Assembly: GCA_009691905.1 (NCBI GenBank)
Contig: SIAF01000002.1
Coordinates: 1-46,742, forward strand
DNA from: Planctomycetaceae bacterium
Lineage (GTDB): Bacteria; Planctomycetota; Planctomycetia; Planctomycetales; Planctomycetaceae
Reading direction: 5' to 3'
Length of the DNA: 46,742 nucleotides
In this document: positions 1 to 46,742 of the stretch, in pieces
How the letters are laid out: each line of letters begins with the position of its first letter
Numbering within the stretch: the first letter of the stretch is position 1
The notes under the pieces: generated by a model
What the model was told of the DNA's origin: nothing
What the model saw: only the letters and a program-made list of their open reading frames with translations
The model's database searches: none
Translations under genes and position numbers: made by a program

Positions 1-148
1 GGCGAACCGTAGCACAAAGCCGAAGGCCTTCCAAGCATGGCGAAGCACCCGGTGTCGGTCTATTATAGGCCCCTTATCCACAAGTCGCCGAAGGCGTTTC
101 GTATCGGCCAAGCTTTGACTGGTCCCTGTTCTCAACGAGGAGTTGTCC

Positions 149-1024
149 ATGAGTGCTTTGCGTTTGGCGGGCTTCTGCCTGCTCCTGGGATTTCTGGGAA
201 TCGTATTGCCCCGACAAAGCCGCGACGAACTGCGTGCCGCGCCGCCGAAAAAGCTGCGGATGCTGATGGTCACCGCCTCCAAAACCTTCACGCACAACCC
301 GGTCAAACGCGAAAAGGACGAGCTGGCCCCCTCGGAAATCACCGTGACCCAACTCGGGCAGGAGAGCGGGCTGTTCACTGTCGACTGCACGCAGAAGCCG
401 GAACTCGACTTCACTGTCGAGAACCTCAAAAAATACGACCTTGTGTTTTTCTACACACAGGGGCCTGACCTCGAAATCGCCAAAGAGGCCCTCGACTACT
501 TCTTCAACACCTGGCTCAAGCAGAAGGGGCACGGCTTCATTGCCACGCACTCGTCGACCGACACCTACGGCGGGTACGAGCCGTACTGGGACATGATCGG
601 CGGGACTTTCGACGGCCACCCTTGGAACGCCGACCAGAAAATTACGATCACCGTGCATGACAAGCAGCACCCCGGCAGCAAGCCGTGGGGCGACGAGTTC
701 ACCATCACCGACGAAATCTACCAGTACCAGCACTGGCAGCCCGAGAAAGTCCGCGTGCTGATGAGCCTGAACATGGCCAAGTGCGGCCTGAAAAAGCCAT
801 ACCACGTGCCGATTTCGTGGGTCAAACAGTACGGCGATGGTCGAATGTTTTACACCAATCTGGGACACAACACCGAAACCTGGGCCAACAAGACCTTCCG
901 CGAATCGCTTCTGGGAGGGATCAAATGGGTGATGGGGCTGGAAAAAGGAGACGCCACCCCCAACCCCGAAGTCTCCAAGGCCTGGGACGAGAAGTCCAAG
1001 GCCGATGCCCAGGAGAGCCAGTAG
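149..1024 (+). CDS. Exported ThuA-like domain protein
   Basis: 291 aa. The ATG at 149 has a GAGGAG ribosome site about 7 bases upstream, which favours it over the in-frame TTG at 143. Residues 1-20 are a hydrophobic signal segment (LAGFCLLLGFLGIVL), so the protein is probably exported. The body has the flavodoxin/GATase-like ThuA fold pattern: an initial strand (LRMLMVTASKTFTHN), YDLVFFYTQG, GFIATHSSTDTYGG, a WDMIGGTFDGHPW segment and a late GRMFYTNLGHNTETW segment. ThuA-like proteins are abundant in planctomycetes and are linked loosely to sugar metabolism; the actual reaction is unknown. The stop is one base from the start of ftr, so the two genes are probably co-transcribed, although no shared pathway is evident. 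The family call is firm; the role is not. Confidence 0.85.
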   Translation: MSALRLAGFCLLLGFLGIVLPRQSRDELRAAPPKKLRMLMVTASKTFTHNPVKREKDELAPSEITVTQLGQESGLFTVDCTQKPELDFTVENLKKYDLVFFYTQGPDLEIAKEALDYFFNTWLKQKGHGFIATHSSTDTYGGYEPYWDMIGGTFDGHPWNADQKITITVHDKQHPGSKPWGDEFTITDEIYQYQHWQPEKVRVLMSLNMAKCGLKKPYHVPISWVKQYGDGRMFYTNLGHNTETWANKTFRESLLGGIKWVMGLEKGDATPNPEVSKAWDEKSKADAQESQ

Positions 1025-1025
1025 C

Positions 1026-1964
1026 ATGGAAGCCACGCTCCCTGAGGGGGTTGGCGAAATCCCGGCGCTGCTTGCGCTCCACGGCGTCGAGATTGTCGAC
1101 ACCTTCGCCGAGGCATTTCCCGTCACCGGGGCGCGGGTGATCATCACCGCCATTTCGGCCCAGTGGGCTCGAACGGCCGCGACCGTCATGACCGGCAACG
1201 CCACCAGCGTCATCGCCTGCGATGTCGAGGCGGCGATCGACCGCGAACTGACGGGCGACGAAACCCCTGACGGCCGGCCCGGCGTGAGCGTGCTCGTGTT
1301 CGCCTTCAGTCGCGAGGGGTTGGGCAAAGCCCTTGCCGCCCGCGTCGGGCAGTGCGTGCTGACCTGCCCTACGACCGCCTGCTACAACGGCATCGGCGAG
1401 TGCCCCAAAGACAAACAGGTCGTGGTCGGCGGGCTGTTGCGTTTTTTCGGCGATACCCACCAGTCGTCGAAGCGTCTGGCCGGCCGCCGCTTGTGGCGCG
1501 TGCCGGTGATGGATGGCGAATTCGTCTGCGAAGATCGGTTCGGCACCGTCAAAGGGGTGGGTGGGGGCAACTTGCTGATTGCCGGAGTCGATCAGGCCGC
1601 CGCGCTTTCGGCGGCCGAAAATGCCGTCGCCGCGATTCGGCAGGTGCCCGACGTGATCCTTCCCTTTCCGGGGGGCATCGTGCGTAGCGGCAGCAAGGTC
1701 GGCTCGAAGTACAAGAAGCTCAAGGCCAGCACCAACGATGCCTACTGCCCGACGTTGCGGGCCGTGACCGACAGTGAACTGCCCGCACATGTGCAGGCGG
1801 TCTACGAAATCGTGATTGACGGCCTTTCCGAGTCGCGCGTCGGCGAAGCAATGCGGGCCGGGCTGCACGCGGCCTGTCAAACGCCGGGGGTTGTTCGAAT
1901 CACGGCCGGAAACTACGGCGGGAAGCTGGGGCGGTTTCATTTTCATCTGCGGGACCTGCTGTAG
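1026..1964 (+). CDS. ftr: Formylmethanofuran--tetrahydromethanopterin formyltransferase
   Basis: 312 aa. Ftr moves a formyl group between methanofuran and tetrahydromethanopterin in the H4MPT-linked C1 pathway, a cytoplasmic route used for formaldehyde oxidation in methylotrophs and also found in planctomycetes. The diagnostic N-terminal block GVEIVDTFAEAFPVTGARVI begins at about residue 20 and is followed by CPTTACYNGI, a central GVGGGNLLIAG and a C-terminal VVRITAGNYGGKLGRFHFHL. The first 19 residues are an extension relative to typical Ftr starts. The ATG at 1026 has AGGAG at 1011-1015 inside the end of the ThuA gene; no better start is seen. No other H4MPT pathway gene (fhc, mch, mtd, fae) lies in the window, so it is an outlier of its pathway here. 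Confidence 0.93.
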   Translation: MEATLPEGVGEIPALLALHGVEIVDTFAEAFPVTGARVIITAISAQWARTAATVMTGNATSVIACDVEAAIDRELTGDETPDGRPGVSVLVFAFSREGLGKALAARVGQCVLTCPTTACYNGIGECPKDKQVVVGGLLRFFGDTHQSSKRLAGRRLWRVPVMDGEFVCEDRFGTVKGVGGGNLLIAGVDQAAALSAAENAVAAIRQVPDVILPFPGGIVRSGSKVGSKYKKLKASTNDAYCPTLRAVTDSELPAHVQAVYEIVIDGLSESRVGEAMRAGLHAACQTPGVVRITAGNYGGKLGRFHFHLRDLL

Positions 1965-2011
1965 CAGGCCCGGTGCGACCGCACCTTTGACGCACCGCGA
2001 ATCAAAAAAAA

Positions 2012-2200
2012 GTAGTCTTCATCGCTCCGCGTGAAGAGTGCAAACGCCTACAATCACCAACAGGGTAACCGCATAAATTCGGCGAACGAGACCCGCCAAA
2101 GGCACCCGCCATCGATTGGGCCATGTGGCGTCAACTTGGCGAGTGCCCCCGATCAAAATGTCACGCCCCGAGACTCTTCACGCGGAGCGATGAAGACTAC
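2012..2200. repeat. Element bounded by a perfect 28-bp inverted repeat
   Basis: Positions 2012-2039 and 2173-2200 are exact reverse complements (28 of 28), separated by 133 bp. Each arm also folds on itself through TCTTCA...TGAAGA. The match ends at once on both sides. The 399-base stretch between ftr and the next gene holds no convincing gene. The structure resembles a small non-autonomous element (MITE or REP-like pair). No clear target-site duplication is visible. Confidence 0.7.
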
Positions 2201-2363
2201 ATTGGCTGTTAGCCGCGGTGCCTTCAACCACCGTGCGTCGATTCCAATTCGACTCTTGCGAATCGACTCTCATCGGAGGTATTGGGACAAATCGTAGTTC
2301 CTCTTTTGGTATCGGCAACACTTTGCGTGTCATCAATCGAATCCATGGTTTTGGGGATTGAGG

Positions 2364-4394
2364 ATGGAGGCGGACACGACACCCCGACCGGCTCACGCAC
2401 TCCTTCCTGAACTCGAACCGCCTGCGCCTGGCGGGCTGGCTGCCGCAACCCGCCGCTGGCTGTATCACTTAGTGATCATGGTGGCGGCAGCGCAGGGGTT
2501 CGCGAGTCTTGTGACGGCGACGGTGCTTTACAGCCCGGCGGCCGGCCGCTGGCCTGAAAATCGGCCGCCCTACACGCCGATGTTCAGCGCAAACGACAAG
2601 TCGCGGTGGTGTACCGTCTGGTCGCTCGCCGAGCAGGGCACGTACCAGATCGACGACATCATCAAGCAGCCCGGCTGGGACACGATCGACAAAGTTCGAT
2701 ACCACGACCATTTCTATTCGTCGAAGCCTCCGATGCTGTCGACGCTGGTCGCCGGTTTGTACGGCGTATTGAAAAGGGTCGCCGGAGTGGACCTCGTGAC
2801 CGACACGCACTCGGCCGTGCGGACGATCCTGTTGATCGTCAACTGGTTGCCTTGGATCGTCGCCCTGGGACTGCTGGCCGAAATGGTCGAACGCTACGGC
2901 CGCACCGACTGGAGCCGGCTGCTGGTGATCATTGCTGCCGCGTCGGCCACGTTTCTCACGACGTTTCTGATCACGTTCAACAATCACAACGTTGCGGCTT
3001 GCAGCCTCGTGTTTGCCCTGTCGCCGGCGCTGCGCATTCTGATCGACGGCCGACGGGAATGGTGGCGTTTTGCGCTAGCCGGCTTCTGGGGGGCATTTGT
3101 CGTTTGCAATGAACTGCCGGCGTGCGCGTTCGGGGCGGGGTTGTTCGTCTGGCTTGTGCGGCGAGCGCCCGGACCGACGTTGAAGTTTTTCGTTCCCGCC
3201 GCGCTGATCCCCCTCGGGGGCTTCTTTCTGACGAACTGGTTTTGCACGGGGGGCCTGATGCCCTTTTATGCCAGTTTCGGTTCTGCCACCAACGACTATT
3301 ACAAGTACATCGTCGATGGGATTCCCAGCTATTGGATGAATCCGTCGGCCATCGATCGGGGGGAATCGTCGGCGTGGTTCTACTTTTTGAATTGTACGAT
3401 CGGCCATCACGGCATCTTTTCGCTGTCGCCGCTGTTTTTGCTGACCCTGGCCGGTTGGCTGACGTGCTGGCGCAAATCGGCGGCCGCGTTGCGCGGGGTT
3501 TCGATCCTCGGCGGCGTGCTGACCGTCTGGATCCTGGCGTTTTATCTGTTGCAGACGCAAAGCTACAACTACGGCGGGATGACGAGCGGGCTCCGCTGGA
3601 GTTTCTGGCTGATTCCGCTGTGGCTGCTGGGGCTTGTGCCGGTGCTTGACGACTGGGGGGGGCGCCCTGCCGTGAGGGTGCTCAGTGCCGCGCTGCTGGC
3701 GGTATCGGTCTTTTCGGTCACCTACCCGCGCAACAATCCGTGGCAGGCTCCCTGGCTGCAACAATCGTTGCCGACAACGACAACGATCGTCGAAGGACCG
3801 GCTCCAACGACGCAAAGCCTGTGGTTCGACCTGCCCGCCGCAGAGCAAACGGACTGGGAGAACTACTGGATCGAATTCGAGGCCGTGGGCCAGGGCGGCG
3901 GGCAGCACCGGATGCGACTGGCTCTCGCCGGTCCCCCCGAAGACGCGGGCTGCCGGGTCGCTGTGTCGACTGCCGACGGACCTCTCGGCGATGTGCCGCC
4001 GTGGGTGCTGGGTCTGTCGCGGGCTCAAATCGATCAGCGGGCCGCGCCGAAGAAGATTCTGGTCGACTCGAGCACCGCGCGACCCGAGGCACTCCGCTTC
4101 CTGGCGGGTTTGCCGGTTCACCGGCCGTTCGAGAGCGATCGGGTTCGTTACTTGAAAACATCGTTGCGCAGCGACGCTTTCCAATGTCGGATCGCCGTTG
4201 CCTCGGTCACCTATCGTCCCCGCAAAGACGGGCCGGCCCTGCGATATCGCCGTGCCGTGTGGTGGTCGCCCGAAGTCCCCTTCGGCGTGCTGCAAATTGA
4301 AGATACGGTCAGCGACCCGCGGGATCACAGCGTCGTCTTTCGGCAGTTGTTCAAAGTGACGCGCACCGGCAAGCGGGGGGCGTCAGCCCCCTGA
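2364..4394 (+). CDS. Multi-pass membrane protein, GT-C glycosyltransferase-like
   Basis: 676 aa. The ATG at 2364 has GGGGA 6 bases upstream; the TTG at 2358 is an alternative. A first membrane helix (about residues 35-55) is followed by a soluble loop with YHDHFYSSKPPMLSTL, then about ten hydrophobic helices up to about residue 465, and a hydrophilic C-terminal domain of about 200 residues. The 'FYSSKPP' loop after the first helix recalls the acceptor loop of GT39/ArnT-type lipid-sugar mannosyltransferases, but the usual catalytic D/E is not obvious, so the family is inferred only. The last residues (KRGASAP) are encoded by a GC-rich repeat seen elsewhere in the window, suggesting the 3' end was reshaped by repeat insertion. 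Partners are unknown. Confidence 0.8.
   Translation: MEADTTPRPAHALLPELEPPAPGGLAAATRRWLYHLVIMVAAAQGFASLVTATVLYSPAAGRWPENRPPYTPMFSANDKSRWCTVWSLAEQGTYQIDDIIKQPGWDTIDKVRYHDHFYSSKPPMLSTLVAGLYGVLKRVAGVDLVTDTHSAVRTILLIVNWLPWIVALGLLAEMVERYGRTDWSRLLVIIAAASATFLTTFLITFNNHNVAACSLVFALSPALRILIDGRREWWRFALAGFWGAFVVCNELPACAFGAGLFVWLVRRAPGPTLKFFVPAALIPLGGFFLTNWFCTGGLMPFYASFGSATNDYYKYIVDGIPSYWMNPSAIDRGESSAWFYFLNCTIGHHGIFSLSPLFLLTLAGWLTCWRKSAAALRGVSILGGVLTVWILAFYLLQTQSYNYGGMTSGLRWSFWLIPLWLLGLVPVLDDWGGRPAVRVLSAALLAVSVFSVTYPRNNPWQAPWLQQSLPTTTTIVEGPAPTTQSLWFDLPAAEQTDWENYWIEFEAVGQGGGQHRMRLALAGPPEDAGCRVAVSTADGPLGDVPPWVLGLSRAQIDQRAAPKKILVDSSTARPEALRFLAGLPVHRPFESDRVRYLKTSLRSDAFQCRIAVASVTYRPRKDGPALRYRRAVWWSPEVPFGVLQIEDTVSDPRDHSVVFRQLFKVTRTGKRGASAP
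4371..4393. repeat. GC hairpin repeat overlapping the CDS 3' end
   Basis: The sequence AAGCGGGGGGCGTCAG followed by CCCCCTG forms a 6-bp G/C stem (4376-4381 with 4386-4391) around a GTCA loop. It encodes the last residues and stop of the preceding gene. Related copies lie at 5411-5436 and 36257-36285. It could act as a terminator-like hairpin, but no T-run follows here. Confidence 0.6.
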
Positions 4395-4424
4395 AGCTGT
4401 CCCTGTTGCTGAGACCCGCCAAAG

Positions 4425-4498
4425 CCCGTTTAGCCGCGAGCCGCAGGCGAGTCGTATTCGAATACACGATGCTCGCCTGCGGCTCGCGGCTAAACGGG
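4425..4498. repeat. 27-bp inverted repeat with nested palindrome (cruciform-like)
   Basis: The arms 4425-4451 and 4472-4498 are perfect reverse complements (27 bp). The 20-base loop itself holds the 12-bp palindrome GTATTCGAATAC. The arm includes TTAGCCGCGAGCCGCAGG. It sits between two (+) genes and may stop transcription or act as a REP-like element. Confidence 0.8.
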
Positions 4499-4603
4499 TG
4501 CGGATAACCCCTCTTGCAGCGAAAGGCGGATCGTCGCTATAGTCCCGACCCTCTCCCTCTCAGAATCCAGTCCTTACCGTTTCCTGCTTTCAGGATGCCT
4601 GCC

Positions 4604-5389
4604 ATGTCGCAGCCCGCATGGGTCTCGCGCAGAGTGTTTCCGTTGGCACTCACCGGCTTGATGCTGTCCGGTTGCGCCAATAGTCCGTTCAGGATGCCGG
4701 GCGGCTCGCAGGCCATGCGGCAGCCCTCATCGCCGATGGCCGGTCAATACCGCGAAATGCAAACGCGGACCCGCGGCCTCGACTCGCAGAACCAAAACCT
4801 GCATGCCGCCCTGGCGCAACAACAGCAACAGACGCTCCAAGCCCAGGCCGCTCTCCGGCAGTCACAGCAGGAGATCGCCGATTTGCGACGGCAAGCGAAC
4901 GACTCAGGTACAGGAAATATCGCAGGCGGCGGAACCAGGGCGCGACAAGCATCGCTCGGTGGAAGTCCGCTACCGCTCGTGAAAGTCTCCGGTGCCGAGG
5001 TCGTCCCTGACGGCGATGTCGTCCGCATCCGGCTCGAGAGTTCGCAGTTGTTTTCGGCGGGGCGGGCCGAGCTCAAACCGGAAGTCGGGGGGACGCTCGA
5101 CCGCGTGGCGCAGGTTTTGCGGTCGGAGTATTCCGGCCGGCTGGTGGGAATCGAAGGCTACACCGACAGCGACCCGATCACGAAAAGCAAATGGAAAAGC
5201 AACACCGAGCTGTCGGTCGCGCGATCGGTGGCGTTGATGCACGGCCTGCAAAGTCGCGGGGTGCCTGAGAATCAATTGTTCGTTGCCGGGTATGGCGCGA
5301 AACGTCCGCTGGGATCGAACGATTCGAAAGCATCAAAGTCGCAGAACCGCCGCGTCGAGATCGTGGTCTATCCCGAATCGGCGCGGTAA
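4604..5389 (+). CDS. OmpA-family lipoprotein
   Basis: 261 aa from the ATG at 4604 (AGG 9 bases upstream); the ATG at 4595 would add three residues. The N-terminus is a lipoprotein signal ending in LMLSGC, with the lipidated Cys at residue 24. A Gln-rich, probably coiled-coil stretch (about residues 45-105, with [20 protein letters not shown]) leads to a C-terminal OmpA/MotB-type peptidoglycan-binding domain. That domain has [49 protein letters not shown] and a final [11 protein letters not shown]. The protein likely links an envelope membrane to peptidoglycan. It stands alone between two repeat elements, so partners are not shown by context. Confidence 0.9.
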
Positions 5390-5410
5390 TCTGGCACGTA
5401 GTGAAAGTCG

Positions 5411-5436
5411 ACCAGGCGAGCGGGGGGCGTCAGGCC
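5411..5436. repeat. Second copy of the GCGAGCGGGGGGCGTCAG repeat
   Basis: ACCAGGCGAGCGGGGGGCGT followed by CAGGCC matches the repeats at 4371-4393 and 36257-36285. This copy has a weaker right arm (CAGGCCG), so the hairpin is degraded. It lies in the 110-base gap between the OmpA lipoprotein and hisH. Confidence 0.55.
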
Positions 5437-5499
5437 GTTGACTGCCATAGTCCGAACTCGACGCTCCCGAATGGTGTCGGCAGTCGATACAATCGCGCC

Positions 5500-6105
5500 A
5501 TGATCAGCATCGTCGACTACGGCATGGGAAACCTGCGGAGCGTGCAGAAGGCCTGCGAGAAACTCGGCCTGCGAGTCCGCATCTGCACGCGCGCCGAAGA
5601 ATTGCGCGATGCCGAACGCATGATTCTGCCCGGCGTGGGGGCCTTTCGCGATGCGATGATCGAACTGCGCCGCCAGCGGCTCGTCGAGCCGATTTTGGCG
5701 CACCTGGCCGACGACCGCCCCTTTCTCGGGATCTGCCTGGGGTTGCAGTTGCTGTTCGACGTCAGCTTTGAGGAGGGAACCTGGGAAGGTCTGAAAGTCC
5801 TGCACGGCGACGTGGTGCGGTTTCCCGAACGGACCGGCCTCAAGGTCCCCCACATGGGTTGGAATCGCGTTGAACCTGTCGGCGATTGCCCGCTGTTCGA
5901 TGGCATCCCCCCGGACGCCCACTTCTATTTCGTTCACAGCTATTATGTGGTCCCGACGGACGAAACGGTGATCGCCGCCCGCACCGACTACGGCGAGCCG
6001 TTCGCCGCAGTCGTCCAGAGCGGAAAGATGTTCGCCACCCAGTTTCACCCTGAGAAGAGCCAGCAGTTCGGCCTGCAGTTGCTCAGCAACTTTGCGACGG
6101 TGTAA
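5500..6105 (+). CDS. hisH: Imidazole glycerol phosphate synthase, glutaminase subunit
   Basis: 201 aa, the normal size. HisH releases ammonia from glutamine for HisF, which makes imidazole glycerol phosphate and AICAR in histidine synthesis. The ATG at 5500 begins [15 protein letters not shown], the family N-terminus. The class I glutaminase triad is visible: Cys79 in [12 protein letters not shown], and His183 and Glu185 in [13 protein letters not shown]. The oxyanion segment PGVGAF is at 44-49. The stop overlaps the hisA start by one base (TAATG), so the two are translationally coupled. hisF and the rest of the pathway are not in the window. Confidence 0.96.
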
Positions 6106-6851
6106 TGCTCGAAATCATCCCGGCCATCGACCTGCGCGACGGAAACTGCGTTCGCCTGCGCCAGGGAGATTATTCTCAGGAAACAGTCTTCGGTGACGAT
6201 CCCGCGCAGATGGCCTTGCGCTGGCAAGCGGCCGGCGCCCGCCGGCTGCACCTGGTCGATCTGGACGGCGCCAAAGCGGGTCGCCCGGTAAATCTAGAAG
6301 CGATCTGCGCCATCGTCGGCGCGATCGGCGTCCCCTGCCAGTTGGGGGGCGGGCTGCGCGACGAGACGACGATTCGGCTGATGCTCGACGACGTCGGCGT
6401 CGGACGCGTGATCGTCGGGACGCAGGCACTCAAGCAGCCTGAGTGGTTCCGCGAAATGGCCTACAAGTTTCCCGAACGGCTCGTGCTGGGGATCGACGCC
6501 CGCAACTCGATGGTCGCCACCGAAGGCTGGCTGGACGTATCGCAGACTTCGGCATTCGACCTGGCGAAACAGTACGCCGAACTTCCCCTGGCGGCCGTGA
6601 TTTACACCAACATCGCCAACGACGGCATGCTGGCCGGCGTCGATGCGGCAACGCTCGCCGACCTGGCGCGGCTCGCCGATCTTGGTCTGCCCGTCATCGC
6701 GTCGGGGGGCGTGACCTCGATCGCCGACGTCGAAAACCTGGTTCGCATTTGCCGCACGCATCCGCAACTCGAAGGGGCGATTGTCGGCCGCGCGATCTAT
6801 GAAGGGACACTCGATCTGGGCGCAGCACTCGAGCTGGCGGCGGCAGGGTGA
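6105..6851 (+). CDS. hisA: 1-(5-phosphoribosyl)-5-[(5-phosphoribosylamino)methylideneamino]imidazole-4-carboxamide isomerase
   Basis: 248 aa (beta/alpha)8 barrel. HisA converts ProFAR to PRFAR, the substrate of HisH-HisF. Seen: the general acid/base aspartates in [15 protein letters not shown] (Asp9) and LGIDARN (Asp131), phosphate-binding glycines in CQLGGGLR and [13 protein letters not shown], and the terminal [11 protein letters not shown]. Sequence features fit HisA rather than HisF ([23 protein letters not shown]). Its start overlaps the hisH stop. Confidence 0.96.
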
Positions 6852-6857
6852 AATCGC

Positions 6858-7043
6858 AATGTAGGGTGGGACCAGCTCGCGCAGCGTGCGCAGGCCCACC
6901 ATTCGGGTCGCACCGCATCGGAACCCGCATGGTGGGCCTGCGCAAGCCGTTCAATAACGACCGGGCGCGCTGTTTAGTTCGAGAGTATTTTCAGAATACG
7001 AAGGCCCATAGTAGTTCTCGGCGTGCTGGTCCCAACCTACATT
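6858..7043. repeat. Composite nested inverted-repeat element
   Basis: The outer arms 6858-6876 and 7025-7043 pair over 19 bp with one mismatch (GTAGGGTGGGACCAGC type). The inner arms 6888-6902 and 6929-6943 pair perfectly over 15 bp (GCGCAGGCCCACCAT). A further short pair, CGGGT/ACCCG, lies inside, and a small hairpin GTATT...AATAC lies at about 6985-6999. It fills the 214-base gap between convergent hisA and larB and could terminate transcription from both sides. Confidence 0.75.
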
Positions 7044-7065
7044 AGCGTGAATAATTCGGGTTAAC

Positions 7066-7854
7066 TCATCGCGGCCAGCAGCGACGGGCGATCAGCCCGG
7101 CGACGAACCCCCCTTTAAAGCCGGCGTCGATATTCACCACAGTCACGTTGGCCGCGCAACTGTTGAGCATTCCCAGCAGCGGCGCGACCCCGCCGAAGCT
7201 GGCGCCGTAGCCGACGCTGGTGGGCACCGCGATCACAGGGCACGCCACGTGTCCCCCCACGACCGAGGGCAAAGCCCCTTCCATTCCCGCCACGACGACG
7301 ATGGCATCGGCGTTCTCGAAACGATGTCTCTGTGCCGGCAGTCGTTGCGGGCCGGCCACGCCGACGTCGACAATCAGGTCGACCGTGCAGCCCATCCAGC
7401 GTGCGGTTTCGGCAGCCTCTTCGGCCACCGGCAGATCGCTCGTTCCCGCCGTCAACACAGCAACCCGCCCGCGCGGCGGGTCGCCGTTCGACTCGGGTTC
7501 AACCCGCACGGTGCGCGCGACGGCATTGTGGATCGCCTGTGGAAACTCAGCGAGCAGCTCGCGCGCCTGCTCGGGCGAGACGCGGGTCGTCAGGCATCGC
7601 TGCCCGTGAGCCAATAGCGTCCTGAAGATGTCGACAATCGCCGCTCCCGTCTTGCCGGGCGCGAACACCACTTCCGGGTAGCCGCAGCGGCGCACGCGAT
7701 CGAGATCGACCTGTGCGGCGGCGGTTTGGGCGGTTGGCGGCATGACCTCGGGCAGCACCTGTTCGACCACCGCGGCGAGCGAGATTTCGCCGCGCTGCAG
7801 GTTGACCAGCAGGTTTTGCAATTCGTTCGAAGTCACGTTGATAATGGTATCCAA
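7066..7854 (-). CDS. larB: Nickel-pincer cofactor biosynthesis protein LarB
   Basis: 262 aa from a TTG start; the GTG at 7836 is an alternative, and no ATG is nearby. LarB carboxylates nicotinic acid adenine dinucleotide and hydrolyses it to pyridinium-3,5-biscarboxylate mononucleotide, the first step to the nickel-pincer cofactor of lactate racemase. The C-terminal half is PurE-like: LTAGTSDLPVAEEA, VVAGMEGALPSVVGG, VIAVPTSVGYG and GMLNSCAANV. The Cys of NSCA (about residue 233) is at the place of the catalytic Cys known for LarB. The C-terminus (VVNIDAGFKGGF) is typical. No larA, larC or larE is in the window. It is divergent from the transporter operon at 7953 with about 100 bases between them. 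Confidence 0.92.
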   Translation of the reverse strand: MDTIINVTSNELQNLLVNLQRGEISLAAVVEQVLPEVMPPTAQTAAAQVDLDRVRRCGYPEVVFAPGKTGAAIVDIFRTLLAHGQRCLTTRVSPEQARELLAEFPQAIHNAVARTVRVEPESNGDPPRGRVAVLTAGTSDLPVAEEAAETARWMGCTVDLIVDVGVAGPQRLPAQRHRFENADAIVVVAGMEGALPSVVGGHVACPVIAVPTSVGYGASFGGVAPLLGMLNSCAANVTVVNIDAGFKGGFVAGLIARRCWPR

Positions 7855-7952
7855 TCGTCAATTGTTTGGTTAGGATGCGTCAACTTCGAAACGGCAGGCG
7901 CCTCGGCTGCCGTTTCTGCTCTCACCGACCCTCCCCGAACGAGGATCCCCTG

Positions 7953-8258
7953 ATGCAGCAACCTGCTCCCGACCCGGTGCTGAAAAGCGCCCGGCGCGAA
8001 GCGCTGTGCGTGCTCGGTATCTGGCTGGCCGCCCTCAGCTACACGGTGCCGTATTGTTACACCCACGGCTATGGCCGCACGCTGGCCGACTTGAAATTCG
8101 TCTGGGGCTTCCCCGACTGGATCTTCTGGGGAATCGTCGTCCCGTGGTGTACGTGCGTCGCAATCTCGATCTGGTTCGGCGCGACGTTTATGCGCGACGA
8201 AGACCTCGGGGAAGAGCTTCCCGAGCAGGATGATGAACTCGGGCTGGGAGGGGGCTGA
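7953..8258 (+). CDS. DUF997 (YhdT-like) small membrane protein
   Basis: 101 aa. The ATG at 7953 is preceded by GAGGA at 7941-7945, which favours it over the upstream in-frame starts. Two hydrophobic helices are seen (about 18-36, with LCVLGIWLAALSYTVPY, and about 60-82, with IFWGIVVPWCTCVAISIW), ending in an acidic tail (EDLGEELPEQDDELG). Small DUF997 proteins typically precede a sodium:solute symporter gene, as yhdT precedes panF in enterics. Here the symporter starts two bases after the stop. It is probably a symporter partner in the inner membrane; the precise role is unknown. Confidence 0.85.
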   Translation: MQQPAPDPVLKSARREALCVLGIWLAALSYTVPYCYTHGYGRTLADLKFVWGFPDWIFWGIVVPWCTCVAISIWFGATFMRDEDLGEELPEQDDELGLGGG

Positions 8259-8260
8259 CT

Positions 8261-9982
8261 ATGGAGCTCATTCCAGGGATGCTGCTGCTGGGGGCGACAA
8301 CTGAGAAACCGAGCGTCGGCTATGGCACGCTGGCCGTCCTCGTCCTGTTCATCTTAGGCTCGGTATGGATTGGGATGCTCGCCAACAAGGCGATGCAGTC
8401 AACATCCTTCACGAAGGGCTTCTTCCTGGGTAACCGCGGATTGGGGGCGTGGGCGCTGGCGCTCACGGCGACCGTCCAGAGCGGTGGAACTTTCATGGGC
8501 TTTCCATCCCTCGTCTATACGCACGGCTGGGCCGTGGCCCTCTGGATCTGCGGTTACATGGTCGTGCCGCTCACCGGATTCGGCGTGCTGGGGAAAAGAC
8601 TGGCTCGGCTCTCGCGCCAAACGGGGGCGATCACCGTTCCCGATCTGTTTCGCGCGCGATTCAACAGCCCGGCCCTGGGACTGGTGTCCTCGCTGTTCAT
8701 CATGTTCTACATGTCGTTCATGATGGTGGCCCAATTCAAGGCGGGAGCGCTGGTGATGAAACTGGCGTGGCCCGGCAGCGGCATGCTGGCCCTGACGGAG
8801 GATGCCACGGGCAGTCTCGGTCCCGCGTACTACATCGGTCTGGCGATCTTCACGGTGACCGTCGTGGGTTACACGCTGCTGGGGGGCTTTCTGGCCGCCG
8901 TATGGACCGACATCTTCCAGAGCGTGATGATGCTGATCGGCGTCGTGCTGCTGCTGTTTCTCGCATTGAATCAGGCGGGCGGCATGGAGCAGGCGACCCG
9001 CACGGCGGCTGAAAATACGTCAGCCGACTATGTGTTTGGTCCGGGGTACGATGATCCCCAGGTGAGTCCGGCCGACCCGAAGGACCCGGGCAAGAGGCTG
9101 GCGTTCGACGCGTCCCGGCCGCGCCAGTTCATGCCGCTGGGACTGGTCTTCTCGTACTTTTTTGTCTGGGTCTTCGCCGGCCTGGGTTCACCGGCCGGCA
9201 TGGTTCGGGTGATGGCGGGGAAGAGCACCGAAGTCATCCGCAAGTCGATCTACCTGCTCAGCGTCTACAACCTGTTCATCTATCTCCCGTTGATCGTGAT
9301 CTGCATCTGCGGACGGGCCTTGATTCCTGAATTGGCCGATAAGCCGGACGAGATCATTCCCCGCATCGCGCTGTTGACGACCAAAGACCTCACCGGTGGA
9401 TCGTTGCTGGCGGGGCTGATTCTCGCCGCCCCGTTTGGAGCGGTGATGGCCACGGTGAGCTCATATCTCGTCGTCATCGCCTCGGGGCTGGTGCGCGACG
9501 TGTATCAGCGGTTCGTCAACCCGCAGGCCGGCACGCACGAATTGCGGCGGCTGTCGTATATCGCGATGATCGCCGTCGCAGCGATCGCCGTCGGGGCGAA
9601 TATCAACCCCCCGCGATTCTTGCAAGCGGTGGTCGTGTTCAGCGGGACCGGTGCGGCCTCGACGTTTTGCGTGCCGGCCCTGATGCTGGCCTTCTGGCGG
9701 CGGGCCACCGAACGGGGCATGATCGCCGGCATGCTCGCCGGGGCCTGCACCGTGTTAGTGCTGTACGCGATGGGGATTTCCGGTTGGGGGGGCGAGCAAC
9801 GGATCGGTCAGTTCACCGGCTTCCGCCCGTACTTTCTGCTGCAACTCGAACCGCTGCTGTGGGGTCTGGCGGCATCGCTGATCGCCGGGGTCACGGTGAG
9901 CCTGTGCACAACGCCTCCCGACGAGCAACTCGTTTCGAAATTGTTCGACGCCGAACGCCCTCTGGCAGCGGAGCCCGCATGA
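8261..9982 (+). CDS. Sodium:solute symporter (SSS family, PanF-like)
   Basis: 573 aa integral membrane protein with about 13 helices. It shows FFLGNRGLGAWALALTATV near residue 50 and VWTDIFQSVMMLIGV at about 215-230, both typical SSS motifs, and a conserved LGSPAGMVRVMAGKS segment at about 308. It most likely imports a carboxylate or vitamin with Na+; the pairing with DUF997 suggests a PanF-type (pantothenate-like) member, but the substrate cannot be read from sequence. A soluble loop of about 45 residues (248-292, rich in D/P) precedes a helix. The stop overlaps the next ATG (ATGA), coupling it to the MFS gene. Confidence 0.9.
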   Translation: MELIPGMLLLGATTEKPSVGYGTLAVLVLFILGSVWIGMLANKAMQSTSFTKGFFLGNRGLGAWALALTATVQSGGTFMGFPSLVYTHGWAVALWICGYMVVPLTGFGVLGKRLARLSRQTGAITVPDLFRARFNSPALGLVSSLFIMFYMSFMMVAQFKAGALVMKLAWPGSGMLALTEDATGSLGPAYYIGLAIFTVTVVGYTLLGGFLAAVWTDIFQSVMMLIGVVLLLFLALNQAGGMEQATRTAAENTSADYVFGPGYDDPQVSPADPKDPGKRLAFDASRPRQFMPLGLVFSYFFVWVFAGLGSPAGMVRVMAGKSTEVIRKSIYLLSVYNLFIYLPLIVICICGRALIPELADKPDEIIPRIALLTTKDLTGGSLLAGLILAAPFGAVMATVSSYLVVIASGLVRDVYQRFVNPQAGTHELRRLSYIAMIAVAAIAVGANINPPRFLQAVVVFSGTGAASTFCVPALMLAFWRRATERGMIAGMLAGACTVLVLYAMGISGWGGEQRIGQFTGFRPYFLLQLEPLLWGLAASLIAGVTVSLCTTPPDEQLVSKLFDAERPLAAEPA

Positions 9983-11574
9983 GCCGGCCTGAGCCTCGTG
10001 ATCCCTTGTCGACAGGCGTTCCCGCGCGTGCCGCCGGGCGATGGATGGCCCTCACGGCGGCGCTGTTGGGATGGATGTTCGATGGGGCCGAGATGGGCCT
10101 GTTCTCGATGGTCGGCCGCTCGGCAATCCAGGATCTCCTGGAGTTCGGGACGACACCCACCAAAGATCAGGAAGCCGAGATCGGGTTTTATTTCGGCTTG
10201 GTGATTGCCGTTTTCCTGGTGGGTGCGGCCACAGGAGGAGTTCTGTTCGGGTGGCTCGGCGATCGCATCGGTCGCGTGCGGGCCATGTCCCTATCGGTCA
10301 TCACCTATGCGCTGTTCACGGGGATGTGCGGCTTTGCGGGAGCGCCGTGGCAGATCGCCATTTTGCGATTCATTGCGGCGCTGGGGATGGGAGGCGAGTG
10401 GTCACTGGGTGTAGCGCTGGTCATGGAGGTTTGGCCCAATCGGTCGCGCGGGCTCATGGCCGGTTTGATCGGTGCCGCGGCCAACGTCGGATACCTGCTG
10501 GTAGGGGTGATCGGTCTGGGGCTGGCGGAAGTCCTCGTCCAACTCCAGGAATGGCTCCTGGCGGCAGGGCTTCGGCCGACTTCGGTCGCATCGCTGGTGG
10601 CCTTCAAGGGATGGCGACTGATGATGCTCTTGGGCGCCGCGCCGGCGCTGCTCACGTTTTTTTTCCGCCTGTTCGTCCCCGAATCGGAAAAGTGGCAATC
10701 CGAGCGCGGCAAAGGCTCTACGTCGCACTGGGCCAGCCGCGACCTGTGGGGAGTTTTGATCGGTGCCCTGGGACCGGGTTTGATCATCGTCGTCTGGTCA
10801 GTCACATGGCCCGCCGACTGGAGCACTCTTCAAATCACGGCAGTTCGATTGGCCGGTTCGGCGCTGGGGCTGGCGCTGGCAACGTGCGGTTATACGTATC
10901 CGGTCGTCCGGTATTTGCAACGCTGCTCAGCCGATTCGTCGGCGCCGATCGCGTGGCAGCCGACGATCCGCCGAATGCTGCTGGCGGCGGGTCTGGCAGG
11001 GGTGGCGCTGCTGGGAACATGGGGTTCGACACAATGGGCTCCCGCATGGGCATCGCAGTTGACTAAAGGCGAATTGCAATCCCGCGAGTGGACGCAGATC
11101 TATCTGGCGTGGGGAGCGTGCGTCGGGACAATCGGCGCGGCGCTGGCCGGCGACCGCTTCGGGCGGCGGATTACGTATTGCCTGTTGTGCATTGCGGCGC
11201 TGTCGTCAGCGCTGTGGTTATTCATTGGCAGCCAGGAGTATGGCAACGTCTTTCTGGCTCGGGCCTTTCTGGCCGGCGCCTGCACGGCTTCGTTCTACGG
11301 CTGGCTCCCGTTGTATCTGCCGGAGCTGTTCAGCACCAACATCCGCGCGACGGGACAGGGCTTCGGCTTCAATTTCGGCCGAATTCTTGCCGCGGTCGGC
11401 GCCCTTCAAACCGGTGCGTTGATGGGGCTGTTCAAAGAGGATCAGCAGGTTCTGGGTCTCACCATTCCCCACGGCTACCCGCTGGCGTGCAGCACCATGA
11501 GCCTGATCTACCTGGTCGGAATGGCGCTGATCTGGCTGGCCCCCGAAACCAGGGGCAAGACGTTGCCTGATTGA
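9979..11574 (+). CDS. MFS transporter
   Basis: 531 aa. The start ATG overlaps the symporter stop by 4 bases. Major facilitator motifs are clear: the first helix GWMFDGAEMGLFS, motif A GWLGDRIGRVRAM between helices 2 and 3, FIAALGMGGEWSLGV in helix 4, a second motif A (LAGDRFGRRITYC) in the C-half and a terminal PETRGKTLPD. This pattern resembles sugar/organic-acid porters such as the SHS group. An extra stretch of two hydrophobic segments lies between the usual helices 6 and 7 (about residues 255-310), which suggests 14 helices. The substrate is unknown; co-transcription with the SSS symporter suggests related small-molecule uptake. Confidence 0.88.
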   Translation: MSRPEPRDPLSTGVPARAAGRWMALTAALLGWMFDGAEMGLFSMVGRSAIQDLLEFGTTPTKDQEAEIGFYFGLVIAVFLVGAATGGVLFGWLGDRIGRVRAMSLSVITYALFTGMCGFAGAPWQIAILRFIAALGMGGEWSLGVALVMEVWPNRSRGLMAGLIGAAANVGYLLVGVIGLGLAEVLVQLQEWLLAAGLRPTSVASLVAFKGWRLMMLLGAAPALLTFFFRLFVPESEKWQSERGKGSTSHWASRDLWGVLIGALGPGLIIVVWSVTWPADWSTLQITAVRLAGSALGLALATCGYTYPVVRYLQRCSADSSAPIAWQPTIRRMLLAAGLAGVALLGTWGSTQWAPAWASQLTKGELQSREWTQIYLAWGACVGTIGAALAGDRFGRRITYCLLCIAALSSALWLFIGSQEYGNVFLARAFLAGACTASFYGWLPLYLPELFSTNIRATGQGFGFNFGRILAAVGALQTGALMGLFKEDQQVLGLTIPHGYPLACSTMSLIYLVGMALIWLAPETRGKTLPD

Positions 11575-12011
11575 TGCGTGGACTGATCGATGCGGGGCCC
11601 GGTTGTTACAAGGACAGGGAAGTGACCGCTGCGCTGCGACTTGAGAAGTTGATCGAGACTGCTCAACTTTCGCCAGACGAAATCGAGTCGCGGACGCGCC
11701 AGATCGCCGCGGCCCTGCTGGCCCAGTCGCGGCACATCGATGCCTCCAATTTCACGGCGTTTCATCCCGACGATCTCGAATGCTTGTTCGACGAGTACGA
11801 TCGGCTGTTTTTCGAGCAGCTCTGCCGACCGGCGCTCGGCGCCGACGGATTGAAGTTTCGTATTTCGCGGCGAATGACCCGCACGGGGGGGACGACGACG
11901 CGCCTGAGGCGGCGCGATCGCCCCGAGATGCGGCACTACGAAATCGCCGTCGCGTCGACGCTGCTGTTCCAGTCGTTTCAGGACGTCGAGCGACCGGTCG
12001 TCGTCGCACCA
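11574..12011 (+). pseudogene. 3'-truncated SprT-like zinc metalloprotease domain gene
   Basis: The reading frame starts at the ATG that overlaps the MFS stop (TGATG); the GTG at 11622 with AGGACAGGGA upstream is a second option. About 144 residues resemble the N-terminal half of planctomycete SprT-like proteins: ESRTRQIAAALLAQSRHIDA, LFDEYDRLFFEQLCRPALG, KFRISRRMTRTGGTTTR and YEIAVASTLLFQSFQDVERP. The region that should follow, with the HExxH zinc site, is absent. The resemblance fades from about 12006, and the stop codon of the convergent ABC permease gene is at 12012-12014. The open frame continues antisense to 14237 only because that strand lacks stops. Probably a remnant; the SprT assignment is from memory of family patterns. 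Confidence 0.65.
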
Positions 12012-13577
12012 CTACTGTGCCGCGACGATCTCCAGTCGGCGATGAATGTCGAATTGCAGGCCGGCGATCAACAGCGCCACGACGATGTCGACGCACAGGA
12101 AAGCCCCTTCGACCCCTACGGCCTGGTCGCCGACCGACATCAGAAAGCTGAGCATTGGCGAAAAGCAGCAACCGCCGAAGGCACTGCCGGTCAGCATCAC
12201 CGCCAGCGCCAAGGGGAGCGCACCCCACCGTACCACCAGGGAGAAAAACCCGGTCAGCGTCAGAAACAGCCCGATGACCAATGCGTAAAACCAGCGACTG
12301 GGAAGGATCAGCGCTTTCCCGATCTGTTCGACACCGTCAGGCAGGATGGCACACCCGACCAGCAGCCACAGCAATGCGGGCAACAGCGCCGGCAGGCAGC
12401 CGGCGACTTTCGAGTAGACCATTCGCGGCGTCGCGATCGGCAGCATCATCAGCAATGGCAGCGTTCGCTCGCGCCATTCGTCGTGAAAAATCCGCGAAAC
12501 GTACAGGCTCGATTCGACGACCATCAGACCCAGCATCGCGAACACGACAAACAATGCGGCGCGGTCGAGCGAATAAGCGTAATAGCGATCGGCGGCCCAC
12601 AAAATGGACAACGTCATCAGGCCGTAGGCGACCAGCTTGACCCAGATCGCCGGAAAGCCGCCGGTGATGAATTGGAATTCCTTCCAAACCAGCGGGTGCC
12701 GTTGCGGTCGCCGGCGAGCCCCGCGCGACCGCGGCCAGGGCCACGCCCGATGCGGCGAAAGGGCCGAAGTGGCACGCCAGTCGCGCGTAAACGAATTGAA
12801 CCCGGCCCAGGCCAGAAGAAAGCAAACGACCGCCGCGGCCACATTCGACGCCGCCTGGAACCCGAAGACGCTCTCGGAAAACCCTGTCGCCATGATCGCC
12901 ATCAGGCGCGTCAAAACCGAGGCGTCAGACCCCAGTTCGGCCAGCGATTGCAGTTTTCGATCGACACCCGAGCCGGCCGCCACGGCGCCGCTGTTGGTCA
13001 GCCCCAGCCGAATTCCGCCCAGCAGCAGACCGGCCGAGAAATACAGGATCAGCACGATGACCGTCACGGCCGAAGCGCTGCTCCCCCGCCGCTGGACGAC
13101 CGAACTCAAAAGCCCCACGTTGGCCAGCAGAACCATATACGCCGTGAGCGAGCAGTAGGCGGCGAGCACCTGCCCCAGCGTCACCCCCCCCAGGGTGATC
13201 GCCAGCAGCGTGAACGGAAACTGCACCATCAACAGCAAAATCGCCCCGACCAGGCGACTGGTCGATTTTCCCAGAAGAATACCGATCGGGTTGATGCCGG
13301 CCATCTTCAACAGCCCCAGCGTCTCTTCCTCTTTCTCTTCCGAGATCGCGGTTGCGAAAAAGCTGATACCGGCCAGCGTGATCAGCCCCAGATTCAGATA
13401 CGTCAACGACTCGAACAGCTTCAGACCGGGGGCGCCGAAGCTGAGACTGGTGACGTGGGCCCACACCAGGCTGAAATAAATCAGCACAGCGAACGACACG
13501 CGAAACAGGTGCGTCTGCAGCAGCCGCGCGTCGAGCCGCAGCGCCCGGTGCAACAGCGCGAACGATCCGGTGAACAT
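12012..13577 (-). CDS. ABC-2 type transporter permease
   Basis: 521 aa membrane protein. It has an N-terminal helix after a basic leader, then SFFATAISEEKEEETLGLLKMAG-like cytoplasmic segment: the 'EEKEEETLGLL' block is the usual ABC-2 permease signature (E-rich motif before helix 3). Helices then come in two sets (about 20-230 and 320-510), so one chain may hold both halves of a permease. Its ATG overlaps the ATPase stop by one base (TGATG). It would form the channel for the ATPase at 13577. The far C-terminus (HRRLEIVAAQ) ends at the junction with the truncated SprT-like gene, so its native end may have been altered. Confidence 0.88.
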   Translation of the reverse strand: MFTGSFALLHRALRLDARLLQTHLFRVSFAVLIYFSLVWAHVTSLSFGAPGLKLFESLTYLNLGLITLAGISFFATAISEEKEEETLGLLKMAGINPIGILLGKSTSRLVGAILLLMVQFPFTLLAITLGGVTLGQVLAAYCSLTAYMVLLANVGLLSSVVQRRGSSASAVTVIVLILYFSAGLLLGGIRLGLTNSGAVAAGSGVDRKLQSLAELGSDASVLTRLMAIMATGFSESVFGFQAASNVAAAVVCFLLAWAGFNSFTRDWRATSALSPHRAWPWPRSRGARRRPQRHPLVWKEFQFITGGFPAIWVKLVAYGLMTLSILWAADRYYAYSLDRAALFVVFAMLGLMVVESSLYVSRIFHDEWRERTLPLLMMLPIATPRMVYSKVAGCLPALLPALLWLLVGCAILPDGVEQIGKALILPSRWFYALVIGLFLTLTGFFSLVVRWGALPLALAVMLTGSAFGGCCFSPMLSFLMSVGDQAVGVEGAFLCVDIVVALLIAGLQFDIHRRLEIVAAQ

Positions 13578-14563
13578 CAGCGCAGCCCCCCCTCGGTGAG
13601 GTCCATGAAGGCTTCGTTCAGGTGTCGCCGCTCTTCGGCAAACGAGACGACCGTGACCCCCAGATCGAGTACGGCGCGCAGCAGCCCGCTCGTGTCGAGC
13701 ACGCTCCAGTCAAAGGCGATGCGATATTCGGGGCGGCCTTCGACGCGCTCGGCGGAAACGATTCCCGGTACGGCCTGCAGGCGTTCGGCCAGATCGGGCC
13801 ACTGGCCCTGCACCCCCAGAATGTACGTGGGATGCTCGGCATTCTTCTGCAACAGCGCCTGCATCGACCCGCTGTATTTGATGCGCCCCACGTCGATAAT
13901 CGTGACGCTGTCACACAGCTCGGCCAGCTCACTTAAGATATGCGAGCTGATGAAAATCGTCTTGCCCATGAGCTGCAGTTCGCGCAGAATTTCCATGAGT
14001 TCGATGCGGGCGCGCGGGTCGAGACCCGAAGCCGGTTCGTCGAGCAACAGCAGGTCGGGGTCGCTGACCAGAACCCGCGCCAGGCTGACCCGTTGCTGCA
14101 TGCCCCGCGACAGGCCTGAGATCAAGTCGTCGCGGCGAGACTCCATATCGGTCAGCGCCAGCACATCTTTGATGACCCGGTCGCGCTGCGCCGTCGTCAG
14201 CCCGTACGCGGCGCCGAAAAAATCGAGATACTCGTAGACGGTCATCCGCCGGTACATGCTGAAATGATCGGGCATGAAGCCGATCGTGCGGCGGACCGAC
14301 TTCGAATGCAAAACGACATCCTGCCCGAAGACGCGCACCGTCCCTGAATGCGGGGCCAATAACGTGCAAATCGCCTTGAGCGAGGTCGTCTTTCCCGCGC
14401 CGTTGGGACCGACGAACCCGTGCAGCGAGCCGGTCTGGACGGTGAAATTGGCGTTCCGTACCGCCCAGCGGTTGCCGAACGAGTGGCTGAGATTGGTCAC
14501 GTCAATCGCCGCAGGCGCCGCTTGCGCCGCCTGCGGCGACGACCTCGACGAAGAAAAGGACAT
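13577..14563 (-). CDS. ABC-2 exporter ATPase
   Basis: 328 aa from the ATG at 14563; a GTG one codon earlier is possible. Walker A GPNGAGKTT is at 52-60, Q-loop region GFMPDHFSMY at about 95, signature LSRGMQQR at 151-158, Walker B LLLLDEPASGLDP at 171-183 and H-loop FISSHIL. A C-terminal extension of about 100 residues follows the nucleotide domain, as in exporters of the CcmA/GldA/NatA type. It powers the permease encoded directly downstream and is coupled to the upstream auxiliary protein gene through an overlapping TGATG. It closely resembles the ATPase at 19055-19987 (same 'LLLLDEPASGLDPRARIE' block), pointing to a paralogous set. Confidence 0.95.
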   Translation of the reverse strand: MSFSSSRSSPQAAQAAPAAIDVTNLSHSFGNRWAVRNANFTVQTGSLHGFVGPNGAGKTTSLKAICTLLAPHSGTVRVFGQDVVLHSKSVRRTIGFMPDHFSMYRRMTVYEYLDFFGAAYGLTTAQRDRVIKDVLALTDMESRRDDLISGLSRGMQQRVSLARVLVSDPDLLLLDEPASGLDPRARIELMEILRELQLMGKTIFISSHILSELAELCDSVTIIDVGRIKYSGSMQALLQKNAEHPTYILGVQGQWPDLAERLQAVPGIVSAERVEGRPEYRIAFDWSVLDTSGLLRAVLDLGVTVVSFAEERRHLNEAFMDLTEGGLR

Positions 14564-16545
14564 CACGATTCCGGGGGAAAGACATCGAGACAGTACAAAA
14601 CCCAGCCGCGCTGCGTGCCGAGTTTCTGATTGTTGACGAACATCTCGCGGGGCATCGGGGCATACACGAGTAATCGCACCCGATCGTCGGGCAGCGCGAA
14701 CTTTTGCGCGTCGCGCTGACTGGTGATGTTGACGCTGCGGGCCACCAGCGGTTCGAACAACCCGGCGAACAGATTTTGTGGCGTCTGGCTCTGCTCTGAA
14801 AACGGGTCTAAATAATTCCCAAATTGAAATTGCCGATCCAGTTTCAGAAAAGTCGTCAACGTCCCGATCTCGGACTTGAGTTCGAGGCGGTCGGCATTCT
14901 CAGAGAGCGAATACAGGCGACGGCCGTAGAGTACGTTGATTTCCCGGTATTCCCGAGGAAACTGCGGCCCTTTGACCAGAGTCAAACGCTGCAGTACGCG
15001 CTCGGGCAGCGGGGGTGTCGTCGATACGCTCATGTCGCGCAGGGTCATCGTTTCCTGCCGCAGCTCGACCACGGTTTCCCACTGCGCGATCGTCGCCGAA
15101 ACAACCGGCGCCGGCACCAGCGCCCGGTGCCCGAACGAGCGCGACGAATAGGGGGGCATGTCGGCAATCAGGCAGGCCTCGGCCCCGTTTTCAATGCGGT
15201 GGCGAACGAACTCTTCGTCCTGGCAGGTCGAGTAGATTCGCCCCACCCCCTGGTGGGCGAAGGTATAGTCGCCGCCGGCCGTCACGAAGGCATTCGACCA
15301 CTGCGTGACGTCGTAGCGTTCGCCTTCGGCGACCCGGGCGATCGCCACCGCGTCGACGGCCGCGTGCTCGTTGTAACCGCGGCGGCCCACCACCAGAAAC
15401 GCCAGACTGAACAGCGCGACCAGCGTCAGCAGTACCCCGAACACGATCCGGTAGTCGCCGCTGAAGCGTTTGCCGATCAGATAACATCCGGGAAAGATCA
15501 ACAGCAGATACGCCAGCGACAGCAGGTGAATCACCAACCAACGGTGATCGGGCCGCGTCATTTTCTTCAGCGCGGTCAGCAGCGGGGCGTCACCTTCCCA
15601 CTCGAAGCTGAAAATCCGCTGGTCTTCGGGGTCATTTGTATCGGTCTTGCGAGCCGCCCGCCCCGAGGTGGCGGCCATTTCGGCGGCGACGACGGCCGGG
15701 TCGCGGCCGGGAGCGATCACGGTGTCGACGTACGGCTTGTCGATCTCTTTGCGCTTGAGCGGGTGCCGGTGAACGTAGCCGTTGCCGACCCGCTCGATGG
15801 CGCGTGTGGTATTGAGCGCGCGAAGCAGCCCCGTAAATTGCGGGTACTCGCCCTGCGCCGTATGGATCAAATGCACCCGGCCGCCGTGCCTGACCCACGC
15901 GATAAATGCCCGCTGCCGCCCTTCTTCCCAGCGGGGAACGTGATCGAGCACGACGCTCGCGAGGCCGTCGGTAGCCGTCAGGTAGGCCGGAAACAGATTG
16001 TCGGGAAACCGCTTGAGTGCTCCACCGGTGGTCGATAGCGAATTCGGCTCTTCGAGCAGGATGCAAGCCGGGGGACCCTTGCCCGGTTTCGTCAGCGCGT
16101 ACTCTCCCGGCGAGGCGGGTCTCCACGACAAACTCCATTCTTCCGAATCGAGCTTGGTGTACGGGAAGAACTGCACCCAGCGGCTGCTGTGCGGCGCCAG
16201 GTACAGCGTCTCGGTCAACGGCGCATCGACCTGTTGCACGCCATTCGACTTTTGCAACTGCACCCGGCCGTCGAAGGGCTGCGGCGACGGATTCGAGACC
16301 AGAACCGACAACAGATTGAAGCGATTGGCGACGACTTGCCCGTCGTAGCCCCATTGAATCTGTTCGACGTCGAGCGCCCGCGCCGACGAGGGGAACAAAA
16401 ACGCAATCAAACACAGCACCGCCGGCAATGGCCACCTCCGGCCGCACCGGTCGCGCGAACGATCGGCACGCCGGGCCGGAGCGCTCTTGCGGCACTCGCG
16501 GCCGGCTGCGACCGGATCGATACTCGGGCGACTATTCAGGTCCAT
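14563..16545 (-). CDS. Exported auxiliary protein of ABC-2 exporter (unknown function)
   Basis: 660 aa. The Arg-rich N-terminus leads to a signal segment at about residues 38-57 (WPLPAVLCLIAFLFPSSARA), so the chain is exported. A beta-rich domain (NRFNLLSVLVSNPSPQPFDG) is followed by a GATase-like stretch (AFIAWVRHGGRVHLIHTA), then two membrane helices at about 335-385 (LLSLAYLLLIFPGCYLIGKR and a second one) and a further soluble C-terminal domain. The layout matches the 731-aa protein at 19988. Such proteins sit before ABC-2 ATPase/permease pairs much as GldG-like auxiliaries do. No enzymatic motif was recognised. It is the first gene of the 12012-16545 operon. Confidence 0.8.
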   Translation of the reverse strand: MDLNSRPSIDPVAAGRECRKSAPARRADRSRDRCGRRWPLPAVLCLIAFLFPSSARALDVEQIQWGYDGQVVANRFNLLSVLVSNPSPQPFDGRVQLQKSNGVQQVDAPLTETLYLAPHSSRWVQFFPYTKLDSEEWSLSWRPASPGEYALTKPGKGPPACILLEEPNSLSTTGGALKRFPDNLFPAYLTATDGLASVVLDHVPRWEEGRQRAFIAWVRHGGRVHLIHTAQGEYPQFTGLLRALNTTRAIERVGNGYVHRHPLKRKEIDKPYVDTVIAPGRDPAVVAAEMAATSGRAARKTDTNDPEDQRIFSFEWEGDAPLLTALKKMTRPDHRWLVIHLLSLAYLLLIFPGCYLIGKRFSGDYRIVFGVLLTLVALFSLAFLVVGRRGYNEHAAVDAVAIARVAEGERYDVTQWSNAFVTAGGDYTFAHQGVGRIYSTCQDEEFVRHRIENGAEACLIADMPPYSSRSFGHRALVPAPVVSATIAQWETVVELRQETMTLRDMSVSTTPPLPERVLQRLTLVKGPQFPREYREINVLYGRRLYSLSENADRLELKSEIGTLTTFLKLDRQFQFGNYLDPFSEQSQTPQNLFAGLFEPLVARSVNITSQRDAQKFALPDDRVRLLVYAPMPREMFVNNQKLGTQRGWVLYCLDVFPPES

Positions 16546-16576
16546 TTGACTCTTTTAACCAAAGAAAACAGAACGC

Positions 16577-17107
16577 GCAGCGCGGCCTTCGGCCGCAACC
16601 CAAGGAGAAACCACGGATTTCACGAATCACCCGGCGTGGCCCTGGGCCGCAACCAAAGCAGGGAACCACGGATTTCACTGATATCGCGGATGACACGGAT
16701 GAATTCAAGACACTCCAATCTGCGTTCATCTGTGCAATCTGCGGATCAGCTCGTGTGAATCCCGTGCAGATTGCCAAAAGCGACGATCCACGGATTTCGC
16801 AGATTGACGCAGATTGTGGATGCGTCAAATCCTCAATCCAAGCTGGGCTTAATTCGTGCCGTGTCCGTGTCATCGGTGTGATCGGTGGTTCATTTTCTCC
16901 AACATTAATAGGAATGTGCGAAACGAGTTGTGTATCGGCGACGAAAAATCTTCGCGGGCCGCAAAGAAAAATGTTGTTAGTATTACGGATAACTGGGGAT
17001 GCGTTCATTCCTCAATCAAAGATCAACTCAATTCGTGGCGTATCCGTGTCATCGGTGTGATCCGTGAAATCCGTGGTTTCCTTCTTTCGTTGCAACCGAA
17101 GCCCGCG
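16577..17107. repeat. Mosaic of dispersed 'CACGGATTTCAC' intergenic repeats
   Basis: The 698-base gap between the two (-) operons holds no gene. It is filled by short related units such as GAGAAACCACGGATTTCACG, GTGTCATCGGTGTGATC and CTCAATCAAAGATCAACTC, in both orientations. Units at 16577-16630 and 16640-16700 are related, as are 16818-16890 and 16999-17065. Closely matching inverted copies lie at 35703-35773 and 35785-35837. Base composition is more A/T-rich than the genes. Positions 17108-17243 show nothing further that I recognise. Confidence 0.8.
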
Positions 17108-17243
17108 CCTGACTCCCTAACTCTCGTCTCCCGCACCGTGTCGATTGTTTTTGCTTCTCCGGTTGCGCCCGAAGCCCGCGCCCGACTCTCTACTCTCACT
17201 TCTCCCGGACCGCATCTATTTCTTTTGTGAGTTCTGCACAAAC

Positions 17244-19058
17244 TTAATCCGACTTACTGTCGGCCCGTCCCAGAAACCAATCGGCATTCCCGAGACAGGC
17301 CGAGCGAATCAGCGCCAGCATCGCTCCATAGCCGAGGAAATTAAGCACGACCGCCAGCCAGGGCGCGTTGGCAAAGGTCGTCATTTCAGAGTATTCGTTG
17401 ACGGCAATGATCGACGCCGGACTGAGCAGCGCAAAGTACGTGAGCGGTGAATTGCCAGAGTATCGCATCAAGATCGCCAGCGGCAGCATGATGAAAATCA
17501 AGGGCAGCACGCACCAGCCCACGATCGCCCCCAATGCCGCAACGATGGCCCGTGCCTGAGACTTCATCGCCAGGCCGATCAGAAACGACAGCCAGGCCAC
17601 CAGCGGCAGATAGATTCCCACCGAAACTGCCGAACAGATCAGGTACAACGGCGGGTCAAACCGCCCGTAGCCGGAGTTCGAAGATCCCGAAAACGGCGCT
17701 TTCCAAAGGGTCTCGAACAGGAAGATCGAAAAGAAGGGGATCATCAGGACGATCATCAACCGCTGCACGCCCCGAAATTTCTGCAGCAGAATGTCGCGGC
17801 CCGTGAGGGGGGTGGTCGTCAGCACATCGAGCGTCTGGTGCGTCCGCTCACCCGAAATCAGGCAGGCAGCCTGAACCGAGATCATCAGCACCGCCACGAT
17901 CCACAACAGAAACAACATCAGCGAGACCCCTTCGAGCCGGCTGTCGGCGCCGAAGGTGGCGATCAAAATGCACACTGCCGCCAGGGGCGCTTCAATGGCG
18001 ATGAAGATGCGAAACAGATACCGCGCCCGGCCCAGCGAGCGTTTGGTCGTCTCGCGCCATGCCACGGGATGCTTCTCGGGCAGACTGGATTTGTCGCCGA
18101 TCAACACAATCCCCCGCGTGACCCGGTTCTGGTTGAGCTTCGCGAATACGCCGTCGAGCAGCTTGAAGAAGCCCAGAACCAGATTACGAGGCGGAACGAA
18201 CGCCCTGCGAACGACAAAGACCCGAGCGAGGACCAAAAACACGCAGGTGGAGAACAGGATCGGAACACTTCCCAGCAGGGTTTTCGAGAATCCTCCCGTT
18301 GCTGACTGCCCCCCAAAAAAATGAACCGGAGCAAAGAATGGAGACATCGACTGTACGCCCGATTCGATCAGGCCCATAGCGATCAATAGCCGGACAAGTG
18401 ACGAGTTGCTAAGAGCGATGGGCCCGTTAAATAGCAGCATCCAAACGACTACCGGACCAAGGAACAGCGCCGCCCCAAACAGGTACGTCCAGACGAACGC
18501 CCCCACGGTCGTGCGGAACCAGGCCGAACAGCAGACGGCCAACGCCCCCACCTGCAGGGCCGAAATCGCCAGCATCCACACCCCGCTCCACAGGGATTCG
18601 GTCGAAATTCCCCCCAGGGTGTACGCATAGGCCAGAAGCGGCAGCGAGAGCAGCAGGTAGCACAGCATGGGAATCAGCCGGCCCAGCAGCTTTTCGAAGA
18701 CGATCGTCCACGGCCCCAGCCGCGTCAGAAACAGCAGCATCAGGCTGTTGCGCTCTTTCTCCTGCGTCAGCACCCCGCTGGCCAATGCCGGCATGAACAG
18801 ATAGATCCCGGCGAACTGCAAGGCCATCAACACTTTGAACATGTCGCGACCGCGGCCCAGCGAGGCAAACGGGCTGACCGCCCCGACCCGCAGAATGTCG
18901 TGAAACATCAGATACGACGCAGTGAACAGCAGCACCGCATACAGCACGCGCATCACGTACGTTCGCCGTCGCGCCGCCTGCTCGATCAGTTCTTTGGCGA
19001 GCAGCGGCAGCCCCCATTTCGATGGGCTCAGGCGGGATGTGAATTTCGACACGCTCAC
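17244..19058 (-). CDS. ABC-2 type transporter permease
   Basis: 604 aa from the GTG at 19058, whose GTGA overlaps the ATPase stop; GAAGG lies about 8 bases upstream. A second GTG at 19052 is possible. The N-terminal LLAKELIEQAARRRTYVMRVLYAVLLF leads into helix 1, then GVLTQEKERNSLMLLFLTRLG-type E-rich segment typical of ABC-2 permeases. A second such segment (ISGERTHQTLDVLTTTPLTG) lies at about residue 405, so the protein contains two permease-like halves, about twelve helices in total. It is the last gene of the long operon and partner of the ATPase at 19055. The substrate is unknown. Confidence 0.9.
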   Translation of the reverse strand: MSVSKFTSRLSPSKWGLPLLAKELIEQAARRRTYVMRVLYAVLLFTASYLMFHDILRVGAVSPFASLGRGRDMFKVLMALQFAGIYLFMPALASGVLTQEKERNSLMLLFLTRLGPWTIVFEKLLGRLIPMLCYLLLSLPLLAYAYTLGGISTESLWSGVWMLAISALQVGALAVCCSAWFRTTVGAFVWTYLFGAALFLGPVVVWMLLFNGPIALSNSSLVRLLIAMGLIESGVQSMSPFFAPVHFFGGQSATGGFSKTLLGSVPILFSTCVFLVLARVFVVRRAFVPPRNLVLGFFKLLDGVFAKLNQNRVTRGIVLIGDKSSLPEKHPVAWRETTKRSLGRARYLFRIFIAIEAPLAAVCILIATFGADSRLEGVSLMLFLLWIVAVLMISVQAACLISGERTHQTLDVLTTTPLTGRDILLQKFRGVQRLMIVLMIPFFSIFLFETLWKAPFSGSSNSGYGRFDPPLYLICSAVSVGIYLPLVAWLSFLIGLAMKSQARAIVAALGAIVGWCVLPLIFIMLPLAILMRYSGNSPLTYFALLSPASIIAVNEYSEMTTFANAPWLAVVLNFLGYGAMLALIRSACLGNADWFLGRADSKSD

Positions 19059-19987
19059 GCCGTCTTGCCTTCGGTGAGCTTCATGAACGCGGTTTCCATA
19101 TCCATCGCTTCGGGCTGGAACATGCGAATGCGGGCTTCGCACGCGACCAGGTGACCGTGCAGGTCTTCGATCGAGAGTTGATCTTCATGGACGCGGATCG
19201 CCAGCCGGTCGGTTTGAATCTCGACCGATTCGACCCCCGGCACGGTGCGGATCTTCTCGGCGAGGGTTTCGGACATATCGACCACCTGCACGTGAACGAT
19301 TCTAAGCAGCCCCAGTTGCCCGTAAATCTCGTTCACCGAACCCTGGGCCACCATTTTGCCCGCTTCAATGATGCCGATCCGCGTACACAACTGGGCCAGC
19401 TCGTGCAGAATGTGGCTGGAAATGAGAATCGTCTTGCCCATTTCCTTGAGCGCCTTGAGCAACTCGCGCATTTCGATGCGTGCCCGCGGGTCCAGGCCGC
19501 TGGCCGGCTCGTCCAACAGCAACAGGTCGGGGTCGTGCAGCAAGACCCGGGCCAACGACAGCCGCTGCTTCATCCCGCGCGACAGCGCGTCGACCGGCGC
19601 ATCGAGCTTGTGCGACAGGTCGGTCAATTCGAGCACATCGCCGATGATCCCTTTGCGCTGGCCGCGCTCGATGCGGTAGGCGGCGGCAAAAAAATGCAGG
19701 TACTCTTCAACCGTCAGGTCTTCGTACACGCCGAAAAAGTCGGGGACGTAACCGATCTTTTCGCGGACCGCCTGTGGACGCCACAGGACGTCGATCCCAT
19801 TGACCCGCACCCGCCCCATGAAGTCGCGGAGCAGAGTCGCCAGCACCTTGATCGTCGACGACTTGCCCGCTCCGTTGGGGCCGATGAAGCCGAACACCTC
19901 CCCGCGCGGGATTTGCAGGTTGATCCCGCGCACCGCCACCAGCTTGCCGTAGCGGACCCACAGATTTTCAACGTCGACGACCAGCAT
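19055..19987 (-). CDS. ABC-2 exporter ATPase
   Basis: 310 aa. Walker A GPNGAGKSS is at 36-44, Q-loop region GYVPDFFGVYEDLTVEEY at 79-96, signature LSRGMKQR at 135-142, Walker B LLLLDEPASGLDP at 155-167 and H-loop LISSHILHEL. A C-terminal domain of about 100 residues (VHVQVVDMSETLAEKIRTVP onward) resembles the tail of GldA/NatA-type exporter ATPases. Its ATG directly abuts the stop of the auxiliary protein gene (TAAATG), and its stop overlaps the permease start. It is a close paralog of the ATPase at 13577-14563. Confidence 0.96.
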   Translation of the reverse strand: MLVVDVENLWVRYGKLVAVRGINLQIPRGEVFGFIGPNGAGKSSTIKVLATLLRDFMGRVRVNGIDVLWRPQAVREKIGYVPDFFGVYEDLTVEEYLHFFAAAYRIERGQRKGIIGDVLELTDLSHKLDAPVDALSRGMKQRLSLARVLLHDPDLLLLDEPASGLDPRARIEMRELLKALKEMGKTILISSHILHELAQLCTRIGIIEAGKMVAQGSVNEIYGQLGLLRIVHVQVVDMSETLAEKIRTVPGVESVEIQTDRLAIRVHEDQLSIEDLHGHLVACEARIRMFQPEAMDMETAFMKLTEGKTA

Positions 19988-22183
19988 TTACGGTTCTCCG
20001 GTGTACAACTTGCGATACACGACCAGTTCGTCGCCCCGCTCGACGATGACGATCAGCAACCATTGCCGCGAGTCAGAGGGGTCGATCAGCGCCAGGTCTT
20101 CGAAATCGCGGCCCCCCGTGGGCGAGATTTGCGACACGACCGAGAACAACCCGCCGGAAATCCAGGGCGAGCAGACGTCCTGCAAGAATGTCGTCGAGAC
20201 ATTCTGATTCATTCCGGGGTTATAGACGTTGCCGTAGTAGTTCGCTCCGTAGATCTGCTGTTCGTCCTTCTGTAGAAAATCCCCTCGACCGCCCAGGCAA
20301 CGAACCTGTGTGCCCCGGGCGGTGTATATGCTGGCCTCAGGGCCGAAGGCCGCTCGCACAGCCTGCTCGACTTTGGTGACGTCGGCTGCCGTCAGGACAT
20401 TTCCCTCCCACAGCTTCAGCGACGCCATCGATTGCCAGTCGAACGGTGTCGCTTCGTCAGCGGGCGCGAGCTGCATCAGCCGGTTGAGCTGCGGCGTCCA
20501 TTGCGGCAACTGCTGTTCGAGCGTGTATTGCGCGGGGACGCGCCCTCTGTAGACCGGCTCGCGAACCAGATCAAGCTGATTTTGCGTGCCGCGATTCATC
20601 GCCATCTGGTAGTTGTACCAGGTGCCGCGGCTGAACTGCTGATGGTTCATCGCCGTCAGCAGCCCCTGCCGGACATCGGTGACCACCTGACCCTGGGTGC
20701 CGCGAAAGAGCACCTGAAACTGATTGCGCCGGGCAATCGTGCCGCTCTCACCGATGTCGAGAAACGTCACGCTGCGGCGGTTGTCGGCACTGCCCATGTA
20801 CCAGTTCGAAAACAGCACCGTCAGCACGGCAAAGGCGATCGTCACCGCCGGGAACAAGACCCACGTCAGTCGCCGCCGCCTGATCGCCCCCAGAAAGAAG
20901 TAATCAACAGGACCGATGACCAGCACGTATAGAAGCAGCAAGAGGCCCACCAGCCCCAGGGGAACGACGCGCAGGTCGCGGGGCATCAATCGCGACAAGA
21001 GCTGGTCGCCGGTTTGCAGCGCCACGGGAGCCAGTTTCATCTTCTCGTGGCGGATCTGACTGTAATCGGCAGCTGCGATTTGCACCGGTTGGTTTGGAGC
21101 GACCACCACCCCCGGAACGGTCGGTGTCTGGACGCTCCATTGGCCGGTACCCAGAAACGTGGCGAATTGATCCTGCCGAAGTTTCCAGACGAACGCCAGC
21201 AGGCGGCGCCGGTCGGCGTGCGACGGGTCGTCCAATTGCGTCAGCCCGCTGCGAAGGATCGCAACCCGCCCCAGGCCCCAATGTCGCAGCAGCAGTTGAT
21301 CTGAATTAATCAGCAGCCCCTTGGAATCGAGCAGAAACGGCGCAGCCCCAGTCCCCTCCGCCAGTCGATCCAGAAACTGCAGGTGGGGCTTGCCCAGCCC
21401 CTGCCGCCCAGGAACGATACACAGGCTTCCGCCGGCGTCAACCCAGGCCAGCAGCGCTTCCAACTGCGCCTCCTTCAGGTCGGAAAACCCCTCGGAGATC
21501 AGCACGACCAGATCGAAGCCGCAGTATCCCAGGGGGTCGCCCGGCATGTCGCCGGGGCGGACGTGCGCCAGGTTGGTCGAAATCGTCATATCGGCCGTGT
21601 CGCTGTTATACGTCTCGAACCGAAGCTGCTTCAGGAAAAGCTGCTTGTCCTGGCTGAGGGTCGTTTGCCAGGGGTCGCACACCGCGACCACGAACCCCCG
21701 CTGCCCGACAGCGGGCAATCGCAGCGGATGCTCTTTGAGATCGATCGAAAGCCGGGTTCCCACAAACTTCAACCGCATCTCGGCCGAATTGTAAACGCTG
21801 CTGGTATCCAGCGGCGGCAGCATGGTGCGGACGAGCTGTTCGCCGGTGCCCAGCACCAGTTCGTCGGAAACGAAGCGTGCCAGAACCTCGTTCCCGTCGT
21901 GAACCGTCAACTCCAGCCGTCCTTCGAGCAGTGCCGTCGACTGTGACTTGAGCGACCAGATGATGGTGATCGGCGCGCCCGAGCGAACCGGCAGTGACGA
22001 CCGGGCGACTTCGGCCGACAGCACCGGCGCCTGGGCCGACAGCGATCGCCCCGTTGCCGGCAACAGCGCCAAAATCGCCCATGCCGCCGGCCACAGCCAG
22101 GGTCGTCGGCGCGTGCGCCGACCGATTTCGGCAGCCGCGACCGCCGACTGCTTTGCTGGGCAACAGGAAGCCGAAAGGAACAT
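19988..22183 (-). CDS. Exported auxiliary protein of ABC-2 exporter, GATase-like
   Basis: 731 aa from the ATG at 22183. The open frame extends 47 codons further up but overlaps the BatA-like gene there, and the ATG is followed by a plausible signal sequence (WLWPAAWAILALLPATGRSL). A GATase1-like stretch occurs around residue 210 (DLVVLISEGFSDLKEAQLEA, then AWVDAGGSLCIVPG), as in ABC auxiliary/GldG-type proteins. Two helices at about 405-460 (LGLVGLLLLLYVLVIGPVDY and VLFPAVTIAFAVLTVLF) are followed by a beta-rich C-terminal domain. The architecture parallels the protein at 14563-16545. No catalytic residues were recognised. Confidence 0.82.
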   Translation of the reverse strand: MFLSASCCPAKQSAVAAAEIGRRTRRRPWLWPAAWAILALLPATGRSLSAQAPVLSAEVARSSLPVRSGAPITIIWSLKSQSTALLEGRLELTVHDGNEVLARFVSDELVLGTGEQLVRTMLPPLDTSSVYNSAEMRLKFVGTRLSIDLKEHPLRLPAVGQRGFVVAVCDPWQTTLSQDKQLFLKQLRFETYNSDTADMTISTNLAHVRPGDMPGDPLGYCGFDLVVLISEGFSDLKEAQLEALLAWVDAGGSLCIVPGRQGLGKPHLQFLDRLAEGTGAAPFLLDSKGLLINSDQLLLRHWGLGRVAILRSGLTQLDDPSHADRRRLLAFVWKLRQDQFATFLGTGQWSVQTPTVPGVVVAPNQPVQIAAADYSQIRHEKMKLAPVALQTGDQLLSRLMPRDLRVVPLGLVGLLLLLYVLVIGPVDYFFLGAIRRRRLTWVLFPAVTIAFAVLTVLFSNWYMGSADNRRSVTFLDIGESGTIARRNQFQVLFRGTQGQVVTDVRQGLLTAMNHQQFSRGTWYNYQMAMNRGTQNQLDLVREPVYRGRVPAQYTLEQQLPQWTPQLNRLMQLAPADEATPFDWQSMASLKLWEGNVLTAADVTKVEQAVRAAFGPEASIYTARGTQVRCLGGRGDFLQKDEQQIYGANYYGNVYNPGMNQNVSTTFLQDVCSPWISGGLFSVVSQISPTGGRDFEDLALIDPSDSRQWLLIVIVERGDELVVYRKLYTGEP

Positions 22184-22247
22184 ACCCGCCACGTCTCTCT
22201 CTGAGGTATTCGTCCTGGACGAACGAATCAATTCTGCGGTTGAAAAC

Positions 22248-24125
22248 TCACGCGGGAAGGCCACCGGGGCGGCGCTGGAAGAACCACCATTCGGCCAGCA
22301 GCAGGACGAAACCCAGTACGGCAAAGAACGGCCACAGCGGGCGATCGCTTTTCAAAATCGTTTCGGAAGCCCCGACCGCGATTTCTTTGAACTGCAGGCG
22401 ATCGACACTCGCCAGCGACGACTCGGCCCCGGTCAACAGACTGACCCCGACGCTCGCCACTTCGCGCCCCCCCTCTTCGATACGGTACCGCCCGACCTGT
22501 GCGGCCGAGACCCCCGACAACAGCCCCTCGGCATTCGTTTTCGACACGACCGCTTCTCCATCGGGGGCCGTCACGCGATAGACGGTCTCGGATTTGAGCG
22601 TTCGAGGGGCCAGCAGTCCCGTCGATTGGCCGCGCGCCTCAGCCAGACCGGCCTGCGCCTGGGCGAGTTGAACCGCATTCGTGACGAGAATCGGAAAGCC
22701 GACGCGATAGGGCAGCGTCGATCGATCGGTGTGGAACAGAAAGAAATAGCTCGGGCGGCCGGACGCATCCTTTTTCAAAACCAGCGGGCCGGTGCGTCCC
22801 TGGGCGAGAATCTCGTAGCCCTGTTCTTCGTAGTCGCGGTCGCGGACGCCGGCGGCCGAGACGGGACGCTCGGCGATCTGCACGTCGGTCAGCAGCACGT
22901 GCTGCAGCAATGGGGCGCTGCGCTGCCAATCGACGACTTCGGCGATCTCGCTGTCGACTTTCACCAGCTTCGCCAGATCGTCCGGCAGCACGCCGACCGA
23001 AACCAACACCGCCGCATCGAGCGCCGCATCCGAAGGTCGGTCGCTGATGGCCAGGTCATAGCTTGAGGCCCCCCCCTTCCCGTCGTCCTGGGGATAAAGC
23101 GTGACGTCTTTTAATCCGCGCAGCGCATGCCGAAACGACGTCAAGTCGGGTGGACAATAAACCGTCAACGGCCGGCCGACCGGCAGATCGAGGTACACCG
23201 TGTTGTCGCTGGCCAGCGAATCGAACCCGTCGGGCTTGAGTCGCACTTCGAGAGACGACGGCCCTTCGCCGTCGACGTGAAACACGATTCGCTGCGACTG
23301 ACCCGGTTCGAGAGACAACACCTCGTCGTCGATCGGCTGGCCGTTTTTCAAAAGCTGCACGCCGGCCGTGGTCTGCGCTTCCTTACTGCCGTCGATGCGC
23401 ACAAACACGTCCCAGCGCTCGCCCGAGCGACGGGCGTTGATGGCCGTGATGCCGATGTTCTGCCCGGCCGGAGGCAGCTTCTGGTAGTTCAACTGAAACG
23501 GAAGTTCGAAATCGATGTCGGCCGGGACATTGCCGTCGGTGTACAAAACGACCGTCTCGACCGGCACGGTGCGGGCGAGGGCCTGCGTCATGCGCAGCGC
23601 ATCTTCGAGGCGGCTGGCGACGGGCGAGACTTCGATTTGCGCAAGCGCGTCGCGCAACACGCGCTTGTTGTCTGAAAAATCGGTGAGCCGCCGGGCCGTC
23701 GAAGAGACCGCAATCAGCGACAGCCGCTGGTCGGGCAGCAGGTTGTCGATCAGCTTCCGAATTTCTTCTTTGGCGGCCTCGAGGCGCGAGCGGCCGCCGG
23801 CCGTGTCGAGTGCCCCCATGCTGGCCGACGTGTCGATCAGAATCGGCAGGTACTGCGCCCGATCGGCGCCGCTGGGCCAGAAGGGCTGCATGGCGGCCAG
23901 CGCCAGGCAAATCAGCAGCAGCGCCTGCAGCAACAGCAGCAGGTTGCGTTTGAATCTCTGAAACGGGGCATTCACCCGCTGGTCGTTGAGCACGCTCCGC
24001 CACAGCGCCAGCGACGGGATGTCCATCCGCGGACGTTTGAGCTTGAGGAAATAGAAAATCACGAGCGGCACCAGCAGCAGAAACAGCCACGCGCCGCCGA
24101 GCGAAACAAAGCCGGGCCAACTCAT
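22248..24125 (-). CDS. BatA-like membrane protein with vWFA domain
   Basis: 625 aa from the ATG at 24125, which overlaps the DUF58 stop (ATGA). The N-terminus has the BatA pattern: a first helix (GGAWLFLLLVPLVIFYFLKL), the cytoplasmic link RPRMDIPSLALWR, and a second helix at about 60-80. A vWFA domain follows with the MIDAS motif DTSAS at 98-102, an internal VVLYTDGNVP and a long beta-rich region. A last helix (FFAVLGFVLLLAEWWFF) lies near residue 605, so most of the chain faces the periplasm. Proteins of this type work with MoxR AAA+ ATPases and DUF58 proteins encoded alongside; the exact process is not known. Confidence 0.9.
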   Translation of the reverse strand: MSWPGFVSLGGAWLFLLLVPLVIFYFLKLKRPRMDIPSLALWRSVLNDQRVNAPFQRFKRNLLLLLQALLLICLALAAMQPFWPSGADRAQYLPILIDTSASMGALDTAGGRSRLEAAKEEIRKLIDNLLPDQRLSLIAVSSTARRLTDFSDNKRVLRDALAQIEVSPVASRLEDALRMTQALARTVPVETVVLYTDGNVPADIDFELPFQLNYQKLPPAGQNIGITAINARRSGERWDVFVRIDGSKEAQTTAGVQLLKNGQPIDDEVLSLEPGQSQRIVFHVDGEGPSSLEVRLKPDGFDSLASDNTVYLDLPVGRPLTVYCPPDLTSFRHALRGLKDVTLYPQDDGKGGASSYDLAISDRPSDAALDAAVLVSVGVLPDDLAKLVKVDSEIAEVVDWQRSAPLLQHVLLTDVQIAERPVSAAGVRDRDYEEQGYEILAQGRTGPLVLKKDASGRPSYFFLFHTDRSTLPYRVGFPILVTNAVQLAQAQAGLAEARGQSTGLLAPRTLKSETVYRVTAPDGEAVVSKTNAEGLLSGVSAAQVGRYRIEEGGREVASVGVSLLTGAESSLASVDRLQFKEIAVGASETILKSDRPLWPFFAVLGFVLLLAEWWFFQRRPGGLPA

Positions 24126-25027
24126 TGGACCCACCCCTTTCGCTTGAGCAGGTCGAACAAGAACCAGTCCAGCGAGTCGCGCGACGAGATCGACAAAAAC
24201 CGCCCGCTGCGCTGCCGGCACAGAATGCCCAGCTCTTCTTCGAGAGCCAGTCGATGCTCGTGGTAAATTCCCAGCAGATCGCCGGCCGACGAAATATCGA
24301 GCGTCTGACCGTTTTCGCAATCGACGAACCGTAGGTCGCCCGCGATCTCGGGATTGAGTTCCGTCGGGCTGAGAATCTGCACTGCGAAAATCTCGAGCCC
24401 CGCACTGAACAGCCGATTGAGCGGTTTCTGGAAATCGCCGAACGTCAGAAAATCAGAGAGCAAAACGACGATTCCCCGGCCCCGGTGCCGGCGGAGAACC
24501 GCATCGACCGCCTCGTCGATCGGGAAGTCGCCCCCGGCGGGGATCCCCTCCAGAAATTCGAACAACCGCCGGCGGCTGACCCGACCCGTGCAGGGCGCCA
24601 TGCATGACGGTTCGGTCCCGACGTGGTTGCACGAGTAGGCACTGACCCGTTCGACTCCCATCAACGCCATCAGCCCGAACGCGGCAGCGAGTTGCCTCGC
24701 CTTCTCGAACTTGTCTTCGAACTGCATCGACGACGAGGCGTCGACCAGCAGCACGACGTGCATCTCTTCTTCGTGCCGATACAGCCTGATGAACGGCCTT
24801 TCGAGCCGCGCGAAAATATTCCAGTCGACGTATCGCATGTCGTCGCCCGGCGAATAGTCGCGATAGTCGACGAATTCGGTGCTGCTGCCCCCCTTGCCCG
24901 ACTGATGCTCGCCACGACTGCGATTGGTCAGCCGTCGCCGCGGGTTGAGGCGCATCTTTTCCAGCCGCGACAACGTGGCATTGTCGAGCAGCTTCGTAAA
25001 CTGTGCGGAGGCGGTAACAGTCTCCAT
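24122..25027 (-). CDS. DUF58 domain protein
   Basis: 301 aa, no membrane helix, so cytosolic or peripheral. The DUF58 hallmark STEFVDYRDYSPGDDMRYVD spans about 49-68, with RYVDWNIFAR following. A vWFA-like fold has the MIDAS DASSS at 96-100 and IVVLLSDFLTFGD at about 185. DUF58 proteins are almost always encoded directly after a MoxR ATPase, as here (4 bases apart), and are taken to be its binding or substrate partner. The stop overlaps the BatA-like gene start. Confidence 0.94.
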   Translation of the reverse strand: METVTASAQFTKLLDNATLSRLEKMRLNPRRRLTNRSRGEHQSGKGGSSTEFVDYRDYSPGDDMRYVDWNIFARLERPFIRLYRHEEEMHVVLLVDASSSMQFEDKFEKARQLAAAFGLMALMGVERVSAYSCNHVGTEPSCMAPCTGRVSRRRLFEFLEGIPAGGDFPIDEAVDAVLRRHRGRGIVVLLSDFLTFGDFQKPLNRLFSAGLEIFAVQILSPTELNPEIAGDLRFVDCENGQTLDISSAGDLLGIYHEHRLALEEELGILCRQRSGRFLSISSRDSLDWFLFDLLKRKGWVQ

Positions 25028-25031
25028 CCCA

Positions 25032-26048
25032 TCAACCTTCTTCTTTCAAGTGTTGCAGGCACTCCTGGACGAGGTCGCGAACGCGGATGTTCTCGGCCTG
25101 GCCGTCGTAGTTCAGCAGCACCCGGTGCTGCAAAACTTCTTCGGAGTAGTGCCGCAGGTCTTCGAACGCCACGTGGGCACGCCCCTCGGCCAAAGCCCGC
25201 ACGCGGGCGGCGCGAATCAGGGCCTGGGCCGCGCGGGGGCTGGCGCCCCAGCGCACATAGCGCTTGACCGTTTCGGTCGCGAACTCAGAGGTCGGATGCG
25301 TCGACAACACGAGCCGCACGGCAAAATCTCGCAGAGGGTCGGCGACGACCACCTTGTCGAGGACGGCCCGCAGTTCGAGAATGCGCGGCCCGCTCAGGAT
25401 CTTCTGCAGCTCGACCGCTTTCTTGAGAATCGTGCGGCTGACGACCTCGTTCATCTCGGCCCGCGACAGAAACGGCACTTCGACCTTGAACATGAAGCGA
25501 TCGAGCTGGGCCTCAGGCAGCGGGTACGTCCCTTCCTGTTCGATCGGATTTTGCGTGGCCAGCACGAAGAAGGGCTGGACGAGGTGATAGCTCGTGCCCC
25601 CCGTCGTGACTGATCCTTCCTGCATCGTCTCCAGCAGCGCCGATTGCGTCTTGGGAGAGGCGCGGTTGATTTCATCGGCCAGCAAAAGCTGCGTAAAAAT
25701 CGGGCCGCGGCGAAACTCGAAGCGATAGCGGCCGGTTTCGTCGGTGGTCATGATGTTGGTGCCGACGATGTCGGCGGGCATCAAATCGGGGGTGAACTGG
25801 ATGCGGCGGAACTCAAGGTCGAGCACGCGAGAGAGGGCCTTGACCAGCTCGGTCTTGCCCAGACCGGGCACCCCCTCCAGCAGCACGTTGCCGCCGCTGA
25901 AAATCGCGGTCAGCGTCGCTTCGACGACGCGCGACTGACCGACGATCACCTTGCCCACCGCTTCGCGGGCATTGGCGAATTCGTGTTTGAACTGCTGGGC
26001 CTCGGCCTCGAGCATGGCGGGATCGATGGAAATCGGAATGGTGTTCAT
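25032..26048 (-). CDS. MoxR-family AAA+ ATPase
   Basis: 338 aa. Walker A GVPGLGKTE is at 59-67, Walker B LLLADEINRAS at 121-131 and sensor 1 region VLATQNPIEQEGTYPLPEAQ at about 160-180; LDRFMFK follows. The C-terminal lid has AALIRAAR-like helices (RAAQALIRAARVRALAEGR). MoxR ATPases act as chaperones that activate vWFA-containing partners, three of which are encoded around it. The ATG overlaps the stop of the 1021-aa vWFA gene. Confidence 0.96.
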   Translation of the reverse strand: MNTIPISIDPAMLEAEAQQFKHEFANAREAVGKVIVGQSRVVEATLTAIFSGGNVLLEGVPGLGKTELVKALSRVLDLEFRRIQFTPDLMPADIVGTNIMTTDETGRYRFEFRRGPIFTQLLLADEINRASPKTQSALLETMQEGSVTTGGTSYHLVQPFFVLATQNPIEQEGTYPLPEAQLDRFMFKVEVPFLSRAEMNEVVSRTILKKAVELQKILSGPRILELRAVLDKVVVADPLRDFAVRLVLSTHPTSEFATETVKRYVRWGASPRAAQALIRAARVRALAEGRAHVAFEDLRHYSEEVLQHRVLLNYDGQAENIRVRDLVQECLQHLKEEG

Positions 26049-29000
26049 GGATCGTCCTGCTGTCGTTTGCGTTTGAGTTTCAACAGTCGTTCAGTCGTCG
26101 TCGTCGGATCGGCCTGGGGCGCTTTGCCCTGCGTCGGTGCGCCCGCAGCGACACCAGGCGGGGTAGGCTTCGCAACGCGTCCGGGATCGGCGCGTTTGAT
26201 CGTCGGCAAGCGAGAAACCATCGGCGTCTCGGCCCGCCGCGCTTCGATCTGCGAATCGACCGCCTGCTTGCGCTCGAGCAGGGCGCCCATCGTCTGGCTC
26301 GAGGGACCGCTGCGACGGCCCAGGCCGAACCAGCCTCGGATCACGGACCAGTCGAGTTGCACGCGGCGGACCGCCACATCGAGCGGCACCAGAATGGCCA
26401 GCGCGATCAGAAACCAGTCGAAAATCGGACGCGAACTGCGCTTGGGCTGCCGGTTGGTATTGAAAATCTGTTCGGCAGTGGCGTCGGGTTCGAGTTCCTG
26501 CCCGCCGGTTCGTTCGGCAATCTCTTTGAGCACCAGCGGGTTCGATCGGAACCGCAGGTATTCGGGCGAATACGGGACGATAAAGCCGCCGAACGCCCGA
26601 TCTTCGGTGCGCTCGCCCGCCACCGGGGCGGCGACGATGTGATAGCGGCCCTTGCCCCACAGGGGAATCGACGCCTGATAGCGGCGCGGCCCGGTCTGCC
26701 TGAGAGGAATCGTTTCGGCCCGATCGTGGGGACCGGTCATCCGCGCCTGGATTTCGAGAAATTGTTCCTGCTCGTGAAAATCTTCGACGACGATGACCCC
26801 TTCGTTCCCCGAAGTGTAGGTCCACATCCGCAAGTGTCCTTCTTTGCGGACGCGGGCGATGCGCGTGATCAGTTGCTGCACGAATGCGTCGTATTTGTCC
26901 CATCCCATCCAGTCGGCGGCCCAGTTGGGCGACAGGTCAGAGGTGAATGCGGCCGATTGACCCAGCCCGTACCGCCAGATCGCCAGAATCGGGTCGATGT
27001 CGCCGTCTTCTTCTTCAGCCGATTCGTCACTTTGCTGCGAGGGAACCTGCAAGACGGTCATGGCCGGGTGCGGCTTGGCAGTCGTGATGACATACCCCTT
27101 GAGGGGGGGCATGCTGTCGATTCCCTTGAGCACGCTTTGATCGTCGAACCCGATCTCGGGGCTGATCGTCTTGTTCTGGATCATGCTCCGCTTCAGGGTT
27201 TTCGACTCTTTGATGAAAATCGCCGGCAACCTCTTGGGATCGTCGGGAAAGTAGTACCGTCCGCCGGTGGCTTCGGCGACCGTTCGCAACAGGCCGATTT
27301 CGGAGCCTCCATGAGGGAAAACCGCCACCGTCGAAATACTGATTTTGTTGTCGATGTAATCCTGCAAAACCGACGGCGCGGCCGGCTGCGGGTCGCCGTC
27401 GGAAATGATGATCATATGCTTCGTCGCCGCGTCGCTCTTTTTGAGTTCGCTCAGTCCCATTTTCATGGTGCGGTCGAAGGTGGGCATGTCTCCCGGCTCG
27501 GCCTTGTTGATTTTGGGAACGAGCTTCTCGTAGTCGCCGGCCGGAGTGAGTTTGAAGACCCATTCTTCTCCGGTGGGACCATAGATCAGGCAGCCGACTT
27601 CGTCCTGAGCGCCCAGCACCTTGATCGCCTGCTTGGTGATTCGCTTGGCCCAGGTGTTGCCTTCGGGAAATTCGCACGTGTGCAGAATAATCACCAGCGC
27701 CCCTTTGGGCAGCACCTTCTTCTGCGAAATATCCATCGTCACGGGGAGCGCTTCTTCGACCACGGTTCGATGGTAGCCGCCGGGACCGAAGCTGTTGGCC
27801 CCCCCCACCATCAAGAACCCGCTGCCGAAGTTGTAAACGCTGTCGCGCAGCGCCTGGAGCTGGACGGTGTCGAAGGCATCGGCCGGAGCGTTCAAAAACA
27901 CGATGCAGTCGTAGGGCAACAGCGACGACGAATCGCGGGGAAAATCGTACGCGGTTTGAATTTCGACGAAGTGCTTGGCTTCGCGCAGCGCACGAACCAT
28001 CGGCTGCGAGTCGCGCTCTTCCCCCTGCGGGTCGGTGACGACCAGCACTTTCCCTTCGCCTTCGAGAAACAGCGAGTTGATGACCTTGTTGTTCTGCTTG
28101 AGATTGTCTTTGCCTTCCGGCGGCAGAATCGTGGCCGTGTACTCGTAATACCCGGCATTCCGCAGATAGACGGGCATCGTGAACCGATTCTTGCCGGCCT
28201 GAAAATCGACCGTCTTCGACGAAATCAACTCGCCGTTCTCTTCCAGTTGCAGCGTCCCTTCACCGGCGACCAGCGACGAGAGCACGATGCCCGCCTCGTA
28301 GTTCTCGCCGACTTTGACGAACTGCGGCAGTTCGAGGCGTTCGAGCCAGACCTCGTTTTCGAAGCTGTACTGGATGGGTATGACATCGACAGAAGCCCCC
28401 TTGGCTTTCAGGTCGTCGAGAATCCGCCCGAGATTCCCCTCGGTCTGCATGCCGTCGCTGATCAGCACGATGCGCCCCTGCGTTTCCTCAGGCAACATGG
28501 CCGCCGCCAGCGACAACCCCTGTTCGAGATTCGTGGCTTCTTTGTCGATCAGCGAGTTGAGAATAATGTCAACGCTATTCTTATCGAGGGGCAAATTGGG
28601 GCGGGCGGGAAATTCGACCGCCGCGTTCTTACCGAAAACAACCAGCCCCGCCCGATCGGTGGAGCGCTTCTGCGTGGCGGTGTTGGCAACGAACCGCAGC
28701 GCCTGCTGCAGCATCCGCTGCTCGGGATCGTTGCCGTCGACCGAATCGGAAACATCGAGAGCGTAAATCACCGACAATTCGTCGCTGGTGCGCACCGCCC
28801 GCGGGTCGGCCAGCAGAATGACGAACAACCCCGCCAGCAACAGCCGAATTTCCAGGGCCACGAGCGAGCGTACGCGGCCCAGCCCCGCGTACCCGGCGAC
28901 GTGCATCCACCACAGCCAGGGGGTCGCCAACAGCAGCCCGAAGGCCGCCGGCCGCGCAAACAGCAGCCGGTGCGACAGGTCGAAAAACAGACACAGCCCG

Positions 29001-29110
29001 CCGAACAGCACCAGAAACAGCACCAGGGGCAAAGCGCCGATCGGCCGCACGCGTTGCCGCGGCGTCGGAAACAGGCTCGTGACGATGTGCCTGGCGATCT
29101 TGCCGATCAC
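26045..29110 (-). CDS. Large membrane protein with two vWFA-like domains and GATase-like domain
   Basis: 1021 aa. Start: the GTG at 29110 has AGGAGA 7 bases upstream, better placed than the GTG at 29116. Three hydrophobic helices lie within residues 25-100. The first vWFA domain has the MIDAS DVSDS at 119-123 and IVLISDGMQ. A beta-sandwich-like region and a GATase-like fold (YDCIVFLNAPAD ... GFLMVGGANSFGPGG) follow. A second vWFA-like domain (MIIISDGDPQPA) begins with VIILHTCEF, so its DxSxS motif is missing. A final helix (FDWFLIALAILVPLDVAV) is near residue 910, followed by a basic tail. The protein is probably an envelope component acted on by the neighbouring MoxR. Confidence 0.9.
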   Translation of the reverse strand: MIGKIARHIVTSLFPTPRQRVRPIGALPLVLFLVLFGGLCLFFDLSHRLLFARPAAFGLLLATPWLWWMHVAGYAGLGRVRSLVALEIRLLLAGLFVILLADPRAVRTSDELSVIYALDVSDSVDGNDPEQRMLQQALRFVANTATQKRSTDRAGLVVFGKNAAVEFPARPNLPLDKNSVDIILNSLIDKEATNLEQGLSLAAAMLPEETQGRIVLISDGMQTEGNLGRILDDLKAKGASVDVIPIQYSFENEVWLERLELPQFVKVGENYEAGIVLSSLVAGEGTLQLEENGELISSKTVDFQAGKNRFTMPVYLRNAGYYEYTATILPPEGKDNLKQNNKVINSLFLEGEGKVLVVTDPQGEERDSQPMVRALREAKHFVEIQTAYDFPRDSSSLLPYDCIVFLNAPADAFDTVQLQALRDSVYNFGSGFLMVGGANSFGPGGYHRTVVEEALPVTMDISQKKVLPKGALVIILHTCEFPEGNTWAKRITKQAIKVLGAQDEVGCLIYGPTGEEWVFKLTPAGDYEKLVPKINKAEPGDMPTFDRTMKMGLSELKKSDAATKHMIIISDGDPQPAAPSVLQDYIDNKISISTVAVFPHGGSEIGLLRTVAEATGGRYYFPDDPKRLPAIFIKESKTLKRSMIQNKTISPEIGFDDQSVLKGIDSMPPLKGYVITTAKPHPAMTVLQVPSQQSDESAEEEDGDIDPILAIWRYGLGQSAAFTSDLSPNWAADWMGWDKYDAFVQQLITRIARVRKEGHLRMWTYTSGNEGVIVVEDFHEQEQFLEIQARMTGPHDRAETIPLRQTGPRRYQASIPLWGKGRYHIVAAPVAGERTEDRAFGGFIVPYSPEYLRFRSNPLVLKEIAERTGGQELEPDATAEQIFNTNRQPKRSSRPIFDWFLIALAILVPLDVAVRRVQLDWSVIRGWFGLGRRSGPSSQTMGALLERKQAVDSQIEARRAETPMVSRLPTIKRADPGRVAKPTPPGVAAGAPTQGKAPQADPTTTTERLLKLKRKRQQDDP

Positions 29111-29131
29111 GTACACCTCTCCTGACCTGCA

Positions 29132-30997
29132 CTAAAGTTCGAGTTTGACGATCCGCCGGTTGCCGGTGTCGGCGACGAAAACCCGTTGTTGCGAATCAAC
29201 CGTCATCCCCCACGGCGTCGTGAACTGGCCGGCCAACGAGCCGATCGTGCCGTAGCGGCCCAACAGCTTCCCGGACGCGTCGAACTTCGACACCCGGCCT
29301 GCTCCGTTTTCGACCACGAACAACTCGCCGGCAGGAGTGCGGGCGATATCATAGGGGTAGTACAATGTCCCCTCGACCCCACCGAGGAGCTGTTGGAATT
29401 CGCCGGTGTCCGAAAAAACTTGAATCCGGTTGTTGAAGGCGTCGACGACGTAGATTCGGCCGTCATGCCAAACCATCCCGCTGGGTCGTAAAAACTGCCC
29501 CGGTTCGGTTCCCGGGCGGCCAAATTCGAGGATGAAGGCTCCCGCTTTGTCGAACTTCTGCACGCGATCGTTGTCGCCGTATTCGCCGACGTACAGATTC
29601 TCGTCGTCGTCTTCCGCAATCGCCACCGGGTAAATGAACTGCCCCGGCTCGTGACCGAGGCTGCCCCTCTTGTCGAGCACCAGCCCCTCGTCGCTGAAAA
29701 ACACGACGCGGTGGTAATGCGTGTCGGCCACCGCCAGCCGTCCATCCCGCAGCCGCACGATCTTTTCGGGCTTCCCTACCGAGTAATCGGGCATCCACCA
29801 CCGCTTGAGCAGCTTGCCCCGTTCGTCGAAAACCAGCACGCGGCCCGCGTTGTCGAGAACGTAAATCTTTCCGTCGGGGGTGGCATGTACGGCACGCGGC
29901 GTCGGGACGCTGGCCCCTTCGGCCGGCAGCGACCACGAGTCGACTTTGCGGACCGGCAGTTGCGGCGCGACGCTGCTTTCGGCACAACCGGCGAGCAGCA
30001 CGCAACACAACAGCAACGCCAGAATTTTGAGCACGACCCGATCTCCGATGTCAAACTCGGGAAACTGCGGCCGATGGAAAAACTGCCGCGTCGAGCCTGT
30101 CCGCTCGTTCATCAACTCCAACTCGGCCACCGAACCGAAGGGACGCGTCGACTGAACGACAAAAGGGCTTGCCGCCTCTGAGGTGACGGCGATCCGTTCA
30201 GGTCGGTACCAATGGCCGCCCACAGCGTTGCCGCTGAACCAGGTTTCTACGTCTCGATCGCCGATCCAGTTGGCCGGCCCCAGGCTCCAGGCCAGTTCGC
30301 CGTTCGGGGGATCGAAATAGAGTCGGTGGACGCTTCCGGAATACACGACGCGCCCTTCATTGAGACAGACGACATGTTCGGCTTCGCGAAGCACCGCGTC
30401 GGGGTTATGCGTCGAGAACACCAGCGAGACCGGCGTGCGGGCCTGCCGACGCTCACGAATCACGTCCCAATACTTGCGAATCCCGCCGGGATCGACGTGA
30501 ACCAGCGGTTCGTCGAGCACGAGGACGGCCGGCTCGGCCGCGAGAGCTCGCATAACCGACAACCGTGCCGACTCTCCCTGCGATAACTGATCGGGCCGAG
30601 CGTCGAATTTGTCTAGATCGAACCGCAACGCCAGCTCTTTCAGCCATCCCTCGGGATGCTCGCGTTGCGGCGCCACCGCTTGCAGATGCTCCTTGACCGT
30701 CAAATGGGGCCACAGCCCGTCATTCGGGGGTGCCCAGTACAAAGGCAACTGTCCTGCGGGGGGACGAAAGCAGCGGATCACCCGACCCGAGCCGGGCTGC
30801 TCGAATTCGACCAGCAGGTTGAGCAGCGACGATTTGCCCGCCCCCGACGGACCGAGAATCGCCGTCACGCCCGCCGGAATCTCGACCGTCACGTCGTCCA
30901 GCCGGGGCCGCAATCGTCCCGGCAGCGAAACCCGCTCGAGTTTCCACAGCGGCTCTCGTGCCTCGGCGGCCTCCCCTGCGTAGAGCGTGTCACTCAT
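29132..30997 (-). CDS. ABC transporter ATPase fused in frame to NHL-repeat lipoprotein
   Basis: 621 aa from the ATG at 30997, which overlaps the permease stop. Residues 1-320: ABC ATPase with Walker A GPSGAGKSS (49-57), signature LSQGE (138-142), Walker B VLVLDEP (158-164) and H-loop FSTHN, plus a small TOBE-like tail. The Q-loop glutamine is replaced (APPNDGLWPHLT). Without a stop the frame passes into VLKILALLLCCVLLAGC (322-338), a textbook lipoprotein signal, then about 280 residues of NHL repeats (GKIYVLDNAGRVLVFD, GEYGDNDRVQKFD, IYVVDAFNNRIQVF, VFVADTGNRRIVKLEL). Either a true cytosol-to-periplasm fusion, or two proteins made from one frame by internal initiation at the GTG at 30034. Confidence 0.85.
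   Translation of the reverse strand: MSDTLYAGEAAEAREPLWKLERVSLPGRLRPRLDDVTVEIPAGVTAILGPSGAGKSSLLNLLVEFEQPGSGRVIRCFRPPAGQLPLYWAPPNDGLWPHLTVKEHLQAVAPQREHPEGWLKELALRFDLDKFDARPDQLSQGESARLSVMRALAAEPAVLVLDEPLVHVDPGGIRKYWDVIRERRQARTPVSLVFSTHNPDAVLREAEHVVCLNEGRVVYSGSVHRLYFDPPNGELAWSLGPANWIGDRDVETWFSGNAVGGHWYRPERIAVTSEAASPFVVQSTRPFGSVAELELMNERTGSTRQFFHRPQFPEFDIGDRVVLKILALLLCCVLLAGCAESSVAPQLPVRKVDSWSLPAEGASVPTPRAVHATPDGKIYVLDNAGRVLVFDERGKLLKRWWMPDYSVGKPEKIVRLRDGRLAVADTHYHRVVFFSDEGLVLDKRGSLGHEPGQFIYPVAIAEDDDENLYVGEYGDNDRVQKFDKAGAFILEFGRPGTEPGQFLRPSGMVWHDGRIYVVDAFNNRIQVFSDTGEFQQLLGGVEGTLYYPYDIARTPAGELFVVENGAGRVSKFDASGKLLGRYGTIGSLAGQFTTPWGMTVDSQQRVFVADTGNRRIVKLEL
30032..30045 (-). promoter_or_regulatory. 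Possible internal ribosome site and GTG start for the NHL lipoprotein
   Basis: Read on the minus strand, CGGAG lies 8 bases before an in-frame GTG (30034-30032). Initiation there would give a 300-aa lipoprotein starting VLKILALLLCCVLLAGC (with Met first), with the lipidated Cys at residue 17. The spacing and the perfect lipobox position make separate translation plausible. It is not proven by sequence alone. Confidence 0.45.
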
Positions 30998-32511
30998 CGT
31001 CGTAGCCACCGGAATACGAGAGGTCGCAGCGCCGCCACACCCAGAAAAATAAGCACCGGCACCCCCACGGCCAGACAGGTCATGGCCGAGAGGATGGCGT
31101 TTTTTCCGAAGTGCATTTGATTGTACAGCAGCACCGGAACCGAAACTATCGTCACCGGACCGAGCAGATAGGCGACCGTCAGTTCCAGATAGCCCCAATA
31201 GGTCAACAGTGACAGCGACCAGAATTGCCCGCGCGTTCCCATCTGCCACGCCAACTCGCGGGCTTGGGCACGATTCCTGAAGTCAGACGACTCGCCCAGC
31301 AGCGAAGCCGTATGCAGCGCCGCATGGCGCCGCGACGCCTGCACTACCAATTGCACCAGCCAGGCCCGGGGAAGCAGAAACAGCACCAGCCCTAAGATCA
31401 GCGACACCGGCGTGCGGTACGCGAAATTGAGCAGCGGCCATTGGAACAGGCTGACCAACCCCAGGCCAAGCACCAGCGGCCCCAACAAACCGGGCCCCAA
31501 CAAACCGGGAATGGCCAGCCACGCGACGAACCGCCGGCCCCTGGTACTCCGATGGATCGCGCTCGCCAGCCGCAAAGCGATGACGGCCGCCACCAGCGAA
31601 AACAAGACCCCCGCCAGCGATTCCTTTAACAGTCGCTCCCATTGCAGGCGATTGGCCGCCAACGCCAGCAAACCCTGCAGCGCGTCGCGGCCGACGAGCA
31701 GCAAGGGCACGACCGATGTCATCAGGGCCGCGGCTACTAGATAAATACCGTCGCGCCACGCCACGACCCGACTGGTCGGCGTCGGCTCGCGCGCCGCGGC
31801 CGGTTCGCCCGATCGCTGCGACCAGCCCCAACACAGGGGCAGCACGACGGCCAATTCGCACGCCAGAGGCAACAGCGTCGCAAGCAGCGATTGGCCCAGC
31901 GCCAGCCCCCCGACCTGAGCGTCAAACAGCCAGACCGTCCAGGCCGGCCGGCCCAACAGCGACGGCAGTTCGAACTCCTGAAAGGCGATCAGATACATCA
32001 GGCTGCCGGCGGCCAGAATCGATCGCCAGGGACCATACCGCACATATCCGAGCCAAGCCCGAACGTGCGAGCCGAGATCGCGGGCCTGGCCCAGCGCCAA
32101 CCGCCGGCAGTGCCAGGCGACCGGCGGATACTCCGGCCGGGGCGCACACACCAACAGCAACACCCCGACAGGAACGCTGCGCGCCATCAGCATCAGGCAC
32201 AACAACACTTCGTCGAGCACCGCGTTGTGCGCGGCGAGCCAGCCGCCGACGGTCGACGGCCAATCGCCTGGTAAAACCTGCCACCATGCGGCGTTCGCCA
32301 GTTGCAAACTCACACCGTAACAGGCATAGGCATAGCCCGAAAGCAGCGTCGGAAACAGCAGGGGCAATAGCAGCAGGCACCACGCGACGCGGCGCGTGGG
32401 ATCGGTCAGCGTCGCCAGACGGCGCTCGATCCACACGGCCAGCGGGGCGGCGAGCACCGCGATCAGCAGACTTCGCGCCAACGACCAGCCGCAGGCGGAC
32501 CACAGGCTCAT
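30994..32511 (-). CDS. ABC transporter permease, ferric/thiamine type (two BPD domains)
   Basis: 505 aa from the ATG at 32511, which overlaps the binding-protein stop. About twelve helices fall into two halves (about 1-230 and 255-505), as in FbpB/AfuB/ThiP permeases in which one chain carries both transmembrane units. Each half has a cytoplasmic coupling region: LAAGSLMYLIAFQEFELPSL-type in the first and VTIVSVPVLLYNQ in the second. The neighbours are a matching binding protein and ATPase, so this is a complete uptake system. The substrate (iron(III), thiamine or other) cannot be set from sequence. Confidence 0.85.
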   Translation of the reverse strand: MSLWSACGWSLARSLLIAVLAAPLAVWIERRLATLTDPTRRVAWCLLLLPLLFPTLLSGYAYACYGVSLQLANAAWWQVLPGDWPSTVGGWLAAHNAVLDEVLLCLMLMARSVPVGVLLLVCAPRPEYPPVAWHCRRLALGQARDLGSHVRAWLGYVRYGPWRSILAAGSLMYLIAFQEFELPSLLGRPAWTVWLFDAQVGGLALGQSLLATLLPLACELAVVLPLCWGWSQRSGEPAAAREPTPTSRVVAWRDGIYLVAAALMTSVVPLLLVGRDALQGLLALAANRLQWERLLKESLAGVLFSLVAAVIALRLASAIHRSTRGRRFVAWLAIPGLLGPGLLGPLVLGLGLVSLFQWPLLNFAYRTPVSLILGLVLFLLPRAWLVQLVVQASRRHAALHTASLLGESSDFRNRAQARELAWQMGTRGQFWSLSLLTYWGYLELTVAYLLGPVTIVSVPVLLYNQMHFGKNAILSAMTCLAVGVPVLIFLGVAALRPLVFRWLRR

Positions 32512-33554
32512 TGCAGGTATTCCGACTTCAGCCACTCGATCACGGCCGTCCGTGAAGCCAAGAGGGGCCGCAAGTCGGCCCCCTGAGCGGCCCACAGGAC
32601 CAGAGGCCTGACGTCGGCCGGAAGATCGCCCTCGGCCACTGATCCCAGCGGAATCTGCCGCGACGCCGAGCGGGCCAGTTGCAATTCGGTTTGGGCCGAA
32701 AGTAAGTAATCGACAAGTTGCTGCGCCTGGGCACGCTTCTTCGTGCCGCGAATGATGGCGACCGTGTTGGGAATGCAGATCGTCTGCCCTTCCGCGCGGG
32801 CCACCGTCATTTCGACCGGCTTGCCGGCATCTTTGGCGACGAAATAGTCGTCGGTATCGGTGAAGGCGAAGTCGCAGGCCCCCTCGGCCACCAGGTTTTT
32901 CGTGGCCGCGTTGCCGGCGACTTCGCGCAGGCCGCGCCGGCGCGTGTCGGCGTGCCAGGCCTTGAGGCGCTCAGGTCCCCAGACGTGCCACAGCAGCGTG
33001 TAATGGGTGAGCGTCGTGCCGAACAGCGGCTTGGCAATCGCAGCCCGCGACAAATCAGGGGCAGATTCGAGCCGCTGGGCGATTTGCGCCTCGTCGGGCG
33101 GGATCCTGGCGGGATTGACGATGAACACGCGCAGCCGGGCGGCAAAGCCGACCCAGCAGCCATCAGGGTCCTTATACCGATCGGGGATTCGCGCGAATCC
33201 CGAGCCGCGATAAGGCTCGAGGACGCCGGTTGCTTTCAAATCGACCGTCCCCAGCAACTCGTTGTTCCAGAACACGTCGCAGCGCGGGTGCTGTTCCTCG
33301 GCTTTGAGCAGGTTCACCAGACCGAGCGATTTGGTGGCTTCGGTGTCGTACCGCACCGCGACGGCGATTCCCGTCTCGCGCTCGAAGTCATGCAAAATCG
33401 TGTCTGAGAATTCGGCGTCGTGGGCACAGTAGACAACCAGTGAATCGTCACCGGGCCGAAAGGCCCACGCGACCAGGGCCACCCCGACGAGCAATAATCC
33501 GAAGCCCGCGAACTGGGCCAGGACGGGGGCCGACGCCGAACCCCTATTTCTCAT
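32508..33554 (-). CDS. ABC transporter substrate-binding protein, ferric-type
   Basis: 348 aa from the ATG at 33554, overlapping the upstream gene by 11 bases; the ATG at 33569 is an alternative. An N-terminal helix (FAGFGLLLVGVALVAWAF) anchors or secretes the protein. The mature part begins SLVVYCAHDAEFSDTILHDF and contains GIAVAVRYDTEATKSLGLVN, CDVFWNNELLGTVDL, the hinge motif FGTTLTHYTLLWHVWGPE and DFAFTDTDDYFVAKDAGKPV, all characteristic of FutA/FbpA-type family 1 binding proteins. It likely feeds the permease encoded next. The ligand is unproven. Confidence 0.88.
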   Translation of the reverse strand: MRNRGSASAPVLAQFAGFGLLLVGVALVAWAFRPGDDSLVVYCAHDAEFSDTILHDFERETGIAVAVRYDTEATKSLGLVNLLKAEEQHPRCDVFWNNELLGTVDLKATGVLEPYRGSGFARIPDRYKDPDGCWVGFAARLRVFIVNPARIPPDEAQIAQRLESAPDLSRAAIAKPLFGTTLTHYTLLWHVWGPERLKAWHADTRRRGLREVAGNAATKNLVAEGACDFAFTDTDDYFVAKDAGKPVEMTVARAEGQTICIPNTVAIIRGTKKRAQAQQLVDYLLSAQTELQLARSASRQIPLGSVAEGDLPADVRPLVLWAAQGADLRPLLASRTAVIEWLKSEYLQ

Positions 33555-35253
33555 CGGCTTTGCCGTCATCGGCGGGATTCGCCGCGCCGGTGCCCTTCTG
33601 CTCGCCCGACTCAGAGCTATCAAAGTTATCGAAGTAACTCTTGATGCCGTCGTGATAGCCGGGGGGTACCTGCTCCTGCAAAATCGCTTCGCTGTATCCC
33701 TCTTTGACTTTGTTGACCAGCTCGCGATATTCCTTCTTGGCGTCGCCGCGGTCGCTCAAACCCTTGGTTTTCACCGACAACAGCACTTTGCCGGCCGTCA
33801 CGGCCGACTTCGATTGTTCGGTCTTGAAGCCGGTTTCGACCGAATCGTCTTCGGGAGCCTTCCCGCCGCGACCCATGCCACGATTGCCCATCCCCTCTCC
33901 GTCGCCCTCTTCGTCACCATCCTCCCCTTCGCCCTCGCCTTCTTCGCCTGAGAGACCAAGCTGGGCCATCAGTTCAGCGTACAGTTCGGCGTAGTCTTCC
34001 ATCGATTGGGCCCCTTCGGCCTGTTCGCCGTCGAGCTTCTCTTTGTCGTTAAGCTGCTTGGCCTGCTGGATGACCTTGAGCGCCTCTTCGAGCGCTTTCA
34101 TGTCCTTGGCCGACTGCGCCAGCTCTTTGAGCTCGAGCTTGGTGAGGTCCAGCGACTTCTCGGCCGATTCGAGCGCCTCGTCGCTGTCCATGCCTTCCAT
34201 CTTGGCCATTTCCATCTGCTTCATGGCCCGCTGCAACGCGGCCGCCAGCGGCTTGGAGTTGACCTTTTCAGAGGCGAAGTTCGACAGATCTTTCATCCGT
34301 TTTTTGACCTGCTTTTCAAGCTCGTCGCGCTTGATCGGGTCTTCGGTTTTGGCGAGCCGCTTCAGGTCGTCTTTGAGTTCTTCCAGTTCCTGCTGCAGGC
34401 TTTTGGTCGAGCCTTCCTGCAACTCGCGGGTCCACTTTTCGAGCTTGTCCTTGTCGAGCGAGCCGAACTGCTGCCCCTGCGGATTCTGCGACAGCAGGTC
34501 TTTGAGTTTCTCGGCGCTGAGCTTGCGCCATTTATCCTGGATTCCCTTCTGCTGACCGAGCAGTTCTTTGAGATTGCCCGACTTCTCGCGGGGAGACATC
34601 TTCTTCAGGGCCGACTTCAGGTTTTCGAGGGCCTTCTCGGTCTCTTCCGAGAGCGGGCCTTCGGTTTCTTCTTTTTTCAATTGCGCTATTTTCTCTTCGG
34701 TCGCTTTCTTCGCTTGCTCGAGCTGCTTCTGCCGCTGGCTCACCTGGCCAGCCGCTTCGACTTTGCCGAATGGATCAAACGTCGGCAACCACAAAACGCC
34801 GGCAGCGATCAAGAGACCCGCCAGCAACGCCTGCCCGAATTCGCGGCCCCCCTCGAAGGGGACGACGGCGGCCGGCTTGACGCGCTTGGCCCGCTCTTCG
34901 GCGGCACGCGTCACGAGCGGCTGAAATTCACCGGCCGACTTTTCGATCAGCGCCACAGTCAGAAACAGGTCTTTCGTCCCGCTGTGTTTGTCGACGACCC
35001 GCGCCGCTTCGAGCACGCTCGGCCGATGATGCCAGGCCAGCGCCACCAGGGCCGCAACCGCCGGAACCACCAGCAGCGTCGGCAACGTCACCCATTCGGT
35101 GGCGATCCCGCACAGCCGGCAAACCAGCAGCGCGACCGCATACAACCCGCAACTGACGAGAAACGTCCAGTACACCCGTCCTGCGATGGCCGCCACGTGC
35201 AGCCGCCGGGCGACTTGCTTCAGCAACGCCACTGACCGCGGTGATTCAAACAT
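33544..35253 (-). CDS. Coiled-coil membrane protein of unknown function
   Basis: 569 aa, first gene of the 17244-35253 set. Two helices near the N-terminus (about 29-50, with LVSCGLYAVALLVCRLC, and 56-75) are followed by a third (about 140-157). From about residue 165 to 430 the chain is a highly charged, Lys/Glu/Leu-rich predicted coiled coil (KQLEQAKKATEEKIAQLKKE; LQQELEELKDDLKRLAK). A Gly/Glu/Asp-rich stretch (EGEGEGEDGDEEGDGEGMGN) precedes a short C-terminal domain (KKEYRELVNKVKEGYSEAIL) and an acidic end. Not assigned to a named family. Its position suggests an envelope scaffold role for the vWFA/MoxR machinery; this is inference. Confidence 0.85.
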   Translation of the reverse strand: MFESPRSVALLKQVARRLHVAAIAGRVYWTFLVSCGLYAVALLVCRLCGIATEWVTLPTLLVVPAVAALVALAWHHRPSVLEAARVVDKHSGTKDLFLTVALIEKSAGEFQPLVTRAAEERAKRVKPAAVVPFEGGREFGQALLAGLLIAAGVLWLPTFDPFGKVEAAGQVSQRQKQLEQAKKATEEKIAQLKKEETEGPLSEETEKALENLKSALKKMSPREKSGNLKELLGQQKGIQDKWRKLSAEKLKDLLSQNPQGQQFGSLDKDKLEKWTRELQEGSTKSLQQELEELKDDLKRLAKTEDPIKRDELEKQVKKRMKDLSNFASEKVNSKPLAAALQRAMKQMEMAKMEGMDSDEALESAEKSLDLTKLELKELAQSAKDMKALEEALKVIQQAKQLNDKEKLDGEQAEGAQSMEDYAELYAELMAQLGLSGEEGEGEGEDGDEEGDGEGMGNRGMGRGGKAPEDDSVETGFKTEQSKSAVTAGKVLLSVKTKGLSDRGDAKKEYRELVNKVKEGYSEAILQEQVPPGYHDGIKSYFDNFDSSESGEQKGTGAANPADDGKADEK

Positions 35254-35695
35254 GTCGACAGTCTCCGGGAGACCTGATCAAAGCCACGCTTACTGCAACC
35301 AGCCGCGCCCACAGGGAAACCGGCTGTAAGGTCAGCCACTCAACTCTCAGTCTACCCAGACCGAACCGGCCGATCAACAGGATGTTGGGCGCGGCGGGAG
35401 CGGATGGGATCCCTCTGCCATGAGAGATCAGGATTTCACCGGATTTCGTCTATCGCCGGATGAGGCACCGGAATTTTGCGGCATATCAGGTCGTGCTTTC
35501 CACTAAATGACTGTTTTCGTGCAATTTATGGCTCGCAAGTCGCGGCTTGCAGCCGCCGATTTGGGAATGAATGCCTGGTGAGTCGACGGCGGCTGGATAC
35601 CATCGCGACGGGGACACTTCTCCAAGGGCGCTTTTTTGGCGCGCCATTTCCAGATTTGCGCACCGCGAACTTCTAGCGGTCCCTTGCGGCATGGT
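35254..35695. other. Intergenic region, no gene recognised
   Basis: It separates the start of the long (-) operon from the repeat block and should contain that operon's promoter, but no convincing -35/-10 pair was seen on the minus strand. A small palindrome GTCTCCGGGAGAC lies at about 35262-35274, close to the 35253 start. The short open frames here lack recognisable protein features. Confidence 0.4.
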
Positions 35696-35945
35696 AAAAT
35701 GAACCACGGATCACACCGATGACACGAATACACCACGAATTGAGCTGATCTTTGATAGAGGAATGAACGCATCCGCAATCATCCGTGTGATTCGTGAAAT
35801 TCGTGGTTTCTCCTTCGGTTGCAGCCAACGGCCGCGCCAGGCGATTTATCTCATTATTCCCGGTAAACGTCTTTTTCGAACCAGCCTGCCTCGTCAGCCA
35901 AAGCCCGCCATACACATCAGTGTCATCGGTGTTATCCGTGGATGA
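35696..35945. repeat. Inverted copy of the 'CACGGAT' repeat family
   Basis: 35703-35773, read as reverse complement, matches 16999-17065 with about 4 mismatches over 67 bases. 35785-35837 matches the reverse complement of 16577-16630 with about 5 mismatches over 51 bases. The order is that expected for an inverted copy. A further GTGTCATCGGTGTTATCCGT unit lies near 35918-35940. Confidence 0.8.
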
Positions 35946-36137
35946 ATTTGTATTTCTCGCAGCCCCGTCGCTAACAGTTCGTGCGTCGATGCGACTGTTG
36001 ATCCCGATTCCGCATGAATGCGGGACTACGAACTGGCATGCCAAGCGGAGAGCTTGTTTCCAGATTTGCAATCTTTTGTCGAAGGGGTGTCGCGCCGGAA
36101 TTATGACGTTCTGTGGCAAGACTCATCAAATCCGGGC

Positions 36138-36188
36138 CGTTTTCTCACAGAACGTCATATTCAAATTACGACGTTTTGTGAGAAAACG
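36138..36188. repeat. 19-bp stem hairpin with partial third copy
   Basis: 36138-36156 pairs with 36170-36188 (one mismatch; CGTTTTCTCACAGAACGTC type) around a 13-base A/T-rich loop. GACGTTCTGTG at 36105-36115 repeats the same word once more. The region is A/T-richer than its surroundings. It may be a terminator-like or REP-like structure. Confidence 0.65.
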
Positions 36189-36256
36189 CGGGACTTTCGA
36201 AAGGTGATTCTGCAAAAACCGGCCAAAATCGACGCTTTCCAAGGGGGTCAAAATTC

Positions 36257-36285
36257 ACCAAGGCGAGCGGGGGGGTCAGCCCCTT
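36257..36285. repeat. Third copy of the GCGAGCGGGGGG-TCAGCCCC repeat, terminator-like
   Basis: AAGGCGAGCGGGGGGGTCAG followed by CCCCTTG repeats the elements at 4371-4393 and 5411-5436. Here a T-rich run (to about 36303) follows the hairpin, so this copy looks like an intrinsic terminator on the plus strand, although no (+) gene lies just upstream. Confidence 0.5.
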
Positions 36286-36321
36286 GTTTCGATTTCGTTT
36301 TTTCGAAATAGCTTGACCAAG

Positions 36322-36327
36322 TATAAT
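36322..36327 (+). promoter_or_regulatory. Candidate -10 element (TATAAT) upstream of the CxxCH protein gene
   Basis: A consensus TATAAT lies 128 bases before the ATG at 36455 in an A/T-rich pocket. The -35 position (36299-36304) reads TTTTTC, a weak match, so the call rests mainly on the -10. Confidence 0.3.
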
Positions 36328-36454
36328 ACCGTTGCCGAATCGTCTTGCATCACGCCAGTCATTTGGCGAGACTGAATCTGTTCGACTCGGGATTCAGTCG
36401 CCCGGCGGCCCGGTTGCTTCGCCGCAAGTGATCCCTGGTTCTGAGGGCATTGCT

Positions 36455-37552
36455 ATGAAACCGATGTACGGCATTGTCGCAGTTTGCGTCATTTCAGGCG
36501 CGCTGGTGGCGCTCCTTTTCATCGATGAACCTCGGATTCGCGAGCTACGACAAAAAGCGCTCCAGCTTGACCAGGATTTGCGCCACGAAAACCCACTCGA
36601 GTCGTTGTCGGAGCGTCTGGCCTACGAGCGTACCGACAGTAAGAGGCCAACGCCGCCTGATACCAGCCCCCGCGCCGACGGCGTTGACCAAAAGACACCC
36701 AAGCCAATTGGCCGGCCCGACCCGAATTCGCGAGAGGTCGTTTTAAGTTCGGTCGTGAGTGAACGGCTGGAGGAATTCGAACATAAAGTGCATCCTATCG
36801 CCGCAGAGCGTCGGGCCGTGCTCTCGTATTTGCACACCGGCGAACGTGAGCGGTTCATTCGTTCGCCAGGCTTTGGTCGAACGCGGGCGCGGGCACAATG
36901 GCGAACGCCGATCGAACTGCCGGCGACAGAAGCAGTCCCGTTGCCGCCGCGGCGTGACAGCGATCCACCTTATGACATGCGGCAGTTGTCGGCGGCCGCC
37001 CGGACGGACGAAAGTCCGGTTCCAACCTCAGTCGCCGGCGGCTTACCCGAGCGCGTTGACCGCGGTCGCATACCGACGGCAGACCGGCTCTTCGCGCTGC
37101 ACGATTCAGGAGTCGACGATTTCCTTGATCCTCTGCGGCTGGGTTATATACAAGACCTCGATCACGTGGCGGGATTTCAGCCGCACCGGTTCACCCGGAT
37201 GCCGACGCTCGTAACAGGGGAAACCTTGGCAACAGTTTGGCAGATCGACCGGCTCGAACTGCTCAGCCTGCTCAAACATGCCGCGCCGGTCGTGTACGTG
37301 TCGCAAAACCTGCCGCAGATGTACGAACTCAACGACGCGCCGACCCGTCCGCTGGACACGTTCGAACGCGTTTCACTGGCACGCCTTTGGGCCGATGAAG
37401 ATCTCGTCATCGCCGAGTCCCCCTACCAAATTCGAATGCTCGGATCGCTGCGCGCCGCCGAAGCCTGCATCGAGTGTCACGCCGTTCGCCGCGGCGAACT
37501 GCTGGGCGCCTTAACGTACGAACTGGGCCCAGAGCGGCGTTGGCGGCAATAG
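36455..37552 (+). CDS. Membrane-anchored protein with one c-type heme site (CxxCH)
   Basis: 365 aa. The ATG at 36455 has GAGGG about 8 bases upstream; the frame is open further up without support. Residues 5-23 (YGIVAVCVISGALVALLFI) form a signal anchor. A low-complexity Pro/Arg-rich middle (about 60-190) leads to a C-terminal domain with VVYVSQNLPQMYELNDAPTR, FERVSLARLWADEDLVIAES and the motif CIECH (338-342), which would bind one covalent heme. The neighbouring LLGALTYELGP matches the pattern of planctomycete single-heme proteins. It would be exported and redox-active or a sensor. No cytochrome maturation genes are near. The function is unknown. Confidence 0.82.
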   Translation: MKPMYGIVAVCVISGALVALLFIDEPRIRELRQKALQLDQDLRHENPLESLSERLAYERTDSKRPTPPDTSPRADGVDQKTPKPIGRPDPNSREVVLSSVVSERLEEFEHKVHPIAAERRAVLSYLHTGERERFIRSPGFGRTRARAQWRTPIELPATEAVPLPPRRDSDPPYDMRQLSAAARTDESPVPTSVAGGLPERVDRGRIPTADRLFALHDSGVDDFLDPLRLGYIQDLDHVAGFQPHRFTRMPTLVTGETLATVWQIDRLELLSLLKHAAPVVYVSQNLPQMYELNDAPTRPLDTFERVSLARLWADEDLVIAESPYQIRMLGSLRAAEACIECHAVRRGELLGALTYELGPERRWRQ

Positions 37553-37557
37553 ACTGC

Positions 37558-37686
37558 TGGAGTACAGGCTTTAGCCTGCCGGCGCGTCACCTTTTACCTG
37601 CAGCCACGGAATTCGGCGGGTGACCTGTTGAGCAGAAAGATAACTTGAAGTCTGGACTTGCGCGGCAGGCTAAAGCCTGTACTCCA
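37558..37686. repeat. Perfect 24-bp inverted repeat (GTACAGGCTTTAGCCTGCC type)
   Basis: The arms 37558-37581 and 37663-37686 are exact reverse complements, 81 bases apart, starting 6 bases after the stop of the CxxCH gene. Each arm also contains the self-complementary core AGGCTTTAGCCT. The interior shows no gene. Such a paired palindromic unit may act as terminator or REP-like element. Confidence 0.75.
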
Positions 37687-37804
37687 ACTGACACTCCAAC
37701 TGACGGCACTGGTGGCCGCACCGAACGCCCCTTACAATCGCCTCCATCGCCATTCCAATCGGACAGCCGCTGCCGATCGCGCGACACCGCCTGAGAATTC
37801 GTCC

Positions 37805-39565
37805 GTGAGCGTCCTTTCTGGAGCATCGCTGCCCTCGCCCGCCGGCAGCCGGCAACGACGCAACTGGTTCTTCGTCGTGAGCCTGCTGGCCGCAATTCAC
37901 ATGGGGCTGGGCGTGCATTGCGCCTGTCGATACAGCGTCACCCACGACGAATACTGGCACCTGCCCGCGGGGTTGGCGATCTGGAAGCTGGGCCGATTCG
38001 ATGTTGACGACCTCAATCCGCCGCTGTCGCGTGCCTGGTCGGCATTGCCGCTGGTCGCGCTCGGCGCGTCGATGGGCGAACCATCGGCAGCGAACGATGC
38101 GTTCGCCCTGGGCGATCACTTTCTCGCTGCCAACCGCGACCGCTACCAGCAACTCTATGCGGCGGCGCGCATCATGAATCTCGTCTGGTCGGTTCTGACG
38201 GGAATCCTGATCGCCGTCTGGGGACGCGAACTGTTTGGTGCCGCGGCCGGCCTCGTCGGCGCGGCACTGTGGTACTTGTGTCCGATCGTGCTCTCGAACG
38301 CCGTGCTGGTAACGCCCGACGCCTGCGCGGCGTTCTTCTTTGTGGCGACCCCGTTCGCCGCCTGGCGCTTCGCGCAAAAACCCACCTGGAAGCGCGGTCT
38401 GGTGATGGGTGCCCTGCTCGGGCTGGCGCAATTGGCCAAGTTCACCGACGTGTTGCTGATGCCCGTGATTGTTTTGGTGTGGTTCGTCGTACGCGTCAAA
38501 AGCCAACTGCCGCCGGTCACGCTCCGCCGCGCATCAGGGCAGTGGATTGCCGCGCTGGCCGTCAGTCTGTTCGCGTGGAACGCCGGCTACCTGTTTCGTG
38601 GGTCGGCCCAGCCGCTGGGCGCTTACAAGTTCGCGAGCCGCACTCTGCGTCACCTGACCGAACTGCTCGCGCCGATCGATGGCGTGCCGGTCCCACTGCC
38701 GCGAGATTACCTGGTCGGGTTCGACCGTCAGCGCTCGATCATGGAAGGCTCGCACCCGGTGTACCTCGACGGAGAATGGAATCTTGATGGCACCGGTTTT
38801 CGCGATTACTATCTGCTGGCGCTCGCCTACAAATGGCCGCACGCCACACAGTTGATCGTCCTGACGGCACTCGCAACGTGTCTGTTGTCGCGCGCCGGTC
38901 GGCGGCAATGGCGGACGCAGCTTCTGCTGCTCGCGCCGTCAGCACTGGTCGTCGGTATCGCCAGTGCCTCCGGCATGCAGCTTGGCGTCCGCTATGTTTT
39001 ACCGGCGTTCCCCCTGATTTATCTCTTCGCGAGTCAAATCGGCGCCTGGATCACCTGGCCCCGCTGGACCTGGCGCACCGCGTGGGTCGGCGTGTTCCTG
39101 GCCGGCCTGTCGCTGGGTTTGCGGTATCACCCCCACCATCTGGCCTATTTCAACGAGTTGTCGGGGGGACCAGTCGGCGGCCGCAACCATCTGCTGGACT
39201 CGAACCTCGACTGGGGGCAGGACCTGCGCGAGCTGCGCGACTACCTGCACGATACGGGGATCGAAAAGGTCTCGCTGGCGTACTTCGGAATGGTCCCCCC
39301 CGCGCAATTGGGGATCAACTATCGACTCCCTCCCTCATCCACTCAAATCATCGCCGCTGGGGGTGTCCCCCCCGGCTGGTATGCCGTGAGCGTCAACTTC
39401 GTGCAGGGGCGGCCGCACACGATTCGTGATGCCGACGATCGAATTCGGGCCGCCGGCGGCAACGAATTCGGCTATTTCCGGGGTCTGACCCCGACGGCCC
39501 GCATCGGCGGGTCGATCGACGTTTACCAAGTCGCCGAGCCTTCGCGGAATCGTCCGGCGCGGTGA
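37805..39565 (+). CDS. GT39-like (PMT/ArnT-type) membrane glycosyltransferase
   Basis: 586 aa from the GTG at 37805; the longer frame begins inside the inverted repeat, which argues against it. The first helix (FFVVSLLAAIHMGLGVHCA) is followed by the catalytic-type loop SVTHDEYWHLPAG (Asp-Glu about residue 46-47) and LNPPLSRAWSALPL, the pattern of lipid-linked sugar transferases of the GT-C fold. About ten further helices follow, then a periplasmic C-terminal region with LLDSNLDWGQDLRELRDYL. It would transfer a sugar from a polyprenyl phosphate to an envelope acceptor. The acceptor is unknown. Confidence 0.85.
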   Translation: MSVLSGASLPSPAGSRQRRNWFFVVSLLAAIHMGLGVHCACRYSVTHDEYWHLPAGLAIWKLGRFDVDDLNPPLSRAWSALPLVALGASMGEPSAANDAFALGDHFLAANRDRYQQLYAAARIMNLVWSVLTGILIAVWGRELFGAAAGLVGAALWYLCPIVLSNAVLVTPDACAAFFFVATPFAAWRFAQKPTWKRGLVMGALLGLAQLAKFTDVLLMPVIVLVWFVVRVKSQLPPVTLRRASGQWIAALAVSLFAWNAGYLFRGSAQPLGAYKFASRTLRHLTELLAPIDGVPVPLPRDYLVGFDRQRSIMEGSHPVYLDGEWNLDGTGFRDYYLLALAYKWPHATQLIVLTALATCLLSRAGRRQWRTQLLLLAPSALVVGIASASGMQLGVRYVLPAFPLIYLFASQIGAWITWPRWTWRTAWVGVFLAGLSLGLRYHPHHLAYFNELSGGPVGGRNHLLDSNLDWGQDLRELRDYLHDTGIEKVSLAYFGMVPPAQLGINYRLPPSSTQIIAAGGVPPGWYAVSVNFVQGRPHTIRDADDRIRAAGGNEFGYFRGLTPTARIGGSIDVYQVAEPSRNRPAR

Positions 39566-39697
39566 GTGTCGTTCGACGACGAGAATCGTGAACGACGAAG
39601 TAGTCAACCACGAATAAGTCGAATGAGGCGAATACGAAACGACGGACGAAAAAAGTTGAACAGGAGATAGCAGAGGAAGCAGAGAAAGAAATGAAGA

Positions 39698-39940
39698 TCA
39701 ACCGGAATCTGAAGATCGCCAAAAAATACGGAATTTGGGAGCACGGTTCCAGGCGATGAGAAAGAACGCGGTCCACAGAAGATGAAGTGCATTTGCGACG
39801 ATGCAGAGCCATGCCGCAATTTGAAAATCATCGACCTTGTCTGCAGAGTGGTTTCTCGCCCAAAAATAGAATGCCGCCGGAATCAGTGCTAAGCTCGCCG
39901 ATGGGACGCACCAAAACGCGAGCTTTTGTCGATTATGCAT
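39698..39940 (-). CDS. Possible small membrane protein
   Basis: 80 aa from the ATG at 39940 (GGGAA just upstream); a GTG at 39991 would add 17 residues. It has two hydrophobic helices (LAFWCVPSASLALIPAAFYF and AWLCIVANALHLLWTAFFLI) with a polar link and a short basic tail. No family was recognised. It is the only plausible gene in the 481-base gap between two (+) glycosyl-transfer genes and lies on the opposite strand. Positions 39566-39697 are A/G-rich and repetitive, with no gene seen. Confidence 0.4.
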   Translation of the reverse strand: MHNRQKLAFWCVPSASLALIPAAFYFWARNHSADKVDDFQIAAWLCIVANALHLLWTAFFLIAWNRAPKFRIFWRSSDSG

Positions 39941-40046
39941 TTCCCGATCATACTCCACGGCACGCGGAAAAGGCGAGTTGTCGTTTGTCACCAGTCTGGC
40001 GTAAGATTTTTGGGAGTCCAGCCCTCCTCACCGCCCGGAGTCCTTC

Positions 40047-42188
40047 GTGCCCGATTTGCCGTCAACGCCGCGACCTGATCCGCCCGAACGTCGGTCGGGT
40101 TCGATCGTCGGCCCTCGGCTGGCGGCGCTGCTCGTGGTGGCCACCGCGGTCGCGCTGACCATGCTCTTCTGGCCCACGCTGTGGCAGGGGGGAGGCCTGG
40201 TCGGAGGCGACATCTATTACTATTACCTGCCGCAGAAGGCGTACTACGCCGAGTGTCTGCGAGCCGGGACGCTGCCCCTCTGGAACAACCTCATCGGCAA
40301 CGGCTATCCGCAACTGGCCGAGAGTCAAACCGGCGTGTTGTATCCGTTTCACCTGGTGCTCTATCGCTGGCTCGATCTCAACACGGCGTTCAATGCCAAC
40401 CTGCTTGGGCACTACGTTCTGGCGTTTGTCGGGTGCTGGCTGCTGGCGCGCCGTCTCGATTGCAATCGTCTCGCGGCGGTGTTCGCGGCCCTGGTTTACA
40501 CTTACAGTTGGTTTCCACCGCGGATTTCTCTCGAATGGTCGATCATCGGCGGCGCCTGGCTGCCAATGGCGGTCTGGTGCGTCGAGTCGTTCGTGCAGAC
40601 GAGATTCTGGCGCTTCGGATTGGGGCTGACGATCGTGCTGGGGTTGCAGTTGCTTGCCGGGCATTTTCTGGTTGCGTTTCTGACGCAGTTGCTCGTCGTC
40701 GGTTATGTGCCGCTCAGGCTCTGGTTCGCAGGGCGCGACCTTCCCGAGTCGACTCGCGCGAGCCGGGGCGCGACCTGCCTGTGGCTGTTCGCGGCGTTTG
40801 CCGGGTCGTACCTGCTGGCCGCCGCGCAGCTCGTGCCGACCTGGGAACTCAAACTCCAAAGCCAGCGCTCGGGGGTCACCGCCGAGCACGACCCGGCCTA
40901 CGGATACATTCCCCCGCAGTACTTGTGGCAAATGATCGCGCCGTGGGACAATTATTTCGACCCGGAAAAATTCGAGTCGCTCAAAGACCCGCATCGACCG
41001 GCGACGAACCGGGTCGAGGCGCACCTGTACTTCGGCTTGATGCCGCTGATTCTGGCCGTCGTCGGGCTGTACGGCGCGCTGCGCGACGGCAATCGCCGGC
41101 TGCTGGTGTGGTTCGCCATCGGCACCCTGGCGATCGTGTATACGCCCGGGTGGTTACTGCCGTTGACCAATCGGCTGCCGGGGTTCAGTTTTTTCGAGGG
41201 ACCGGGCCGGTACGGAATTCTGGCCACGCTGGCGGCGGCCGTACTGGCCGCGACGGGCTTTGAAATCGTGCTGCGGCGCCTCAAGGCTGCCGCCCAGCCG
41301 GTGTTTGCCGTGGTGGTTTTCGCTGCCACCACGGCTGACTTGTTGTGGGTCAGCGGTCTGATCCACAACGCCGAACAGGTTCCTGATCCGGCGATCAAAT
41401 CGCTTTCGCAGAGTACACTGCAAGCCCGTTTCGCCGGCCTGCCTGAACCGGCGCGGGTCTTCAATGAAGCGAACAACATCCCGTCGCTGGCGGGCGTCGC
41501 CACATTGCCCGTCTATCTGGGCCTGAGCCCCGCCGCATACTACGACCCGCAACTCATGTTTCCGCCGCCGAATGTGTACCCGTTCGCCGAAGCGACACCG
41601 ACACCCGAGCAGATCGACTGGCTGCGCCGCATGGGGGTCACCCACATCCTGAGCCTGAACCAGATCAATCCCATTCGCTGGTCGGCACGGGCGCTGTGGA
41701 TGCTTCCCGACGACTGTCTCAACCCCCCTCTGGCCCGCAGACCGACCGATGCCTTCTGGGTCTACGAGTTGGAAGGCAGCCGCGGACGCGCGGCGTGGCG
41801 GGATCCCGAGTCCGGACCGAAGCCGCGGATCGACGATTATACCCCCCATCGCGTCCAAATCGTCGCCGAATCAGAACGGGGGGGGACACTGGTGTTGACC
41901 GATCTGGCGTATCCCGGATGGCAGGTTGAAGTCGACGGCCGGCCGGCGAAAGGACTCGTCATCGACGGAATGTTGCGCGGTGTCGCACTGTCGGCGGGAC
42001 AGCATACGATTTCGTGGAGCTACCGACCGGCGTCGGTCGACTGGGGGGCGGCGATCAGCGCTGTGACGTTGATTTCGCTGTTGGTGCTGGGCCATCTGCG
42101 ATACTGGCACCCGGGCCTCTTGTCCCGTTCGGGAAACGACCCGCTGCAACCAGCGCCGCATTCAAGCGGCCTCCAGAGTGTGCCATGA
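40047..42188 (+). CDS. YfhO-like multi-pass membrane protein
   Basis: 713 aa from a GTG with GGAG 6 bases upstream. After the first helix (AALLVVATAVALTMLFWPTL) comes GGDIYYYYLPQKAYYAECLR and TLPLWNNLIGNGYPQLAESQ, the extracytoplasmic motif set of the bacterial YfhO family (GT-C fold, linked to glycosylation of cell-wall polymers). About twelve helices occupy residues 25-470, followed by a periplasmic beta-rich region (GTLVLTDLAYPGWQVEVDGR, typical of YfhO ends) and a last helix near 685. The stop overlaps the SGNH hydrolase start (ATGA), so the two are coupled. Likely acts on an exported polysaccharide. Confidence 0.88.
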   Translation: MPDLPSTPRPDPPERRSGSIVGPRLAALLVVATAVALTMLFWPTLWQGGGLVGGDIYYYYLPQKAYYAECLRAGTLPLWNNLIGNGYPQLAESQTGVLYPFHLVLYRWLDLNTAFNANLLGHYVLAFVGCWLLARRLDCNRLAAVFAALVYTYSWFPPRISLEWSIIGGAWLPMAVWCVESFVQTRFWRFGLGLTIVLGLQLLAGHFLVAFLTQLLVVGYVPLRLWFAGRDLPESTRASRGATCLWLFAAFAGSYLLAAAQLVPTWELKLQSQRSGVTAEHDPAYGYIPPQYLWQMIAPWDNYFDPEKFESLKDPHRPATNRVEAHLYFGLMPLILAVVGLYGALRDGNRRLLVWFAIGTLAIVYTPGWLLPLTNRLPGFSFFEGPGRYGILATLAAAVLAATGFEIVLRRLKAAAQPVFAVVVFAATTADLLWVSGLIHNAEQVPDPAIKSLSQSTLQARFAGLPEPARVFNEANNIPSLAGVATLPVYLGLSPAAYYDPQLMFPPPNVYPFAEATPTPEQIDWLRRMGVTHILSLNQINPIRWSARALWMLPDDCLNPPLARRPTDAFWVYELEGSRGRAAWRDPESGPKPRIDDYTPHRVQIVAESERGGTLVLTDLAYPGWQVEVDGRPAKGLVIDGMLRGVALSAGQHTISWSYRPASVDWGAAISAVTLISLLVLGHLRYWHPGLLSRSGNDPLQPAPHSSGLQSVP

Positions 42189-43270
42189 TTCTTGACTCGC
42201 CTTCTTTCCTGGCCGGATTGTCTCTGACGTATCTGGGTTGCGTGGCGGTCTGGATTGTTGCCGGGATCGCGGCATTGTGGGGACTGCTCTCGATGCGTCA
42301 TAAGGCGCGCCGCCGGCCCGTTCGCACCCGCTGGATCAACGCCGGCTTGTCGCTGTGGTTTCTGCTGGCCGGGCTGACGGTCGTCGAGCTGTACTTCGCA
42401 TTTCTGTACGACCAGAGCGACTCGTTCAACATGACCAACGTGTCCAAGCGCTGGTTTAAGCGTCATGTGCAAACCAATGCCGACGGCTGGCGGGACGTGC
42501 ATCCGCTTTCCAAGACCGGCCCGCAGGGGGTGCATCGCCTGTGGTTCACCGGCGACAGTTTCACGTTCGGGCACGGCATCAAGAACCCGGCCGATCGCTT
42601 CAGCGACCGCGTGGCGGTCGCTCTCGAGGCCCAGCAGCCCGGCCGCTTCGCCGTCTCGAACGTGGCCGAGGCGGGCATCAATATCGCGCAGGTCGACAAC
42701 ATCATGCGCGTGCATCTGAAGGCCGGGTACCGCTTCGACACGCTCGTGTACGTCATCTGCCTCAACGACATCGAGCCGTATGTGGACGAAACCGGCGAGC
42801 GGTACAAGCAGTTGGGACGACACGCGCCGCAGTTTTTCCTGTTTCGAGAATCGTATTTCTTCAACCTGTTGTGGTACCGGTTCAAACTGGCAGCTCAGCC
42901 GGAAGCCAGAAACTACTTTTCTGACCTCGCCGACGCCTACCACGGCAAGCCGCTCCGGCAGTTTCTAAATACGCTCGACGACTTGCAGCGGCTGTGCCGG
43001 GCCAACGACGTCGACTTGCGCGTCGCCATCTTTCCGTTCCTGCACAATCTCGGGCCCGATTACCCGTTTGCGGCGGCGCATCGCGAGATCGCCGAACATT
43101 GCCGCCGGAAAAAAATCCGCGTGCTCGATCTGGCTCCCGTGCTCGAACCCCACCTTGCCGAGGGTTTGACCGTCAACCGCTTCGATGCGCACCCCAACGA
43201 ACGCGCCCACCAACTGGCGGCTGACGCGATCATCGGTAAGTTGCTCGAGGACTTGGTCGAACCCCCGTGA
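42185..43270 (+). CDS. SGNH/GDSL-type hydrolase, membrane-anchored
   Basis: 361 aa. The ATG overlaps the YfhO-like stop. Two N-terminal helices (about 15-35 and 52-74) anchor it. The hydrolase domain has block I GDSFTFGHGI with the nucleophile Ser125, block III-like CLNDIEPYVDE (Asn) and block V FDAHPNERAHQL with the acid/base Asp334 and His336. SGNH hydrolases commonly add or remove acetyl groups on polysaccharides. With the YfhO-like partner it may modify an exported glycan; that link is inferred from the overlap. Confidence 0.88.
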   Translation: MILDSPSFLAGLSLTYLGCVAVWIVAGIAALWGLLSMRHKARRRPVRTRWINAGLSLWFLLAGLTVVELYFAFLYDQSDSFNMTNVSKRWFKRHVQTNADGWRDVHPLSKTGPQGVHRLWFTGDSFTFGHGIKNPADRFSDRVAVALEAQQPGRFAVSNVAEAGINIAQVDNIMRVHLKAGYRFDTLVYVICLNDIEPYVDETGERYKQLGRHAPQFFLFRESYFFNLLWYRFKLAAQPEARNYFSDLADAYHGKPLRQFLNTLDDLQRLCRANDVDLRVAIFPFLHNLGPDYPFAAAHREIAEHCRRKKIRVLDLAPVLEPHLAEGLTVNRFDAHPNERAHQLAADAIIGKLLEDLVEPP

Positions 43271-43451
43271 GATGCGGCGAGAACGGCATCCCGGTTATCG
43301 CGTCATGATGATTTCACGTGCGCTGGTTCGAAAAAACAGATCGGCAAGCATCGCTCGTAGCGGCTCGCCCGTAGGCGAACCATTTTCTACAATCCGCTGT
43401 CCAACGGCTATTGTGGCGATTTGAGACCTGCCTCGACAAGGAATCGACTGC

Positions 43452-44693
43452 ATGCGGCTCAACCGAAGCACCGCGCGACGCTGTCTGCGGCTGATCGTAA
43501 TCACGGTGGCAATCCCGCATGGCGGTGCGGTGGCTCAATCGAACTGGCCCCGTTGGCGCGGCCCCGAAGGAAACGGCCACACCGCCGCGGCCGATTTACC
43601 CCGGCAGTGGGACGGGTCGTTTGTGGCGTGGAAGGTCCCAATGAAAGGGAGCGGCCAGTCGTCTCCGATTGTCTGGGAAAATCGGATTTTTCTGACCAGC
43701 GCCCTCGAAGACGGACGCCAGCGTCTCGTTCTGGCCTTCGATGCCCAGGATGGCAAGCCTCTCTGGGAGCACATCGCCTGGAGCGGCGAGCCCGAACCGA
43801 TTCACCAGATGAACAGTTGGGCGTCGGCGAGCTGCGCCACCGACGGCGAGATCGTGGCCGCGTTTTTCGGTCGCGGCGGCCTGCACGGCTACACGCTCGA
43901 CGGCAAGCACCTCTGGTCGCGCGATCTGGGACGCTTCGAAATGCCCTGGGGGACCGCAGCCTGCCCGGTCGTCGTCGGCGATCTGGTCATCCAGAACTGC
44001 GACGCCGACTTCGACAGCCGCATTGTGGGGGTCGATAAACGCACCGGCGAAATCGTCTGGTCGACGCCGCGACCCAATTTCCGCGGTTGGAGCACCCCGA
44101 TTCTCATTCAGGCGGAAGGCCATGCCGAACTGGTCGTCAACGGCCATGCCGGGGTCACCGCCTACGACCCGGCCAGCGGCAAAGAACTCTGGTTCTGCAA
44201 AAGCTTCAATGGTCGCGGCGAGCCGACGGTTACTCCGGCCGGCTCGCTGCTGTGCGCGGTGAATGGGCTGGTCGGCGACATTTATGCCATCCGTCCCGGC
44301 GGCACAGGAGACGTCACGGCCAGTCACATGGCCTGGCACGTCCCGCGTCGGGGGGGCCGCGACACTCCCTCGCCGATCGTGATCGACCGTTACATCGTCG
44401 TCGTGGACCTGAAAGGGATCGCCATCTGCTACGACGCCCTGTCGGGGCACGAGTATTGGAAGGAGCGGCTGTGCGAGCAAATCACCGCGTCGCCGATTGC
44501 CGCGGGAGGCCTGGCATATTTCCTTGAAGAATCGGGGACAACAACCGTCATCAAGCCCGGCCCCACGCTCGAGGTGGTCGCCCGCAATACGCTGGGGACG
44601 TCGGCCGACGAAACCTTTCGCGCCTCGTTAACCCCCGCCGGCGGTCGATTATTCACCCGTTCGCAACACACGCTGTATTGCATCAAGAAGTAA
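43452..44693 (+). CDS. Exported PQQ-type beta-propeller protein
   Basis: 413 aa, ATG with AAGGA about 9 bases upstream. A signal peptide ([18 protein letters not shown]) ends near residue 29, followed by [15 protein letters not shown], the start motif of planctomycete PQQ-binding-like repeat proteins. Propeller blades recur through the chain: [61 protein letters not shown] and [17 protein letters not shown]. The W-at-blade-end pattern fits a PQQ/quinoprotein-like propeller. No catalytic residues of an alcohol dehydrogenase were seen, so it may be a binding protein rather than an enzyme. It acts outside the cytoplasm. Confidence 0.88.
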
Positions 44694-44742
44694 CGTGAGC
44701 ACAGTCCGCAGTACGGCATCTTTGCCTCTGAAAGGAACGACT

Positions 44743-45210
44743 ATGAATCCTCAATCGCTCATTGAACAGTACGAAGCCGGCCCGAAAACGCTGCGGCAGG
44801 CGATCGCCGGCATGTCTCGCGAACAATTGGCGGCACGGCCCGTCGAGGGAAAATGGAGCACGCTCGAAGTCATCTGCCACATCGCCGATTTCGAACCGAT
44901 CTATGCCGACCGGATGAAGCGGGTCATCGCCGAAGACAACCCCGTGATTATGAGCGGCGACCCGGACGCCTTCGCGGCGAAGCTGGCGTACACCGCACGC
45001 GACGCGGAAGAAGAGCTGGCCCTGATTGAATCGGTCCGCCGGCAGGCCGCGCGAATCCTGCGGCAGGTGCCTGCGGGCGAGTTTGCCCGAACCGGCCAAC
45101 ACAGCGCCGATGGCCCGCTCTCGCTCGAAACGCTGCTGACGCGGATCACGAACCACATCCCGCATCACTTGACGTTCATCGCCGAGAAGCGGAAGGCACT
45201 GGGAGTTTGA
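44743..45210 (+). CDS. DinB-family protein
   Basis: 155 aa. The ATG at 44743 has AAAGGA 6 bases upstream. It is a four-helix-bundle DinB/YfiT-type protein: [20 protein letters not shown], then [20 protein letters not shown] with the first metal-ligand His, and near the end [20 protein letters not shown] with two further His residues of the usual metal triad. Members are often thiol-dependent transferases or hydrolases of unknown substrate. The 3' end overlaps the convergent oxidoreductase gene by 35 bases. Confidence 0.9.
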
Positions 45211-46255
45211 GCGGTAGTTTGACCGCCTGACCGGTTCGGGACGCCTGATAGATTGCCAGAATGATTTCGACGCTTTTGCGCCCTTCTTCGCCGTCGACGA
45301 AGGGGCGGCCGCCGGTGCGGACCGCCTTGACGAAATCTTTAAGCTGCTCGCGGTGGCCGGCGTACGAGATGGCTTTCGGGTCGCTCGCACCGCCGCCGCC
45401 GATGCGCCGGGCAAACTTTTTGCGAATCGCCGCATCCTGCCGCGCGGCCGGCTCGAACTGCCACAGCAGAACGTCGTCCTGCTCGACGATGACCGTTCCC
45501 TGCGTACCGTGAATCTCGGTTTTCTTGAGCAATCCCGGAAAGGCGCTGGTCGCGGCTTCGATGACCCCCAGGGCGCCGTTATTGAATCGCACGGCCGCGA
45601 CGCCGGTGTCTTCGACCTCGATCCGCTGGTGGGCCAGCGTCGCGGTCATGCCGGTGACTTCGGCGACATCGCCCATGAACCACTGCAACAGGTCGACGTT
45701 GTGAATCGCCTGGTTCATGTAGGCCCCGCCGCCGTCGAGCTTCCATGTCCCGCGCCATCCGCCGCCGTCGTAATAATGCTGCGTCCGCCACCATTTGACG
45801 TACGTGTCGCCGAGAGTCAGCGTGCCGAATCGCCCGGCATCGATCGCTTCTTTCAGCACGCGGTTGGCGGGGCTGAAGCGCGACGGGAAAATGGTGCATA
45901 GTTGCACGCCGCGCTTGCGGCACGCGGCGATCAGCGCGTCGCAGCGGGCCAGCGTGATTTCGAGGGGCTTTTCGACGACGACGTGCTTGCCCGCGGCCGC
46001 GGCGGCCACCGCCGGCTCGAGGTGCGCCCCGCTGGGGGTGCAGATGTTGACGATGTCGAGCCCCGGATGCTTGAGGAACTTTTCATAGTCGGTGTAGATC
46101 GCGCAATCGCCAACGATCTCGGCGACCTTCGCAGCGTTCGCGGGCTTCGACGTGAACAGGGCGACAACGCCGGCACCGCGAATGTCGTTGATGGCCCGCG
46201 CATGAAAGGCGGCAATCATTCCGCAGCCGACGAGACCGAAACCGATTTTTGGCAT
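45176..46255 (-). CDS. Gfo/Idh/MocA-family oxidoreductase
   Basis: 359 aa from the ATG at 46255, where the Rossmann fold begins; the frame continues upstream without support. It shows the NAD(P) fold [18 protein letters not shown] (GxGxxA type, 7-15), [19 protein letters not shown], the family motif VVEKPLEI with Lys96, and the C-terminal domain segment [20 protein letters not shown] with the catalytic His. The family oxidises or reduces sugars and sugar derivatives with NAD(P); the substrate is unknown. Cytoplasmic, with no signal peptide. Convergent with the DinB gene, overlapping it by 35 bases. Confidence 0.93.
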
Positions 46256-46321
46256 GGTTGGAAGATTGGATTGATGGATTAGGTGCGCCGGCAAGGCGCT
46301 CATCGGCAGAGATTTGTTGTG

Positions 46322-46350
46322 TTACACGGCGACCGGTGTTGTCATATGAT
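46322..46350 (+). promoter_or_regulatory. Candidate promoter for the small gene at 46398
   Basis: TTACAC (46322-46327) and TATGAT (46345-46350) are separated by 17 bases, close to the sigma-70 type consensus. They lie in an A/T-rich pocket between the divergent oxidoreductase gene and the small gene, whose ATG is 48 bases beyond the -10. Confidence 0.4.
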
Positions 46351-46397
46351 ATAGAGCATCGAAAAAGTTTCCGACAGACGCACAGGTGGTTTCTGCT

Positions 46398-46673
46398 ATG
46401 CCGACCGAATTGCCGACGGAAGAAATTGTTCGCCGCGGACAGGATTGGTACGATCGCGAAATCAAGGCAAAGATTGAAGCCGAAAACAAGGGACGATTTG
46501 TCGTCGTCGATGTCTTGACTGGCGAATACGAGATTGCTGACAGTGACGTAATCGCTTCGAATCGGATGAAGACCCGAAATCCCGGCGCAGTACTCTACTT
46601 CTACTGTCGATTGTACTTGACGAGTTGCAACCTGTTTTATAGAGACCCCTTGCGGGAAATGGATTTCCTTTAA
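46398..46673 (+). CDS. Small conserved protein, C-terminus probably replaced
   Basis: 91 aa from the ATG at 46398 (CAGGTGG about 8 bases upstream). Residues 5-68 (EEIVRRGQDWYDREIKAKIE, GRFVVVDVLTGEYEIADSDV, RNPGAVLYF) match a small planctomycete/cyanobacterial protein pattern of unknown function. After RNPGAVLYF the expected glycine/hydrophobic end is lost and the chain reads YCRLYLTSCNLFYRDPLREM, which looks like chance translation of unrelated DNA. An insertion near 46600 is the simplest explanation. The following gene may belong to the inserted element. Confidence 0.55.
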   Translation: MPTELPTEEIVRRGQDWYDREIKAKIEAENKGRFVVVDVLTGEYEIADSDVIASNRMKTRNPGAVLYFYCRLYLTSCNLFYRDPLREMDFL

Positions 46674-46684
46674 GGAGATGCACG

Positions 46685-46742
46685 ATGGAACGGCGATTCG
46701 AGCTCCGAAAGCAGCGGCTGTTGGCCGATGCGGAGGTTGGTT
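46685..46742 (+). CDS. Start of a gene cut by the window edge, possibly a transposase
   Basis: The ATG at 46685 has a consensus AAGGAG at 46673-46678, 6 bases upstream. Only 19 residues are present (MERRFELRKQRLLADAEVG). The opening resembles the N-terminus of IS701-type transposases as I recall them, which would fit an insertion sequence disrupting the gene just upstream. Too short for a firm call. Confidence 0.4.
   Translation, partial: MERRFELRKQRLLADAEVG

Follow-up and report, generated by a model that had tools for sequence, protein, structure and literature searches.

The window analysed here is a 46,742-nt stretch of contig SIAF01000002.1 from a Planctomycetaceae bacterium (GCA_009691905.1). 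Its minus strand carries one open reading frame in which an ABC ATPase runs straight into a predicted lipoprotein signal and an NHL propeller (Table 1). The frame opens with the ATG at 30997, continues without an internal stop to the codon that ends at 29135, and closes with the stop codon at 29134 to 29132. The translated chain is scored by both ABC_tran (E 3e-20) and NHL (E 3e-22). The junction reads GDRVVLK-ILALLLCCVLLAG-C338, and residues 322 to 338 are VLKILALLLCCVLLAGC. The initial annotation had described an uninterrupted frame with a complete ABC ATPase (Walker A, LSQGE and Walker B), followed by a lipoprotein signal and NHL repeats. The stop-free translation through codon 621, the location of all three ATPase motifs and the two Pfam scores confirm the frame and both domains. 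The final ATPase strand and the signal start were also said to share residues, and the last TOBE strand does double as the n-region of the signal. The key residues of the three ATPase motifs are invariant across the alignment of relatives.

Table 1. Features of the fused gene and its neighbours, in window positions.
Feature	Positions	Strand	Evidence
Single ORF: ABC ATPase, TOBE, predicted lipoprotein signal, NHL propeller	29132..30997	-	621 codons plus stop; stop-free translation; frame kept whole in 72 genomes of the order, counting the window, and in 4 from other families
ABC ATPase core, residues 1-240	30278..30997	-	PF00005 in 24/24 members; invariant columns
Walker A GPSGAGKS, residues 49-56	30853-30830	-	Sequence
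LSQGE, residues 138-142	30586-30572	-	Sequence
Walker B LVLDEP, residues 159-164	30523-30506	-	Sequence
TOBE (OB-fold) domain, residues 241-327; last strand GDRVVLKIL	30017..30277	-	Profile aligned to CysA 1z47 and FbpC 3fvq C termini; TOBE_2 in relatives
Predicted internal lipoprotein signal peptide, residues 318-337; n-region R320/K324; h-region and lipobox ILALLLCCVLLAG	29987..30046	-	Signature conserved in the 72 fused genes (see text)
Cys338, predicted Lgt lipidation and LspA cleavage point (G337/C338)	29984..29986	-	Invariant in alignment A1
NHL beta-propeller, residues 351-621	29135..29947	-	NHL E 3e-22; confident AF2 propeller; Foldseek to Thin 6d69 NHL domain, E 5e-24
In-frame GTG with CGGAG 8 nt upstream	30032..30034	-	Most likely fortuitous as a start; position not conserved and no enrichment of candidate starts
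ABC permease	30994..32595	-	4-nt overlap (ATGA) with the start of the ATPase gene; a homologue lies upstream at 60/72 fused loci
Substrate-binding protein, ferric-binding FbpA/HitA-like	32508..33623	-	SBP_bac_8; ferric iron-binding protein structures, best E 1e-15
VWA/GATase-like membrane protein, next after propeller	26045..29116	-	VWA_2; downstream of NHL in other loci (see text)
MoxR-type AAA+ ATPase	25032..26048	-	AAA_3 E 4e-62; syntenic in other families

The propeller is a six-bladed NHL fold. AlphaFold, run with the window sequence and one partial relative, modeled it confidently; the ATPase half had a pLDDT of about 20 to 40 and was unusable. Besides Thin, Foldseek matched the propeller to PknD (1rwi). 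The importer is predicted to be of the ferric type, because its predicted binding protein resembles ferric iron-binding proteins. The permease gave no Pfam or NCBIfam match at the threshold used. On the other side of the fused gene, the VWA gene starts about 15 nt past the stop. A VWA gene follows the propeller in 149 of the 157 loci with room for it, at a median gap of 33 nt, and this includes genomes with no ABC genes in view. Thus, the VWA/MoxR module is the most faithful neighbor of the propeller. This suggests that the module is its main partner, and a ferric-type importer may be connected with the module through the lipoprotein.

The fusion is widespread. Matches at E <= 1e-60 occurred in 127 of the 170 genomes of the same order. 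We fetched about 110 loci and queried them separately with the ATPase and the NHL parts, asking whether both fall in one open frame. A fused, stop-free frame was present in 72 loci, the window counted (71 relatives of the same order), several of them in single-contig genomes. The architecture also occurs in four genomes that belong to other families of the phylum (L146, L147, L150 and L151; L147 is a single contig), and the fusion is kept in at least five families. Other relatives have split genes, so both states that the initial annotation had set against each other, a fusion and a stop in between, do occur. A separate related-locus search for full-length fused relatives returned only one partial relative. 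Two loci carry interrupted ATPases. In L071 (G073), the fused gene has one in-frame TAA directly after the ABC signature motif; the locus looked split, but its stop sits inside the ATPase, and we counted it as neither fused nor split. At L149/L111 (G014, single contig), the match to ATPase plus propeller carries stops (TAG and TAA), the ATPase frame ends early and the adjacent propeller is intact; this ATPase has possibly decayed or been rearranged.

The ATPase is of the FbpC/CysA type, with a TOBE domain. Aligned as a profile, 24 relatives match CysA (1z47) and FbpC (3fvq) through TOBE, up to the strand G-x-R-V-x-L. TOBE_2 was scored in 9 of the 24 relatives and gave no score on the window sequence alone. 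Like the FbpC/CysA/PotA-type importer ATPases, the protein has the ABC core motifs and aligns as a profile over core and TOBE, and an FbpA-like binding protein and a permease adjoin it. Known members end at the last TOBE strand, whereas here the chain runs directly into the predicted lipoprotein signal and the propeller. Most of the linked split relatives likewise close their ATPase frame at this strand or close to it (for example, GQRVRIKVLS followed by the stop), and a separate start codon opens an ordinary lipoprotein gene for the propeller. In a few split loci, the TOBE end is missing or the lipoprotein is paired with a different ATPase. Therefore, the predicted signal peptide starts at the usual end point of an ABC ATPase.

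Lipoprotein signals are regarded as belonging to the N terminus. Here the signal is internal rather than at the N terminus of the primary product, and no conserved start precedes it. All 72 fused genes have the Cys, and the residue at -1 is Gly in 70 and Ser in 2. The Cys is preceded by 12 to 18 uncharged residues, and the residue bounding this stretch is Arg, Lys or His in every case (72/72). These counts bear out the lipoprotein signal that had been read from the window alone, where no other part of the protein is as hydrophobic as this segment. Only 22 of the 72 satisfy the strict lipobox [LVI][ASTVI][GAS]C, since positions -3 and -2 vary, in contrast to the almost invariant -1 and +1. We conclude that the segment is, by prediction, a type II signal peptide and not an ordinary membrane anchor. 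The source genome encodes LspA and two Lgt proteins, and the two Lgt paralogues lie at G000:C363:1520-2305 and G000:C115:12902-13549.

We propose that this gene encodes a bacterial polyprotein, which signal peptidase II would cut into an ATPase and a lipid-anchored propeller. We consider this reading likely, with cleavage and lipidation both deduced from the sequences. Ribosomes would produce one 621-residue chain, and its FbpC-like ATPase would fold in the cytosol. The segment after the last TOBE strand would act as a type II signal, as its conserved signature suggests, and would start Sec export of the C-terminal NHL propeller. Lgt would lipidate Cys338, and LspA would cut between G337 and C338. 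The predicted products are an ATPase that keeps a short hydrophobic tail and, outside the inner membrane, a propeller anchored by lipid. The tail may be trimmed, or it may hold the ATPase at the membrane beside the permease. The probable benefit would be that two components of a ferric-type importer module linked to VWA/MoxR are supplied 1:1 and synthesized close to the membrane.

Alternatively, the product may be an uncleaved bitopic protein, in which the hydrophobic segment, perhaps lipidated but uncut, permanently joins a cytosolic ATPase to an outside propeller that senses and regulates it in a PknD-like manner. The initial annotation had reasoned that one chain would tether the ATPase to a periplasmic propeller. 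The single chain is supported, but a permanent tether is less likely than cleavage, and we consider it improbable, though worth weighing. It would agree with the conservation of the fusion across families and with the Foldseek match, which is to the extracytoplasmic NHL domain of PknD from Mycobacterium tuberculosis. However, the short uncharged segment with its almost fixed [G/S]C end looks like a signal peptide and not like an anchor. In addition, the regulatory domain of MalK-type importers faces away from the membrane.

The history of the fusion also bears on the tether. In a tree of the ATPase and propeller with the junction left out, eight changes between the fused and split states are needed, and at least five to six are forced by well-supported branches. 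The most parsimonious history has a fused ancestor, six fissions and no gains (6 steps, versus 9 from a split root), with the root placed on out-of-class fused genes, two long-branch rows left out and deep placement uncertain in the FastTree tree. These fissions leave a soluble ATPase and an ordinary lipoprotein. Six lineages would thus have broken the link and lost any tether, yet kept both products. Because of this pattern and the conserved short lipobox, we favor predicted LspA cleavage over a permanent tether. The fusion has nevertheless been held over a long divergence, and the covalent link itself might matter.

A second upstream partner was found in another planctomycete class. At L160 (L160:2299-4962, in the single-contig genome G513), one frame encodes a permease with 11 to 12 hydrophobic segments, which is followed by GLRRAAPSWALLIVCAATTLGGC and the NHL part. 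In about 43 of the 298 genomes of that class, by our own count from the search listing, permease and propeller share a single uninterrupted frame of roughly 780 or more codons (loci seen include L165-L170 and L181-L210). Among the permease-fusion loci that we inspected, automatic checking confirmed 27; of these, -1 is Gly in 25, and 7 have no start codon 14 to 28 codons before the Cys. A tether would tie the propeller to a different subunit in these proteins. The same internal lipobox behind two different upstream subunits fits lipoprotein release better than a purpose-built ATPase tether, and an ATPase-specific tether appears unlikely as the common purpose. With somewhat less confidence than for the gene itself, we suggest that Planctomycetota probably use internal lipoprotein signals for polyproteins, with the NHL lipoprotein extending an importer ATPase in some lineages and a permease in others, and released by LspA. 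At one further locus (L174, G237), an upstream sequence recognized by eye as MiaA-like (tRNA dimethylallyltransferase) continues in the same open frame into the NHL lipoprotein; this is a single case and possibly chance.

It is very unlikely that two proteins arise from the one frame, with the ATPase (or the fusion) starting at 30997 and the lipoprotein at an internal GTG at 30034. The GTG and the CGGAG 8 nt upstream, proposed as a start in the initial annotation, are present in the window. However, the position is not conserved, and the codon does not hold up as a functional start. Some ATG, GTG or TTG lies 14 to 28 codons before the Cys in 53 of the 72 fused genes, but 19 have none; such codons are absent at 14 to 40 codons in 15 genes and at 14 to 50 codons in 8, counts that cover ATG, GTG and TTG, so that some genomes could use CTG or ATT or a start more than 40 codons upstream. 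These codons are not enriched at the junction (0.074 per codon versus 0.064 elsewhere), and Met is 1.3% in both. A start with an SD-like match occurs in only 7 of the 72 fused genes. Such matches are scarce in the split controls too (6 of 30), and we did not rely on them. The split loci all have a usable start within 60 codons, except L071. Synonymous differences between close pairs are 0.23 to 0.27 per codon at the junction and 0.23 elsewhere. The junction is thus unconstrained at synonymous sites and seemingly holds no embedded RNA signal. With two separately started proteins, moreover, the open frame would be kept for no reason. Because there is no conserved start, no enrichment of start codons and no synonymous constraint, one single chain is almost certainly made, as judged from these comparisons.

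A sequencing or assembly error, or a recent neutral stop loss, is hardly credible: although the source is a MAG of 490 contigs (93.7% complete, with the window on one contig), 72 genomes keep the fusion, several in single-contig assemblies, and the relatives, which do not have separate genes throughout, refute an error hiding a stop or frameshift near 30034.

If the polyprotein reading is right, an LspA-processed bacterial polyprotein is conserved across a phylum, and a cytosolic ATPase keeps the cleaved signal peptide as a membrane tail. Sec, Lgt and LspA would then routinely handle chains that have a folded cytosolic enzyme or a polytopic permease as their N-terminal half. Prediction and annotation pipelines that assume N-terminal signals would miss such a signal and annotate the gene as simply an ABC ATPase, or as an odd fusion. 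The natural fused and split relatives make the idea of a signal peptidase II polyprotein directly testable. For ABC biology, a periplasmic propeller and a VWA/MoxR module would be linked to a ferric-type importer. In a literature search, neither an internal signal of the LspA type nor this ABC-NHL fusion came up, which is weak evidence of absence because subscription journals were mostly outside its coverage.

A known precedent is FbcH, the cytochrome b/c1 polyprotein of Bradyrhizobium: from one bacterial gene, two mature proteins arise by signal peptidase I cleavage at an internal signal peptide. Our gene would likewise give two proteins around an internal signal, with cleavage deduced from sequence comparison. 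FbcH differs in its signal peptidase I-type site and in its two respiratory subunits, whereas here the signal is of the LspA type and a soluble cytosolic ATPase lies upstream. PknD of M. tuberculosis shares the order of a cytosolic ATP-using domain followed by an extracytoplasmic NHL propeller. Its anchor is a transmembrane segment without a lipobox; here, in contrast, there is a short h-region and a conserved Cys predicted to be lipidated.

In the MoxR-vWA-beta-propeller ternary systems, MoxR, VWA and beta-propeller proteins are encoded together (PMC7159879). The same three kinds of protein occur together at our locus, and bpMoxR gave a weak match to its MoxR protein. However, that protein is far closer to AAA_3 (208 bits, versus 36 bits for bpMoxR), and the setting is an ABC importer operon with a propeller predicted to be an NHL lipoprotein; we therefore rejected membership in these conflict systems. 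In OpuA, an extracytoplasmic domain is covalently joined to an ABC subunit (PMC2861598, PMC11065425). OpuA and GlnPQ resemble the planctomycete fusions in this respect. There, a substrate-binding protein sits on the permease and stays joined, whereas here an NHL lipoprotein sits on the ATPase (or the permease) behind a predicted lipobox.
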